DNA from: Paragemmobacter straminiformis
GTDB taxonomy: Bacteria; Pseudomonadota; Alphaproteobacteria; Rhodobacterales; Rhodobacteraceae
Direction of reading: 5' to 3'
Length of the DNA stretch: 64,000 nt
Assembly (NCBI RefSeq): GCF_014243445.1
Contig: NZ_JACLQD010000003.1
Coordinates: 248,001-312,000 of the forward strand
The notes beneath the pieces were generated by a model. It had not been told where the DNA came from. It ran no database searches and was given only the letters and a program-made list of their open reading frames with translations. Both the position numbers and the translations under genes were made by a program. Of this stretch, positions 1-64,000 are shown piece after piece. How positions within the stretch are numbered: position 1 is the stretch's first letter; each line of letters begins with the position of its first letter.

Positions 1-1107
1 ACCAAGACGCTGGGGCCGGGCGAATTCTCGGACACGGTCGAGGCGCAGGGCGGCGACGACAACGCCTTTACCAGCTGGGACTACACCGCGTTTTTCCAGC
101 ATGTTTCGGCCGACCGTCTGCCCCTGATGATGCAGATCGAAGCGGACCGCATGCAGAACCTGCAACTGACCGATGACGTGGTGAAGCCCGAGCGCGACGT
201 GATCGTGGAAGAGCGCAACCAGCGCACCGATACCAGCCCCGGCGCCCTGCTGACCGAACAGATGCGCGCGGCGCAATACCTCAACAGCCCCTACCGCATC
301 CCGATCATCGGCTGGAAGCACGAGATGTCGACGCTGACGCGCGACGATGCGCTGGCCTTCTACAAGGCGCATTACGCGCCGAACAACGCGATCCTTGTCG
401 TTGCGGGCGATGTGACGCCCGATCAGGTGAAAACCCTTGCCGAGACCTATTACGGCCCGATCCCGCCCGCAGCGCATGTCGTGCCGCGCCAGCGCCCGCA
501 AGATCCGCCGCAGCTTGCCGAGCGGCGTCTGGTCTATAAGGATCCGAGGGTTTCGGAACCCTATCTGACCCGCAGCTACCTTGCACCCGAGCGCGACGCG
601 GGCGACCAGAAAACCGCAGCCGCCCTTGCGATTCTGGCGGAATTGCTGGGCGGGAACGGCCAGACCTCGGTTCTTGCGCAGGCGCTGCAATTCGGGGATG
701 CGCCCAAGGCGACCTATGCGGCCGCGATCTATGACGGCAGCTCGCTGGACGACACGACCTTTACCCTTCTGGCGGTGCCGGTGCCGGAGGTGACGCTCGA
801 GGCGCTGGAAGCCGAGATGGACAAGGTGATCGCCAAATTCATGGCCGAGGGGCCGGACCCCAAGGCCTTTGCGCGGATCAAGACGCAAATCAGGGCGGCT
901 GATATCTACGCCCGCGACGACAGCCGTGGCCTTGCGCAGCGCTATGGCGAGGGTCTGGCCACGGGGCTGACGGTCGAGGATATCAAGGCCTGGCCCGCCG
1001 TGCTGGATTCGGTCACGACCGAGGATGTGATGGCGGCGGCGAAGCTGGTCTTCGACCGCAAGAATGCCGTCACCGGATACCTTATGCAGGATGAGGCCGC
1101 CCAATGA
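1..1107 (+). CDS. M16 family zinc peptidase, catalytic-type subunit (5' truncated)
   Basis: This is the C-terminal part of a pitrilysin-family (M16) peptidase, likely secreted or periplasmic. The reading frame is open from base 1, so the start, any signal peptide and the HxxEH zinc motif lie upstream of the window. The visible N-terminal stretch GGDDNAFTSWDYT matches the conserved region that follows the zinc site in the family, and the AFYKAHYAPNNA motif and the second M16 domain follow. The next gene overlaps by ATGA and encodes a second M16 protein without the zinc motif, so the two probably form an active/inactive heterodimer as in other proteobacteria. The family is certain; the substrate is unknown. 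Confidence 0.93.
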   Translation, partial: TKTLGPGEFSDTVEAQGGDDNAFTSWDYTAFFQHVSADRLPLMMQIEADRMQNLQLTDDVVKPERDVIVEERNQRTDTSPGALLTEQMRAAQYLNSPYRIPIIGWKHEMSTLTRDDALAFYKAHYAPNNAILVVAGDVTPDQVKTLAETYYGPIPPAAHVVPRQRPQDPPQLAERRLVYKDPRVSEPYLTRSYLAPERDAGDQKTAAALAILAELLGGNGQTSVLAQALQFGDAPKATYAAAIYDGSSLDDTTFTLLAVPVPEVTLEALEAEMDKVIAKFMAEGPDPKAFARIKTQIRAADIYARDDSRGLAQRYGEGLATGLTVEDIKAWPAVLDSVTTEDVMAAAKLVFDRKNAVTGYLMQDEAAQ

Positions 1108-2423
1108 GCATGATGCGTTTCGCCGCCGGCTTGGCGCTGGCCGTCACCCTTGCCCTGCCCGCGCGCGCGGCTGTGGACATTCAAGAGGTCACCTCGCCCG
1201 GCGGGCTTACGGCCTGGCTGGTCGAGGACCACAACATTCCCTTCACCGCGCTTGAAGTGCGCTTTCGCGGCGGCAGTTCGGTCGAAGACCCGTTGAAGCG
1301 CGGGGCGGTGAACCTGATGACCGCGCTGATCGAGGAAGGCACGGGCGACATGGATTCGCTTGCCTTTGCCGAAGCGCGCGACGATCTGGCGGCCTCGTTC
1401 AGCTTCAGCTCCGATCAGGATTCGGTCGGGGTCTCGGCGCAGTTCCTGACCGAGAACCGCGACAAGGCGGTCGATCTGTTGCGGCAGGCGATCACCGCGC
1501 CGCGCTTCGACGCCGATGCGATCGAACGGGTGCGCGGGCAGGTGTTGTCGAACCTGCGGGCCAGCGAGAAAGACCCCGGCGACATGGCAGGCAAGGCCTT
1601 CAACGCGCAGGCTTTCGGCGACCACCCCTATGCGACCTCGGGCGACGGGACGGTGGAGAGTGTCACGGCGCTGACGCGGGATGATCTGGTGGCCGCGCAT
1701 CAGGCCACGCTGGCGCGCGACCGCATCTATATTGCGGCGGCAGGCGATATTTCGGCCGAGGATCTGGGCAAGCTGGTCGATACGCTGTTCGGGGCCTTGC
1801 CCGCGACAGGTGCGCCGCTGCCCGCGCGCGCGCCCTTTGACCTGACGGGCGGGACGACGGTGATCGACTATCCCGGCCCGCAGTCGGTGGTGCTGTGGGG
1901 CGAGCAGGGGATCAAACGCGACGACCCCGATTTCTTTGCCGCAAGCATCCTGAACGAGATCATGGGCGGGTCGCGCTTTTCGGCGCGGCTGATGACCGAG
2001 GTGCGGGAAAAGCGCGGGCTGACCTATGGCATCGGCACATCGCTTGCCGCATATGACCAGGCGGAATTGCTGGCGGGGCAGTCGCAAATTCCCAACGCCA
2101 AGGTCAAGGACGCGGTCGATGTCATCAAGGCCGAATGGGCCAAGATGTCGGAACAGGGCATCACCGCCGAGGAACTGGCCGCCACCAAGACCTATCTGAC
2201 AGGGGCCTATCCGCTGCGGTTCGACGGCAACGGGCCGCTGGCGACGATCATGGTCAACATGCAGCTTATCGGCCTGCCGAGCGATTACCCCAAGACGCGC
2301 AACGACAAGGTGAATGCCGTCACGCTTGAAGATGCCAACCGCGTGGCAAAGTCGCTGTTCCGGCCGGAAAACCTGCGCTTCGTGATCGTGGGCCAGCCCG
2401 AAGGTGTCACCTCGACCGATTGA
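1104..2423 (+). CDS. M16 family peptidase, non-catalytic subunit
   Basis: A 439-residue M16 (insulinase/pitrilysin) homologue with a signal peptide (hydrophobic segment about residues 5-18, ending ARA). Where the active subunits carry HxxEH, this protein reads [12 protein letters not shown], so the zinc ligands are missing. It keeps the C-terminal Arg-Tyr region ([20 protein letters not shown] then TYG) that holds substrate in the partner subunit. It starts at an ATGA overlap with the upstream catalytic gene; internal Met codons at residues 3 and 4 are possible alternative starts. By family analogy it is the substrate-binding half of a periplasmic heterodimeric protease. Its natural substrate cannot be inferred from the sequence. 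Confidence 0.92.
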
Positions 2424-2429
2424 ACGGGC

Positions 2430-2455
2430 GAAGAATTTTCGTACGAAAATTCTTC
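2430..2455. repeat. 26-bp perfect palindrome between the M16 gene and mutL
   Basis: Two 13-base arms (GAAGAATTTTCGT and its exact reverse complement) meet with no loop. The AT-rich core stands out in GC-rich DNA. It begins six bases after the peptidase stop codon. There is no U-tract, so it is not a standard terminator. Its function is unknown; it resembles in style the short palindromes at 29622-29730 but differs in sequence. Confidence 0.85.
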
Positions 2456-2515
2456 GGGCCTGCGGTCGCGCCGAATCTGTGGCCCCGTGGCGTCGGGGAT
2501 GCTAGATATGGGTGC

Positions 2516-4354
2516 ATGAACGCGCCCGAACCCAAGATATCAGCGGCCCGCCCTGTCATCCGGCAGTTGGACGAGGCTGCGATCAACCGCATCGCGGCAG
2601 GCGAGGTGGTGGAGCGTCCGGCTTCGGCGGTCAAGGAACTGGTCGAGAACGCGCTGGATGCGGGGGCGACGCGGATTGCGGTCGATTACGCCGATGGCGG
2701 CAAGACGCTGATCCGCGTGACCGATGACGGATGCGGCATGTCGGCCGAGGATCTGCCGCTTGCCCTGTCGCGCCATGCCACGTCCAAGATCGACGGCTCC
2801 GACCTTTTGAACATCCATTCCTTCGGCTTTCGGGGCGAGGCGCTGCCCTCGCTCGGGTCGGTGGGGCGGTTGACGATCACCTCGCGCGTGGCGGGGGGCG
2901 ATGCGGCAAGCGTGACGGTTGCGGGCGGGCGGATGGGGGCGGTGCGGCCTGCGGCGCTGACAAGGGGAACGGTCGTCGAATTGCGCGACCTTTTCTATGC
3001 GACCCCCGCACGGTTGAAATTCCTGCGCTCGGACCGCGCCGAGGCGACCGCGATTGCCGAGGTGGTGCGGCGCCTTGCGCTGGCCGAGCCTGCGGTGGCG
3101 TTCACCCTGCGCGATATGACGGGCGGGGGCGAAGGGCGGGTGATGTTCCGCGCCGATGCGGGGAACGGCGATTTCTTCGACGCCCTGCGCGACCGTGTCG
3201 GTGGCGTGTTGGGGGCGGATTTCATCGACAACGCGCTGCGGGTGGATGTCGAGCGCGAAGGGCTGCGGCTTTCGGGCTATGCCGCGCTGCCCACCTATTC
3301 GCGCGGCTCATCGGTGCAGCAGTTCGTTTTCGTCAACGGGCGGCCCGTGCTGGACCGGATGCTTCTGGGCGCGCTGCGGGTGGCCTATTTCGATTTCCTG
3401 AGCCGCGACCGCCATCCTGCGGCGGTGCTGAATGTCGAGTGCGACCCCGAACGGGTCGATGTGAACGTGCATCCGGCCAAGGCAGAGGTGCGGTTCCGCG
3501 AACCCGAGGCGGTGCGGTCCCTGCTGATTTCGGGCCTGCGCACGGCCTTGTCGGGGGCGGGGCATCGGGCAAGCTCGACCGTGGCCGATGCCACGCTTGC
3601 GGCCTTTTCCGCCCCGCAGGGCGCGGCGCGGGTCTATCAGATGGACCGCCCTTCGGGTGCGGCGCTGTCGCGCGGTTTCGCTTTTCAGGCACCGCTCCAG
3701 CCCGTGCAGGCGGGCTTTGCCGAAGCGCCTTCGGCCCGTGTGGAACCGGTGGCGGAAGCGGCCGACCTGACCGCCCGCCCCTTGGGTGCGGCACGGGCGC
3801 AGGTGCATGAAAACTACATCATCGCCCAGACCGAGCGGGGCATGGTGATCGTCGACCAGCACGCGGCGCATGAGCGGCTGGTTTATGAACGGCTCAAGCG
3901 GCAGATGGCGGAAACGGGTGTGACGGCGCAGGCCTTGCTGATCCCCGAGATCGTGGACCTGTCGCCCAATGATGCGGCGCGCCTGCTGGAACATGCCGAC
4001 GAACTGCGGCGCTTCGGGCTGACGGTCGAACCCTTTGGCGGGTCGGCGGTGGCGGTGCGCGAGGTTCCGGCGATCCTTGGCACCGTTCCGGCGGCGGCGC
4101 TGTTGCGCGATGTGCTGGACGAATTGGCAGACCTTGGCACAAGCCAGCTGGTGCAGGCCAAGGTCGAGGCGGTTCTAAGCCGCATGGCCTGCCACGGGTC
4201 GATCCGGTCGGGGCGGCAGATGCGGGCCGACGAGATGAACGCGCTGCTGCGCGAGATGGAGGCCACGCCGCATTCGGGCCAGTGCAACCACGGGCGGCCG
4301 ACCTATGTCGAACTTCAACTGGCCGATATCGAACGGCTGTTTGGCCGCAGATGA
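2516..4354 (+). CDS. mutL: DNA mismatch repair protein MutL
   Basis: A 612-residue MutL. It couples MutS mismatch recognition to strand removal. The N-terminal GHKL ATPase motifs are clear: [10 protein letters not shown] (41-50), DDGCGM (70-75) and GFRGEAL (104-110). The C-terminal dimerisation domain contains [12 protein letters not shown] near residue 447, which fits the metal-dependent endonuclease motif DQHA-x2-E-x4-E, plus [10 protein letters not shown] and CNHGRPT near the end. It should therefore be a nicking MutL, unlike E. coli MutL. The start chosen is the ATG just before [20 protein letters not shown] 32-codon upstream extension is open but unlike the family. The following rmuC overlaps by ATGA. 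Confidence 0.97.
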
Positions 4355-5505
4355 TCACGATTGGCGGGATGTCTTACGCGTGGAGCGACCCTCTGGTGCT
4401 GGGCGTGCTGGCGGGGGTGGTTCTGCTGCTGCTTCTGGCGGCGATCCTGCGTGTGGTGCTGCGTTCGGCCCGCATGGCCGAACCCGTCCTGCGCGAGGTG
4501 ACGTGGCTTGCCGACCGGGTGCAATCGCTGTCGGACGGGCAAGAGCGTCTGGCGGGCGGGTTGCACCATGTGTCGGAATCGCAGGCGGTCAGCCAGTCGG
4601 CGATGCTCAAGGTCATGGAGCAGCGTCTGGCCGAAGTGCAGCGCAACATGGTCGAGCAATTGCACGGCACCAGCACCCGCACGGCGCGGTCGCTGGGCGA
4701 ATTGCACCAGCGGCTTGAAACCATCGACAAGGCACAGGCCAATATCGAGAAGCTGTCGGGCAATGTGCTGAGTTTGCAGGACATTCTGTCGAACAAGCAG
4801 ACGCGCGGGGCCTTTGGGGAAATCCAGCTCAACGACATCGTGCTGAAGGCATTGCCTTCGGATGCGTTCACCATGCAGGCCACGCTGTCGAACGGGCGGC
4901 GGGCCGATTGTCTGGTGCATCTGCCCAAGCCCCCCGGCCCCATCGTGATCGACGCCAAGTTTCCGCTGGAAGCCTATGAGGCGCTGCGGCGGGCCGAGAC
5001 GCCGCAGGCCAAGCTCGAGGCCGAGCGGATGTTCCGCGCGGCGGTGCGCGTGCATATCAAGGCGATTTCCGAGAAATACATCCTCGAAGGCGAGACGGCA
5101 GACGGGGCGCTGATGTTCCTGCCCTCGGAAGCGGTCTATGCCGAGTTGCACGCCAATTTCCCCGAAGTGGTGCGCGAAGGCTTTGCGGCCAAGGTCTGGA
5201 TCGTGTCGCCCACCACCTGCATGGCCACGCTGAACACGATGCGCGCCGTGCTGAAAGACGCGCGGATGCGCGAGCAGGCGGGGGCGATCCGCAAGGAATT
5301 GGCGCTGCTTTATGGCGATGTCGAGCGCCTTGGCGCGCGGGTCGAGAACCTTGACCGGCATTTCGGGCAGGCGGCAAAAGACATCGAAGAGATCAAGATC
5401 TCGTCCGAAAAGGCGACCAAGCGCGCGCGGCGGCTGGACAACTTCGACTTCGAGGAACTGGGCAGCGACTCGGTTCCGCTGATCGCGCCGAGGGCCGCGG
5501 AATGA
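4351..5505 (+). CDS. rmuC: DNA recombination protein RmuC
   Basis: A 384-residue RmuC family protein, thought to limit recombination at inverted repeats. It has one N-terminal membrane segment (about residues 12-32), a coiled-coil region, and the RmuC nuclease-like core: [19 protein letters not shown], then [20 protein letters not shown] and [15 protein letters not shown]. The ATG at 4351 overlaps the mutL stop as ATGA. A second ATG at 4369 is preceded by GGCGGG and could be used instead. Co-transcription with mutL and the next gene (ATGA overlaps) places it in a genome-maintenance operon. Biochemical activity in this lineage is inferred from family membership only. Confidence 0.93.
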
Positions 5506-6014
5506 GGGTTCTGCGGGCCGGCGATTACAGGCAGATGCCTTGGGCCAACGGCAAGGGCGTGACGGTCGAACTGGCCAAGGCCGAAAAGGGTGGTGCCCTG
5601 CTGTGGCGGCTGTCGATGGCCACCGTGGCCGAGGATGGGCCGTTTTCGGTTTTTCCCGCGATCGAACGCAATCTGACCGTGCTTGACGGGCCGGGGTTCC
5701 GGCTTGTCGGCGCGGGTGTCGATCTGGACTGTCTGCCGCTGCGGCCCGTGGCCTTTGCGGGTGACGTTCCGGTGCGGGCCACAGGCACGGGCGGTCAGGT
5801 TTCGACCGATTTCAACGTGATGACCGCGCGGCATTTGCCCAAGCCGCAGGCCTGGCTGCCCCAGGGCGCGGTTGCGGCGGGTGGCCTGCTTGCCTTTTTC
5901 GCGCTCGGGGCCGCGCAGGTGGGCGGCGTGGCGCTGGCGCGGCACGATCTGGCCCTGACCGAGGGCGCGGCCGATGTTGCGGGGGCCGTGCTGGCGGTGC
6001 GCCTGTTCGTCTAG
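5502..6014 (+). CDS. HutD/Ves family protein
   Basis: A 170-residue cupin-fold protein of the HutD/Ves family, recognised by RQMPWANGKGVTVEL at residues 10-24, WRLSMATVAEDGPFS and GFRLVG. Family members are often linked to histidine utilisation or stress, but their biochemical role is not settled. It overlaps rmuC by ATGA. Its TAG stop overlaps the TAG stop of convergent chrR, both read from the same CTAG at 6011-6014. No histidine-degradation gene is in the window, so a link to that pathway is not supported here. Confidence 0.85.
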   Translation: MRVLRAGDYRQMPWANGKGVTVELAKAEKGGALLWRLSMATVAEDGPFSVFPAIERNLTVLDGPGFRLVGAGVDLDCLPLRPVAFAGDVPVRATGTGGQVSTDFNVMTARHLPKPQAWLPQGAVAAGGLLAFFALGAAQVGGVALARHDLALTEGAADVAGAVLAVRLFV

Positions 6015-6655
6015 ATCCGCAGGAAGGGCTGGGCGAGGCGCGGGATCAGCGCGTTGAAGCGCAGCGGCGCATCGGTGGCGGCAAGGCAGATGCAGGCGGG
6101 GCCCGCTTCGGCAACGGGGGTATGTTCCACGGCTTCGTCCGCGATTTCGATATCACCGGGGCCGAAACGGTCGGCATCGTCACGGAAGGCGCCTTGCAGC
6201 ACCAGCGTCAGTTCCAGCCCGCGGTGGCCGTGGTCGGGCACGGCTTGCCCTGCCGGAATGTAAAGCAGGCGGGCCGAGGCATCGCGCCCTGTGCGCAGGA
6301 TGGCCTGTTTGACGCCCGCGCCAAGGTTGCGCCATTTCACGGATTCGGGGCCGCCGCCGATGTAACCGGCCAAGGGCGCAGGGAAACAACCCGCGCGGCG
6401 CATCGGCGCGCGGTGGGTGGCCTGCGGCATCTGCTCGATCCGGTCGAGGCAGGCGGCAAGGCTGGCATCGGACATTTCCACGCTGTCGGCCTCTTGCAGC
6501 ACCGCACCGCCGACGGCTTCAAAGGCGGCAAGGCGGGCGCGGCATTCGTCGCAGAGCGAAACGTGGGTTGCAGTGACCAGATTGAAGGCTTCGGGCAAAT
6601 CGCCTGCGGCGTAGGCCATCAGAAGCTGGTCGGAAAGGTGGTGGCGAATGGTCAT
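6011..6655 (-). CDS. chrR: Anti-sigma factor ChrR (zinc-dependent)
   Basis: A 214-residue ChrR that binds and inhibits sigma-E (RpoE) and releases it during singlet-oxygen or photo-oxidative stress. The N-terminal anti-sigma domain has the zinc ligands His6, His31, Cys35 and Cys38, at the numbers known for Rhodobacter sphaeroides ChrR. The C-terminal cupin domain has His142, His144, Glu148 and His178, one residue shifted from the R. sphaeroides cupin ligands. Both metal sites are thus intact. It lies directly after rpoE (13-base gap), so the pair is one autoregulated transcript. No membrane segment is present, so it is a cytoplasmic anti-sigma factor. Confidence 0.97.
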   Translation of the reverse strand: MTIRHHLSDQLLMAYAAGDLPEAFNLVTATHVSLCDECRARLAAFEAVGGAVLQEADSVEMSDASLAACLDRIEQMPQATHRAPMRRAGCFPAPLAGYIGGGPESVKWRNLGAGVKQAILRTGRDASARLLYIPAGQAVPDHGHRGLELTLVLQGAFRDDADRFGPGDIEIADEAVEHTPVAEAGPACICLAATDAPLRFNALIPRLAQPFLRI

Positions 6656-6668
6656 CTACGTCTTGCCT

Positions 6669-7199
6669 TCAACTCATCTGCTGGCGCAACCGGTCGAGCG
6701 CCAATCTTATGCGTGACTTGATCGTTCCAAGCGGAAGGCCCGTTTCGGTGGCGATTTCGCTGTGCGAAAGGTCACCGTAAAAGGCCCGTTCGATCAGGGC
6801 GCGCTGTTTGTCGGGTAGCTGGGCCAAGGCTTGGCCCAGCTTGTCGGTTTCCTGTTGCGCCTCGAACACCTCGGCCTGATCGGGTTCAGGTTCGGGGCCC
6901 CAAGGCAGGTCTTCGGGTTCGGGCCTGCGCGCCTTGCGCAGGGCGTCGATTCGTCTGTTGCGGGCAATGGTGAAGACCCAAGTCGCCACCGAAGCCCGCG
7001 TCGGGTCGAAGAGATGCGCCTTTTGCCAGAGCGTCGCCATGACGTCTTGCGCACATTCCTCGGCCAGACCCGCATCGGCGCCCGACTTCATCAGGAAAGC
7101 CTTTACCCTTGGGGCAAAGTGCCTGAACAGGGCGGCAAAAGCCGCCTTGTCCTGATGGTCGCGCACCCGAAGCACAAGGGCCGCCCAATCTGTCTCCAC
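6669..7199 (-). CDS. rpoE: ECF sigma factor RpoE (ECF11, singlet-oxygen response)
   Basis: An ECF sigma factor of the RpoE/ChrR type, 176 residues from the chosen start. Region 2 is seen in DVMATLWQKAHLFDPTRASV and WVFTIARNRRIDALRK; region 4 in LPDKQRALIERAFYGDLSHS and GTIKSRIRLALDRLRQQ. The longest ORF runs to an ATG at 7337, but that ATG lies inside the spacer of the rpoE promoter (7326-7353). The first methionines after it (7319-7314) fall at the expected transcription start. A GTG at 7199 preceded by AGGCGGA gives VETDWAALVLRVRDH, which fits the family's N-terminus. This start is inferred; the identity of the protein is not in doubt. Confidence 0.93.
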   Translation of the reverse strand: METDWAALVLRVRDHQDKAAFAALFRHFAPRVKAFLMKSGADAGLAEECAQDVMATLWQKAHLFDPTRASVATWVFTIARNRRIDALRKARRPEPEDLPWGPEPEPDQAEVFEAQQETDKLGQALAQLPDKQRALIERAFYGDLSHSEIATETGLPLGTIKSRIRLALDRLRQQMS

Positions 7200-7325
7200 C
7201 TTATCCGCCTGCACGGCAGACCCATCCTTCCGGCAACTAACCGTTTGTTCCGTCGTAGCATATTGCCCGACAGACAAGGGCGCACCCGATTTTTCGGCCT
7301 GATGCAAGTCGAACATCATAAAGCT

Positions 7326-7353
7326 TTTACGCTGCATGCTGTCCTTTGGATCA
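7326..7353 (-). promoter_or_regulatory. Sigma-E (RpoE) promoter of rpoE-chrR
   Basis: On the minus strand, TGATCC (7353-7348), a 16-base spacer, then CGTAAA (7331-7326). This fits the TGATC/TA-type promoter described for RpoE in Rhodobacter sphaeroides and has exactly the same hexamers and spacing as the promoter on the other strand at 7419-7446. It implies autoregulation of rpoE. Confidence 0.8.
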
Positions 7354-7418
7354 CACCGGGTGAAATGATACGCTGTAAACCAATGTCAAGTTTCCACTGT
7401 CCAAAAAAAATTACAGGT

Positions 7419-7446
7419 TGATCCAACCGGTTGCGGGCTGCGTAAA
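7419..7446 (+). promoter_or_regulatory. Sigma-E (RpoE) promoter of the amine-oxidase operon
   Basis: TGATCC (7419-7424), a 16-base spacer, then CGTAAA (7441-7446). The expected start of transcription is about 30 bases before the ATG at 7482. It is identical in hexamers and spacing to the divergent rpoE promoter, so both units should fire together when ChrR releases RpoE. Confidence 0.8.
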
Positions 7447-7481
7447 AGCCTTGTGACGCCCATTTTGGAGACCTGCCGTTC

Positions 7482-8777
7482 ATGCCGTTTGAAACCCTTG
7501 GTTCCGTTCCCCGTCGTGTCGCTGTCATCGGGGGAGGGATTTCCGGCATGGCCGCCGCGCATCTGTTGGCCGATCAGGACGCCGTCGTCCTGTTCGAGGC
7601 CGAGGGGCGGCTTGGCGGGCATGCCCGCACCAAGATGGGCGGCAAGCGGGGTGACCAGCCGGTCGATACCGGGTTCATCGTGTTCAACAAGGTGAACTAT
7701 CCCAACCTGCTTGGCATGTTCGACAAACTGGATGTGCCCTATGTCGAAAGCGACATGAGCTTTGGCGCCTCGGTCCGGGGTGGCCGCGTGGAATATGCGC
7801 TCTCGTCTCTCGACACGCTGTTCGCGCAGCGCAAGAACGCCGTCAGCCCGCGTTTTCTGGGGATGATCCGCGATATCCTGCGCTTCAACAAGAATGCGTT
7901 GCAGGTGGCCACGCCGGGCATGACCATCGGCGGCCTGCTGGGCGCGCTGGGCACGGGCGCATGGTTCCGCGATTACTACATCACGCCGTTTTCGGGGGCG
8001 ATCTGGTCGACGCCGACGCGGGGCATTCTGGATTTTCCGGCCGAGGCGCTGGTGCGGTTCTTCCAGAACCACCACCTGCTCGACTTTGAAGGGCAGCACC
8101 AGTGGTACACCGTGAAGGGCGGCTCGGTCGAATATGTGCGGCGGCTGCAAGCCTCGCTTGCCTCGCGCGGGGTCGACCTGCGGCTGGGCGCGCCGGTGGC
8201 GGCGGTCAAGCGCGAGGCGGGTGTCGTGATGGTGCGCCCGCATGGCGGCGAGTGGGAAGTGTTCGACGACGTGATCTTCGCCACCCATTCCGATGTGACG
8301 CTGCGGATTCTGGCGGATGCCACCCATGACGAGGCAAAGGCGCTGGGCGCGGTGCGCTATCAGGCGAACGAGGCGATCCTGCACCGCGACCCGAATGTGA
8401 TGCCGAAGAACCGCAAGTGCTGGTCTTCGTGGGTCTATGTCGAACCGGCCGAGGGCGCTTCGGGCAAGATCGACCTGACCTACTGGATGAACTCGCTTCA
8501 GCCGATTCCCAAGGATGACCCGATCTTTGTGACGCTGAACTCGAACGGCGGAATCCGGGACGAGCTGATCGACGATGTGGTCAGCTTTGACCACCCCGTC
8601 TACGACCTTGCCGCGCTGAACGCGCAGGGGGTGATCCGCGCCATGAACGGGCAGCGGAACACGTGGTTCGCCGGGGCGTGGATGCGGAACGGCTTTCACG
8701 AGGACGGGTTCGCCTCGGCCGTCGACGTGGTCGAGGCCATGCGCTCGGGGGCGCGGGAACGGCAGATGGCGGCATGA
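7482..8777 (+). CDS. FAD-dependent amine-oxidase-like protein of the sigma-E regulon
   Basis: A 431-residue FAD flavoprotein. The dinucleotide-binding GGGISG sits at residues 17-22, with the ribose-binding Glu at 39 and the FAD-contact motif VDTGFIVFN. It is first in a five-gene operon whose order (amine oxidase, DUF1365, MFS, DUF3833, SDR) matches the R. sphaeroides RSP_1091-1087 operon next to rpoE-chrR. There the first two genes are needed for sustained sigma-E activity and are linked to oxidised or furan-containing membrane fatty acids. It probably acts on unsaturated acyl chains, but this is inferred from synteny. The next gene overlaps by ATGA. Confidence 0.9.
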   Translation: MPFETLGSVPRRVAVIGGGISGMAAAHLLADQDAVVLFEAEGRLGGHARTKMGGKRGDQPVDTGFIVFNKVNYPNLLGMFDKLDVPYVESDMSFGASVRGGRVEYALSSLDTLFAQRKNAVSPRFLGMIRDILRFNKNALQVATPGMTIGGLLGALGTGAWFRDYYITPFSGAIWSTPTRGILDFPAEALVRFFQNHHLLDFEGQHQWYTVKGGSVEYVRRLQASLASRGVDLRLGAPVAAVKREAGVVMVRPHGGEWEVFDDVIFATHSDVTLRILADATHDEAKALGAVRYQANEAILHRDPNVMPKNRKCWSSWVYVEPAEGASGKIDLTYWMNSLQPIPKDDPIFVTLNSNGGIRDELIDDVVSFDHPVYDLAALNAQGVIRAMNGQRNTWFAGAWMRNGFHEDGFASAVDVVEAMRSGARERQMAA

Positions 8778-9517
8778 CGGTCGATCTGATCCGCGGCGAG
8801 ACGTTTCACGGGCGCAAGGGGGCTGTGGCGAACAGCTTCCGCTACAGCGTCGATTACGTGCTGCTCGACGCAGAGCGGGCCAAGGGTCCGGGCCTGTTCT
8901 CGCGCAACCGCGCGAACCTGTTCGCGGTGCATGACACCGATCACGGCGGCGCACCGGGCAAGGGGCGCGGCGTCGCATGGGTGCGCGAGGTGCTGGCCGC
9001 GCATGACATGGCCGCCGACCGCGTGCTGCTGATGGCGCAACCGCGGGTGATGGGGCATGTGTTCAACCCCGTGTCCTTCTGGCTGTGCTATCGGGATGCG
9101 GCGCTTGTGGCGGTGATTGCCGAGGTGACGAACACCTACGGCGACCGGCATTCCTATCTGTGCCACCGCGACGACAAGGGGCCGATCAGCCGCGAGGATA
9201 CGCTGGCCGCGACCAAGATCTTTTACGTCTCGCCCTTCCAGCCCGTCGAAGGCAGCTATCGCTTCCGCTTCGATATCGGTGACGGGCGGGTCGGTGTCTG
9301 GATCGATTACACCACGGCGGGGGGTGGGTTGTTCACCAACCTGATCGGCCCGCGCGTGCCGCTGACGAATGGCGCGATTTTGCGGTCGGCGCTGCGCCGT
9401 CCCTTCGGGTCGCGGCGGGTGCTGGCGCTGATCCACTGGCAGGCGCTGAAGCTGGCGGTCAAGGGCGTGTCCTTCCGCCGCCGTCCCGCACCGCCGGAAA
9501 CCGAGGTCAGCCAGTGA
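8774..9517 (+). CDS. DUF1365 family protein of the sigma-E regulon
   Basis: A 247-residue DUF1365 protein. Typical family motifs are the N-terminal GETFHGRKG, the central MGHVFNPVSFWLCYR, and EVTNTYGDRHSYL. The start is the ATG overlapping the upstream stop codon (ATGA). A longer open frame from 8663 runs inside the amine-oxidase gene and is rejected. It corresponds to RSP_1090 of R. sphaeroides, which with its neighbour is required for full sigma-E induction by singlet oxygen. DUF1365 proteins are widely found next to cyclopropane-synthase-like and amine-oxidase genes, suggesting a role in acyl-chain modification. The reaction is not known. Confidence 0.9.
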   Translation: MTVDLIRGETFHGRKGAVANSFRYSVDYVLLDAERAKGPGLFSRNRANLFAVHDTDHGGAPGKGRGVAWVREVLAAHDMAADRVLLMAQPRVMGHVFNPVSFWLCYRDAALVAVIAEVTNTYGDRHSYLCHRDDKGPISREDTLAATKIFYVSPFQPVEGSYRFRFDIGDGRVGVWIDYTTAGGGLFTNLIGPRVPLTNGAILRSALRRPFGSRRVLALIHWQALKLAVKGVSFRRRPAPPETEVSQ

Positions 9518-10758
9518 CCGCAGCGGCAGCGCCCGCGACCCTGTGGCCGTGGAGCCTGTTCGCCGCGCTGATCGCGATGGCGGGGCTGCCGATCTATATC
9601 CACGCGCCGAAATTCTACGTGGATGCCTATGGCGTCAGTCTGGCAAGCCTTGGCGGCGTGCTTGCGCTTTTGCGGCTGTTCGACGTGGTGCAAGACCCCG
9701 TCCTTGGCTGGCTCGCCGAGGCGGGTCGGGCAAGGCGCGGGCTTTGGGTCGCGCTGGCCGCTGGGGTGATGGCGCTGGCGATGGTCGGGCTGTTCGCCGT
9801 TCGGCCGCCCGTTGCGCCGATGCTGTGGTTTGCGGTGACGCTGGCGCTTCTGTTCACCGCCTTCTCGTTCCTGACCATCGTGTTCTATGCCGAAGGCGTG
9901 GGCCGCGCCCTGCGTCTTGGCCCGCGCGGCCATGTGCGGCTGGCGGGCTGGCGCGAGGCGGGATCGCTGGTCGGCGTGTGCATCGCGGCGGTGGCGCCCG
10001 TGGCGCTGGGCGCGGTGATGGCGCGGCCTTTCGCGGGCTTTGCCGTCGGCTTTGCCCTGCTGGCGCTGGTCGCCGTGCTGGCGATGCGGCGCGAATGGAG
10101 CGATGGCGGGGCGGCCCCCGAAAACCCCTTTGCGCTGTTCCGGCCCGTGTTGGGCGATGCGCTGGCGCGGCGGCTGTTGCTGTTGGCGCTGGTCAATGCG
10201 GCGCCGGTCGCGGTGACCTCGACGCTGTTCCTGTTCTTTGTGGAAAGCCGTCTGGGCGCGGGCGGGGCGGCGGGCGGGTTTCTTTTGCTGTTCTTCCTTG
10301 CGGCGGCGCTGTCGACCCCGGTCTGGACGCGGGCGGCGCAGGTCTATGGCGAAAAGCGTGTGCTGCTTGCGGGGATGGGGCTGGCCATCGCGGCCTTTCT
10401 TTGGGCGGCGATGCTGGGCACGGGCGATCTGCTGGCCTTCGGGGTGATCTGCGTGGCCTCGGGCGCGGCGCTCGGGGCGGATATGGTGCTGCTTCCGGCG
10501 ATTTTCGCGCGCCGTCTGGGAGAGTTGGGGGCGGGCGAAAGCGCGGCCTTCAGCCTTTGGGCCTTTGTGTCCAAGCTGTCGCTCGCCTTGGCGGCGGCGG
10601 TGCTTTTGCCCGCGCTTCAGGCGGCGGGCTTCGTTTCAGGGGCGGCGAATGACGAGGGCGCATTGCGGGCGCTGTCGGTCGCCTATGCGCTGGTGCCTTG
10701 CGCGTTGAAATGTCTGGCGATCGCCGTTCTGGCGCTGACGCAAGTATCGGAGGTTTGA
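9514..10758 (+). CDS. MFS transporter (GPH-like) of the sigma-E regulon
   Basis: A 414-residue membrane protein with about 11-12 hydrophobic segments spread along its length and the family motif VQDPVLGWLAEAGRARRG after the second segment, typical of GPH-type symporters in the major facilitator superfamily. It starts with GTG in a GTGA overlap with the DUF1365 gene. It occupies the RSP_1089 position in the sigma-E operon. The cargo is unknown; the operon context suggests a lipid or oxidation-related solute, not a sugar. No defects in the reading frame were seen. Confidence 0.87.
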   Translation: MTAAAAPATLWPWSLFAALIAMAGLPIYIHAPKFYVDAYGVSLASLGGVLALLRLFDVVQDPVLGWLAEAGRARRGLWVALAAGVMALAMVGLFAVRPPVAPMLWFAVTLALLFTAFSFLTIVFYAEGVGRALRLGPRGHVRLAGWREAGSLVGVCIAAVAPVALGAVMARPFAGFAVGFALLALVAVLAMRREWSDGGAAPENPFALFRPVLGDALARRLLLLALVNAAPVAVTSTLFLFFVESRLGAGGAAGGFLLLFFLAAALSTPVWTRAAQVYGEKRVLLAGMGLAIAAFLWAAMLGTGDLLAFGVICVASGAALGADMVLLPAIFARRLGELGAGESAAFSLWAFVSKLSLALAAAVLLPALQAAGFVSGAANDEGALRALSVAYALVPCALKCLAIAVLALTQVSEV

Positions 10759-10760
10759 CG

Positions 10761-11324
10761 ATGTCGATCTGGGCCGTTCTGTTCCTTGCCGTCGTGGCGC
10801 TGCTGGTCCTGCCGCGCTTCATCGGGTTTCGCGCGCAAAAGCCCGCCGATCTGGCCGGACAGGGCCCCCGCTTCGATCTGCGGGCGCATCTGTCCGGACC
10901 GATCCTGTGCGAAGGGGTGATCTATGGCCCGCTTGGCCGAGTGTCGTCGCGCTTCGTGGCCGAGATGCAGGGGGAATGGGATGGCAACCGTGGCGTGCTG
11001 CGCGAGCGGTTCCGCTATGATTCAGGCCGCGTGCAAGACCGCGAATGGCGGCTGACCGTCGGCAATGACGGGACGATCAGGGCCGAGGCCGATGATGTGG
11101 TGGGCGCCGGAACGGGCCGTGCCGAGGGTCCGGCGGTGCAGCTTTTGTATCGCATCAAGCTGGATGCCGAGGCCGGGGGCCATGTCCTCGACGTGGTGGA
11201 CTGGATGTATCTGATGGAGAACGGAACGGTCATGAACCGCAGCCAGTTCCGCAAGTTCGGGATCAAGGTGGCCGAGCTTGTGGCGACCATGCGGCCGATG
11301 CCGCAAGCCTTGGTGAAGGCATGA
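10761..11324 (+). CDS. DUF3833 family protein of the sigma-E regulon
   Basis: A 187-residue protein with one N-terminal membrane segment (about residues 2-20) and then a soluble domain resembling DUF3833: GVIYGPLGRVSSRFVAEMQG, followed by RERFRYDSGRVQDREW. Many DUF3833 proteins are lipoproteins, but no lipobox cysteine is present here. The start ATG at 10761 is preceded by a good ribosome site (GGAGGTT). It matches RSP_1088 in position. The function is unknown. It follows the transporter by two bases and overlaps the next gene by ATGA. Confidence 0.85.
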   Translation: MSIWAVLFLAVVALLVLPRFIGFRAQKPADLAGQGPRFDLRAHLSGPILCEGVIYGPLGRVSSRFVAEMQGEWDGNRGVLRERFRYDSGRVQDREWRLTVGNDGTIRAEADDVVGAGTGRAEGPAVQLLYRIKLDAEAGGHVLDVVDWMYLMENGTVMNRSQFRKFGIKVAELVATMRPMPQALVKA

Positions 11325-12058
11325 GGGACTGGGCAGGCAAACGCTATTGGCTGGTCGGCGCAAGCGAGGGGCTTGGCCTTGCCCTTGCCGACAAGATGAG
11401 CCGCGCCGGCGTGGAGCTGGTGCTTTCGGCGCGGTCGCCCGACCGGCTTGGGGCGGCGGTTGCCACCCTTTCCGGCAAGGCGCGGGCGGTGGCGGTGGAT
11501 GTGGGCGATGCCGCATCGGTCGCGGCGGCGGCGGCCGAGGTCGGGCCGGTGGACGGGGTGGTCTTTCTGGCCGGCGTCTATACGCCCATGACGGCAAAGG
11601 AATGGGATACGGCGGCGGTCGAGACGATGATCGACGTCAACCTGACAGGTGCCGCGCGGGTCGTGGGGGCGGTGCTGCCCGCGATGCTGGCGCGCGGGGC
11701 GGGGCATATCGTGCTGACGGGGTCGCTGTCGGGGTTTCGCGGCCTGCCGCGCGCCATCGGCTATGGCGCGTCGAAGGCGGGGCTGGTGTCGCTTGCCGAA
11801 AGCCTGCGCTGCGATCTGGCTGAGAGCGGGGTCGAGGTGCAGCTTGCCAACCCCGGATTCATCCGGACGCGCCTGACGGACAAGAACGCGTTCAACATGC
11901 CGCAGATCATGGAACCTGCGGCGGCGGCGCAGATGATGTTCGAGCATATGGGAAGCACGCGGTTCAGCCGGTCGTTCCCGGTGCCCTTCGCCTGGGTGTT
12001 CCGCCTGTCGAACCTGATGCCCGACTGGCTTTACTTCCGCATCTTCTCACGTCTCTAG
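11321..12058 (+). CDS. Short-chain dehydrogenase/reductase of the sigma-E regulon
   Basis: A 245-residue classical SDR. The nucleotide-binding motif is GASEGLG (13-19), and the catalytic residues are Asn107, Ser135, Tyr148 and Lys152 (GYGASK). It is the last gene of the sigma-E operon (RSP_1087 position). The substrate is unknown; a lipid carbonyl formed under oxidative stress would fit the context. Its 3' end overlaps the end of the convergent nagA gene by 12 bases. Confidence 0.88.
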   Translation: MRDWAGKRYWLVGASEGLGLALADKMSRAGVELVLSARSPDRLGAAVATLSGKARAVAVDVGDAASVAAAAAEVGPVDGVVFLAGVYTPMTAKEWDTAAVETMIDVNLTGAARVVGAVLPAMLARGAGHIVLTGSLSGFRGLPRAIGYGASKAGLVSLAESLRCDLAESGVEVQLANPGFIRTRLTDKNAFNMPQIMEPAAAAQMMFEHMGSTRFSRSFPVPFAWVFRLSNLMPDWLYFRIFSRL

Positions 12059-13162
12059 CACGCCTGCCCGCCAGACGGAGCGCAGCCCCCAGTCGGGCGC
12101 AAGGTGGACCATATCGGCCCGCGACCCCGCGCGCAGGCTGCCAAGATCGGGCCGGTCGAGCAGCGCAGCAGGGATTGTCGTCGCCATCGCAAGGGCGCGG
12201 GCAACGGGGATGCCCACGTCTTGCACCAGCACTTGCACCGCGCGGGGCAGCGTCAGGTCTGCCCCGGCGAGCGTGCCGTCATCCAGCGTCAGCCGCCCGT
12301 CACGGCGCAGGATGCGCCGCCCGCCAAGGGTGAATTCCGTCAGGTCGGTTCCGGCCAGCGCCATGCAGTCCGAGACAAGGAACACGCGCGCGGGCTTTGC
12401 CGCAAGCGCCACGCGCAGGGTCAGCGGGTCGATATGGATGCCATCCGCGATCAGCCCGGCGTAAAGGTCGCTGCCCAGCACCGCGCCGACAAGGCCCGGC
12501 TCGCGGTTGCCAAGCTGGCTCATGGCGTTGAACAGGTGCGTGGCGCAACTGGCCCCCATGCCAAGCGCTGTCGCAGCGGTGCAATCGGTATGGCCAAGGC
12601 TGACGATCACGCCCGCATTCCGCAACGCGGCAACCTGTGCGGGGGTGGCGGATTCGGGGGCCAGCGTGACCATCAGCGCGGGCAGGTGCCTGGCCGCGTG
12701 CAGGAACAGGTCAAGATCCGCCGGCTGCATCGGACGGATCAGCGCCGCGTCATGCGCGCCCTTGCGGCGGGGGTCGAGGTGCGGCCCCTCGAGGTGCAGG
12801 CCAAGGAAACCCGCCGTTCCCGCCCGTGCCGCCGCGATCCCGGCCTCGACGACCTGCGCGGTGGCTTGGGGCGTGTCGGTGATCAGCGTGGGCAGGCAGC
12901 CTGTGGCCCCGAGCCGCGTCTGCGTGGCGCAGATGCGGGCGATGGCTTCGGCGGTCGTGGTGCCATCCACGGCCACCCCGCCCGCGCCGTTCACCTGCAG
13001 ATCGAGGAAACCGGGGCCGAGGATGCCCGCGCCAAGGCTGACAACCTTGCCCGTGGCCGCGCCGATGCCGGTGACGATGCCGTTTTCCACGTTCAGCGCC
13101 GCACCCTCCTTGTGCAGCGTGGTGCCGTCGAAAATGGCGGGGCCGATGTAGCTGAGGGTCAT
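12047..13162 (-). CDS. nagA: N-acetylglucosamine-6-phosphate deacetylase NagA
   Basis: A 371-residue amidohydrolase that converts GlcNAc-6-phosphate to glucosamine-6-phosphate and acetate. The expected metal and catalytic residues are present: Glu125 in HLEGPHLDP, His191 in SLGHTDC, His209 in ATHLFNAM, His243 in ADGIHIDP and Asp265 in VSDCMAL. It overlaps the upstream SIS-domain gene by ATGA and ends the minus-strand operon kinase-GntR-SIS-nagA. It takes GlcNAc-6-phosphate from the GlcNAc kinase reaction and from the MurQ reaction encoded in the divergent operon. Confidence 0.96.
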   Translation of the reverse strand: MTLSYIGPAIFDGTTLHKEGAALNVENGIVTGIGAATGKVVSLGAGILGPGFLDLQVNGAGGVAVDGTTTAEAIARICATQTRLGATGCLPTLITDTPQATAQVVEAGIAAARAGTAGFLGLHLEGPHLDPRRKGAHDAALIRPMQPADLDLFLHAARHLPALMVTLAPESATPAQVAALRNAGVIVSLGHTDCTAATALGMGASCATHLFNAMSQLGNREPGLVGAVLGSDLYAGLIADGIHIDPLTLRVALAAKPARVFLVSDCMALAGTDLTEFTLGGRRILRRDGRLTLDDGTLAGADLTLPRAVQVLVQDVGIPVARALAMATTIPAALLDRPDLGSLRAGSRADMVHLAPDWGLRSVWRAGVLET

Positions 13163-14184
13163 ATCGTCTCGGTCACTTTTCTCAGATGGGGGGGCGTGTC
13201 GGGGTCAAAGCCACGGCGGCGGGCCAGCGATTCGACGAAGGCGTAGAAGGTGACGGCAAGCACAAGCGGGGCGGTCAGGCCATGCACGCCCGCCACGGTG
13301 GGCAATGTGGTGGCCCCCTTGGCCGCGAGTCCGGTCAGGAAGACATCGGCCCCCTGCGCGGCAAGGCGTTCGGCGGTCTGGGCGACCCCGGCTTGCGCGG
13401 CATCGTCGACCGCAAGCGCCAGCACGGGGAAATGCGCCTGCACGATGGCCGAGGGACCGTGAAGCACTTCGGCCGCCGAATAGGCCTCGGCATGCAGGCC
13501 GCAGGTTTCCTTGAGCTTGAGAGCGGATTCGGCGGCGATGGCAAAGGCGGGGCCACGGCCCAGCACATAGGCCGAACTGGCACGCGACAGCCGCGCGGCA
13601 AGGGGCGACCAGTCCAGCGTCAGCGCCTGCGCAAAGGCTTCGGGAAGGGCGTTCACGGCGGCGCGCAGCGGGGCATCGTCTTGCCACTCCGCGACAAGGG
13701 CAAGCCCCGCTAGGACCGAGGTGACGAAGGTTTTCGTCGCGGCAACCGATTGCTCGACCCCCGCCAGCAGCGGCAGGCAATGCGCCGAGGCGGTGGCCAT
13801 CGGGCTGTCGGCAAAGTTGGTGATGGCGATCGACAGCGCCCCGCCCGTGCCTGCGGCGCGCATCATTTCCACGATGTCGGGGCTGCGGCCCGATTGCGAG
13901 ATGCCGATGCAGGCGGCATTGGTCAGCCGCAGCGGGCGGCCATAGACCGATGCGACCGAAGGGCCGACCGAAGCGACGGGAATGCCCGCCACCAGTTCGG
14001 CGGCGTATTTCAGATAGGTCGCCGCATGGTCCGACGATCCGCGCGCCACGGTGATGATCAGCGCGGGGTCGACCTTGCGCATGGCGGCGGCGGCCGCCTG
14101 AAGCGCAGGGCGCGACTGCGTCAGGAAGCGGGCGGCGGCTTCGGGAATTTCCGCGACCTCGCGTGCCATGTGGCTTTGGGTCAT
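13159..14184 (-). CDS. Glucosamine-6-phosphate deaminase, NagB-II (SIS domain) type
   Basis: A 341-residue protein with two SIS domains related to the isomerase half of GlmS. Seen: ARGSSDHAATYLKYAAEL, GISQSGRSPDIVEMMR and the C-terminal KLKETCGLHAEAY with EVLHGPSA. It lacks the glutamine amidotransferase domain, so it should run in the catabolic direction, from glucosamine-6-phosphate to fructose-6-phosphate plus ammonia. Its position between nagA and the GntR regulator supports this role (NagB-II type in genomes without classical NagB). An AgaS-type role with galactosamine is the main alternative. Confidence 0.87.
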   Translation of the reverse strand: MTQSHMAREVAEIPEAAARFLTQSRPALQAAAAAMRKVDPALIITVARGSSDHAATYLKYAAELVAGIPVASVGPSVASVYGRPLRLTNAACIGISQSGRSPDIVEMMRAAGTGGALSIAITNFADSPMATASAHCLPLLAGVEQSVAATKTFVTSVLAGLALVAEWQDDAPLRAAVNALPEAFAQALTLDWSPLAARLSRASSAYVLGRGPAFAIAAESALKLKETCGLHAEAYSAAEVLHGPSAIVQAHFPVLALAVDDAAQAGVAQTAERLAAQGADVFLTGLAAKGATTLPTVAGVHGLTAPLVLAVTFYAFVESLARRRGFDPDTPPHLRKVTETI

Positions 14185-14945
14185 GGGGTCGTCCTTTCGG
14201 GATCGAGTTTCAGTTCCACCGCAAAATCATAGGCATCGCCGCGATAGAGCGAGCGGGTGAATTCCACCACGCGGCCATCGGGCAGATAGCCGATGCGTTC
14301 GATCTTCAGCCCCGCTGCACCCGTCGGCACGCCCAGAAGTTCGGCATCGCGCGGGGACAGGTTGGCCGCCGAGATGCGCTGCACGGCGCGGACGGGGCGG
14401 CATCCGTTGGCTTGAAGCACGGCATAAAGCGAGCCGGCAACCGCTTCGGGATCGGGCAGATAGGCCGCCGAAAGCGAGGCGCGTTCGATGGCAAGCGGCA
14501 CGCCGTCAGACCGCCGCACCCGTTCGAGCCGCGCCACGCGGTCGCCCGCACCAAGGCCGAGCGCCATCACCTCTTCGGGGGCGGGGGAATGGATGGCGCG
14601 TGAAATCCACGTCGACTCGACCGATTTGCCGCGCCGCGCCATGTCTTCGGTGAACGAGGTGAGAAGGCTCAGCGCCTGTTCCAGCCGTTCCACCTTGGGC
14701 GCGACAAAGGTGCCGGACCCGCGCCGTTGCACCAGTTGCCCCGTGGCCACCAGCCCTTCGACGGCCTTCCTGACCGTCACGCGCGACAGGCCGGTAAGCG
14801 CTGCCATGTCGCGTTCGGGGGGCAGGCTGTCGCCGGGTTTCAGGCGCGCGCTGGCAATGGCCTCGGCGATGCGGCGTTGCAGTTGCAGGTACAGCGGGCC
14901 CGCGCCGGTTTCGTCGAAGCCCTGGGGGGAAAAGATCTGCTCCAT
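14181..14945 (-). CDS. GntR/HutC-family transcriptional regulator of the amino-sugar cluster
   Basis: A 254-residue regulator with an N-terminal winged helix (LQLQRRIAEAIASARLKPGD, then PERDMAALTGLSRVTVRKAV) and a C-terminal UTRA effector domain. UTRA regulators in amino-sugar operons (NagR/DasR class) usually sense GlcN-6-phosphate or GlcNAc-6-phosphate. A GTG at 14948 is a possible start one codon upstream and would give a GTGA overlap with the kinase gene. It probably binds the repeated TTGGYATT boxes in the divergent promoter region (15791-15898). That target assignment is inference. Confidence 0.9.
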   Translation of the reverse strand: MEQIFSPQGFDETGAGPLYLQLQRRIAEAIASARLKPGDSLPPERDMAALTGLSRVTVRKAVEGLVATGQLVQRRGSGTFVAPKVERLEQALSLLTSFTEDMARRGKSVESTWISRAIHSPAPEEVMALGLGAGDRVARLERVRRSDGVPLAIERASLSAAYLPDPEAVAGSLYAVLQANGCRPVRAVQRISAANLSPRDAELLGVPTGAAGLKIERIGYLPDGRVVEFTRSLYRGDAYDFAVELKLDPERTTP

Positions 14946-15769
14946 CACGCCGCCTCTCGCGCAAGGAGCAGCGCGCCGTCAAGGGCGGTGCCAAGTGCGG
15001 CGCGCTGGGGCCATTGCGGCAGGCGGGCGGCAAAGGCGGGGCCGAGGCCGCCGAGGAAGGTGACGGCAAGCGGTTCGGGCGGTTGCAGGCGGGCGATGGA
15101 TGCGGCGATGTCGGCGGTGGCCTGCGCCATGATCGCCTGCGCCGCAGGGTCGGCCGAACCGACAAGCCGCGGCGCGAGGGTGGCGAAATCGGCAGGGCGG
15201 GCGGCAAGGGAAAAGGCCACGATGGCATCGGCGCCGCCGTGTTCGGCCAGAACCGCGCGCAACAGCGGCGTCATCGGGGTGAAACCGTCAAGCGCCCGCA
15301 GGCAGCGCGACAGCAGGGCGCGGCCCAGCCATGCGCCGCTGCCTTCGTCGCCGAGGGCAAGCCCGTAGCCGCCGATCTGGCACAGCCTGCCATTCTGCTG
15401 GCTGGCGAAAACCGATCCGGTGCCAAGCGCCGCCACCACGCCATCCTGCGCGCCGAGCGCGCCTTTGACGGCGGTGACGGCATCGGTCACCACGGTCAGG
15501 CGCGCGAAGGGCAGGGCGTCTTGCAACCGGTGCGCCGCACCTGCCGCATTCGCCCCCGCCAGCCCGAGGGCTGCCGAGCGGATGCTGCCGCCCCCCGCGG
15601 CGGCCAGAGCGGCCTTGCTGGCGGTCAGGATGTTCGTCGTGGCGGTCGCAGGGTCCGAGGCGATGTTGGCCGGACCCGCCTCGCCACGCCCGAGGATACG
15701 GCCCGACGCATCGGCCACGGCCGCGCGGCAGCCCGTGCCACCCCCGTCGATGCCCAGAAAAAGCGTCAT
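14945..15769 (-). CDS. BadF/BcrA-family sugar kinase, probable GlcNAc/MurNAc kinase
   Basis: A 274-residue ASKHA kinase of the BadF/BadG/BcrA/BcrD family. The N-terminal phosphate loop is FLGIDGGGTGCRAAVAD, with VAALGTGSVFA and GGYGLALGDEGSGAWLGR further on. Family members include NAGK-type GlcNAc kinases and the Clostridium MurK, which phosphorylates both MurNAc and GlcNAc. The divergent operon carries a MurQ homologue, so MurK-like activity is attractive. The start is the ATG at 15769 with a strong GGAGG site. Upstream codons in frame extend through the regulatory region and are rejected. Confidence 0.88.
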   Translation of the reverse strand: MTLFLGIDGGGTGCRAAVADASGRILGRGEAGPANIASDPATATTNILTASKAALAAAGGGSIRSAALGLAGANAAGAAHRLQDALPFARLTVVTDAVTAVKGALGAQDGVVAALGTGSVFASQQNGRLCQIGGYGLALGDEGSGAWLGRALLSRCLRALDGFTPMTPLLRAVLAEHGGADAIVAFSLAARPADFATLAPRLVGSADPAAQAIMAQATADIAASIARLQPPEPLAVTFLGGLGPAFAARLPQWPQRAALGTALDGALLLAREAA

Positions 15770-15790
15770 GGCGAATCCTCCGCATCTGAG

Positions 15791-15809
15791 AATACCAAAA
15801 CAATACCAA
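15791..15809 (-). promoter_or_regulatory. Direct-repeat operator candidate upstream of the kinase operon
   Basis: On the minus strand two TTGGTATT boxes occur 11 bases apart, one helical turn, about 20-40 bases upstream of the kinase start. The same layout appears in opposite orientation at 15880-15898. They are the likely binding sites of the adjacent GntR regulator. Confidence 0.6.
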
Positions 15810-15879
15810 ATGGAAAGGTGCTTGACGAAACGGGCCGTAAACCGATGCAAACGGCGCATGGGATAATGACGCTTTACAA

Positions 15880-15898
15880 TTGGTATTATTTTGGCATT
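15880..15898 (+). promoter_or_regulatory. Direct-repeat operator candidate upstream of murQ
   Basis: TTGGTATT at 15880-15887 and TTGGCATT at 15891-15898 have starts 11 bases apart. This mirrors the pair at 15791-15809 across the divergent promoter region. It lies 24-42 bases before the murQ-like start codon. Confidence 0.6.
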
Positions 15899-15921
15899 GT
15901 CAACGGGAACGGAGGAATCAC

Positions 15922-16827
15922 ATGGCCGACAACGGTTTCGCACGGGCGACCGAAGCCAGACATCCGCATTCGGCGGGGCTGCATGACCAGCCCGCGCCCG
16001 TGGTGCTGGAGCGGCTGCTTTCGGCGCAGCAGGCGGCTTTGGCCGCTGTGCGCGGGGCCTTGGGGCCGATTGCCGAAGCCGCCGGGGCGGGTGCCGCCGC
16101 GCTGAGTCGGGGCGGCAAGATGGGCTATGCGGGGGCGGGATCGTCCGGCCTGATGGCGCTGGCCGATTGTCTGGAACTTGCCGGAACCTTCGGCATCATG
16201 CCGCCGCAGACGCCGATGCTGTTTGCGGGCGGCGCCGGGGCCTTGCTGCATATGACGGGCGGGGTCGAGGATGACCCCGCTTTGGCGGCGGCCGATTTCG
16301 CGGCGGCAGGGTTTTCGCGCGGCGATGTGGTGCTGTGCCTGTCGGCGTCAGGGACAACGCCCTATACGCTGGCCATCGCCGGTCTGGCGCGCAAGGCGGG
16401 GGTGACGGTCGCGGGCTTTGCCAATGTCGCGGGGTCGCCGCTGCTGGCGGCGTCTGACATCGCCGTCTGCATCGAGACCGGCCCCGAGGTGGTGAACGGC
16501 TCGACCCGCATGGGGGCCGCGACGGCGCAGAAGGTCGCTCTCAACATGCTGTCCGTTCTGGTCGGGTTGCGGCTTGGCCATGTGCATGACGGCTATATGG
16601 TCAATGTTGTCGCGGACAATGCCAAGCTGGTGGATCGCGCGGCGCGGATCGTCTCGGCCCTGTCGGGGCAGGGGATGGAGGCCGCAAGGGCGGCGCTTGG
16701 CGTGACGGGGGGCGCGGTGAAACCCGCCGTGCTGGTCGCGGCAGGAACGACAGCGGAGGCCGCAGAGGCCGCGCTGGGGCGCAGTGGCGGGCATATCGGC
16801 CCGGCACTGGCCGAAGTGAAGCAATAA
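15922..16827 (+). CDS. murQ: N-acetylmuramic acid 6-phosphate etherase MurQ-like
   Basis: A 301-residue SIS-domain protein that should cleave the lactyl ether of MurNAc-6-phosphate to give GlcNAc-6-phosphate and D-lactate. It aligns with E. coli MurQ through GAGSSGLMALADCLELAGTF, ASGTTPYTLAIAGLARKAG and the signature GSTRMGAATAQKVALNMLS. Glu85 and Glu116 line up with the two glutamates important in E. coli MurQ. Some family-typical residues differ (SSGL for TSGR, RMGAA for RxKSG). The start is set by GGAGGAATC before ATG at 15922. It is first in the ABC-transporter operon. Confidence 0.86.
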   Translation: MADNGFARATEARHPHSAGLHDQPAPVVLERLLSAQQAALAAVRGALGPIAEAAGAGAAALSRGGKMGYAGAGSSGLMALADCLELAGTFGIMPPQTPMLFAGGAGALLHMTGGVEDDPALAAADFAAAGFSRGDVVLCLSASGTTPYTLAIAGLARKAGVTVAGFANVAGSPLLAASDIAVCIETGPEVVNGSTRMGAATAQKVALNMLSVLVGLRLGHVHDGYMVNVVADNAKLVDRAARIVSALSGQGMEAARAALGVTGGAVKPAVLVAAGTTAEAAEAALGRSGGHIGPALAEVKQ

Positions 16828-16860
16828 ACGGCAAAGACAACAACCAACCGGGAGAAGACC

Positions 16861-18111
16861 ATGAAAACGACGTTCCGTTTCGCCCTTCTGGCCAGCACGC
16901 TGCTGGCAGGCGCGGCGCAGGCCGAGGATGTGACGCTGACCATCGAAAGCTGGCGCAACGACGACCTGACGATCTGGCAGGACAAGCTCATTCCGGCCTT
17001 CGAGGCCGCGAACCCCGGCATCAAGCTGGTCTTTGCGCCGACCGCGCCTGCGGAATACAACGCGGCGCTGAACAGCAAGTTGCAGGCCGGATCGGCGGGC
17101 GACCTGATCACCTGCCGCCCGTTCGACGCCTCGCTCGAGCTGTATAACCAGGGCAATCTGGCCGATCTGTCGGGGCTGGCGGCGATGGCGAATTTCTCGC
17201 CCGTGGCCAAGTCGGCGTGGCAGACGGATGACGGGGCTGCGACCTTCTGCATGCCGATGGCCTCGGTGATCCACGGGTTCATCTACAACAAGGACGCCTT
17301 CGACCAGCTTGGTCTGGCCGTGCCGACGACGGTGGACGAATTCTTCGCCGTGCTGGACAAGATCAAGGCAGACGGCACCTATATCCCGATGGCGATGGGC
17401 ACCAACGACCAGTGGGAAGCCGCCACGATGGGTTACAACAACATCGGGCCGAACTACTGGAAGGGCGAAGAGGGGCGTCTGGCGCTGATCAAGGGCACCC
17501 AGAAGCTGACCGATCCGCAATGGGTCGCCCCCTACGAGCAGCTTGCCAAGTGGAAGGACTATCTGGGCGACGGGTTCGAGGCGCAGACCTATCCGGACAG
17601 CCAGAACTTGTTCACGCTGGGCCGCGCCGCGATCTATCCGGCCGGTTCGTGGGAAATCGCCGGGTTCAACGCGCAGGCGCAGTTCAAGATGGGCGCATTC
17701 GCGCCGCCGGTCGTGAATGCGGGCGACACCTGCTACATCTCTGACCACACCGACATCGCCATGGGCATGAACGCCAAGAGCGCGCATCCCGAAGAGGCCA
17801 AGAAGTTCCTCGAATGGGTCGGGTCGTCCGAGTTTGCGGACCTTTACGCCAACAGCCTGCCGGGGTTCTTCTCGCTCAACTCGACCCCGGTGACCATGAC
17901 CGACCCGCTGGCGCAGGAATTCGTGTCCTGGCGCGGCAAGTGCCAGTCGACGATCCGCTCGACCTACCAGATCCTGTCGCGCGGCACGCCGAACCTCGAG
18001 AACGAGACGTGGAACGCCTCGGCCAATGTGATCAAGGGCACCGAGACCCCGGCCGATGCGGGCAAGCGCCTGCAGGCAGGGCTGGACAGCTGGTACAAGC
18101 CGGCAAACTGA
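16861..18111 (+). CDS. ABC transporter sugar-binding protein (family 1)
   Basis: A 416-residue periplasmic solute-binding protein. A signal peptide is clear (hydrophobic residues about 6-19, cleavage after AQA near 21), and the mature part has family-1 features: ESWRNDDLTIWQDKLIPAFE, AANPGIKLVF and NSKLQAGSAGDLITC. A ribosome site GGGAGAAG precedes the ATG. With the two permeases and the ATPase downstream it forms a CUT1-type importer. The operon context suggests an amino sugar such as GlcNAc, MurNAc or a short oligomer as ligand; this is inferred, as binding-protein sequence does not fix the ligand. Confidence 0.93.
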   Translation: MKTTFRFALLASTLLAGAAQAEDVTLTIESWRNDDLTIWQDKLIPAFEAANPGIKLVFAPTAPAEYNAALNSKLQAGSAGDLITCRPFDASLELYNQGNLADLSGLAAMANFSPVAKSAWQTDDGAATFCMPMASVIHGFIYNKDAFDQLGLAVPTTVDEFFAVLDKIKADGTYIPMAMGTNDQWEAATMGYNNIGPNYWKGEEGRLALIKGTQKLTDPQWVAPYEQLAKWKDYLGDGFEAQTYPDSQNLFTLGRAAIYPAGSWEIAGFNAQAQFKMGAFAPPVVNAGDTCYISDHTDIAMGMNAKSAHPEEAKKFLEWVGSSEFADLYANSLPGFFSLNSTPVTMTDPLAQEFVSWRGKCQSTIRSTYQILSRGTPNLENETWNASANVIKGTETPADAGKRLQAGLDSWYKPAN

Positions 18112-18127
18112 GGCTTTTGCGGAAAGG

Positions 18128-18152
18128 CCGGGGGGGCTGTCTGCCCCCCCGG
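18128..18152. repeat. C-rich intergenic hairpin element, copy 1
   Basis: A 10-bp stem (CCGGGGGGGC and its complement) with a five-base loop, followed by a C-run and GAGAGTATTTTCCCAAGGAT leading to GAAG. Similar C-rich hairpins ending in a TATTT...ATGAA tail recur in Rhodobacteraceae intergenic spaces, and a second copy is at 38835-38890. Here it separates the binding-protein gene from its permeases, so it may trim or attenuate the transcript so that more binding protein is made. Confidence 0.7.
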
Positions 18153-18193
18153 ACCCCCCCGAGAGTATTTTCCCAAGGATGAAGGGGTAAGGC

Positions 18194-19111
18194 ATGGCGA
18201 GGGGCAAGCCCGTGCGCTGGCATGTCGGGGTATTTCTGGCCCCTGCGCTGCTGGTCTATACCGCGATCATGATCATCCCGCTGTTCGGGACGCTGAACCT
18301 GTCGCTGTTCAACAAGGCGGGGGATCTGCGTGTCTTTGTCGGGTTGCAGAATTTCGTGACGCTTTTCGGGGATCCGCGCTGGTCGGGGGCGTTCTGGAAC
18401 GCGCTGGGCAACAACTTCTGGTTCTTCGTCATCCATATGCTGGTGCAGAATCCGATCGGGATCTTGCTGGCGGCATTGCTGTCCTCGCCCCGTCTGCGGA
18501 TGGCGGCCTTTTACCGGACGGCGATTTTCGTGCCGACGATCCTGTCCTTTGTGATCGTGGGCTTCGTGTGGAAGCTGATCCTGTCCCCCATCTGGGGGAT
18601 TGCGCCCGGGATGCTTGACTGGGTCGGCTTGAAGGGGCTGTTCGCGCCCTGGCTGGGCAAGGCGGAATATGCGCTGACGGCGCTGGCGCTGGTGTCGGTC
18701 TGGCAGTTCGTGGGGATACCCATGATGCTGATATATGCCGCACTTCTGTCGATCCCCGACGATGTGATCGAGGCCGCCGAGATGGATGGCGTGACGGGGT
18801 GGAGCCAGTTCTGGAAGATCAAGCTGCCGCTGATCCTGCCGAGTATCGGGATCATTTCGATCCTGACCTTTGTCGGGAATTTCAACGCCTTTGACCTGAT
18901 CTACGTGGCGCAGGGGGCGCTGGCGGGGCCGGATTTCGCAACCGACATCCTTGGCACGTTCCTTTACCGGACCTTCTTCGGCTTCCAGTTGCAGCTTGGC
19001 GATCCCTACATGGGTTCGGCCATTGCCACGGCGATGTTCGGGATCATCCTGATCGGGGTTTGCGTCTATCTGTTCGGTATCCAGACGCGGCTGCGCCGCT
19101 ATCAGTTCTGA
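18194..19111 (+). CDS. ABC sugar transporter permease (MalF/UgpA type)
   Basis: A 305-residue inner-membrane permease with about six hydrophobic segments and the cytoplasmic EAA loop EAAEMDGVTGWSQFWKIKLP, which docks on the ATPase. It pairs with the next permease to form the CUT1 channel. An AAGGGGTAAGG ribosome site precedes the ATG at 18194. It is followed nine bases later by the second permease. The cargo is inferred from the operon to be an amino sugar. Confidence 0.94.
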   Translation: MARGKPVRWHVGVFLAPALLVYTAIMIIPLFGTLNLSLFNKAGDLRVFVGLQNFVTLFGDPRWSGAFWNALGNNFWFFVIHMLVQNPIGILLAALLSSPRLRMAAFYRTAIFVPTILSFVIVGFVWKLILSPIWGIAPGMLDWVGLKGLFAPWLGKAEYALTALALVSVWQFVGIPMMLIYAALLSIPDDVIEAAEMDGVTGWSQFWKIKLPLILPSIGIISILTFVGNFNAFDLIYVAQGALAGPDFATDILGTFLYRTFFGFQLQLGDPYMGSAIATAMFGIILIGVCVYLFGIQTRLRRYQF

Positions 19112-19120
19112 GGGGGCGGG

Positions 19121-19960
19121 ATGGCACAGGCACGGGGCAACATCGGGCGGAGCATCGCGGCGCATGCGGTGCTGATCGCCTATACGCTGATCGCGCTGTT
19201 TCCGGTCTTTGTGATCGTGGTGAACAGTTTCAAAAGCCGCAGGGCCATTTTTGCCAATCCGCTGGCGCTGCCCTGGCCCGAGCATTTCGATCTGGTGGGC
19301 TATACGACGGTGCTGAAGCAGGGGGATTTCTTCCAGTATTTCCTCAACTCGATGACGGTGACGGTGGCGAGCCTGTTCTTCGTGCTGCTGTTCGGGGCGA
19401 TGGCGGCCTTTGCGCTGTCGGAATACCGGTTTCGCGGCAACACGCTGATGGGGCTGTACCTTGCGCTGGGGATCATGATTCCGATCCGGCTGGGCACGGT
19501 TGCGATCTTGCAGCTTATGGTGGCGGCGGGGTTGGTGAACACGCTGACGGCGCTGATCCTTGTCTATACCGCGCAGGGGTTGCCGCTGGCGGTGTTCATC
19601 CTGTCCGAGTTCATGCGGAATGTTTCGGATGACCTGAAGAACGCCGGGCGCATCGACGGTCTGTCGGAATACCGCATCTTCTTCGTGCTGGTGCTGCCCC
19701 TGGTGCGGCCCGCGATGGCGACGGTGGCGGTGTTCACCATGATCCCGATCTGGAACGACCTGTGGTTCCCGCTGATCCTTGCGCCAAGCGAGGAGACCAA
19801 GACCATCACGCTGGGGTCGCAGGTGTTCATCGGGCAGTTCGTGACCAACTGGAACGCGGTGCTGGCGGCGCTGTCGCTGGCGATCGTTCCCGTGCTGGTG
19901 CTGTATCTGGTGTTTTCGCGGCAGTTGATCCGCGGGATTACGGCGGGGGCGGTGAAATGA
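19121..19960 (+). CDS. ABC sugar transporter permease (MalG/UgpE type)
   Basis: A 279-residue permease with six predicted membrane segments and the EAA-loop variant NAGRIDGLSEYRIFFVLVLP. It is the second half of the CUT1-type importer. A GGGGCGGG stretch precedes the ATG. It overlaps the oxidoreductase gene by ATGA, so import and intracellular processing are translationally coupled. Confidence 0.94.
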   Translation: MAQARGNIGRSIAAHAVLIAYTLIALFPVFVIVVNSFKSRRAIFANPLALPWPEHFDLVGYTTVLKQGDFFQYFLNSMTVTVASLFFVLLFGAMAAFALSEYRFRGNTLMGLYLALGIMIPIRLGTVAILQLMVAAGLVNTLTALILVYTAQGLPLAVFILSEFMRNVSDDLKNAGRIDGLSEYRIFFVLVLPLVRPAMATVAVFTMIPIWNDLWFPLILAPSEETKTITLGSQVFIGQFVTNWNAVLAALSLAIVPVLVLYLVFSRQLIRGITAGAVK

Positions 19961-20978
19961 CCATTCGTGTGCTGGTGGCGGGTCTGGGGAATATGGGGCG
20001 GAGCCATGCGCTGGCCTATCACAACGATCCGGCGTTCCAGATCGTGGGGCTGGTGAACCGTTCGGCCGTGGATTTGCCAACGGAGCTGCGCGCCTATCCG
20101 TTGAGCGCGGATTACGCCGGGGCGCTGGCGCGGTTGAAGCCGGACCTCGTCTGTATCGCCACCTATTCCGACAGCCATGCCGACTATGCCGTCGCCGCGA
20201 TGGAGGCGGGGGCGCATGTCTTTGTCGAGAAGCCGCTGGCGACGACGGTGGCCGATGCGCGGCGGGTGCAGGATTGTGCCATCCGCACGGGCAGGAAGGT
20301 CGTCGTCGGCTATATCTTGCGGCACCATCCGTCATGGATGCGGCTGATCGAGGAGGCGCGGGCGCTTGGCGGGCCCTATGTGTTCCGCCTGAACCTGAAC
20401 CAGCAGTCGAGCGGGCCGACATGGGAGGTCCACAAGGCGCTGATGCAGACGACCCCGCCCATCGTCGATTGCGGGGTGCATTATGTCGATGTGATGTGCC
20501 AGATCACCGATGCCAAACCCGTCGAGGTGCGCGGCATGGGGCTGCGCCTGTCGCACGAGATCGCGCCCGACATGTACAATTACGGGCATTTTCAGGTGCT
20601 GTTCGAGGACGGCAGCCTTGGCTGGTACGAGGCGGGCTGGGGCCCGATGATGTCGGATACCGCGTTCTTCGTGAAGGATGTGGTGTCTCCCAACGGGGCG
20701 GTTTCGATCCGCATGCCGGAAAGCGCGCGGTCGGACGACATCGACACGCATACCAAGACGTCGATGTTGCGGGTGCATCGCGTGGGCAAGGGTGACGAGA
20801 ACATCAGCATGGCCGACGAACCGGGCCATCAGGCGTTGTGCGACCGCGAGCAGGCCTATGTGGCGCGGGCTATTCTGGAGGACATCGATTTGACGCGGCA
20901 TATGCAGGATGCGGTGCAGTCGCTGGCGATATGCCTGGCGGCGGATGAAAGCGTGCGCTCGGGTCAGGCGGTGAAGCT

Positions 20979-20982
<4 letters not shown>
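19957..20982 (+). CDS. Gfo/Idh/MocA family oxidoreductase
   Basis: A 341-residue NAD(P)-dependent oxidoreductase. The Rossmann motif is [12 protein letters not shown] near the N-terminus, and the family EKP motif is seen in [17 protein letters not shown]; the C-terminal alpha/beta domain contains [10 protein letters not shown]. The start is the ATG that overlaps the permease stop (ATGA). An upstream open stretch in this frame lies in the permease gene and is rejected. Located between transporter genes, it probably oxidises or epimerises the imported sugar or a derivative. No NagA/MurQ pathway step requires it, so it hints at an additional substrate. Confidence 0.9.
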
Positions 20983-21980
<998 letters not shown>

Positions 21981-22163
21981 GGGCAATCCGTGCGAAAGCT
22001 GCAACATATGGCATCCGGAAACGCATAATTTACCACTCTTGCGCGAATAAGCTGGAATTGACGCCGGAAGCGGGTTAATTGTGGCAGCAATAGGCCAAAG
22101 ATATGGCCGAATAATAAGTGTCCGGGCTGCGTGAATGGTCCGGGTTTGAGGCGGAGTTAGGTA

Positions 22164-24899
22164 ATGAGTGCAGCGATTGATTTCGCTGTCCGCAGTTCTG
22201 CGGGCGGTAAGACCAACGGCAGCGTTGGTGGCGACGATCAGGCCAATTTCATCCAGGTTGGCGCTGGCGACAGCATTTCCCTGAACGTCTCGCAAGAAAG
22301 CGTTCTTGGCTACCAAAGGGTCGAAAGCGACCTTGTGGTGGAACTGGCCGATGGCAGCACCGTGGTGCTCTTGGGCTATTTCAACCCGCCCGAGGGGGTT
22401 GAGAACCACCTCTACCTCAGCAGTGACGGCCAGATCACCGAGGTTCTGCTGACCGAGGGCACCGACGGCTACATGGTCGCGGGCTACGGGCCGGTGCAGC
22501 ATTACGACAAATGGAGCCCGCTTGACGATCTGCGCTTTGACAGCGGCGATCCGGTGGTCGCCTCGGCCGGGGCGACGAACGAACCGGCAGGGATGGGGAT
22601 CTTTACCCCCGCCCTGATGGGCATGGGCGGAGGCGGTCTTGGCGGTGCGGCGCTTGCCGGCGGTGCGGCCATTGCCGGCGGCGCAGCCCTTGCGGGTGGC
22701 GGCGGATCGGGCGGCAGCGGATCGGGCAGCGGCGGATCGGGTGGCGGCAGCGGCGGCGGGTCGGGCGGGGGTGGCGGTTCGGCCAATCCGCTCGATGTCG
22801 GCACGGTTTCGGGCGACGATCTGGTGAACAAGACCGAACAGCAGCAACCCGTCATCGTCGGCGGCACGGCGGCGGCGAATGCCGTAGTCACGATCACGAT
22901 CCCCGGCGTGGTGCAGAACCAGACGGTTACCGCCGATGCGCAGGGGAACTGGTCCTATTCCATCGCGGGCGGCACGCTGGCCGACGGCAACTATACCGTG
23001 ACCGCCAGCACCACCGGATCATCCGGCAAGGTGGTGACGGCGACGGGCAGCTTCGTCGTCGATACCGTCACGCAAGTCACCTTTGACAGCACGGCGGGCC
23101 ATGCGGTTCTGGGCGACGGCTACGTGAACCTTGCCGAGTCGCGGCAGGCCTTTACCGTCACCGGCAAGGCCGAGGCGGGCAGCACCAAGGTCGAGCTGGA
23201 ATGGAACGGGGCCAAATACGCGGCATCGGTCGATGCGGCGGGGAACTGGACCGCCAACCTTCCGGCAGGCGCTGCGGGTTCGGTCAGCGGGCCGACAGTG
23301 ATTACCGTCACCTCGACCGACAAGGCGGGCAATACGGATCAAGATACGCTGAACCTGACCGTCGATCTTGAATCGCGGGTGGCGGTGACCTCGCAGCCCG
23401 GCGGCGCGGACAGCGTGCTTTCGGGGGCCGAACGGTCGGCGGGCCTTGCCCTGACCGGCACGGCGGACGCATGGGCCAAGGTCTATGTCAGCTACATGGG
23501 CGGCCAGCCGCGCATTGCCACGGCGGATGCGAATGGCATCTGGTCCTTGAACTATACCGCCAATGACCTTGCCAGCGGCGAGATCGCGAGCGGGGCGAAC
23601 GGCGGCCGCTTCTCGGTCTATTCGGTCGATGTGGCAGGGAACCAGAGTCTCACCGTGACGCGGGATTTCGCGGTCGATACGCTGGTGCGCAATTTCAGCT
23701 TCGCCAACCCCGATCTGGTGGGAACGGTGAACAGTGGCGCGCTCGACGCGCAAAAGCTGAACGCGGCCGAGCGGGCCGAAGGGCTGGTGGTGAACGGCAC
23801 GGTCGAGGCAGGCTCGACGGTGACGATTCAGGTCGGCGCCAATTCGACCACGGTTCCCGCCGCGGGCGGCAACTGGTCGTTCAAGATTCCGGCGAACTGG
23901 CTGCCCGAGGGGGCGAATACGCAAGCCATCGTCAGGGTGCGGGCGCAGGACCAGTATGGCAACCAGACGGACTGGCAGGAAAAGACGGTGCTGATCGACA
24001 CCACGGTCACGAATTTCGCGAAAAGCGACGTGACCTTTGGCTTCGGCGCCGACAATGTGCTGAACGGTGCAGAAGCGGCGGCGGGCGTGCCTGTCAGCGG
24101 CAAGGCCGAGGCGGGCTCGACCGTGACGGTGACGATCGAAGGGCACAGCCATACGGTCATGGCCGATGCGAACGGGAACTGGTCGACCACCTTCACCCGC
24201 GCGGAACTGCCGAGCGGCGAGCGGACGGGTATTCCCGCACTGGTCGAGGCGGTGGACCCGAACGGCAACGTGGCGCAGCATCCCTTTACCTTCTCGGTCG
24301 ATACGGTTGCGCCGAACTCGCCCGTATGGGTGCAGGATTCGGGCGGCGGCGGGGCGTTGAGCGGGATCTTCACCGCCTATTCGACCGACACTTTCAGCTA
24401 TCATTCGGTGGCGGCACAGGGGCCTGCGACCGATATCGCCGTGACGAACGTCTTTCACACGCCTGTCGTCAACTCGGCCGGGCAGGCGGTGGACAGCGAG
24501 CTTGCGCTGTTCAGGGACCCGGTGCCGGACGGCAGCTATCTGGTGATCCGCGATGTGGATGCCTCGGGCAACGAATCCAGCACGCTTTACCTGCGGACCA
24601 CGGTGGCGACGACGGTAGACCTGTCGCGCGAAGGGTTGGCGGGGTTCGATATCACCACCATCGACCTAAGCTCGACCAAAGGCAGCCTGACGATCAACGA
24701 AGCGCAGTTGAACGCGATCACGGGGCCGGATCACAAGCTGGTGGTGCGCGGCGGGGCCGATGACGACGTGACCCTTAGGGGCGCGACCGATACGAACACC
24801 ATCCATACCGCCGCCGACGGGCAGCACTATGCCGTCTACACGCTGGGCGGGACCACGATCTACGTCGATGAGGATATCGTCCACCGGGGGGTGGTCTGA
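22164..24899 (+). CDS. BapA-like surface protein with Ig-like repeats, type I secretion substrate
   Basis: A 911-residue predicted exported protein with no Sec signal. The N-terminus (about 1-140) resembles the BapA/Lap-type prefix domain: QESVLGYQRVESDLVVELAD, then GSTVVLLGYF. An Ala/Gly hydrophobic stretch and a Gly-Ser linker follow (about 150-207), then five Ig-like repeats of about 100 residues (about 209-720). Each repeat has the pattern ...LNxxE...G..VxGxxEAGSxVxV....A...GNW...VDT. The C-terminal domain (about 730-911) ends GGTTIYVDEDIVHRGVV. It lacks RTX repeats. A full type I secretion system follows directly, so it is almost certainly the substrate. GGAG seven bases before the ATG sets the start. 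An adhesion or biofilm role is inferred. Confidence 0.86.
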   Translation: MSAAIDFAVRSSAGGKTNGSVGGDDQANFIQVGAGDSISLNVSQESVLGYQRVESDLVVELADGSTVVLLGYFNPPEGVENHLYLSSDGQITEVLLTEGTDGYMVAGYGPVQHYDKWSPLDDLRFDSGDPVVASAGATNEPAGMGIFTPALMGMGGGGLGGAALAGGAAIAGGAALAGGGGSGGSGSGSGGSGGGSGGGSGGGGGSANPLDVGTVSGDDLVNKTEQQQPVIVGGTAAANAVVTITIPGVVQNQTVTADAQGNWSYSIAGGTLADGNYTVTASTTGSSGKVVTATGSFVVDTVTQVTFDSTAGHAVLGDGYVNLAESRQAFTVTGKAEAGSTKVELEWNGAKYAASVDAAGNWTANLPAGAAGSVSGPTVITVTSTDKAGNTDQDTLNLTVDLESRVAVTSQPGGADSVLSGAERSAGLALTGTADAWAKVYVSYMGGQPRIATADANGIWSLNYTANDLASGEIASGANGGRFSVYSVDVAGNQSLTVTRDFAVDTLVRNFSFANPDLVGTVNSGALDAQKLNAAERAEGLVVNGTVEAGSTVTIQVGANSTTVPAAGGNWSFKIPANWLPEGANTQAIVRVRAQDQYGNQTDWQEKTVLIDTTVTNFAKSDVTFGFGADNVLNGAEAAAGVPVSGKAEAGSTVTVTIEGHSHTVMADANGNWSTTFTRAELPSGERTGIPALVEAVDPNGNVAQHPFTFSVDTVAPNSPVWVQDSGGGGALSGIFTAYSTDTFSYHSVAAQGPATDIAVTNVFHTPVVNSAGQAVDSELALFRDPVPDGSYLVIRDVDASGNESSTLYLRTTVATTVDLSREGLAGFDITTIDLSSTKGSLTINEAQLNAITGPDHKLVVRGGADDDVTLRGATDTNTIHTAADGQHYAVYTLGGTTIYVDEDIVHRGVV
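22618..22790 (+). repeat. Ala/Gly and Gly/Ser low-complexity linker region
   Basis: Bases encoding repeated GGAALAGGAAIAGG-type and GSGGSGGG-type residues in the adhesin-like gene. The first half is hydrophobic enough to sit in a membrane or in the secretion channel; the second half is a flexible spacer. The DNA repeats (GGCGGATCGGG units) are prone to slippage and length variation. Confidence 0.8.
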
Positions 24900-24910
24900 G
24901 CAGGATCGCC

Positions 24911-26254
24911 ATGACCCCCGTTTTGCGCCTTTGGTCAGTCGGAGGGGCAGCGCCGCGGTTGCCCGCCGCTCTGGCCTTGGCGGTGCTGCTCTCGGGATGT
25001 CTGGGCGGGTTGCAGTCGCCCGGATTGCAGGGTTTCGGCAAGGCGCGCGCTCCGGCAGATCAAGTGGAGCACAAGGCCTTTGCCGCCGAGGGCAGCACCG
25101 CGTCGGACTTTCCGGTGATCGCCGATCTGCGGGCGCGACGGTCGGTCGTGCCGCAGGGGGGCAGCTATGCCGCCGTGGCAAGTGCCGTGGTCGCAGCGTC
25201 GAGCGGGGCTTCGGCGGCGGAATTGCAGATGGCGCGGCTGAACGCCGAAGCGGTTGACAAGAACTGGCTTCCCACCATCGGGCCTGTGGTCACGCTTGAC
25301 AGTCTGGGCGTGATGGCGGCGCAGATCGTGGCCGAGATGGCGCTGCTCGACAACGGGCGGCGCAAGGCCGAACGCGCCGTGGCGGCGGCCGATGTCGACG
25401 TGGCGGCGGTGGTGCTTGCCGCCGATCTGAACGACCGCGTCCGTCAGGGGCTGACGCTTTACATCAAGGCCGAACAGGCGCGCGCGCAGGCCATGGTGGC
25501 GCAGCGCGGGGTCGAACGGCTTTCGGCCTTTCAGGATATGGTCAGCGAACGGGTTGCGGGCGGGCTTTCGGACCGTTCGGAAGAGCAGATCGCCGCGCAG
25601 AAGCGGGCCGAGATGCAGGCAACCTATGCCAATGACATGCAGATGGCGGCGCGGTCGCTGGACGAGCTGGCGATGCTGGCGGGGCGTCCCTTGGCGGGCC
25701 TGCGCGGAGTGGAACCCCTTGGTGCTGCCGATGCCGTGCCGCTGTCGGTGCTGAAAGCGCAGGGCGAGGGCGCGCGGGCCGTGGCCCTGTCGCGGGCCGA
25801 ACGGGCGGGGGCCTTGCCCGGTCTGGCCGCGACGGCCTCTGTCGATGGGGCGGGGGCGGTGCGGTCGGGGCTGCGGCTGGGCGGCGCGAATTTCGGCTTT
25901 GGCACCGGGGCGCGGCTGCGCGCCTTGCAGGCGACACCCGAACTGGTCGCGCGTCAGCTCGACGAGGCGCGGCAAGCTGCCGCCCGCCGGATCGCCGCCA
26001 TGCAGGGCGAAGCGGCCGAACTGCGCACCCGGCAGGCCCAAGGGGCCGAGGTGCTGCGGCAGACGATGGGGAACCTTGATCTTTTTGTCGAGCAGTACCG
26101 CGCGGGGCGGCGGTCGCTGGTGGAACTTGTCGGGCAATACGATGCGGCGTTGCGTCTCGAGCGCGACCAGACCGCGCTGGGATACGAAATCGCCCTGCGC
26201 GAGGTTGCCGTGGCGGCGGAACAGGGCGTGCTGGTGGACGGGGCGCCGATGTGA
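24911..26254 (+). CDS. TolC-family outer membrane lipoprotein of the type I secretion system
   Basis: A 447-residue outer-membrane efflux (OEP) protein. The N-terminus has a lipoprotein signal with lipobox LLSGC (Cys near residue 30). Two long alpha-helical OEP regions follow, e.g. QMARLNAEAVDKNWLPTIGP and EQYRAGRRSLVELVGQYDA, the latter a classic TolC-family feature. It would form the outer-membrane duct for the HlyD and ABC proteins encoded downstream. It begins 11 bases after the adhesin stop and overlaps the ABC gene by GTGA, so adhesin and exporter are one operon. Confidence 0.92.
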   Translation: MTPVLRLWSVGGAAPRLPAALALAVLLSGCLGGLQSPGLQGFGKARAPADQVEHKAFAAEGSTASDFPVIADLRARRSVVPQGGSYAAVASAVVAASSGASAAELQMARLNAEAVDKNWLPTIGPVVTLDSLGVMAAQIVAEMALLDNGRRKAERAVAAADVDVAAVVLAADLNDRVRQGLTLYIKAEQARAQAMVAQRGVERLSAFQDMVSERVAGGLSDRSEEQIAAQKRAEMQATYANDMQMAARSLDELAMLAGRPLAGLRGVEPLGAADAVPLSVLKAQGEGARAVALSRAERAGALPGLAATASVDGAGAVRSGLRLGGANFGFGTGARLRALQATPELVARQLDEARQAAARRIAAMQGEAAELRTRQAQGAEVLRQTMGNLDLFVEQYRAGRRSLVELVGQYDAALRLERDQTALGYEIALREVAVAAEQGVLVDGAPM

Positions 26255-28443
26255 CAACGCAGGTCATCTCGTTCGACATGCATCCGGTGCGGGTGGCGGG
26301 GGCGACGGTGCAGCCGCCCAAGCCCGCGCCCAAGGTCGAAGCGGGGCCGTTGCAGATGCGCGCGCGGCTTGCGGCCACGGCTGCGGCGCTTGTCGGGGCC
26401 GAGGTGGCCGGGGCCGATCTGGCCGAGGCGCTGGTCAAGGCCGGCGCGGGCGAGCGGCCCGCGCTTGCGGCGCTTGGTCAGGCCCTGCGCGAGGTGGCGG
26501 GGCTGACCGCCACGCTGGCCACCCGCCCCGACCTGCGGGCCGAGGATCTGCCCGCGCTGGTGGAAATGGCGGGCGGCCATGTGGTGCTGGCGCTGTCCCT
26601 CTCGGGCATCAGCGCCACCATCTTCGACGCCGAAGCGCCCGACCGTCGGGCCGAGATTCCCTTGGCCGATTTCCTGCCCGCCTATGCCGGAAAGCTGCTG
26701 ACCGTCCGCGCAGGCTTTGCCCAGATCGAAGCCCGCCATGCCGAAACCGCGGCCGAGGCGCATTGGTTCTGGAGCGAGTTCCGCCGCCACAAGCGCGCCA
26801 TGGCCGAGGTTTCGGCCGCCTCGCTGGTGTCGAACCTGCTGGCGGCGGGGATCGCGCTTTATTCGCTGCAAATCTACGACCGCGTGATCCCGCATCAAAG
26901 CGAGCCGACGCTTTGGGTGCTGTCGCTGGGGGCCTTTCTGGCGATTGCGATGGATTCGGCCCTGCGCATCGCCCGCTCGGCCCTGATGGATGCGACGGGC
27001 AAGCGCATCGAACTCGACGTGCAGGGGCGGCTGATGCAGCGGCTGCTGGGCATGAAGGCCGCACCCGGAGAGCGCAAACCTTCAGCCCTGTTCGCCGCGA
27101 TGCGCGATTTCGGATCGGTGCGCGAATTCTTTACCGCAAGCACCATCGGCACGGTGGCCGACCTGCCCTTTCTGGTGATCTTTCTGGCGCTTGTGGCGAT
27201 GATCGGCGGCAATATCGTCTGGGTTCTCGTCGCGGGCGGGGTGCTGATGGTGGTGCCCGGCCTTTTGCTGCAAAAGCGCATGGTGGCCCTGACACATGCG
27301 ACACAGGGGGCCAGCACACGGTCGGCCCGGCTGCTTTACGAAGCGGTGTTCGAGCATGAAACCCTGACCACCCAGCGCGGCGAGGAAAAGGTCGCGCGGC
27401 TTTGGGCCGAGCTTGTGGCCCTGTCGGCGGCAAAGTCGTCGGACCAGCGGTTGCTGACCACATGGCTGACCACATGGGCGCAGGGGGTGCAGCAGGCGAC
27501 CTACATCCTTGCCATCATGGTCGGCACTTACGAGGTCTTTGCCGGAACCTACACGGTCGGCACGATCATCGCCGTGTCGATGCTGACCAGCCGGACGCTG
27601 GCCCCGCTTGCGCAACTGTCCGGCACGCTGGCGCGGTGGTCCAACGTCAAGGCCGCCTTGCAGGGGCTGGAGTCGGTCGCCAAGGCCAAGCAGGCCGAGG
27701 AACCGGGGCGGCATTACCTGCGGCGCGAGCGGTTGAAGGGCGGCTACGAGCTGCGCGCGGTCGAGTTCCGCTATGACGCCAAGGCAAGCGCCACGGTGGA
27801 CGTTCCGGCGCTGGCAATCCCGCCGGGGCAGCATGTGGCGGTGCTGGGGGCGAACGGGTCGGGCAAATCGACCCTGCTGAAGCTGCTGGCAGGGCTTTAT
27901 GAACCGACGGGCGGGCGGGTGATGCTGGACGGGCTGGACCTTGGCCAGATCCACCCGCGCGATCTGCGGCGGCAGGTCGGCTATCTTGGTCAGGAAGTGC
28001 GCCTCTTTTCCGGCACGCTGCGGTCGAACCTGACGATGAACGCCCTTGAACGGGATGACGACCGCCTTCTTGACGCCCTCGATTTCGCGGGGCTGGGGCC
28101 CTTTGTGCGCAGTCATCCGCGCGGGCTTGACCTTGAGATCAGGGAAATGGGCGAAGGGGTCTCGGTCGGGCAGCGCCAAAGCCTTGGCTGGGCGCGGCTG
28201 TGGTTGCAGGACCCTACGGTCGCGATCCTTGACGAACCCACCGCAGCGCTGGACCAGACGCTCGAGGCGACACTGGTGTCGCGCCTTGGCGGGTGGCTCG
28301 CGGGGCGGACGGCGGTGATCGCCACGCATCGCATCCCCATTCTGCAACTGACCCAGCGCACGGTGATCTTGCAGGGCGGCAAGCTGGCGGTCGATGGCCC
28401 GCGCGATGCCGTGCTGGCGCATCTGGCAAAGGCGGCGCAATGA
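26251..28443 (+). CDS. Type I secretion ABC transporter (LapB-like)
   Basis: A 730-residue fused permease-ATPase of the inner membrane. An N-terminal C39-like domain (about 1-150) lacks a catalytic cysteine, so it recognises but does not cut the substrate. The transmembrane domain follows (AASLVSNLLAAGIALYSLQI, about 190-460), then the ATPase with GANGSGKST, VSVGQRQSLGWARL, and TVAILDEPTAALD. Length and domain order match LapB-type transporters of large adhesins. It starts with GTG overlapping the TolC-like gene and overlaps the HlyD gene by ATGA. Confidence 0.95.
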   Translation: MTTQVISFDMHPVRVAGATVQPPKPAPKVEAGPLQMRARLAATAAALVGAEVAGADLAEALVKAGAGERPALAALGQALREVAGLTATLATRPDLRAEDLPALVEMAGGHVVLALSLSGISATIFDAEAPDRRAEIPLADFLPAYAGKLLTVRAGFAQIEARHAETAAEAHWFWSEFRRHKRAMAEVSAASLVSNLLAAGIALYSLQIYDRVIPHQSEPTLWVLSLGAFLAIAMDSALRIARSALMDATGKRIELDVQGRLMQRLLGMKAAPGERKPSALFAAMRDFGSVREFFTASTIGTVADLPFLVIFLALVAMIGGNIVWVLVAGGVLMVVPGLLLQKRMVALTHATQGASTRSARLLYEAVFEHETLTTQRGEEKVARLWAELVALSAAKSSDQRLLTTWLTTWAQGVQQATYILAIMVGTYEVFAGTYTVGTIIAVSMLTSRTLAPLAQLSGTLARWSNVKAALQGLESVAKAKQAEEPGRHYLRRERLKGGYELRAVEFRYDAKASATVDVPALAIPPGQHVAVLGANGSGKSTLLKLLAGLYEPTGGRVMLDGLDLGQIHPRDLRRQVGYLGQEVRLFSGTLRSNLTMNALERDDDRLLDALDFAGLGPFVRSHPRGLDLEIREMGEGVSVGQRQSLGWARLWLQDPTVAILDEPTAALDQTLEATLVSRLGGWLAGRTAVIATHRIPILQLTQRTVILQGGKLAVDGPRDAVLAHLAKAAQ

Positions 28444-29615
28444 CGACATTCGACATGCCGCTTGCGGGTTCGGCACGGCGGGCGGGGCTGACCGTCTGGC
28501 TGATCGCGGCGACGCTGGGGCTGTTCCTGCTGTGGGCGGGCTTTGCATGGGTGGACGAAATCGTCCGCGCCCCGGGGCAGGTGGTGCCGTCAAGCCGCCC
28601 GCAGATCATCCAGAACCTCGAAGGCGGGATTCTGGCCGAACTGACCGTGGCCGAGGGCGATGTGGTGCAGGCGGGCCAGACGCTGGCGCGGTTGCAGGGC
28701 ACGCAATATCAGGCCACGGTCGATGACCTGACCGACCAGATCGCCGCGCTCGACATCCGCCGCCTGCGGCTTGAAGCGGAAAAGGCGGGCAAGGCCGATT
28801 TCGACGTGCCTGCCGAAGAGGCGGCGCGGGTGCCCGATATCGTGGCGTCGGAACGCGCGCTTCTGGCGGCGCGGCAGACGGATTTCGACACCAAGCGCAG
28901 CGGCGCCGAGGCCGTGCTGAAACAGGCCGCGCGCGAACTGGAAATGACGCAGAAGATGTTCGACCGCGACGTGGCCGCCGAGGTCGAGGTGACGCGGGCG
29001 AAGAAGGAAAAGAACGACGCCGAAGCACGGCTGAACGAGGTGGTCACGACGACCGACCTCGACCGCGCTTCGGAATATGCCAAGGTGCAGGCCGATCTTG
29101 CCTCGTTCCGGCAAAAGCTGAAACTGTCGCAGGACCAGTTGGCGCGGACGGTGCTGGTGGCCCCGATGCGCGGGGTGGTGAACCGCCTTGCAATCACCAC
29201 CATCGGCGGGGTGGTCCGGCCGGGCGAGGAGATCCTCGAGATCATCCCTCTCGACGAGGAGCTGTTCATCGAGGCCAAGGTAAAACCCTCGGACATCGCC
29301 AGCGTCCGTCTGGGGCAAGAGGCGACGGTCAAGCTGTCGGCCTATGACTACACGATCTACGGCACGCTGAAGGGCGCCGTGACCTTCATCTCGGCCGATA
29401 CGTTCAAGGACGACCGCTCGCGCGACCCGAACGGCGACCCGCATTACAAGGTGACGTTGCGGGTGGATATGTCGAAGCTCACCGAACGGCAGCACAGCCT
29501 TGAAATCCGCCCCGGCATGCAGGCCGAGGTCGAGTTGCTGACGGGCGGCAAGACGGTGCTGACCTATCTGACCAAGCCCCTGTGGCGGGGGTCCGAGGCG
29601 TTGACCGAGCGTTGA
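28440..29615 (+). CDS. HlyD-family periplasmic adaptor of the type I secretion system
   Basis: A 391-residue membrane-fusion protein. One N-terminal membrane segment (about 18-38) is followed by the lipoyl-type motif GGILAELTVAEGDVVQAGQT. A long coiled-coil runs through the central part, and the C-terminal beta-barrel contains VLVAPMRGVVNRL and SLEIRPGMQAEVELLTG. It links the ABC protein to the outer-membrane duct. The start overlaps the ABC stop (ATGA); the longer open frame from 28293 is inside the ABC gene. It is the last gene of the adhesin-secretion operon. Confidence 0.95.
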   Translation: MTTFDMPLAGSARRAGLTVWLIAATLGLFLLWAGFAWVDEIVRAPGQVVPSSRPQIIQNLEGGILAELTVAEGDVVQAGQTLARLQGTQYQATVDDLTDQIAALDIRRLRLEAEKAGKADFDVPAEEAARVPDIVASERALLAARQTDFDTKRSGAEAVLKQAARELEMTQKMFDRDVAAEVEVTRAKKEKNDAEARLNEVVTTTDLDRASEYAKVQADLASFRQKLKLSQDQLARTVLVAPMRGVVNRLAITTIGGVVRPGEEILEIIPLDEELFIEAKVKPSDIASVRLGQEATVKLSAYDYTIYGTLKGAVTFISADTFKDDRSRDPNGDPHYKVTLRVDMSKLTERQHSLEIRPGMQAEVELLTGGKTVLTYLTKPLWRGSEALTER

Positions 29616-29621
29616 AAGAAT

Positions 29622-29730
29622 CGATTTCTGACGCAGAAATCGCGACGGAATTTGGCGCAAATTCCGGGCGACCAACCGCAGGGTCCGATTTCTGCGCCAG
29701 AAATCGACGCGGAAATTGCGTCAATTTCCG
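29622..29730. repeat. Array of four 21-bp palindromes arranged A-B-A'-B'
   Basis: Four perfect inverted repeats each have 9-base arms and a 3-base centre. A: CGATTTCTG arm at 29622-29642. B: CGGAATTTG arm at 29646-29666. A': CGATTTCTG arm at 29686-29706. B': CGGAAATTG arm at 29710-29730. A and B, and A' and B', are each three bases apart, with 19 bases between the two modules. The array fills the gap between the convergent HlyD and ubiG genes. No U-tract is present. It resembles a REP/BIME-like element; its role is unknown. Confidence 0.9.
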
Positions 29731-29731
29731 C

Positions 29732-30472
29732 CTAGCGCCGGATGCTTGTCGTCGCGTAATTGCACGACAGATCGCGCGAGGACAGCGACCACGACCATGC
29801 GACAGGGTTGAAGACCATGCCCTTGCGGTCGACAGGGTCAAGCCCCGCGCGGCGCAGCAGGTCGTAAAGCTCGTCCGGGGTGATGAACTTGGCCCAGTCA
29901 TGCGTGCCCTTGGGCAGCCAGCGCATGACCCATTCTGCCCCGATGATCGCCATCATGAAGCTTTTCGGATTGCGGTTGAGGGTCGAGCAGACCATCAGCC
30001 CGCCCTGTTTCAAAAGGTCGCGGCAGGCGGTCAGATAGGCCAGCGGGTCCGAGACATGTTCCACCACCTCCATGTTCAGCACCACGTCGAAGCGTTCGCC
30101 CGCTGCGGCAAGGTCCTCGGCGGTGGTGTGGCGGTAGTCGATGTCCAGCCCCGACTGTTCGGCATGAAGCCGCGCCACAGGGATGTTGCGCGGGGCGGCA
30201 TCGGCCCCCACGACCGTTGCGCCAAGCCGCGCCATCGGTTCCGAAAGCAGCCCGCCGCCGCAGCCGATATCAAGGATTCGCAGGCCCGCAAAAGGCAGCG
30301 GCCCGGTCAGGTCGCGGTCGAATTCGGCGGCGATCTGGCTGGTGATATAGCCAAGGCGGCAGGGGTTGAGCATATGCAGCGGCTTGAACTTGCCGTTGGG
30401 GTCCCACCACTCGGCAGCCATCGCTTCGAACTTGGCGACCTCGGCGGGGTCGATGGTGGATTGGGTTTGCAT
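29732..30472 (-). CDS. ubiG: Ubiquinone biosynthesis O-methyltransferase UbiG
   Basis: A 246-residue SAM-dependent methyltransferase for both O-methylation steps of ubiquinone synthesis. Motif I is [19 protein letters not shown] (residue 66 onward), preceded by the family N-terminus [19 protein letters not shown] and followed by [11 protein letters not shown]. The start is the ATG at 30472 with AAAGGCGC upstream. A longer open frame runs across the divergent promoter region and is rejected. It stands alone on the minus strand, divergent from the aminopeptidase gene. Confidence 0.96.
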
Positions 30473-30491
30473 GATGCGCCTTTCGTTTGCC

Positions 30492-30520
30492 TTGGTGGTC
30501 CGGCCTTGGCGCGTTATATA
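30492..30520 (+). promoter_or_regulatory. Sigma-70 promoter of the aminopeptidase gene, possibly leaderless
   Basis: TTGGTG (30492-30497), a 17-base spacer, and TATATA (30515-30520). The predicted transcription start falls at about 30526-30529, on the tandem ATG start codons themselves. No ribosome site is visible beyond GGGCG. This suggests a leaderless or near-leaderless mRNA. Confidence 0.6.
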
Positions 30521-30525
30521 GGGCG

Positions 30526-31506
30526 ATGATGGATCACAGATCAGGCCAAAAGCGCGCAGTCGAATTTTTATACCCGCCGATCGACCCGTTCGATCAGCGC
30601 GTGATCGACATGGGCGATGGACACCGCATCTATGTGGAGCAATGCGGCAACCCGCAAGGGGTGCCCGTGGTCGTTCTGCATGGTGGCCCCGGCGGCGGGT
30701 GCAGCCCCGCGATGCGGCGCTATTTCGACCCCGCGGTCTATCGTGTGGTCCTGTTCGACCAGCGCGGCTGTGGACGCTCGCGCCCGCATGCGAGCGTGTC
30801 GGAAAACACGACATGGCATCTGGTGCGCGACATCGAGGTGATCCGCCAGACGCTGGAAATCGACCGCTGGATCCTGTTCGGCGGAAGCTGGGGGGCCACG
30901 CTGGCGCTGATCTATGCCATCACCCACCCGACACGGACGGCCCATCTGGTGCTGCGCGGCGTATTCCTGATGACGCGCAAGGAACTCGACTGGTTCTACG
31001 GCGGCGGGGCGGGGGTGTTCTTTCCCGAGCTTTGGGCGCGCTTCGTCAACGCCATTCCGTCGGACGAACGCGGCGACCTGATCGCCGCCTATCACCGCCG
31101 CCTGTTTTCCGGCAACCTGATGGAGGAAACCCGCTTCGGCCGCATCTGGGCCAACTGGGAGAACGCGCTGGCCTCGGTCCACAATGACGGGATGACGGGC
31201 GAAAGCCCCGGCGAATACGCGCGGGCCTTCTCGCGGCTCGAGAACCATTACTTCCACAACGGCGGCTTTCTCGAGGAGGACGGCTGGATCCTGCGCGAGA
31301 AGAAGCGCATCTCCCACCTGCCCGCCGTGATCGTGCAGGGCCGCTACGACATGATCTGCCCACCCGCCGCCGCGTGGAAACTGGCCCAGGGCTGGGACAG
31401 CTGCGCCCTGCGCATCGTGCCGATGGCAGGCCACGCCCTGTCCGAACCCGGCATCAGCGAGGCTCTGGTGCGGGTGATGGACGGGATCAGGGATGGTGCG
31501 GCTTGA
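30526..31506 (+). CDS. pip: Prolyl aminopeptidase (alpha/beta hydrolase)
   Basis: A 326-residue cytoplasmic S33 peptidase that removes N-terminal proline. The family motifs are HGGPGGG (52-58), FDQRGCGRS (77-85) and nucleophile Ser121 in GGSWG. The catalytic Asp lies in [10 protein letters not shown] and the His in GHALSEPG near the C-terminus. Two consecutive ATG codons (30526, 30529) can start it. The promoter spacing suggests initiation at or very near the transcript's 5' end. It is monocistronic as far as can be seen. Confidence 0.95.
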
Positions 31507-31671
31507 CCGCTTGCGCGGGCGGCTGAGTCCGGTTGGCAACAGGCCGAAGGGTAAAGCCGGCGATGGATTCACAGCCATTGCCGCGCGGTCTATACCTGCA
31601 CAGCGTTCGCGCATGGGTTGACTTGGCAGATGAAATCGTCTCTCTCACCTGCCTGTAGAATCGGTGGTGGC

Positions 31672-31881
31672 ATGAAAATCTTCGATCTGATCGCGCTGTC
31701 TCTGCAAGGTCTTACCGCGGATGCCGTGGCCGCGCAGAACCGCCGCGCCCGTGACCGCGTGTTGGTCGCAGAACATTCGCACGGGAACCTGCGGCTTCAG
31801 TTCGGTGAGTTTTTTGTGAAGGCAGATGTTGATGCCAAGTACCGGCGCTACCGCAAAGAAGGCTTCTGGCAAGAAGCCTGA
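31672..31881 (+). CDS. Hypothetical protein, 69 residues
   Basis: A small open frame starting MKIFDLIALSLQGL, with a mixed-charge middle (AAQNRRARDRVLVAEHSHGN) and an aromatic end (RYRKEGFWQEA). I do not recognise the family. The frame extends 18 codons further upstream to 31618, but the internal ATG after GGTGGTGGC is preferred. Its last 56 bases overlap the start of the next gene in another frame, suggesting coupled expression. No membrane segment or metal motif was seen. It may be a real gene or part of a longer frameshifted one. Confidence 0.5.
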   Translation: MKIFDLIALSLQGLTADAVAAQNRRARDRVLVAEHSHGNLRLQFGEFFVKADVDAKYRRYRKEGFWQEA

Positions 31882-32467
31882 CGCCTTTGCGACGCTGCGG
31901 CAGGAATATGATCTTGCCGACAGGACGGCCAAAAAGGTTCAGCGTTTCGTATCTTTGGCGGGTGTGCCCGCAATCAATGAACTGCGCTATGTGGCGCATC
32001 ATCTGATCAATGCCGTGGCACCTGTCGACAGCAATGTGGATACGGCTAAGGAATTGCAGCGCGCGATCAACCATTGCAAGCGCGCGACCTACGAGGCGAG
32101 CGAGGCGGGCATCCTTTTCGCGTTCGACCGGATCGATCTGTTCAAACAGGATTACCGCAAGGTCATGATTTCGTCCGTTGTTCCGGACTGGAGCGACATT
32201 CTGGCGCTTTGCGCCGACGTTACCCAGCGGATCGCCGAAGCGCGCGAGGCGGGCGAGGACAAGACGCCGGACCATTCCGATTTCGAACGCTTGTTCGAGC
32301 GTCTGGTTGCCATTTGCAACCGGCTCGACACGGCGCGTGACGAGATGAACAAATTGGTCCAGCGTGAAAGCAAGGCAGCGCGCCGTTTCTTGCTGACCAT
32401 CGTCATTGCCCTTTTGGGTGTGGTGGTGACCATCGGCGCAACCGTGGTGACGCTGGCGCTCCAATAG
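31826..32467 (+). CDS. Hypothetical tail-anchored membrane protein
   Basis: A 213-residue protein of unknown family. The body is alpha-helical and charged, with coiled-coil-like stretches (SDFERLFERLVAICNRLDTA, RDEMNKLVQRESKAARR). A single strong hydrophobic segment forms the C-terminus (about residues 188-211, FLLTIVIALLGVVVTIGATV), with only a few residues after it. There is no N-terminal signal, so it would be a cytoplasmic protein held by its tail. Its start lies inside the preceding small ORF. The pair is inserted between pip and the conserved rimP operon, with no recognisable partner genes. Function is unknown. Confidence 0.65.
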   Translation: MLMPSTGATAKKASGKKPDAFATLRQEYDLADRTAKKVQRFVSLAGVPAINELRYVAHHLINAVAPVDSNVDTAKELQRAINHCKRATYEASEAGILFAFDRIDLFKQDYRKVMISSVVPDWSDILALCADVTQRIAEAREAGEDKTPDHSDFERLFERLVAICNRLDTARDEMNKLVQRESKAARRFLLTIVIALLGVVVTIGATVVTLALQ

Positions 32468-32470
32468 CCC

Positions 32471-32499
32471 TTGCAGACTCGCCCCCTCGGGCGTATATG
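32471..32499 (+). promoter_or_regulatory. Promoter of the rimP-nusA-ylxR-infB operon
   Basis: TTGCAG (32471-32476), a 17-base spacer, then TATATG (32494-32499). Transcription would begin near 32506, leaving a 100-base leader before rimP. The 17-base spacing and close match to the -10 consensus support it; no experimental evidence. Confidence 0.6.
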
Positions 32500-32500
32500 C

Positions 32501-32605
32501 CCCTCAACAGCGGTGTGAGGGTCCAAACCTGACGCCAACGATCCACGCGAGCGGGCCGCTGTGCCCGCTTTTTTGTTTTCCGCCCCGCCTTATCCGAAAG
32601 CCGAG
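32501..32605 (+). ncRNA. rimP leader with intrinsic terminator (attenuator candidate)
   Basis: The leader contains a possible hairpin (CCCTCA at 32501-32506 with TGAGGG at 32516-32521). It ends with a strong intrinsic terminator: stem AGCGGGC/GCCCGCT, six-base loop, then six Ts (32550-32574), only about 30 bases before the rimP ATG. A terminator placed just inside an operon leader implies conditional read-through. Structured rimP leaders are known in alphaproteobacteria, but a covariance-model match was not tested. Confidence 0.65.
32550..32579 (+). terminator. Intrinsic terminator in the rimP leader
   Basis: Stem AGCGGGC/GCCCGCT with loop CGCTGT, followed by TTTTTTGTTTT. It lies after the tail-anchored gene and after the rimP promoter, so it can stop transcription from both. 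Confidence 0.85.
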
Positions 32606-33223
32606 ATGTCAGACCTTATCGCAAAAACCGCCATCGACCGTCGCCTTGCCGACATCGTCGGCCCCGTGATCGAGGGGCTGGGGTTCGAACTGGTGCGTAT
32701 TCGCCTGATGGGTGGCAAGACACGCATCCTGCAGATCATGGCCGACCGTCCCGAAGGCGGGATCATCGTCGATGAATGCGGCGCGATCTCGACCGCGGTT
32801 TCCGCCGTCCTCGACGTGGAAGACCCGATCGAAGAGAATTACATCCTCGAAGTCTCGTCCCCCGGCATCGACCGGCCCCTGACGCGGCTGAAAGACTTTG
32901 ACATGTGGGTCGACTACGAGGCCCGCATCGAAACCACCGAACTGATCGACGGCCGCCGCCGCTTCAAAGGCACCCTGCAAGGGACCGAGGGCGACGAGGT
33001 GCTGATCGAGATCGAGGAAGGCGGCGCGCCGCTGACCATCGGGCTGAAATTCGACTGGCTGTCGGATGCCAAGCTGATCCTGACCGACGAGCTGATCGCG
33101 GAAATGCTGCGCCAGCGCAAGGCGGCCGGGATCGTCGACGAAAGCGAGTTCGACGAGATCGAAGAAACCGAAGGCGACGAGGACGACGAAGACGCGTCCG
33201 ACACGCCCGAGACCAGACACTAA
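32606..33223 (+). CDS. rimP: Ribosome maturation factor RimP
   Basis: A 205-residue RimP, needed for 30S subunit maturation. Family landmarks are [20 protein letters not shown] at the N-terminus, [13 protein letters not shown] centrally, and the C-terminal SH3-like part with [10 protein letters not shown]. An acidic tail ([19 protein letters not shown]-type) extends the protein beyond the usual about 150-180 residues, as seen in Rhodobacterales. The ATG at 32606 starts [10 protein letters not shown]; the longer frame runs into the terminator hairpin. It heads the operon with nusA, ylxR and infB. Confidence 0.96.
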
Positions 33224-33235
33224 TCCGGGAGGCCC

Positions 33236-34849
33236 ATGATGGCGATTACTTCTGCGAACCAGCTTGAACTTCTCCAGACCGCCGAAGCGGTCGCCCGCGA
33301 GAAGATGATCGACCCGGAGCTTGTGATCCAGGCGATGGAAGAAAGCCTCGCCCGTGCGGCCAAGTCGCGCTACGGGTCCGAGCTGGATATCCGCGTCAAG
33401 ATCGACCGCAAGACGGGCCGCGCGACCTTTGCCCGCGTCCGCACCGTTGTCGAGGACGAGGCGCTCGAGAATCACCACGCGCAGCTGACCGTCAAGCAGG
33501 CCAAATCCTATCTGGCCGATCCGGCTGTCGGTGACGAGGTGATCGACGAGGTTCCGCCCGTCGATCTGGGCCGCATCGCCGCGCAATCGGCCAAGCAGGT
33601 GATCTTGCAAAAGGTCCGCGAAGCCGAACGTGACCGCCAGTTCGAGGAATTCCAGGACCGCAAGGGCAGCATCATCAACGGTGTCGTCAAGCGCGAGGAA
33701 TACGGCAACATCATCGTCGATATCGGCCGTGGCGAAGGCATCCTGCGCCGCAACGAGAAGATCGGCCGCGAAAGCTATCGCCCGAACGACCGTATCCGCT
33801 GCTACATCAAGGACGTGCGCCGCGAACCGCGCGGGCCGCAGGTTTTCCTGTCGCGCACCGACCCGCAGTTCATGGCCGAGCTGTTCAAGATGGAAGTGCC
33901 GGAAATCTATGATGGCATCATCGAGATCAAGGCCGTCGCCCGCGACCCCGGTTCGCGCGCCAAGATCGCGGTCATTTCCTATGACAACTCGATCGACCCG
34001 GTCGGTGCCTGCGTCGGTATGCGCGGCAGCCGCGTTCAGGCCGTCGTGAACGAGCTTCAGGGCGAAAAGATCGACATCATTCCGTGGAACCAGGATCAGG
34101 CGACCTTCCTTGTGAACGCGCTGCAACCTGCCGAAGTCTCCAAGGTCGTGATCGACGAGGAAGCCGGCAAGATCGAAGTCGTCGTCCCTGACGAGCAGCT
34201 GTCGCTGGCCATTGGCCGCCGTGGCCAGAACGTGCGTCTTGCCAGCCAGCTTACGGGTCTGGATATCGACATCCTTACGGAAGCCGAGGAAAGCCAGCGC
34301 CGTCAGGCCGAATTCGCCGAGCGCACCAAGCTGTTCATGGACACGCTCGACATCGACGAGATGATGGCGCAGCTGCTGGTCGCCGAAGGGTTCACCAACC
34401 TCGAGGAAGTGGCTTACGTCGAAGTGGACGAGCTTTTGTCCATCGACGGCTTCGACGAAGGCACCGCGGGCGAGCTTCAGGCCCGTGCGCGCGACTACAT
34501 CGAAGAGCAGGCCCGCAAGGCGCTTGAAAACGCCCGCGCGCTGGGCGTCGAGGACAGCCTGATCGAATTCGACGGCCTGACACCCCAGATGGTGGAAGCG
34601 CTGGCGAAAGACGGCATCAAGACGCTGGAAGATTTCGCGACCTGCGCCGACTGGGAACTGGCCGGTGGCTGGACGACCGAAGGCGGGCAGCGCAAGAAGG
34701 ACGAAGGTCTGCTCGAGAAATTCGAGATGAGCCTCGAGGAAGCCCAAACCCTGATCATGACCGCGCGCGTCATGCTGGGCTGGGTCGATCCGTCCGAACT
34801 CGCCACGGCCTCGGACGAGGACGCGGAAGACGAGGAGGCCGAGGCCTGA
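33236..34849 (+). CDS. nusA: Transcription termination/antitermination factor NusA
   Basis: A 537-residue NusA. The N-terminal RNA-polymerase-binding domain, S1 domain (VVKREEYGNIIVDIGRGEGI), KH domains (GACVGMRGSRVQAVVNELQG and LAIGRRGQNVRLASQLTG), and C-terminal helix-hairpin-helix repeats (about 350-510) are visible in order. It binds elongating polymerase and governs pausing and termination. GGGAGG precedes tandem ATG codons at 33236 and 33239. It sits in the classical rimP-nusA-infB order and could feed back on the attenuator in its own operon leader. Confidence 0.98.
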   Translation: MMAITSANQLELLQTAEAVAREKMIDPELVIQAMEESLARAAKSRYGSELDIRVKIDRKTGRATFARVRTVVEDEALENHHAQLTVKQAKSYLADPAVGDEVIDEVPPVDLGRIAAQSAKQVILQKVREAERDRQFEEFQDRKGSIINGVVKREEYGNIIVDIGRGEGILRRNEKIGRESYRPNDRIRCYIKDVRREPRGPQVFLSRTDPQFMAELFKMEVPEIYDGIIEIKAVARDPGSRAKIAVISYDNSIDPVGACVGMRGSRVQAVVNELQGEKIDIIPWNQDQATFLVNALQPAEVSKVVIDEEAGKIEVVVPDEQLSLAIGRRGQNVRLASQLTGLDIDILTEAEESQRRQAEFAERTKLFMDTLDIDEMMAQLLVAEGFTNLEEVAYVEVDELLSIDGFDEGTAGELQARARDYIEEQARKALENARALGVEDSLIEFDGLTPQMVEALAKDGIKTLEDFATCADWELAGGWTTEGGQRKKDEGLLEKFEMSLEEAQTLIMTARVMLGWVDPSELATASDEDAEDEEAEA

Positions 34850-34869
34850 GGCCTCGGGAGGGCGCCGCG

Positions 34870-35502
34870 GTGACTCGGGGTGGTCGGGACGACGACAAGG
34901 ACGAAGCGGAGCGCAAGTGCATCGTTTCGGGTCTTGTGCAGCCCAAGGCGGGGTTGATCCGCTTTGCGGTCAGCCCCGACGCCGAGGTGGTGCCCGATGT
35001 TCTCGGGCGTCTGCCCGGGCGCGGTTTCTATGTGACGGCCGATCGCAAGGCGATTGAAAAGGCCGCGTCAAAGGGGCTTTTCGCCCGCGCGGCGCGGCAG
35101 CCGGTAAAGGTACCCGACGGGCTTGCCGATCTGATCGAGGCCCAGCTGGTGCGGCGCTGCGTCGACCTTGTGTCGATGTCGCGCAAGGCGGGTTTGGCTG
35201 TGACCGGCTATGAAAAGGTCAAGGACTGGCTGGTCAAGGAAAAGGCGCGAATCCTGATTCAGGCCAGTGACGGGTCGGAACGCGGGAACGCGAAGTTGCG
35301 CCCCCCTGCGGGTGCGGATTCGTTGATTCGTTGCCTGAGTGCAGGGGAATTGGGTTTGGCATTCGGGCGCGAACGTGCGATACACGCCGCGCTTGCGGCT
35401 GGTGGACTCACGACGCGTGTTGTAGAGGAAGCGGCAAGGCTTGCGGGCATCCGCGGGCTGATCGGCGGCGAGACCGCCGGAGAGGATACGAAGACGGCAT
35501 GA
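34870..35502 (+). CDS. YlxR/DUF448 RNA-binding protein fused to an L7Ae-like domain
   Basis: A 210-residue protein with an N-terminal YlxR domain ([30 protein letters not shown]) and a C-terminal L7Ae/L30e-like domain ([20 protein letters not shown]). Such fusions are standard in alphaproteobacterial nusA-infB operons and are thought to bind RNA or RNase P and modulate gene expression. The start is GTG at 34870; no better ATG exists. It overlaps infB by ATGA. The exact RNA target is not known. Confidence 0.92.
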
Positions 35503-38096
35503 GCGATACTGACGGCAAGAAACCCCTCGGCCTGGGTGGTGGTGCTCCGCGTTCGGGGCAGGTGAAGCAAAGCTTCAGCCACGGCAGGACGAAAAGCGTC
35601 GTGGTCGAGACCAAGCGCAAACGCGTTGTGGTTCCCGCGAAGCCAGGCGCGGCCGGTGCTGCGGCGCCGGGGGCGAACCCGCATCTCGGTGACCCTTCGA
35701 AGCGTCCGGCGGGCATTTCGGATGCCGAAATGGAACGCCGTCTGGCGGCCCTGAAGGCTGCCAAGGCACGCGAGGCCGAAGATGCGGCCAAGCGGGCCGA
35801 GGACGAGAAGCTGCGTGGCGAGGACCGCCAGCGCCGCCGCGAGGAAATCGAGGCGAAAGAGCGTGAAGAGCGCGAGCGTCTGGAAGCCCTTCGCCTGAAG
35901 GCCGAAGAGGAAGAAGCCGCCCGCCGGGCCGAGGCCGAGGCGCGCGTCGCCGCTGCCGCCGCCCGCAAGGCCGACGTTCTTGGCACCAGCCGCCGGCAGC
36001 CTGCGGCTCCGGCGCCGGTCGAGAAGCCGGTCGACAAGAACAATGCCGGTGCCGGACAGCCCGCGCCGGGTGGTGCCGATGCCGCCGTGCCGCGCACCAA
36101 GAACCTCGGCCCGTCGCTGGCGCCGCGCAAATCGGAACGCGAGCGTGACGAACGCGCGACCGACCGTGACCGCGCCAAGACCAAGGGTGACGAAGGCCGC
36201 CGCGCCGGCAAGCTGACCCTTTCTGACGCCACGGCGGACGAGGGTGGTCGCCAGCGGTCGCTTGCCGCGATGAAGCGCAAGCAGGAAAAGGCGCGTCAAA
36301 AGGCGCTGGGTCTGGGCCAGAAATCCGAAAAGCAGGTGCGCGACGTGCAGCTGCCCGAAACCATCGTGGTTTCGGAACTGGCGAACCGCATGGCCGAACG
36401 GGCTGCGGATGTGGTCAAATCGCTCATGAAGATGGGCATGATGGTCACGATGAACCAGGCCATCGACGCCGATACGGCCGAACTGGTGATCGAGGAATTC
36501 GGCCACAAGGCCGTGCGCGTGTCGGATGCCGACGTGGAACAGGCGATCGAGGCGGTCAGCGACCGCGACGAGGATCTGATCACCCGCCCGCCGATCGTGA
36601 CGATCATGGGTCACGTCGACCACGGCAAGACCTCGCTTCTCGATGCGATCCGCAAGGCGAACGTGGTGTCCGGCGAAGCCGGCGGCATCACCCAGCACAT
36701 CGGCGCCTATCAGGTCACGACCGAGAACGGTTCGGTGATTTCCTTCCTCGACACGCCGGGCCACGCTGCCTTTACCAGCATGCGGTCGCGCGGGGCGCAG
36801 GTGACGGATATCGTCGTGCTTGTGGTTGCCGCCGATGATGCGGTCATGCCGCAGACGGTGGAAGCCATCGCCCATGCCAAGGCCGCCAAGGTGCCGCTGA
36901 TCGTGGCCATCAACAAGATGGACAAGCCCGGCGCCGATGCGACCAAGGTCCGCACCGACCTGTTGCAGCACGAGATCGTGGTGGAAGCCATGTCGGGCGA
37001 TGTGCAGGACGTCGAGGTTTCGGCCAAGACGGGCAAGGGCCTTGATAACCTTCTGGAAGCCATCGCGCTTCAGGCGGAAATCCTCGAACTTCGCGCCAAC
37101 CCCAAGCGGGCGGCGCAGGGTGCGGTGATCGAAGCCAAGCTTGACGTGGGCCGTGGCCCCGTGGCGACGGTGCTGGTGCAGAACGGCACGCTGCGCAAGG
37201 GCGACATCTTCGTCGTCGGCGAGCAGTGGGGCAAGGTGCGCGCGCTGATCAACGACAAGGGCGAAACCGTCGCCGAAGCCGGGCCTTCGGTTCCGGTCGA
37301 GGTGCTGGGCCTGAACGGCACGCCGCAAGCGGGCGACGTTCTGAACGTGGTGGAAACCGAAGCGCAGGCGCGTGAAATCGCCGATTACCGCGAAAAGGTC
37401 ACCAAGGACAAACGCGCCGCCGCCGGTGCCGCGACCACGCTGGAACAGCTTATGGCGAAAGCCAAGGCCGACAAGTCGGTCGCCGAGCTGCCGATTCTGG
37501 TCAAGGCCGACGTGCAGGGTTCTGCCGAAGCCATCGTGCAGGCCCTCGAAAAGGTCGGCAACGACGAGGTGCGCGTGCGCATCCTGCATTCGGGTGTCGG
37601 TGCCATCACCGATACCGATGTGGGTCTGGCCGAAGCCAGCGGCGCGCCGATCATCGGCTTCAACGTGCGGGCCAATGCCTCGGCCCGCAACAGCGCCCAC
37701 CAGAAGGGCGTCGAGATCCGCTATTACTCGATCATCTACGACCTTGTGGATGACATCAAGAAAGCGGCCTCGGGCCTGCTGAAGGCCGAAGTGCGGGAAA
37801 CCTTCATCGGCTACGCGCAGATCAAGGAAGTGTTCAAGGTCACGGGCGTCGGCATGGTTGCCGGTTGCATCGTCACCGAAGGCGTGGCCCGCCGCTCGGC
37901 AGGCGTGCGCTTGCTGCGTGACAACGTGGTCATCCACGAAGGCACGCTCAAGACGCTCAAGCGTTACAAGGACGAAGTCAAAGAGGTCCAGTCCGGTCAG
38001 GAATGCGGTATGGCCTTCGAGCGTTACGAAGATATCCGTCAGGGCGACGTGATCGAAATCTTCGAACGCGAGGAAGTGCAGCGCACGCTGGCCTGA
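35499..38096 (+). CDS. infB: Translation initiation factor IF-2
   Basis: An 865-residue IF-2, the GTPase that brings initiator tRNA to the ribosome. A long charged N-terminal region (about 1-280, rich in Ala, Glu, Arg and Lys with coiled-coil) precedes the IF2_N and G domains. The G motifs are GHVDHGKT (from 371), [11 protein letters not shown] and NKMDKPG. The C-terminal C1/C2 domains follow, ending [13 protein letters not shown]. The start is the ATG in the ATGA overlap with the ylxR gene; the upstream open frame is inside that gene. A strong terminator follows at 38115-38146. Confidence 0.98.
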
Positions 38097-38114
38097 TGGT
38101 TTTGACAGACAAGG

Positions 38115-38146
38115 AAAAAGGCCGCGCTGGAAAGCGCGGCCTTTTT
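38115..38146. terminator. Bidirectional intrinsic terminator after infB
   Basis: A 14-bp stem AAAAAGGCCGCGCT and its complement with a four-base loop. A-rich and T-rich flanks make it work on both strands: for infB on the plus strand and for the 46-codon gene on the minus strand. Confidence 0.92.
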
Positions 38147-38186
38147 CGTTGCGGCATGACCGACGGCTGCGACCGGAAGCGCGCGG

Positions 38187-38327
38187 TTACGCGGTGCGGT
38201 GCGGTGTGACCGGATGGCCGACAAAGGTCTTTTCGTCGACGCGGACCACAAGCTTGCCGTCAGCCAGTTGCTTGACGACGATGCCCTGAACCGAGACGCA
38301 AGACCCGAGTGTGATGGTACGAAGCAT
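38187..38327 (-). CDS. Small conserved protein, 46 residues
   Basis: An ORF shorter than usual cut-offs. It reads MLRTITLGSCVSVQGIVVKQ, then a lysine/valine-rich stretch with VRVDEKTFVGHPV, ending HRTA. The ATG is preceded by a GGGGGGATAAGG ribosome site at good spacing, and a bidirectional terminator follows its stop. From memory, similar tiny proteins (xxRTITxGSCVSVQG...VGxPV) occur across Rhodobacterales beside infB; I could not test this. The repeated Val/Thr beta-strand pattern suggests a small beta-barrel or nucleic-acid-binding fold. Function is unknown. Confidence 0.75.
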   Translation of the reverse strand: MLRTITLGSCVSVQGIVVKQLADGKLVVRVDEKTFVGHPVTPHRTA

Positions 38328-38413
38328 GCCTTATCCCCCCAGATCGGCTTATTGTGTCAAAAGCTAGAACAGCGCGCCCGGCTTTCCAACAGTTTTTTCG
38401 CCCGAAAGGAGAG

Positions 38414-38812
38414 TTATAGCCAATCCCGCAGAATGGGGATCAGCGGCAGGTCTGCGGGGGGCATGGGATAGTCGCGCAGCGCGTTGGGCCGCACCCATGC
38501 AAGGTTCTGCCCCTCGGCCCCGTGGGGGGTGCCCTGCCAGCGGCGGCAGGCAAACAGCGGCATCAGCAGGTGGAACGACTCGTAGGTATGCGAGGCAAAG
38601 GTAAGCGGCGCAAGGCAAGAGGCCTGCGTGTCGATGCCAAGCTCTTCCTTCAACTCGCGGATCAGCGCGGCTTCGGGGGTTTCGCCCGGCTCGACCTTGC
38701 CGCCCGGAAATTCCCACAGGCCCGCAAGCGACTTGCCCTCGGGGCGCTGGGCGAGCAGCACGCGGCCATCGGCGTCGATCAGGGCAACGGCTGAGACGAG
38801 GACGGTTTTCAT
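38414..38812 (-). CDS. mutT: 8-oxo-dGTP diphosphatase MutT
   Basis: A 132-residue Nudix hydrolase that removes oxidised dGTP from the nucleotide pool. The Nudix box GGKVEPGETPEAALIRELKE followed by ELGI matches G-x5-E-x7-REUxEExGU, and LWEFPGGK is the typical lead-in. The C-terminus contains WVRPNALRDYPMPPAD, as in MutT proteins. The start chosen is the ATG at 38812 giving MKTVLVSAVALID. The open frame continues upstream through the C-rich repeat element and is rejected. It is downstream of argJ on the same strand. Confidence 0.95.
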   Translation of the reverse strand: MKTVLVSAVALIDADGRVLLAQRPEGKSLAGLWEFPGGKVEPGETPEAALIRELKEELGIDTQASCLAPLTFASHTYESFHLLMPLFACRRWQGTPHGAEGQNLAWVRPNALRDYPMPPADLPLIPILRDWL

Positions 38813-38834
38813 GCGTTGGGTTTCTTTGCCAGCG

Positions 38835-38890
38835 CCGGGGGACTTCGCGTCCCCCGGACCCCCTGCGGGATATTTGAGCGAATGTGAAAT
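38835..38890. repeat. C-rich intergenic hairpin element, copy 2
   Basis: A 9-bp stem (CCGGGGGAC and its complement) with loop TTCGC, then a C-run and GCGGGATATTTGAGCGAATG continuing as TGAAAT. It shares the hairpin, C-run and TATTT...ATGAA tail layout with the element at 18128-18185. It lies between argJ and mutT and is oriented against those genes. Confidence 0.7.
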
Positions 38891-40233
38891 CAGGAGCGGT
38901 AATCCGCATTGATCTCGATGTAGCGGTTGGTCAGGTCGCAGGTCCAGACCGAGCGTTTGGCACGGCCGAGGCCAAGGTCGACGGCGATGACCAATTCGTC
39001 CTGCAACATGTAGTTCGCGCCGTCCTCTTCGCGGTATTTCGGGCTGCGCCACCCCTTTTCGGCAACGAGGATGTCTCCGAAGCGGATGGTCAGGCGGTCG
39101 CGGTCGGCATTGGCCCCCGATTTGCCGATGGCGGCGACGATCCGGCCCCAGTTCGGGTCCTGTCCCGCGACGGCGGTTTTCACCAGCGGCGAGTTGGCGA
39201 TGGAAAAGGCCACCTTGGCCGCGTCGGCATCGGATTCGGCGCCCGTCACGCGGACTTCGACGAATTTCGTCGCCCCCTCGCCATCGCGGATCACCTGATG
39301 GGCAAGGTTGCGCATCACGCCCTGCAAGGCGGTCTCGAAGGCCTTGGCGACCACGCCCTTGGGTTCGGCTGCGGGCGATTGTCCGGTCGCCGCCAGAAGC
39401 AGCGTGTCCGAGGTCGAGGTGTCGCTGTCGACGGTGATCGAATTGAAGGTCGCGTCCAGATTGCGCGACAGCATCTTTTGCAGCGTCGCCTGCGGAATTT
39501 TGGCATCGGTGAAGATATAGACCAGCATCGTCGCCATATCGGGCGCGATCATCCCCGAACCCTTGGCGATGCCTGCGATGTGGATCGGCCCGCCGTCCCC
39601 CTGAATGGTCGCGGCAGCGCCCTTGGGGAAGGTGTCGGTCGTCATCATCGCCGTTGCGGCCATGTCGATGGCATCCTCGCGCAGTTCCGCGATCAGGTCG
39701 GGGATCTTTGCGGTGATGCGGTCATAGGGCAGCGGCTCTCCGATCACGCCGGTCGACGAGGAAAAGACGCGGGTGGCGGGAATCCCCAGCGCCTCGGCCA
39801 CGCCGCCGGTCACTGCGGCGACGGCCTCGTCCCCGATCTTACCGGTGAAGGCGTTGGAATTGCCCGAGTTCACGATGATGGCGGCGGCACTGTCGGTTCC
39901 GCCACGGGTGGCCAGCTTGGCCTGACAGTCGCGCACGCAGCCCGAACGGGTCGACGACCGGGTGAAGACGCCCGCGACCGCTGTTCCGGGGGCAAGGCGG
40001 ACCAGCATCACATCCTTGCGGTTCTGGTAGCGCACGCCCGCCTCGACGGCGGCGAATTCCACGCCCGCGATCCGCGGCAGTTCGGGGAATCCGTCTTTGG
40101 GGGCCAAGGGCGAAACGGGTTTCGCGCCCTTGGCCGGTTTGCCAACAGAGGGGCTTTGGTCAAGCCTGGACCTGAGTTCCTTGACCTTCTTTTTCAGCGC
40201 TTTTGCTTCGGCTTTCCAATCGGTCTTGGCCAT
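38890..40233 (-). CDS. argJ: Bifunctional glutamate N-acetyltransferase/ornithine acetyltransferase ArgJ
   Basis: A 447-residue ArgJ that recycles the acetyl group between acetylornithine and glutamate in arginine synthesis. The autocleavage and nucleophile site is Thr235 in PDMATMLVYIFTDA, with IIVNSGNSNAFTG and GVIGEPLPYDRI upstream and NDxGRIVAAIGKSG-like sequence near the C-terminus. The N-terminus has a lysine-rich extension of about 40 residues before the conserved SPLAPKDGFPELP. The ATG at 40233 is the best start; a longer frame crosses the gene border. It follows the parvulin gene by 25 bases. Confidence 0.95.
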   Translation of the reverse strand: MAKTDWKAEAKALKKKVKELRSRLDQSPSVGKPAKGAKPVSPLAPKDGFPELPRIAGVEFAAVEAGVRYQNRKDVMLVRLAPGTAVAGVFTRSSTRSGCVRDCQAKLATRGGTDSAAAIIVNSGNSNAFTGKIGDEAVAAVTGGVAEALGIPATRVFSSSTGVIGEPLPYDRITAKIPDLIAELREDAIDMAATAMMTTDTFPKGAAATIQGDGGPIHIAGIAKGSGMIAPDMATMLVYIFTDAKIPQATLQKMLSRNLDATFNSITVDSDTSTSDTLLLAATGQSPAAEPKGVVAKAFETALQGVMRNLAHQVIRDGEGATKFVEVRVTGAESDADAAKVAFSIANSPLVKTAVAGQDPNWGRIVAAIGKSGANADRDRLTIRFGDILVAEKGWRSPKYREEDGANYMLQDELVIAVDLGLGRAKRSVWTCDLTNRYIEINADYRS

Positions 40234-40258
40234 GGCCTGCGCCCCTGTGTGAATCGAT

Positions 40259-41110
40259 TTACTTGTCGAAGAGTGTTGCGTCACGCAGCAGCGCGGGGTC
40301 AAGCCCTTCGCCGGGCTTCTCGACCTTGGCTTCGGCGGTCAGCTTGGCGATGTGGTCGCCGATGACCTTTTGCTGCAAGGCTTCGGTCAGTTCCTGACGC
40401 ACGGCTTCCAGATCGGGTTTCGCGGCGACGCGGGTTTCGTTCAGCTTGATGATGTGCCAGCCGAAGTCGGATTTGACGGGGCCGGAAACCTCGCCCGGTT
40501 TCAGCGCGACGACGGCGTCTTCAAAGGGTTTGACCATCATGCCGGGGCCGAACCAGCCAAGATCGCCGCCGTTCACGGCCGAACCGGTGTCGGACGAGTT
40601 GGCCTTGGCGAGTTCGGCGAAATCGGCGCCGCCGTCGATCTTGGCTTTCAGTTCCTTGGCCTTGTCTTCCGAATCCACAAGGATGTGGGCCGCCGAATAT
40701 TCGGTGGTGTCCGGAGCCTTGGCGTATTTCTCGTCATAGGCGGCCTTGATCGCCTCTTCGGTGACGCCGGCGGTGACGACGGATTGCAGCGCCTTGCCGG
40801 CCATGTAGCCGCGCGCATCGGTCTTGAGCCACAGCTCGTCGCGCTTGGTCTTGCCTTCGGTGACCGATTGTTCCAGCGCAAGCTGCTGCACGGCCTGTTC
40901 GATCAGGCCCTTGAACAGGGCGTCATCGGGGATCTGCTGGTATTGCGCGGGAAGTTTTTCGCGCATCACGATCAGCTCGCCCAGCGTGATCGCCTCGCCG
41001 TTGACGGTGGCGACCACCGTGTCGACCGTAGGCGCATCCTGCGCGAGGGCCGGAAGCGCCGTTGCGCATGCGAGCGCAAGGCCCATCCAAAAACCGGTAT
41101 GTTTCGCCAT
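40259..41110 (-). CDS. Periplasmic parvulin-type peptidyl-prolyl isomerase
   Basis: A 283-residue foldase. A signal peptide is present (residues about 8-22, ending ALPALAQ). The parvulin rotamase domain follows in the second half: AAHILVDSEDKAKELKAKID, LGWFGPGMMVKPFEDAVVAL, and FGWHIIKLNETR. A SurA/PrsA-like helical N-terminal part precedes it. It assists folding of exported proteins. AGGAGAAGG precedes the ATG. It is divergent from secA, so the Sec translocase and a periplasmic foldase share a control region. It leads the minus-strand unit ppi-argJ-mutT. Confidence 0.94.
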   Translation of the reverse strand: MAKHTGFWMGLALACATALPALAQDAPTVDTVVATVNGEAITLGELIVMREKLPAQYQQIPDDALFKGLIEQAVQQLALEQSVTEGKTKRDELWLKTDARGYMAGKALQSVVTAGVTEEAIKAAYDEKYAKAPDTTEYSAAHILVDSEDKAKELKAKIDGGADFAELAKANSSDTGSAVNGGDLGWFGPGMMVKPFEDAVVALKPGEVSGPVKSDFGWHIIKLNETRVAAKPDLEAVRQELTEALQQKVIGDHIAKLTAEAKVEKPGEGLDPALLRDATLFDK

Positions 41111-41148
41111 CTCACCTTCTCCTGATCGTGCCGCGGGCTTGCGCGACG

Positions 41149-41177
41149 TTGACTAAGCCCGGCCTCTCCCTTATTTC
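41149..41177 (+). promoter_or_regulatory. Possible secA promoter
   Basis: TTGACT (41149-41154), 17 bases, TATTTC (41172-41177), about 120 bases before the secA ATG. The -10 match is partial, so this is tentative. Confidence 0.35.
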
Positions 41178-41297
41178 GCGGGGGTCGCGTGCGGCGGGGC
41201 CTGCCGGGTCCACTTGGCTCTTCTATGGAAGGCGCTGGGGCCGGGCAAGGCCAGAGCGCCACACGATCTTGTCAGGTAACGACCAGGCGGAGAAAAC

Positions 41298-44042
<2,745 letters not shown>

Positions 44043-44062
44043 GCCCGCCGCAACCGCAAAGG

Positions 44063-44094
44063 AAAAACCCCCGCAGGTTCTGCGGGGGTTTTTT
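44063..44094 (+). terminator. Intrinsic terminator after secA
   Basis: A 14-bp stem AAAAACCCCCGCAG and its complement with a three-base loop, ending in TTTTTT. It starts 20 bases after the secA stop codon. Confidence 0.95.
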
Positions 44095-44193
44095 CATGCC
44101 CGCACGCCACGGTTGCGACGCAGCCGTGCCACGCCCTTGGCGCTTTCGGCGGGCAAGCTGCCGGCTGGACGAGTTCTGGTCAGGAGAGGTTCG

Positions 44194-45075
44194 ATGAACC
44201 GCAAGCGCAGTGTGGCGATGGCTTTGGCGATGGTGGCGCTGGCCGCGGTCGGGGTGAACAGCTTCGGCGGCCGGTCCGACCCCGTGGTGCAGATCGTCGC
44301 GCAGCCCGCCTTGCGCATGGCAGCGGCGACACCGCTTGCGCCAAGCCCCGCCGTTCCGCAGCCCCGGGCCCAAGCGGCCGCCGAACCCGCCCCCGAAGCC
44401 GCAGCCGAACCCGCTGCCGATCCGGTCCTTGCCGAAGCCTATGACCCCTGCGCCATCAGCCTCGAGGCCTTTGCCGAAGAGGGCGCGATGATCGGCATCA
44501 CGCTGCTTGCCCCCTGCCGCGCCGATGCGCGGGTGGTGCTGCAACATGGCGGCCTCGCGGTCGCGCAAAAGACGCTTGCGACCGGCTCGCTGTTCACGGC
44601 CCTTCCCGCGATGGAGGCCAAGGGCGAGATCGAAGCGCGTTTCGATGACGGCACCGTTCTGAAAGCCGCCGCCCCCGTGCCCGAACTTGCGGGCCTGCGC
44701 CGCATCGCTGTGCAATGGCAAAAGGCCGACCGCTTCGCGCTGAACGGTTTTGAACGCGGGGCCGATTACGGCGAGGCGGGCCACAAGACGGCGTTGAACG
44801 GCGGCGTTCTGGCCTTGGGCGACCCTTCGGCCACGCCCGCGATGCTGGCCGAGGTCTATACCTTTCCCGACCCCGAAGATGCCCGCGTCACCATCGAGGC
44901 CGAAGTGACGCCCGATGTCTGCGGCCGCGAGTTGATGGGCGAAACCATCCTGTCGCAGGCCGGTGCCGCGCAGGTGCAGGACCTGACGCTTGCCATGCCC
45001 GAATGCGATGCGCTGGGCGGTTTTGTGGTCTTGAACAATCCGCTGGCTGACATGACACTCGCCGCCGCCGACTAG
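44194..45075 (+). CDS. Predicted exported protein downstream of secA
   Basis: A 293-residue protein of unknown function. An N-terminal hydrophobic segment (about residues 6-24) after MNRKRS acts as a signal or anchor. A proline/alanine/glutamate-rich linker (about 45-80, AAAEPAPEAAAEPA) follows, and then a periplasmic domain with paired cysteines (YDPCAISLEAFAEEG, LLAPCRADARVVLQHGG, and two more near the C-terminus). The ATG at 44194 has a good CAGGAGAGG site. Homologues next to secA in Rhodobacter are sometimes labelled translocase, without evidence I know of. It is probably co-transcribed with the next gene, 11 bases downstream. Confidence 0.75.
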   Translation: MNRKRSVAMALAMVALAAVGVNSFGGRSDPVVQIVAQPALRMAAATPLAPSPAVPQPRAQAAAEPAPEAAAEPAADPVLAEAYDPCAISLEAFAEEGAMIGITLLAPCRADARVVLQHGGLAVAQKTLATGSLFTALPAMEAKGEIEARFDDGTVLKAAAPVPELAGLRRIAVQWQKADRFALNGFERGADYGEAGHKTALNGGVLALGDPSATPAMLAEVYTFPDPEDARVTIEAEVTPDVCGRELMGETILSQAGAAQVQDLTLAMPECDALGGFVVLNNPLADMTLAAAD

Positions 45076-45086
45076 CGCGAGGGGAC

Positions 45087-46592
45087 ATGGGATTTCGGGG
45101 GTTCGGTGTGGCGGTGCTTGTCACCTGCTGCGCCTTGGCAGGAATGGTCCGTGCGCAGGACGTCACGCTGACCGCGCGTGACGGCGGCCTTGCGCTGGAC
45201 GGCGTCTTGCTGGGATGGGACGGCGAGTTCTACCGCATCGACACCTCGTACGGCCCGCTGACGGTGGATGGTCAGGGCGTCATCTGCGACGGCCCCGGCT
45301 GCCCCGACCTGACCGCGCCCAAGGCGCAGGTGCGTCTGGTGGGCGAGGCCGGGCCGGGGCAGGCGCTGACGGGTCCGCTGGTCGCCGCCTTTGCCGCCGC
45401 GCGCGGGCTTGATGCGGTGACCGACGGCGTCGTGACATGGCTGGTCGAACGCGCGGGCGGGCAGGTGCTGGCCGAATTCTCCTTCGAGCCGATGGCGCAT
45501 GATGCGGCCTTGGCAGCCCTTGCCGCAGGGCGGGCGGAACTGGTGGTTTCGGTCGGCACCGCCCCCGATTTCGGCGCGCGCGTGCTGGCGATGGATGCGC
45601 TGGTGCCGGTGGCGGCCCCCGACAATCCGCTGGCCAAGATCGCTTCGGTCGATCTGGCGCGGGTGCTGTCGGGCGAGGTGTCGAACTGGGCCGAGGTGGG
45701 CGGGCCGGACATGCCGCTGGTGCTGCATGGTCTGGCACCGGGCAGCGGCGTGGCCGATGCGCTGGCGGCCCGCCTTGGCCGCGATGTCGCCGCGACCAAG
45801 GTGCATGGCGACCTTGCCGCCTTGGCCGATGCCGTGGCGCGCGACCCCTGGGCCATCGCCGTGACGACGCGGGGCGCTGCGGGCAAGGCCAAACCCCTTT
45901 TGCTCACCGACAAATGCGGTTTTCCGCTGCTGCCCTCGTCCCTTGCCGTCAAGGCCGAGGATTACCCGCTGGCATTGCCCCTGCACCTGCTGACCCCGCG
46001 CCGGCGCCTGCCGCTGATGGCGCGCGAGTTTCTCGAATTTCTTGCCCTGCCCGATGCGCAGGCGGCGATTTCGGCTGCCGGCTATGTCGACCGTGGCCCC
46101 GAACGTCAGGCTTTGACAGGCGACGGGCTGCGCCTGATGAACGCGATCGCCGGCGCGGGCGAGGAAACCTCGCTCGACGATCTCAAGCGGTTGGTCGGCG
46201 CGATGGACGGGGCCGAGCGCGTGTCGCTGACCTTCCGCTTCGAGGACGGCTCGAGCACGCTGGAAGCCGCCTCGCAAGAAAACCTGACCGATCTGGCGCG
46301 GATGCTGGATGCGGGCCTGTTCCGCAACGAAAGCCTTGTTCTGGCGGGGTTTTCCGACGGTTCCGGCGCTGCGGCGGCCAATCTTGCCCTGTCGCAGTCG
46401 CGGGCAAAGGCCGTGCGCGATGCGCTGGCGGCGGTGGTCGCCCCCGATACCGCGCTTCCCGAGGTGATGGCCTTTGGCGAGGCGATGCCGATGGCCTGCG
46501 ACGAAACCACGGCGGGCCGGCGGCTGAACCGCAGGGTCGAGCTTTGGGTCCGTCCCGCGATGGCTAAAGGTGACCCAGCGCCCGAAAACTGA
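45087..46592 (+). CDS. PstS-like substrate-binding domain fused to an OmpA C-terminal domain
   Basis: A 501-residue envelope protein. A signal peptide (to about residue 23, VRA) leads into a phosphate-binding-protein-like domain (e.g. VDLARVLSGEVSNWAEVGGP, then HGLAPGSG). The C-terminal 140 residues form an OmpA-like peptidoglycan-binding domain: FEDGSSTLEAAS, VLAGFSDGSG, LSQSRAKAVRDAL and GRRLNRRVELWV. The fusion suggests a periplasmic ligand sensor tethered to the cell wall and not an ABC-transport receptor, since no pst genes are near. Its 3' end overlaps convergent radC by 29 bases. Confidence 0.85.
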   Translation: MGFRGFGVAVLVTCCALAGMVRAQDVTLTARDGGLALDGVLLGWDGEFYRIDTSYGPLTVDGQGVICDGPGCPDLTAPKAQVRLVGEAGPGQALTGPLVAAFAAARGLDAVTDGVVTWLVERAGGQVLAEFSFEPMAHDAALAALAAGRAELVVSVGTAPDFGARVLAMDALVPVAAPDNPLAKIASVDLARVLSGEVSNWAEVGGPDMPLVLHGLAPGSGVADALAARLGRDVAATKVHGDLAALADAVARDPWAIAVTTRGAAGKAKPLLLTDKCGFPLLPSSLAVKAEDYPLALPLHLLTPRRRLPLMAREFLEFLALPDAQAAISAAGYVDRGPERQALTGDGLRLMNAIAGAGEETSLDDLKRLVGAMDGAERVSLTFRFEDGSSTLEAASQENLTDLARMLDAGLFRNESLVLAGFSDGSGAAAANLALSQSRAKAVRDALAAVVAPDTALPEVMAFGEAMPMACDETTAGRRLNRRVELWVRPAMAKGDPAPEN

Positions 46593-47328
46593 CCTCGGCG
46601 CTTTTGCCGATGATCAGATGGTCACGCAGGGTAAGGCCAAGGGCGGCACAGGCCTGCACGATCTGGTCGGTCATGGCGATGTCCGATTGCGACGGCGTCG
46701 GGTCGCCCGAGGGGTGGTTATGCACAAGGATCAGCGCCGAGGCGTTCAGCTCCAACGCGCGCTTCACCACCTCGCGCGGGTAGACGGGCACGTGGTCGAC
46801 GGTGCCCTTGGCCTGCTCCTCGTCGGCGATCAGCACGTTCTTGCGGTCAAGGAACAGGATGCGGAACTGTTCGGTTTCCCGATGCGCCATGACCGTGTGG
46901 CAATAGTCCAGCAGCGCCGCCCATGACGACAGGACGGGCCGCTGCATCACCCGCGACCGCGTCATGCGCTGGGCCGCCGCCTCGATCAGCTTGAGTTCGA
47001 GGATCACCGCATCACCCACGCCATGCACCCGCTGCAACTGCACCACAGGGGCCGCCACGATGCGGGCAAGGTCGCCAAAGGTTTGCAGCAACAGATGCGC
47101 CAGCGGCTTCACATCCTGCCGCGGAATGGCGCGGAACAGGATCAGTTCAAGCAATTCATACTCCGCCACGGCCTGCGCGCCCCCCTCCATGAACCGCGCG
47201 CGCAGGCGTTTGCGGTGGTCGGCGATATAGCTGGGCAGGCGGCCGTCGGCATGGGCGGGCAAGGGGGTTCCGGCCGCCTCGTCGGCGTCGGTGAACAGCG
47301 GCAGGGAATCGTTGAAACCGTGGGTCAT
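46564..47328 (-). CDS. radC: RadC/JAB-domain DNA repair-associated protein
   Basis: A 254-residue RadC family protein. The N-terminal helix-hairpin-helix-like part (ELLELILFRAIPRQDVKPLA, VHGVGDAVILEL) precedes a JAB/MPN metal-binding domain with the full HNHPSGDPTPSQSDI motif near residue 200. The actual role in repair is doubtful in the literature; it is found among genes induced in competence. A TTAA-type half-conserved CtrA-like site (47352-47366) lies just upstream of its start. It overlaps convergently with the OmpA-fusion gene. Confidence 0.93.
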   Translation of the reverse strand: MTHGFNDSLPLFTDADEAAGTPLPAHADGRLPSYIADHRKRLRARFMEGGAQAVAEYELLELILFRAIPRQDVKPLAHLLLQTFGDLARIVAAPVVQLQRVHGVGDAVILELKLIEAAAQRMTRSRVMQRPVLSSWAALLDYCHTVMAHRETEQFRILFLDRKNVLIADEEQAKGTVDHVPVYPREVVKRALELNASALILVHNHPSGDPTPSQSDIAMTDQIVQACAALGLTLRDHLIIGKSAEVSFRALGHL

Positions 47329-47412
47329 GCCCCCAGCCTGCCCCGCGATGGTTGAGGAAAGGTTAACGCCCTTTCTCCGCCATGCCGCGCCCCGCGCTTC
47401 CGGTCCCGCGCC

Positions 47413-48204
47413 TCAGTTCCGGCGCATCCGTCCGAAGCTGGCCGACAGCACGAACAGCCCCGCCGCCACGGCGATGATCGACGGCCCCGCAGGCGTGTCT
47501 TGCCACAGCGAAAGCTGCAACCCGCCCAGCGCCGCGCCCGCGCCGATCAGCGTGGCAAGGATCGCCATGCTTTCGGGGTTGCGCGCCAGCCCCCGCGCGG
47601 CGGCGGCGGGAATGATCAGCATCGCCGCGATCAGCAGCGCCCCCACCACCTTGAGAGCGACGGCCACCACCAGCGCCAGCGCCAGCGTCAGCACCAGCCG
47701 CTCGCGGTCGGGGTTCAACCCCGAGGCATGGGCAAGGTCTGCGTTCAGCGTGGCTGTCAGCAGCGCCTGCCAGCGCCAGAGCAGCAGCGCCAGCACCAGC
47801 CCCGCCCCCGCCCAGATGAAGCCGACATCGCCCTTCGAGACGGCCAGAATGTCGCCGAACAGATAGGCCTGCAAATCCGTGCGCGCGCCCGGCACGAAGC
47901 TGACGGCGACAAGCCCGATGGCCAGCGCCGAATGGGCCAGCACCCCCAGCGTCGTATCCATCGCCCAGCCCCGCGCGGCAAGGGTCGAGACCGTGACCGC
48001 CATCGCCAGCGCCACGGCCAAGGTGCCCGCCCCCACGGGCAGATCGGTCGCAAGGGCCAGCGCCACGCCCAGAATGGCGGCATGGGCCGTGGCATCGCCA
48101 AAATAGGCCATCCGCCGCCAGACGACGAAAGACCCCAGCGCCCCCGTCGCAAGCGACAGGCCCAAGGCCGCAAGGCTGGCGCGGATCAGGAAATCGTCAA
48201 GCAT
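47413..48204 (-). CDS. znuB: Zinc ABC transporter permease ZnuB
   Basis: A 263-residue membrane permease of the metal ABC-3 family with about eight hydrophobic segments. Conserved features include RRMAYFGDATAHAAILGVAL and the C-terminal VGALLIAAMLIIPAAAARGL. The start chosen is the ATG at 48204 (MLDDFLIRASL), overlapping znuC by eight bases; an ATG at 48210 is two codons upstream. Longer frames read through the histidine-rich tail of znuC and are rejected. It imports zinc with ZnuC and ZnuA under Zur control. Confidence 0.94.
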   Translation of the reverse strand: MLDDFLIRASLAALGLSLATGALGSFVVWRRMAYFGDATAHAAILGVALALATDLPVGAGTLAVALAMAVTVSTLAARGWAMDTTLGVLAHSALAIGLVAVSFVPGARTDLQAYLFGDILAVSKGDVGFIWAGAGLVLALLLWRWQALLTATLNADLAHASGLNPDRERLVLTLALALVVAVALKVVGALLIAAMLIIPAAAARGLARNPESMAILATLIGAGAALGGLQLSLWQDTPAGPSIIAVAAGLFVLSASFGRMRRN

Positions 48205-48985
48205 GGTCATGCTCCGCCTGCTGCACATGGGGGTGCCCGTGGTCATGGCCGTGCCCGTGGCCGTGCCCGTGGTCATGGTCGTGGCTGTGGTCGTGGACAT
48301 GCTGGTAAAGCGCCAGCGCCCCCTGGGTGCCAAGCCCGAACAGCGCGCGGTATTCCGGCGCGGTCGACACGACGCGCGGCGTTCCCTCGCAGCAGATATG
48401 GCCGTTCAGGCAGATCACCCGGTCAGACGCCGCCATCACCACGTGCAGATCATGGCTCACCATCAGCACGGCAACGCCGGTTTCGCGCCGCACCTCCTCG
48501 ATCAGGCGGTAAAAGGCGGCCTCGCCGGGTTGGTCCAGCCCCTGCGTCGGTTCGTCGAGGATCAGAAGATCGGGCCGCGACAGCAAGGCGCGGGCCAGCA
48601 GCACGCGCTGGAACTGCCCGCCCGACAGATCGCCCATCTGCCGCGCGGCGACCTCGGGGACACCCACGCGGGCAAGGGCCGCGGCGGCATCGGCATCGGC
48701 CACGCGATGCGGCAAGGACAGGAAGCGCCGCGCCGTCATCGGCAGGCTGCGGTCGACGGAAAGCCGCTGCGGCACGTAACCCACGCGCAGGCCCGCTTGC
48801 CGGATCACCTCGCCCTCGGCAGGGCGCAGGATGCCCAGAAGCGCCCGCAGAAGCGTCGATTTCCCCGACCCGTTGGGGCCGAGGATGGTGACGATCTCGC
48901 CCGCTTCGACCCGCAGGGTCACGCGCGACAACACCTCGTGCCCGTCCAGACGGATTGACAGCCCCTTGGCTTCGATCAGGCTCAT
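48197..48985 (-). CDS. znuC: Zinc ABC transporter ATP-binding protein ZnuC with His-rich tail
   Basis: A 262-residue ATPase with Walker A GPNGSGKS (36-43), signature LSGGQ (120-124) and Walker B LLILDEPT (142-149). The last about 35 residues are dominated by histidine and aspartate (HVHDHSHDHDHGHGHGHG...), a likely cytoplasmic zinc-binding tail. The start is the ATG overlapping the zur stop as ATGA. The frame continues upstream through zur, which is rejected. It works with ZnuB and ZnuA for high-affinity zinc uptake. Confidence 0.95.
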   Translation of the reverse strand: MSLIEAKGLSIRLDGHEVLSRVTLRVEAGEIVTILGPNGSGKSTLLRALLGILRPAEGEVIRQAGLRVGYVPQRLSVDRSLPMTARRFLSLPHRVADADAAAALARVGVPEVAARQMGDLSGGQFQRVLLARALLSRPDLLILDEPTQGLDQPGEAAFYRLIEEVRRETGVAVLMVSHDLHVVMAASDRVICLNGHICCEGTPRVVSTAPEYRALFGLGTQGALALYQHVHDHSHDHDHGHGHGHGHDHGHPHVQQAEHDHA

Positions 48986-49497
48986 GCCTGCCCTCCCTGA
49001 CAGCGCGGGCACAGGCCCACGGCTTCCACCGTGCTGCGGTCGATGGCAAAGCCAAGGCCCGCCGCCGCGCCATCCAAAGCCGCGCGCACGGGGGCGGCAT
49101 CGGCCTCGGCCACGGCGTTGCACCTGTGGCAGATCAGAAAGACCGGGGCATGCGCCTCGCCGGGGTGCATGCAGGCGGCAAAGGCGTTCAGCCGCTGGAT
49201 GCGATGCGCCAAGCCCTGTTCCACCAGAAAATCCAGCGCCCGATAGGCCACGGGCGGCTGGTTGCCGAACCCGTCCGAGGCGAGGCGTTCCAGCACCTCG
49301 TAAGCGCCCAGCGCGCGATGCTCTTCGAGAAGGATTTCCAGCACCCGCCGCCGCACGGGGGTTAGCCGCGCGCCTTGGGCATTCGCCAGCACCTCGGCGC
49401 GGCCCATCACATCGGCGGCGCAATGGCTGTGGTCATGGCGGGCAAAGGCCACTTCGGGCGCGGCGCATCCGGGGCAGGCTTCGGAATGGTCATGCAT
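48982..49497 (-). CDS. zur: Zinc uptake regulator Zur (Fur family)
   Basis: A 171-residue Fur-family repressor. The winged helix is in LTPVRRRVLEILLEEHRALG and QPPVAYRALDFLVEQGLAHR. Zinc-binding cysteines appear in LICHRCNAVAE and LCPRCQGG, and the N-terminus adds CPGC and HDHSHC. With zinc bound it should repress znuA and its own operon through the dyads at 49516-49586. It heads the zur-znuC-znuB operon and diverges from znuA. Confidence 0.94.
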   Translation of the reverse strand: MHDHSEACPGCAAPEVAFARHDHSHCAADVMGRAEVLANAQGARLTPVRRRVLEILLEEHRALGAYEVLERLASDGFGNQPPVAYRALDFLVEQGLAHRIQRLNAFAACMHPGEAHAPVFLICHRCNAVAEADAAPVRAALDGAAAGLGFAIDRSTVEAVGLCPRCQGGQA

Positions 49498-49515
49498 GGC
49501 GCGGCCCTCTTGACA

Positions 49516-49530
49516 TGTTATGATATAACA
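49516..49530. promoter_or_regulatory. Zur box between zur and znuA
   Basis: TGTTATGATATAACA is a near-perfect 15-bp dyad, matching the GTTATnnTATAAC-type Zur site of alphaproteobacteria. It is central in the 59-base divergent region, so it can control both directions. Confidence 0.85.
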
Positions 49531-49556
49531 TACACAACCCTCCGCGACACCGCAAC

Positions 49557-50528
49557 ATGGCTGAACCCGTGCGTTATATCATATCATTCCTGCTGACCAG
49601 CCTTGCCGCCACGGCCCCCATCACGGCCCCCGCCACCGCCAGCGCCGAAGTGCCGCGCGTGGTCACCGATATTCCCCCTGTCCACGCGCTTGTGGCGCAG
49701 GTGATGGGCGATCTGGGCAGCCCCGCGCTGCTGCTGGCCAAGGGCGCGTCGGAACATGACTTCCAGCTTCGCCCCTCGCAGGCGCAGGCGCTGGCCGAGG
49801 CGCAGCTGGTGGTCTGGATCGGCCCCGAACTGACCCCTTGGCTCGACCGCGCCTTGCGGGGTTTGACGACCGGCACCAGCCTTGCGCTGCTCGATGCGCC
49901 CGAAACCGAAACCCGCGCCTTCAGCGCGGACGGCGCCCATATGGAGGCGGATCACGACGGCCACGACGACCACGGCCACGACGGCCATGACCATTCCGGC
50001 ACCGATCCCCACGCATGGCTTGACCCCGACAATGCCCGCCACTGGCTGCCGCTTGTCGCGGCCGAACTGTCGCGGCTCGACCCCGCCAACGCCGCGACCT
50101 ATGCGGCCAATGCCAAGGCCGCCGATGCCCGCATCGCGGCGCTCGACACGCGCCTTGCCGCGCAGCTTGCGCCCTATTCCGACCGCCCGATCGTCGCCTA
50201 TCACGATGCCTACGGATATTTCTCGGCGCATTACGGGCTGAAGATCCTCGGCTCGATCGCGCTGGGCGATGCAACCGCGCCGGGGGCGGCGAAGCTGTCG
50301 GCCCTGACCGATGCGCTGGCAGCGGGTCAGGCGGCCTGCCTGTTCCCCGAGGCGCAGCACGACCCCGCCTTGGCCGAACAACTGGCCAGCGGCGCGGGCC
50401 TGCGCCTTGGCCCCGCGCTCGATCCCGTCGGATCGACCCTCGAACCCGGTCCCGCTGCCTATGCCGCGCTGCTGACCGCGCTTGCCGATGGCATGACCAC
50501 CTGCCTTGGCGCGGGCAGCGGCCCGTAA
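49557..50528 (+). CDS. znuA: Periplasmic zinc-binding protein ZnuA
   Basis: A 323-residue cluster A-I metal-binding protein that delivers zinc to ZnuB. A signal peptide (hydrophobic YIISFLLTSLAATA, about 8-21, cleavage after ASA near 30) leads to VVTDIPPVHALVAQVMGDLG. A histidine/aspartate-rich loop (about 125-145, DHDGHDDHGHDGHDHSG) before DPHAWLDPDN marks zinc specificity. The ATG at 49557 lies 16 bases before a second Zur-like dyad inside the coding region. A GTG at 49569 is an alternative start. Confidence 0.94.
   Translation: MAEPVRYIISFLLTSLAATAPITAPATASAEVPRVVTDIPPVHALVAQVMGDLGSPALLLAKGASEHDFQLRPSQAQALAEAQLVVWIGPELTPWLDRALRGLTTGTSLALLDAPETETRAFSADGAHMEADHDGHDDHGHDGHDHSGTDPHAWLDPDNARHWLPLVAAELSRLDPANAATYAANAKAADARIAALDTRLAAQLAPYSDRPIVAYHDAYGYFSAHYGLKILGSIALGDATAPGAAKLSALTDALAAGQAACLFPEAQHDPALAEQLASGAGLRLGPALDPVGSTLEPGPAAYAALLTALADGMTTCLGAGSGP
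49573..49586. promoter_or_regulatory. Second Zur-like dyad, inside the znuA signal-peptide codons
   Basis: GTTATATCATATCA is the reverse of a TGATATGATATAAC site and shares TGATATAAC with the upstream Zur box. Its half-site is imperfect. It overlaps codons for the signal peptide, so bound Zur could block elongation or initiation as well. Confidence 0.5.
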
Positions 50529-50728
50529 AAAGCGGGTTCCGGAAACAAACTTTTTCCTATGCGAAAACGGATGAACCACTTATCATGGTTGCATTCGGTG
50601 TCCTGACCCGCAGGGCATCAGGTTTATTTGTAAGGGGTATCGCCGGTTTCCGGCCCTGATCCTGCCCTTGCCCCCAAGGGGCCAGCGGCATGGTCATGAC
50701 GCATACCCCGTTTTACGGAGTATGTTCC

Positions 50729-53700
50729 ATGACCACCCCCACCGACCTTGCAGATACGCTGATTGGCACCCCGAACGCCGACACCATCGACGGACTTGGC
50801 GGCAGCGACGGCATCGACGCAGGCGCGGGGAACGACTCGCTTCGGGGTGGCGACGGCAACGACACCATCTTTGCCGGCGGCGGGGCCGATACGGTGCAGG
50901 GCGGGCGCGGCAATGAGACGATCTATGGTGAATCCAACGGTCCGGCCATTGAAAACCCGGCCGATGGCGACAGCATCTCGGCCGATGATGGCATCGATCT
51001 GGTCTATGGCGGGGCAGGCAACGATACGATTCTGGGCGGGGCCGGCCTTGACGAGCTTTACGGCGGAAGCGGCAACGACAGCATCCTTGGCGAAACCGGC
51101 AATGACGACCTGAACGGCGACGCGGGCAACGACCTGATCAATGGCGGCGACGGGCACGACTCGGTCCACGCGGGGGCCGATGACGACAAGGTTTACGGCG
51201 GCACGGGCAACGACACCGTCTACGGCGACGAGGGGGCCGATCTGCTTGAAGGCGGCCTCGGCGACGATCTGCTATCGGGCGACGATGGCAACGACACCCT
51301 GCGCGGCAACGAGAATGCCGACGCCCTGCTTGGCGCTGCGGGCGACGATCTGCTCGACGGCGGCACCGGCAACGATTTCCTCTCGGGTGATCTCGACAAC
51401 GACACGCTGAACGGCGGCGCGGGCGATGACACCCTGTCGGGGGGCAGCAACAACGACAGCCTGACCGGCGGCGACGGTGCCGACATTCATATGGGCGAGG
51501 CGGGCGACGACACGCTGAACGGCGGCCTTGGCCATGACCTTCTGTTCGGCGGGAGCGACAACGACTCGGCCAAGGGCGAAGCGGGCAACGACCTGCTCGA
51601 CGGCGAAACGGGCAATGACCTGCTCGATGGCGGCGACGGCGACGATACGGCGCTTGGCGGCCTTGGCGCCGACACGCTGCTGGGCGGGGCGGGCAACGAC
51701 CGGGTCGATGGCGGCGCGGCCAATGACAGCCTGGCAGGCGATGCAGGCAACGACATCATGCTGGGCGACGATGGCAATGACACGCTCGACGGCGGCGCGG
51801 GCGATGACGGGCTTTCGGGCGGAATTGGACATGACAGCCTCGCCAGCGGCGACGGCAACGATTACCTCGCGGGCGACGCGGGCGATGACAGCCTGTCCGG
51901 CGGCAACGGGGACGACACCTTCTACGGCCTGACCGAAAACGACGTGATCTTTGCCGGAGCGGGCAACGACATCGCCTTTGGCGGCGAGGGCAAGGACACC
52001 ATCGACGGCGGCGCGGGCGACGACCAGCTCTTCGGCGGCAGCAATCCGACCGACATCGACACGGCCGATGGCACCGACTCGCTTTCAGGGGGGGCGGGCA
52101 ATGACCTTGTCCTCGGATCGGGTGGCAATGACATCATCACGGGCGACGACACCTCGGCCGCCACGGGCAACGATACGCTTTATGGCGGCGACGGCGACGA
52201 CGGCGTTTCCGGCAACGGCGGGGCCGACCTGATCTTTGGCGGCAACGGTAACGACACGCTTCTGGGCGGGGCGGGCAACGACACGATCACGTCAGGCCCC
52301 TTTATGGGCACCGACTCGCTTGGCGGGGGCGACGGGGCCGACAGCCTGATCGGAGACGGGGGCGACGCTTTCGACGGGGGCGCAGGCAACGATACGATCG
52401 CGTCGGGGGGCGGCAGCTCTGTTCTGGGCGGCGCGGGGGCCGACCTTTTGCTTGGCGGCAACTTTGACACGATGGACGGGGGCGATGGCAACGACACGCT
52501 CGTCGGCGACGCCTTCATGCTTTTGACAGGCGGGGCGGGGGCCGACCAGTTCGTCGTCCGTCCCGTGCCGACCACGATCACCGATTACAACAAGGCGCAG
52601 GGCGACAAGATCCGCGTCTATGTCACGCCGGGGTTCGAGTTCTCGGCGGGCATGATCAACCAGACCGGCACCTCGGCCATATTCAACGGTTTCCTGAACA
52701 TCACGAACCTTCCGGCCGGCTATGTGCTGACCGAGGCCGATTTCGAATTCGCCATTCCGGACAGCAAGGATTTCGACGATCTGGCCCTGCCCAACGACAA
52801 CAATACCTTTGCGGCCGGTTGGGGCAGCGACAGCCTTTATGGCGGGCGCGGCAACGACAGCCTCTCGGGCGAGGGCGACAATGACAACATCTTCGGCGGC
52901 GACGGCAACGACAGGCTGTTTGGCGGCGACGGTGGCGACAGCATCGAGGGCAACGCAGGCAACGACTCGGTCAGCGGCGGCGCGGGCAACGACACCATCT
53001 TCGGCGGCGAAAACGACGACACGCTCGACGGTGGCGATGCCGATGACGTGATCATCGGCGAATTGGGCAATGACCTGCTGCGCGGCGGTGCCGGACATGA
53101 CAGCCTCTATGCCGCCTCTGGCAATGATACCGTGACCGGCGGCGCCGGAAACGACAATCTCACCGGCGATCACGGCAATGACGACCTGAACGGCGAGGAG
53201 GGCGACGACACCCTGACCGGCGGCTTCGGAGCCGACAGCCTGACCGGCGGTGCGGGCGACGACCTCATGAACAGCGATTTCGGCAACGACAGTCTGGCCG
53301 CCGGCGACGGCGACGATGAAATCAACGGCGGCTTCGGCGCGGACACGGTGCTTGGCGGTGCCGGCCGCGACACCATCACGGCGGGCGACGGTTCGGATTC
53401 GATCCTTGGCGAAGCGGGCGATGATTACATCGACGCGGATATCGGAAACGACACCGTTCTGGGCGGTGACGGAAACGACGTCATCAACGCGGGCGACTGG
53501 GCGAACGGCAGCTATCCGCAAATCGGCGATTTCATCGGACCCGACAACGACAGCGTCTCGGGCGGCAACGGCAACGACGAAATCTACGCGGCCTCGGGCG
53601 ACGATACGGTGCTTGGCGATGCGGGCAACGACAGCATCCGGGGGGGATCGGGCCGCGACAGCATCGGCGGCGGCGCGGGGGATGACGATCTTGACGGCGA

Positions 53701-56524
53701 GGATGGGAACGACAACGTCAAAGGCGACCTTGGCAACGATAGGCTGAACGGCGATTTCGGGGCCGATACGCTCGATGGCGGCGCGGGCGATGACGAGGTC
53801 TATGGCGGGGCCGGCCGTGACCTGATCATCGGCGCGGGTGGCAATGACTCGCTCAAGGGCGACTGGTATGCCGACAACAACCACAACGCCAGCGAAGGCG
53901 GGGCCGACACCATCAACGCGGGTGACGGCAACGATACGATCCAGTCCGTCTACGGTGCCGACCGCGTCTATGGCGACGGGGGCGACGACTCGGCGCAGGG
54001 CGGCGACGGCGACGACCAGATCTTCGGCGGTTCGGGGGCCGACACATTGCGCGGCGACTTCGGCTCGGACACGCTTTTCGGCGATGCCGGAAACGACAGC
54101 CTGCGCGGCGAGGAAGGCGACGACGACCTTTACGGCGGCGACGGCGACGACGCGATGGATGACTGGGACGGCACCAACAGCTTCTACGGCGGCGGTGGCA
54201 ATGACACCATCTTCGGCGCTTGGGGCAGCAACGGCGAATCCATCTCGGGCGGCGACGGCGGCGACATGATCTTCACCCGAAAGGGCGAGATCGACGCAGG
54301 CGGCGGCAATGACCATGTTGTGCTGTACGAGACGGGCTATGCCGACGGCGGCGCGGGCAACGACCTTATCTACGCGCTGGACGGCGGCTATGACGCCACG
54401 CTGATCGGCGGCGCGGGCGACGACCAGATCACGTCCTATGACGGAAGCGCCCTGCTGAACGGCGGCGACGGCAACGACACGCTGACAGGCAGCTTCAACA
54501 ACACGACCTACTTTGTCGGCGGGGCGGGCAACGACGTCATCTACGTCAACGCCGCTGACACCCAGTCTGTCACGCTTGGCCTTGGTGCCGATACCGTGGC
54601 GGTCAATTCCTACGCCGTGAGCGATGTCGATATCGCCGACTTCAACCTGACGCAGGGTGACAAGCTGGTCTGGACCTATGACCAGCGCAGCTTGGCCGAC
54701 ATCGGCAACACCTTCAGCTTCGACGAAATGTACAACGGCACATGGATCGACGGCCGTGTGTTCCTGTCCGGCGTGCTTCGCGCCGACTGGTCGAAGCTGA
54801 TGGCCAGCATGATCCTTGCCAATTCATTCTCGAACCAGTTCGGCCAGACCGATCCCGAAGGCAACAATCTGGTGACGGCGGCGAATGCCGTTTCGAACGG
54901 TTGGGGCGACACCGTCCTTTACGGTTTTGGCGGCAACGACACGCTGCGCGGCGGCATGGGATATGACGACCTCTACGGTGGCGAGGGCAACGACTCGCAA
55001 GAGGGCGGCGGCAACGACGACGTCGTCCGCGGCGGGGACGGCAATGACACGCTTCTCGGCGGCAACGGTGACGATGCGCTGAACGGCGGCGAAGGAAACG
55101 ACGTCCTGACCGGGGGCCAAGGCTCGGATGCCATCTATGTCGATCTGCGCGACGCCGGACGCGATACGGTCACCGACTTCAACACCACGCAGGATTTTCT
55201 GAACCTGACCCTCGGGGCGGGCCAGAACATCGACGACCTTGCCCGCATCGAAGGCGGCGCACTCGTGATCGGCGACAGCTTCTCGTCGGTGACCTTTACG
55301 GGGATCACGTCGCTCAGGGCGCTCGAATTCGCCGATATCAAGATCGAGGGCAGCATCGCCTCGGATACGATCACCGGCAGCGACCACCGCGAGACGATCT
55401 ATGGCAACGGCGGGCAGGATTCCATCTCGGGCGGGATGGGTTCGGATGTGATCTACGGCAACACGGGTGACGACACGATTACCGGCGGCGGCAACTGGGA
55501 CACGGTCTATGGTGGCTCGGACAGCGATTACTTCATCATCATCGACGACAGCCGCTTTGACGGCGACCTGACGCTGATCCTCGACTACGACCCCGGTCAG
55601 GACCGGGTGCTGATCGAAACGACATGGTCGATAAGCGATTCCGACATCAGCTACGGGCAGGAAAAGGGGGTGGACGTCACCTACTTCCACCTTGGTTACC
55701 GCACCGTGGCGATCAACGGCACCTTCTACGCCAGCGCATTGCCTGCGGGTCTTGTCCTGACCGACGTTGTCATCTCGGGCGAGGATGTCGACGTGCTGCG
55801 CAGCGGCGCAACGGCCCTGTTCGGCAGCAATGAGGACAGCAAGATCATCGCCGAGGATGGATCCGACACGGTTTACGGCGGTGGCGGCGACGATGTGATC
55901 GCCGTCAACGGCGACGGCAATACCGTCTATGGCGGCACGGGTGACGATACGATCAGCGCCTCGGGCACGGGCAGCACGCTTTACGGCGGCGACGGCATCG
56001 ACCTTTTCGCATGGTACAAGACCTACGGGCTGCAGGACTATGACGGTGTCGTCTCGATCGTCACCGAAGCCTATACCGCGGGCGTCAACCTGACCTTTGC
56101 CAACGGGGCCGTGACAACACCCTATGGCACCATCACGCTCGACGGGTTCGAAGGCCTTTCGGGCAACGAGGGTGACGACACGCTCACCGGTGACGGCACA
56201 AGCAATATCCTTGTCGGAATGGAGGGTGACGACAGCCTGTCCGGCGGCGGCGGCAACGACTCGATCGACGGCGGCGACGGCGATGACGTCATGTCCGGCG
56301 GTTCCGGCTCTGACCGGTTCGAGTTCTACGGAACGACCGGCAGCAAGACGATCACCGATTTCGTCGCTGGCGAAGACAGCATCTACGTCGAAAACTGGGA
56401 TATGACGACCGTGTCGAACAACGCCGGAACGACCACGTTCGATATCAACGGCCTGTCGATCACGATAAACGGCACCTATGGCAGCAACGATATCGAAACC
56501 ATTTTCGAAGCGCCCTTCCTGTAA
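50729..56524 (+). CDS. Giant RTX calcium-binding protein
   Basis: A 1931-residue acidic protein made mostly of RTX nonapeptides (GGxGxDxUx), with dozens of copies in blocks. The blocks are broken by non-repeat beta-rich modules at about 52545-52810, 54539-54930, 55129-55370, 55524-55860 and 56000-56150. Modules two and three contain a DFNxTQ(G)DxL-type motif like that of RTX C-terminal caps. The C-terminus (TITDFVAGEDSIYVENWD..., ending EAPFL) is a typical type I secretion signal region; there is no Sec signal. The start ATG at 50729 follows ACGGAGT. No enzymatic domain was found, so a calcium-folded surface or matrix protein is likely. Confidence 0.88.
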   Translation: MTTPTDLADTLIGTPNADTIDGLGGSDGIDAGAGNDSLRGGDGNDTIFAGGGADTVQGGRGNETIYGESNGPAIENPADGDSISADDGIDLVYGGAGNDTILGGAGLDELYGGSGNDSILGETGNDDLNGDAGNDLINGGDGHDSVHAGADDDKVYGGTGNDTVYGDEGADLLEGGLGDDLLSGDDGNDTLRGNENADALLGAAGDDLLDGGTGNDFLSGDLDNDTLNGGAGDDTLSGGSNNDSLTGGDGADIHMGEAGDDTLNGGLGHDLLFGGSDNDSAKGEAGNDLLDGETGNDLLDGGDGDDTALGGLGADTLLGGAGNDRVDGGAANDSLAGDAGNDIMLGDDGNDTLDGGAGDDGLSGGIGHDSLASGDGNDYLAGDAGDDSLSGGNGDDTFYGLTENDVIFAGAGNDIAFGGEGKDTIDGGAGDDQLFGGSNPTDIDTADGTDSLSGGAGNDLVLGSGGNDIITGDDTSAATGNDTLYGGDGDDGVSGNGGADLIFGGNGNDTLLGGAGNDTITSGPFMGTDSLGGGDGADSLIGDGGDAFDGGAGNDTIASGGGSSVLGGAGADLLLGGNFDTMDGGDGNDTLVGDAFMLLTGGAGADQFVVRPVPTTITDYNKAQGDKIRVYVTPGFEFSAGMINQTGTSAIFNGFLNITNLPAGYVLTEADFEFAIPDSKDFDDLALPNDNNTFAAGWGSDSLYGGRGNDSLSGEGDNDNIFGGDGNDRLFGGDGGDSIEGNAGNDSVSGGAGNDTIFGGENDDTLDGGDADDVIIGELGNDLLRGGAGHDSLYAASGNDTVTGGAGNDNLTGDHGNDDLNGEEGDDTLTGGFGADSLTGGAGDDLMNSDFGNDSLAAGDGDDEINGGFGADTVLGGAGRDTITAGDGSDSILGEAGDDYIDADIGNDTVLGGDGNDVINAGDWANGSYPQIGDFIGPDNDSVSGGNGNDEIYAASGDDTVLGDAGNDSIRGGSGRDSIGGGAGDDDLDGEDGNDNVKGDLGNDRLNGDFGADTLDGGAGDDEVYGGAGRDLIIGAGGNDSLKGDWYADNNHNASEGGADTINAGDGNDTIQSVYGADRVYGDGGDDSAQGGDGDDQIFGGSGADTLRGDFGSDTLFGDAGNDSLRGEEGDDDLYGGDGDDAMDDWDGTNSFYGGGGNDTIFGAWGSNGESISGGDGGDMIFTRKGEIDAGGGNDHVVLYETGYADGGAGNDLIYALDGGYDATLIGGAGDDQITSYDGSALLNGGDGNDTLTGSFNNTTYFVGGAGNDVIYVNAADTQSVTLGLGADTVAVNSYAVSDVDIADFNLTQGDKLVWTYDQRSLADIGNTFSFDEMYNGTWIDGRVFLSGVLRADWSKLMASMILANSFSNQFGQTDPEGNNLVTAANAVSNGWGDTVLYGFGGNDTLRGGMGYDDLYGGEGNDSQEGGGNDDVVRGGDGNDTLLGGNGDDALNGGEGNDVLTGGQGSDAIYVDLRDAGRDTVTDFNTTQDFLNLTLGAGQNIDDLARIEGGALVIGDSFSSVTFTGITSLRALEFADIKIEGSIASDTITGSDHRETIYGNGGQDSISGGMGSDVIYGNTGDDTITGGGNWDTVYGGSDSDYFIIIDDSRFDGDLTLILDYDPGQDRVLIETTWSISDSDISYGQEKGVDVTYFHLGYRTVAINGTFYASALPAGLVLTDVVISGEDVDVLRSGATALFGSNEDSKIIAEDGSDTVYGGGGDDVIAVNGDGNTVYGGTGDDTISASGTGSTLYGGDGIDLFAWYKTYGLQDYDGVVSIVTEAYTAGVNLTFANGAVTTPYGTITLDGFEGLSGNEGDDTLTGDGTSNILVGMEGDDSLSGGGGNDSIDGGDGDDVMSGGSGSDRFEFYGTTGSKTITDFVAGEDSIYVENWDMTTVSNNAGTTTFDINGLSITINGTYGSNDIETIFEAPFL
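50765..52540 (+). repeat. First RTX nonapeptide block of the giant RTX gene
   Basis: Tandem coding repeats based on GGCGGCGACGGCAACGAC-type units encode GGxGxDxUx. Further blocks follow at about 52815-54535 and between later modules. The DNA repetition makes assembly errors and recombination likely. Confidence 0.9.
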
Positions 56525-56534
56525 CGCTGCATTC

Positions 56535-56565
56535 CCGCCACTGTCCCCCTGCGGGGCGGTGGCGG
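56535..56565. other. Hairpin after the giant RTX gene
   Basis: Arms CCGCCAC and GTGGCGG enclose an inner CCCC/GGGG pair. It lies just after the stop codon at 56524. No U-tract follows, so a terminator role is only possible. Confidence 0.4.
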
Positions 56566-56647
56566 CGACTCTGCCTTGTCGTCCAAAGACTTGACCGCAC
56601 GGCCCTGTCGCGTCACCAATTGCGGCGGGATTGTGGGGAATGGTGGA

Positions 56648-57682
56648 ATGAAAAGCCGACAGATCGGAATAGCGCCCTTCGGGGCGACGGCAGACGGGCG
56701 TGCGGTCAGCCGTATCACGCTGGGTCATGGTGACCTGACCGTTTCAGTTCTGACCTGGGGCGCCGTTCTGCAAGGTGTCTGGCTTGCCGGCGTGCCGCGC
56801 AACCTGACGCTCGGCTCTGACCGCCTTGCCGATTACGAAGGCGACATGCGCTACCACGGTTCGCTGATCGGCCCTGTCGTCAACCGGCTGACCCATGCCA
56901 AGGCCGATATCGCAGGCCAGCCCCACAGCTTCGAGGCGAATTTCAACAACCGCCATTGCCTGCACAGCGGCACGCAGGGCACGCATCTCAAGGTCTGGAC
57001 CCTGGCCGAGGTGTCCGAGCGCAGTTGCACCCTGCGGCTCGATCTGCCCGATGGCGAAGGCGGCTTTCCCGGAAACCGCCGCGTCACCGCGCAATATACC
57101 GTGGACGACCGCGCCACCCTGCGGCTTGAGGTGACGGTCACGACCGACCGCACGACGCTCGTCAATTTTGCCAATCACAGCTACTGGAACCTTGACGGCA
57201 CCGAAAACTATGCGGGCCACAGTTTGCAGGTCAAATCCGGCCGCTACCTGCCCACCACGCCCGATTTCACCCCCACGGGCGAAATCCGCGCCACGGCTGG
57301 AACCGGGATGGACTTCAACGAAACCCGCCGCATCGCCCCCGGCTCGCCCGAATTCGACACCTGCTATTGCCTGTCGGAAACCCGCCAACCCCTGCGCGAG
57401 GTGCTGACCCTGTCGGGACAATCCGGCGTGTCGATGCGGGTGGCCACGACGGAACCCGCGGTTCAGGTCTATGACGCCCGCGATGCCCGCCGCCCCGGTG
57501 GCGGCGCTTTCGAAGGCCTTGCCATCGAGGCGCAGAACTGGCCCGACGCCCCCAACCAGCCCGGTTTCCCCTCGATCGAACTCGAACGGGGCGAGGTCTA
57601 TCGCCAAACCACGGAATGGCGCTTTTCCCTTGCCGATTTCGGCCGCATGGACGGAACCCGAACCTATGCCCGCCCGCAATAG
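56648..57682 (+). CDS. galM: Aldose 1-epimerase (GalM family)
   Basis: A 344-residue mutarotase that interconverts alpha and beta anomers of aldohexoses. Motifs are YHGSLIGPVVNRLTHAKADI, NNRHCLHSGTQG (catalytic His region), FANHSYWNLDGT (second His), the FDTCYCLSE acid region, and the Glu of GLAIEAQNWPDAPNQPGFPS. The start ATG at 56648 follows a GGTGGA site. It sits between the two RTX genes on the same strand; a functional link to them is not apparent. No sugar-uptake gene adjoins it. Confidence 0.93.
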   Translation: MKSRQIGIAPFGATADGRAVSRITLGHGDLTVSVLTWGAVLQGVWLAGVPRNLTLGSDRLADYEGDMRYHGSLIGPVVNRLTHAKADIAGQPHSFEANFNNRHCLHSGTQGTHLKVWTLAEVSERSCTLRLDLPDGEGGFPGNRRVTAQYTVDDRATLRLEVTVTTDRTTLVNFANHSYWNLDGTENYAGHSLQVKSGRYLPTTPDFTPTGEIRATAGTGMDFNETRRIAPGSPEFDTCYCLSETRQPLREVLTLSGQSGVSMRVATTEPAVQVYDARDARRPGGGAFEGLAIEAQNWPDAPNQPGFPSIELERGEVYRQTTEWRFSLADFGRMDGTRTYARPQ

Positions 57683-57691
57683 GCGGTTTTG

Positions 57692-57706
57692 TTAAGGGTT
57701 CGTTAA
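57692..57706 (+). promoter_or_regulatory. CtrA-type binding site upstream of the second RTX gene
   Basis: TTAA-N7-TTAA exactly (spacer GGGTTCG), followed by CC. This is the full CtrA consensus of alphaproteobacteria. It lies 131 bases before the second RTX start codon and 10 bases after the galM stop codon. Confidence 0.6.
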
Positions 57707-57836
57707 CCACGCCGCCTTAGGCTTGCCCCTTGGCCCAAGGGAAAATCACGGTAAGCTTTGAGCGGTTGGCATTTCATCTTGCACCCGACCCGCGGGGCGC
57801 TTTGCGCCCGCTTTCCGCATTCAGGGGGAAAGCGGC

Positions 57837-60800
57837 GTGGCGGCCACATCCGGCAATGACCTTCTGACACTCCCCTCCGGCAGCGCTGCTGGCGCGCTCG
57901 ACGGGCTGGCAGGTGACGATACCTTGCTTGGCGCCCTTGGCGGCGATGCGCTGACCGGCGGGACGGGCAACGACTCGCTGCGCGGCGATGCGGGCGACGA
58001 TACGCTTTACGGTGGTGCAGGGAATGACCGTCTCGACGCGGGCGCGGGTGCCGACAGTCTTTCCGGCGGCCTTGGCGCCGATGCGCTTGCCGCCTCGGGC
58101 TTTGGCGCGACTCTGGACGGGGGCGATGGCAACGACACGCTGACAGCCCTTGGCGGGGGCGCGCTGCTGGTCGGCGGGGCGGGCAGCGATGTTTTCGTGC
58201 TTGGCCGCAGCGGCCCCGCCACCTCGGCCGTGGTGGCGGGCTTCTCGGCAAGCGACCGCCTGCGCCTCTATCTGCCAGATCGGGCCGCGCTTGCCGTCAC
58301 CGTGCTGGCAGACCGAACAGAGCTGCACATCGGCGACATCACGGTCACGCTTGCGGGATACACCGCCCCTCTGGCCGCGGCGCAGATCGAATACGCCTTG
58401 CCCGACAGCTACGCGGGCGGCGCAGGCAACGACATCTTCTCGGGCGGCTGGGGCGACGACACCGCCACGGGCGGCGCGGGCAACGACAGGCTGAACGGCG
58501 AGGGCGACGATGACAGCCTGTCAGGCGGCGCGGGCGACGATGCGCTTTCCGGCGGCAGCGGCAACGACGCGCTGGCCGGCGACGACGGCAACGACCAACT
58601 CACCGGCGGCGAGGGTGACGACACGCTTGCAGGGGGCCTCGGCGGCGATGCGCTGCGGGGCGAGGGTGGCAGTGACAGCCTGTCAGGCGACTGGGGCAAC
58701 GATACGCTCGACGGGGGCGCGGGCGACGACAGCCTCGGCTCTGGCGTTGGCGCCGACATCTTGCGCGGCGGGGCAGGGCAAGACGCCCTGTTCGGCGGCG
58801 CGGGCAACGACAGCCTTGCCGGAGACGAGGGGCAAGACACGCTTGACGCAGGCACGGGGCAAGACACGGTCGCAGGCGGTGCGGGCGACGACACGCTCGA
58901 CGGCGGCAGCGGCAACGATGTCTTGCGGGGCGAAGATGGCAACGACAGGCTCGTCTGCGGTCCCTATGCCTACCTGCCCCCCCTGTCGGGCTATGCGATC
59001 CTCGAACGTGACGATGATCTTGCCTATGGCGGCGCGGGGGATGACACGGTCGACGGCGGCACCGGACATGACCGCCTGAACGGCGACGCGGGCAACGACC
59101 AGCTTTCGGGCGATGAGGGCGACGACCTCGTCGCGGGCGGGCTTGGCAACGACCTGCTCTTGGGCGGCAACGGCCGCGACACGCTGCGCGGCGACGAGGG
59201 CAACGACCGCCTTTTCGGCGGCGACGGGGCCGACAGTCTCGAAGGTGCCGGCGGCTCCGATCTGCTTCAGGGCGGCTTCGGGCGGGATACGGCCTTTGGC
59301 GGCGCGGGGGACGACACGCTTCTGGGCGAGGATGGCACCAGCACCTTGGGCGCCGAAGACATGCTGGCAGGCGATGGCGGCAACGACCTTGTTCACGGCG
59401 AGGCAGGGGGCGACACGCTTTTCGGCGGATCGGGGCATGACAGTCTTTACGGCGCGGACGGGTCCGACAGCCTTGCAGGCGATGCGGGCAACGACCTGCT
59501 CGACGCGGGCAACGGGCAGGATACGCTGCTGGGCGGCAGCGGTGACGACCGGTTTTCCGGCGGCATGGGGGCAGATTCGCTTTCCGGCGACGATGGCGAC
59601 GACTGGCTTTCCGACGGATATGACGACAACCGCCTTTCCGGCGGCGCGGGGCGCGACACGATCCTCGGCGCATCCTTTGCCGAAAGCCTGTTCAGTTCGG
59701 CGGCCGACACCATCTACGGCGGCGCGGGCGATGACCACGCCAACGGCGGCGAAGGCGACGACCTGATCTACGGCGATGCGGGACACGACGTTCTTGTCGG
59801 CGCGGCAGGCAACGACCTGCTTGACGGCGGGGCGGGCAACGATGCGCTTTACGGCGGTCTTGGCAATGACACGCTGACCGGCGGCGACGGCGATGACCGC
59901 CTGTCCGTGGCCTTCGGCAGTTGCGAAATCTACGGCGGCCTTGGCAACGATACCCTTGCCGCAAGCGAGGGCAGCGCGGCCCTGATCGGCGGCGCGGGGG
60001 CCGATCTGTTCCTGCTGGGGGCCGATACGGGGCAAAGCCGCACCCTCTGGGTCGAGGGCGGCACGGGCGCAGACACCTTCGTCATCGGAACCAAAGGCGC
60101 AGGCGATATCGTCCTTGCCGATTTCAACGCCGCACAGGGCGACCGGCTCGTGCTTTCCGCCGATGATCTTGCGGGCCTGTCGCCCCTTTCGCTTTTGCAG
60201 AACGCCGATCCCGCTTTTCCCGATGCCGTGTTCCTGATCGGCGACATGCGGCTTGTCCTTGCGGGCATTTCGGCCCCTGCGGCGCTGGCGCTGCTTGCTG
60301 CTGCCGGCGCAAAGGGGCTGTCCACCGCATGGGTGACAACACCCCTCGCCGGAACGGCGGCGTCCGAAACGCTTTCGACCCTTGTCGACAGCCTGCGCGG
60401 CTTTGGCTGGGGCAATGACGCGCTCGACGGTGCGGGCGGCAACGATACGCTGCGCGCGGGCCATGGCGACGATCTGCTCTCGGGCGGCACGGGCAACGAC
60501 CTGCTCGACGCGGGGGCGGGCAACGACACGCTCGACGGCGGCGCGGGCAATGACAGCCTTCTGGGCGGTGGCGACGACGATCTGGTCGCGCTGGGCGCGG
60601 GCAACGATACGGCAAGCGGCGGCGCGGGCCGCGATCTTTTCGCCGTCGACCTGACGGCGGGCGGTTTCCACCGGATCACCGATTTTGCCGCCAGTGCCGA
60701 CAGGATCGAACTGACCCTGCGCGCGGGGCTGAACTGGGACAGCCTGCTTGCCACCGCAGCGGTCAGGGCAGGCAACCTCGTGCTGGGGGACGGGCTTTCG

Positions 60801-61250
60801 TCGCTGACGCTTGTCGGCCTGACCACGCCAGTCGGCCTGACCACGCTTGCGCTGGGTCTGCGGATCGTGGCCACGGGGGGTGTCACCGCCACGGGTGGCG
60901 CGGGCAATGAAACGCTGGTCGGTCTGTCAGGGCAAAGCACGCTGATGGGCGGCGGCGGCGACGATGTGCTTCACGCCAGCGCCGAGGGCGGCAGCCTTTC
61001 AGGGGGCATGGGCGACGACACGCTTTTCGGCGGGGCAGGGGCCGACAGCTTCGTCTTTGCCGCCAATGGAAGCGAGGGCAACGATGCCGTGCATGGCTTC
61101 ACCAGCGGGGTCGACCACATCATCCTGACCCAAGGCACAGACTTTGCCATCCTCGACGACGGTGGCAATGCCTACATCACGCTGGGCAGCACATCGGTCT
61201 ATTTCTTCGACTCCGTGCCGCTGGTGTCGGACGTGATCTTCCTGCCCTAG
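57837..61250 (+). CDS. Second RTX calcium-binding protein
   Basis: A 1137-residue acidic RTX protein. RTX nonapeptide blocks are separated by non-repeat modules at about 58185-58430, 59995-60410 and 60625-60920. These match, in order, modules one to three of the giant RTX protein upstream: shared landmarks are the FA(I/L)PDS...GWGxD stretch, ADFN..QGD(K/R)LV, and the (I/V)TDF...L.L.AG.N.DSL region. The C-terminus ([21 protein letters not shown]) resembles a type I secretion end. It starts with GTG after CAGGGGGAAAG. It appears to be a shorter paralog. Its stop shares CTAG with convergent puuD. Confidence 0.88.
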
Positions 61251-62479
61251 CCTTCCACCCCGCCGCGCTGCGCGTTGCGGAACCATTCGACGATGCGCGC
61301 CCGCTCGGCCGGTTCGATATAGCTCAGGTTCGCGGGGGGCATGGCATGGGTAATGCCCGCCTGCATATAGATGCGCCGCGCCTCGTGCGCGATCTGGGCG
61401 GGCGTTTCCAGCACCACATTCTTCGGCGGCCATGCCAGTCCGTCCCACCCCGGTTCGGCGGCATGGCACATCGAACAGCGCCCCTGCACGATACCCACCA
61501 CATCGTCGAACCCTTCGGCGCTGGCATAGACCAGCGCCGCGCCGTTCATCGCCGTGTCGTCCACATGCCGCATCGGCGCCGTCGACAGCCACGCGATGAC
61601 AAGGAACAGAATGACCGTCAGCCCCCAGGTCCAATGCGGATTGCCCTTGCCCGCATGGCGCGAGTTGAACCAGTGCCGGATCGTCACCCCCATCAGGAAC
61701 ACCAGCGACGCGATCAGCCAGTTCCACTCGGTCGCAAAGACCAGCGGGTAATGGTTCGACAGCATCAGGAACAGCACCGGAAGCGTCAGATAGTTGTTAT
61801 GCGTGCTGCGCTGCTTGGCGATGCGGCCATATTTCGGATCGGGCGTGCGACCCGCCTTGAGGTCCGCCACCACGATCTTCTGGTTCGGAATGATGACCAT
61901 GAACACATTGGCCGACATGATCGTCGCCGTGAACGCCCCCAGATGGATCAGCGCGGCACGGCCCGAAAAGACATGCGTATACCCCCATGCCATCGCCACC
62001 AGCACCCCGAACAGCGCCACCATCACCGCCGTCTGGTTCGCGTTCACAAAGACACGGCAGATCGTGGTATAGGCCAGCCAGCCGAACACCAGCGAGGCGA
62101 CCGAAATCGCAATCGCCTGCCACGCGGTCAATTCCATCACCGCAGGATCGATCAGGTAAAGCTCAGAGCCGAGGTAGTAGACCAGCACCAGCATGGCAAA
62201 ACCCGAAAGCCATGTGGCGTAGCTTTCCCATTTGAACCAGATCAGGTGGTCGGGCAGGCGTTCGGGGGCCACAAGGTATTTCTGGATGTGGTAGAACCCG
62301 CCGCCGTGAACCTGCCATTCCTCGCCATAGGCGCCTGCCGGCAAATCGGGCGATTTCCGCAGCCCGAGGTCCAGCGCGATGAAATAGAAGCTGGACCCGA
62401 TCCACGCGATGGCCGTGATCACATGCGTCCAGCGCGCCGCAAGCTCGACCCATTCCCACAGCACAGCCCAGTCATACAT
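61247..62479 (-). CDS. puuD: Urate hydroxylase PuuD (membrane-bound, cytochrome c domain)
   Basis: A 410-residue inner-membrane protein with eight or so hydrophobic segments ([20 protein letters not shown] and others) followed by a C-terminal periplasmic cytochrome-c-like domain with heme motif CSMCH (about residue 341) and a distal Met in [11 protein letters not shown]. This architecture is that of PuuD, which oxidises urate to 5-hydroxyisourate using its heme domain and the respiratory chain. No other purine-catabolic gene is in the window. It diverges from the LysR gene, which may regulate it. Confidence 0.93.
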
Positions 62480-62591
62480 CGGCGCGACCCTTCATCCGTT
62501 TGCGAAAAGCTATACCCACCCCTATTCCTCTGTTAATCCTGCAAATAGCCCAACACTTTCAAAACGGGCCAGATAATAGGGGCGCGCGGGA

Positions 62592-63518
62592 TTGTCCTAC
62601 GTCAACAACATCAGAATGTTCGTCCGTGTCTACGAATTGGGCAGCATGAGTGCGGCCGCCCGCGACCAGCGCTGCTCTCCCGCCGTGGCATCGGCCCGCA
62701 TATCCGAACTTGAAAAGCACCTTGGCGTGCGGCTGTTCAACCGCACCACCCGCTCGCTGCAACCCACCGAAAACGGCCGCATCTTCTATGACGGCGCGCG
62801 CAAGGTGCTGGAAAGCATAGACGAGGCCGAAGCCGCCGTGATGGATGTCACGCAAAACCCGCGCGGCACCATCTTTGTCGCGGCCCCCCTTGGCATCGGC
62901 CGCCGCTTCATCGCGCCCCATGTGCCGCGCTTCAAGGACCTTTACCCGCAAATCGACGTCCGCCTGCGCCTTTCAGACCGCAGCATCGACGTCACCGCCG
63001 AAGGGCTGGACGTCGCCTTCCACCTTGGCCTGCTCGAGGATTCCACCCTCAAGGTCCGGCTCGTGGCCGATTGCCCCCGCGTCCTCTGCGCCGCCCCCGA
63101 CTACATCGCCCGCCGTGGCAACCCGGTCGATGGCGCGGCGCTGGTGGCCGACCGTCACGATTGTCTCAACCTGCGCTTCCCCGGCGCGAAAGAGTTCCAG
63201 TGGAACCTCCTTACCCCCGACGGCCCGCGCCGGTTCGAGATCACCGGCCCCTTCGAATCCGACGATGGCGATGTGCTGACAGGCTGGGCGCTCGACGGGC
63301 GCGGCATCGTGATGAAGCCGATCTTCGAGATTGCCGACCACCTGCGCACCGGCCGTCTGGTTCCCGTCTGCACGGCCACGCCGCCGATGGCCACCCAGCT
63401 TTCGGTCCTGTCGCAGCACCGCCGCCTCAAGGACCCCAAGGTCCGGCTTTTCACCGATTTCATGGCCGCCCATTGCCGCGATGAACTGCGCCGCGCGATG
63501 GCGGGGCTCAAGGACTAA
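62592..63518 (+). CDS. LysR-family transcriptional regulator
   Basis: A 308-residue LysR regulator. The N-terminal helix-turn-helix is FVRVYELGSMSAAARDQRCS with SELEKHLGVRLFNRTTRSLQ, and a periplasmic-binding-type effector domain follows (from about residue 90). The frame begins with TTG at 62592; the first ATG is at 62616 and would trim eight residues. It lies 112 bases from puuD on the opposite strand, the classical LysR arrangement, so urate catabolism is a plausible target. The effector is unknown. Confidence 0.92.
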   Translation: MSYVNNIRMFVRVYELGSMSAAARDQRCSPAVASARISELEKHLGVRLFNRTTRSLQPTENGRIFYDGARKVLESIDEAEAAVMDVTQNPRGTIFVAAPLGIGRRFIAPHVPRFKDLYPQIDVRLRLSDRSIDVTAEGLDVAFHLGLLEDSTLKVRLVADCPRVLCAAPDYIARRGNPVDGAALVADRHDCLNLRFPGAKEFQWNLLTPDGPRRFEITGPFESDDGDVLTGWALDGRGIVMKPIFEIADHLRTGRLVPVCTATPPMATQLSVLSQHRRLKDPKVRLFTDFMAAHCRDELRRAMAGLKD

Positions 63519-63566
63519 GATATCACTGATGGCAACCGTTACTGGTCTGGCAAACCGGAGCTTGTC

Positions 63567-63785
63567 ATGGCCAGTATCATCATCCGCAGCCTCGAAGACG
63601 ACGTGAAGCTGCGTCTCAAACAGCGCGCCGCCGCCAATCTGCGCTCGATGGAGGAAGAGGCCCGCGACATCCTGCGCGAAGCCGTGGGCGCGACCGATCC
63701 CCGCGCCGATCTTGGCCAGCAGATCCACGCGCGGTTCAAGGCGCTGGGCGGCATCTCGCTGGCCCTGCCCAAGCGGGGCAACTGA
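63567..63785 (+). CDS. FitA-like antitoxin
   Basis: A 72-residue protein with an N-terminal ribbon-helix-helix (MASIIIRSLEDDVKLRLKQR) and the MEEEARDILREAV segment typical of FitA-family antitoxins. The C-terminal part would wrap the toxin. An AGCTTGTC stretch precedes the ATG. Its stop overlaps the start of the PIN-domain gene (TGATG). It probably neutralises that toxin and represses the pair. Confidence 0.88.
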   Translation: MASIIIRSLEDDVKLRLKQRAAANLRSMEEEARDILREAVGATDPRADLGQQIHARFKALGGISLALPKRGN

Positions 63786-64000
63786 TGATCTTGCTCGATA
63801 CACCGGTCCTTGCGGCCCTGCTTCGGGCCGACCCTTCGCCCGCGCTTCTCGATTGGTTCGCGGGCCAGCCCGCCGCCAGCCTCTACGTCTCGACCGTGAC
63901 CGAGGCCGAACTCCTCACCGCCGCCACACGCCAGCCGCAGGCCAAGCGCCTTATCGCCGCCATCGACGAGATGATGGATACCGATTTTTCGGGCCGCATC
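63785..64000 (+). CDS. FitB/VapC-like PIN-domain toxin (3' truncated by the window)
   Basis: The first 72 codons of a PIN-domain ribonuclease: MILLDTPVLAALLRADPSPA with the first metal-binding Asp5, then LYVSTVTEAELLTAA with the conserved Glu, and DTDFSGRI at the window's edge. The order antitoxin-toxin and the stop/start overlap with FitA support a type II toxin-antitoxin pair. In most relatives position 6-7 is TNV; here it is TPV, so the Asn is replaced by Pro. The rest of the catalytic site lies outside the window. Confidence 0.85.
   Translation, partial: MILLDTPVLAALLRADPSPALLDWFAGQPAASLYVSTVTEAELLTAATRQPQAKRLIAAIDEMMDTDFSGRI

Follow-up and report, generated by a model that had tools for sequence, protein, structure and literature searches.

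A four-palindrome array between two genes

What kind of element is it that leaves almost nothing but palindromes between two facing genes? In the stretch of DNA that was analysed (the 64,000-nucleotide window, G000:C10:248001-312000 of a 4.12-Mb assembly), a gap of 116 bp separates the stop codon of an HlyD-type gene from that of ubiG, and four palindromes take up nearly all of it (Table 1). We propose, with a probability of about 0.5, that an interspersed DNA element of REP/BIME-like kind, defined by the shape of its hairpins, has one of its copies here.

An earlier note on this DNA described four perfect 9-3-9 palindromes in a repeated A-B-A'-B' module, with freely varying 3-base centres and without a U-tract. 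All four palindromes are present, the fourth being one pair longer than described (10-3-10), and the arm sequences of A, B, and B' match that description. The repeated module does not hold: the loops read ACG and GCG, then CGC and CGT, that is, RCG twice followed by its complement CGY twice, so the array consists of two units and two inverted units (>> <<) laid out as >(24)>(40)<(24)< in bp from centre to centre. The centres are restricted to RCG or CGY instead of varying freely, and the arms of A and A' are identical because ATTTC is among the commonest arm words of the family to which they belong. The + strand indeed lacks a U-tract, but the − strand carries a weak one, ATTCTTTC, after the last hairpin.

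Table 1. Features of the array and its flanking genes (window coordinates unless a contig is given)
Feature	Position	Strand	Description
HlyD-family type I secretion adaptor gene	28293..29615	+	Pfam HlyD_3, E 2e-20; ORF listing, start as listed (true start may be further in); stop codon 29613-29615, 6 bp upstream of unit 1
Unit 1	29622..29642	+	'>'; CGATTTCTG-ACG-CAGAAATCG; perfect 9-3-9 palindrome; R1 match G000:C10:277621-277643:+
Unit 2	29646..29666	+	'>'; CGGAATTTG-GCG-CAAATTCCG; 9-3-9; centre 24 bp from unit 1 centre; R1 match
Doublet, units 1+2	G000:C10:277621-277667	+	R2 doublet match
Central spacer	29667..29685	.	Between unit 2 and unit 3
Unit 3	29686..29706	−	'<'; CGATTTCTG-CGC-CAGAAATCG; 9-3-9; R1 match
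Unit 4	29709..29731	−	'<'; GCGGAAATTG-CGT-CAATTTCCGC; 10-3-10; centre 24 bp from unit 3; R1 match; last base adjoins the ubiG stop codon
UbiG-like methyltransferase gene (homologous part)	29732..30487	−	Pfam methyltransferase matches; homologues in congeners; stop codon 29732-29734

A family of units with a fixed layout

The suggestion that the arms are commoner than chance is borne out by exact pattern matching across the 4.1-Mb genome, which returned 16 occurrences of A, 35 of B/B', and none of either pattern in reverse. The TG-RCG-CA centre was absent from all 3-base-loop palindromes with stems of at least 8 bp in twelve further 20-kb segments of the genome (240 kb). A chance origin of the palindromes is excluded. 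As the earlier note had supposed in calling the array REP/BIME-like, its arms are dispersed through the genome as a family of islands.

Reading other sites revealed that A and B are just two words of a larger family, whose unit is CG-N5-TG-RCG-CA-N5'-CG and whose arms vary but pair; 16 different inner arms occur among 103 perfect units in approximately 590 kb. The loop, RCG or, when inverted, CGY, sets the orientation of each unit. A covariance model of the unit (R1) gave at least 143 matches in about 31 islands of the source genome, a rough lower bound in which a few matches are one site read on both strands; the total is at least approximately 135 units in 31 islands, all genome-wide counts being model-based lower bounds.

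The spacing of the units is rigid. Of 194 pairs of same-orientation neighbours lying within 130 bp of each other, 176 have a centre-to-centre distance of exactly 24 bp, and most of the other spacings fit the periods of tandem-expanded copies (approximately 110 bp in island L005, 83 bp in L015, and 102 bp in L031). Of the 94 islands that have three or more units, 93 place every '>' unit before every '<' unit, and the inner pair of units usually lie 37-40 bp apart, giving about 39 bp between the halves. These data show an element in which four hairpins with 9-bp stems and purine-C-G loops are arranged as >(24)>(~39)<(24)<.

Distribution across genomes

The genus is Tabrizicola (Rhodobacteraceae), as the ubiG locus of one congener matches that of Tabrizicola sp. 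TH137 without a difference through 3.7 kb (L140 = L050). R1 was positive in 18/18 congeners, with 2 to 170 matches each, and had no match in 12 genomes from other families. A second model, built on the 47-nt doublet (R2), was positive in 25 of 246 Rhodobacteraceae genomes, representing 24 of 245 genera, the match counts in several of these genera being lower bounds. Among 241 class-wide genomes the source genome was the sole R2 match, and no other family sampled was positive. The two-plus-two inverted layout recurs in most examples fetched from other genera, combined with different arms and different loop-closing pairs, and the islands often follow a stop codon directly; some genera carry single doublets. 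What is conserved across genera is geometry and loop, not arm sequence, and the spread within the family is shown to be patchy. The idea of a family particular to this lineage therefore stands as far as a dispersed lineage family is concerned but is too narrow, since the geometry occurs with other arms in about one tenth of the family genera sampled.

The element was absent at ubiG in 80 named Rhodobacteraceae loci of other genera. Plasmid records gave weak matches only (24-35% of the query covered), at least one of them inside an HlyD gene, and a search of Rfam at E <= 1 gave nothing within the element. We found no prior description in the open-access literature, searched by topic and by sequence string (subscription papers lay outside this scope).

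Position relative to genes and terminators

Across pooled genomes, the median distance of an island is 6 bp to the 3' end of a gene (82/121 within 15 bp) and 71 bp to the 5' end (16/103 within 15 bp). Convergent gaps held 14 of 28 islands in the first gene call (p 6e-5) and 29 of 112 in a larger set, against 20% (p 0.12); convergent-gene specificity, strong in the first set and weak in the second, was dropped. We claim only the proximity to stop codons, given that the gene calls come from a simple method and that high GC content produces spurious ORFs.

This proximity also counts against a DNA element, as it is equally expected of an element acting in RNA at transcript 3' ends. In such a two-way module, a transcript arriving from either side would form two RCG-loop hairpins and each gene would obtain a protected 3' end. 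We consider this explanation unlikely on balance, and hold with the same reserve the ways in which it might act, namely by stopping the polymerase, perhaps with Rho, or by blocking 3' exonucleases. It would account for the contrast between the distances to stop and start codons, for a layout that is identical from either side, for the strong covariation described below, and for an RNA fold of the region that is far better than that of shuffles (z −5.6).

The properties of the stems and of neighbouring terminators point the other way. Where an intrinsic terminator has a GC-rich stem and a U-tract, the array has AT-rich arms, in a genome of 66% GC, and one weak site on the − strand; 1 terminator-like site was found in the array region versus 3.2 expected from shuffles. 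In two relatives (G007 and G011) a canonical intrinsic terminator precedes the island at gapdh, and in the source genome, where a terminator-like stem precedes the gapdh island, the order is probably the same. Canonical terminators occur in 7/14 gaps with islands versus 14/67 other gaps, a few of the sites counted in island gaps being the island hairpins themselves, so that island gaps are not depleted of them. Islands can share a gap with canonical terminators, which rules out a stand-in for missing terminators. Gaps between tandem genes keep both halves of the array as well.

Mismatches bear on the same question. GU is the main intermediate in the compensated stem evolution of the terminators that have been studied (PMC5381666), but the small set of 15 stem mismatches found among imperfect stems comprises 7 G-T and 8 A-C, with no wobble preference. 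At the two loop-closing pairs, 12 A-C and 0 G-T mismatches were counted reading in the '>' direction, which would be wobble-compatible on the opposite strand, a point against the DNA reading.

Bidirectional intrinsic terminators resemble the array in that hairpins fill a convergent gap and stems evolve by compensation (PMC5381666). The array differs from them in having four hairpins and in being able to sit beyond a true terminator; moreover, the lack of a + strand U-tract, the AT-rich stems, the gapdh terminators, the undepleted terminators, and the lack of a G-U preference together oppose a chief role in termination. A REP/BIME-like DNA element is favoured over a terminator because the gapdh island follows one and because mismatches show no G-U preference.

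Two further kinds of hairpin were seen. Within the window, two strong palindromes (38114-38147 and 44063-44093), both symmetric and with tracts of A and T, resemble intrinsic terminators, which suggests that the source genome uses canonical terminators. In G005 (L261), approximately 100-250 bp past the end of the gapdh coding sequence, lies a different two-plus-two hairpin island with loops of 3-4 bases (TGGC, TTGC / GCA, GCCA), which may be a sister family whose core has been shortened.

Pairing is kept while the arms change

To compare orthologous hairpins, islands of the source genome were matched by their flanks to those of G013, the closest sibling examined, giving 45 hairpins and 405 pairs. 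Between the two genomes, 18 double changes preserve Watson-Crick pairing, 10 changes are single, and 3 double changes do not keep pairing, while independent change at the same rate predicts approximately 0.6 pair-keeping doubles and 49 singles. These compensated changes uphold the earlier view that pairing is preserved. Doublets compared across genera also covary (score 0.76 versus 0.20 when shuffled); the orthologue comparison is the cleaner of the two because the cross-genus set was picked for near-perfect pairing. At the gapdh island, followed through four species, the layout is constant and the arm words shift a few pairs at a time.

Perfect arms might also arise without function, if strand switching during replication copied one arm onto the other. 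Hairpin-templated correction of this kind is known in bacteria, and it would explain why pair-preserving doubles exceed singles and why 305 of 341 recognisable partner hairpins (89%) are perfect. We nevertheless consider it improbable, as it does not account for a loop fixed as RCG, a spacing of 24 bp, the order of '>' before '<', or the rule governing arm words given below. It also fails to explain why stems diverge by 6.4% per site when the spacers of the same islands diverge by 52% (gaps scored as differences). Since the letters change freely while pairing, loop, and spacing hold, the data suggest that the hairpin shape itself is kept.

The arms do follow a rule of composition. In the genus (Tabrizicola), 24 of 26 distinct 5-base arm words begin with a run of purines, end with a run of pyrimidines, and contain no pyrimidine-purine step (chance 6/32, p 8e-16); the same is true of 18/21 arm words in other genera and of 8/34 control palindromes. 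The words are A-tract-like, with 78% AT, and under the 24-bp phasing the A-tracts recur approximately every 12 bp. Such evenly phased tracts, together with the gathering at gene 3' ends of the alphaproteobacterial protein GapR, found between convergent genes in other hosts (PMC8360656), would fit a predicted BIME-2-like or GapR-like site, where a nucleoid protein or gyrase would act on double-stranded DNA at the 3' ends of genes, but we judge this very improbable, as duplex recognition needs no mutually pairing arms of varying sequence.

A proposed DNA element specified by geometry

For the REP/BIME-like DNA element we envisage the following mechanism. The hairpins would form in DNA, as cruciforms or in strands left single by replication or transposition, and a putative trans-acting factor would read the stem-loops and their 24-bp phasing. 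The arm sequence would then be free to drift provided that both arms change together. Copies would persist immediately behind stop codons, where they are of use or cause the least harm, and might occasionally be gained, lost, or amplified in tandem. Their mobilisation may depend on an enzyme that is not a REP-associated tyrosine transposase (RAYT), or it may have ended.

A stricter form of this proposal, which we advance tentatively and at less than even odds, is that the elements are specified by nothing but their geometry (stems of 9 bp with almost any purine-run/pyrimidine-run sequence, an RCG loop, and the 24-39-24 inverted layout), are read as DNA hairpins by a putative structure-specific factor, and are patchily distributed in Rhodobacteraceae without a REP transposase.

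The family has much in common with the REP/BIME of enterobacteria and the REPINs of Pseudomonas: the short extragenic palindromes number in the dozens, form inverted pairs close to the 3' ends of genes, expand in tandem, and differ in presence from species to species. It differs from these members of the GTAG superfamily in lacking the GTAG tag and a RAYT, in its unconserved arm sequence, and in its rigid 24-39-24 layout of two doublets where REP/REPINs have one inverted pair. Column composition over 103 perfect units and 186 doublets showed no GTAG at the palindrome foot, the feet being CG. The CGTC REPs of alphaproteobacteria, whose marks are a CGTC left unpaired at one end, a tail of CCA type, and loops of 4-5 bases, are likewise palindromes found mostly in inverted pairs without a dedicated transposase (PMC3733652); by contrast, the present element has GACGC/GCGTC as the centre of its hairpin, a 3-base loop (RCG/CGY), and neither tag nor tail. 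Membership of the GTAG REP/REPIN and CGTC REP families thus fails on the defining features tested, and the element is REP/BIME-like in the broad sense of many dispersed short extragenic palindromes in inverted clusters (about 31 islands).

Most bacterial palindromic repeats are recognised by sequence, while this element is invisible to sequence searches between genera and obvious as geometry. A covariance model based on geometry may reveal further such families. Each genome offers approximately 100 natural replicates of compensated hairpin evolution in intergenic DNA. They provide a means of asking if DNA hairpins at the ends of genes are under selection by the machinery of the cell, and which factor is responsible for moving or maintaining REP-like repeats without a RAYT.

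Gain, loss, and mobilisation

The earlier note had proposed looking for a RAYT transposase. No Y1 transposase (PF01797, Y1_Tnp) scored over the family cut-off in any of the 19 genus genomes, with control genomes positive and one sub-threshold match in G008; a RAYT-driven REPIN is ruled out on this ground. No mobiliser of the islands was found, and no target-site duplication was demonstrated at them; both points weigh against the DNA element proposed here.

About half of the islands are common to the source genome and G013 by flank matching, the remainder being species-specific or undetected; copies are therefore gained and lost as well as inherited. The window site itself varies. In G013 (L126) the palindromes are replaced by a segment of approximately 540 bp between ubiG and the HlyD gene. 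In G011 (L127) the orthologous gap is filled by a different hairpin, the palindrome CTGTCATCCCCGCTTGCGCGGGGATGACAG, which we take to resemble known CGTC-1 REPs, and in G007 the site has no palindrome. Arms no commoner than chance and absent from the same place in relatives had been named as grounds for rejecting the element; it is indeed missing there in the three nearest relatives examined, but its arms are far above chance and about half of the other islands are common to the closest sibling.

Two minor observations come from G013. Judged by eye, the segment at the window site carries an apparent, putative HicB-like antitoxin ORF. Elsewhere (L149, 1119-1157), a single loopless 24-bp palindrome, GCAAATTTCTTCGAAGAAATTTGC, lies where the source genome has a four-hairpin island (L012).
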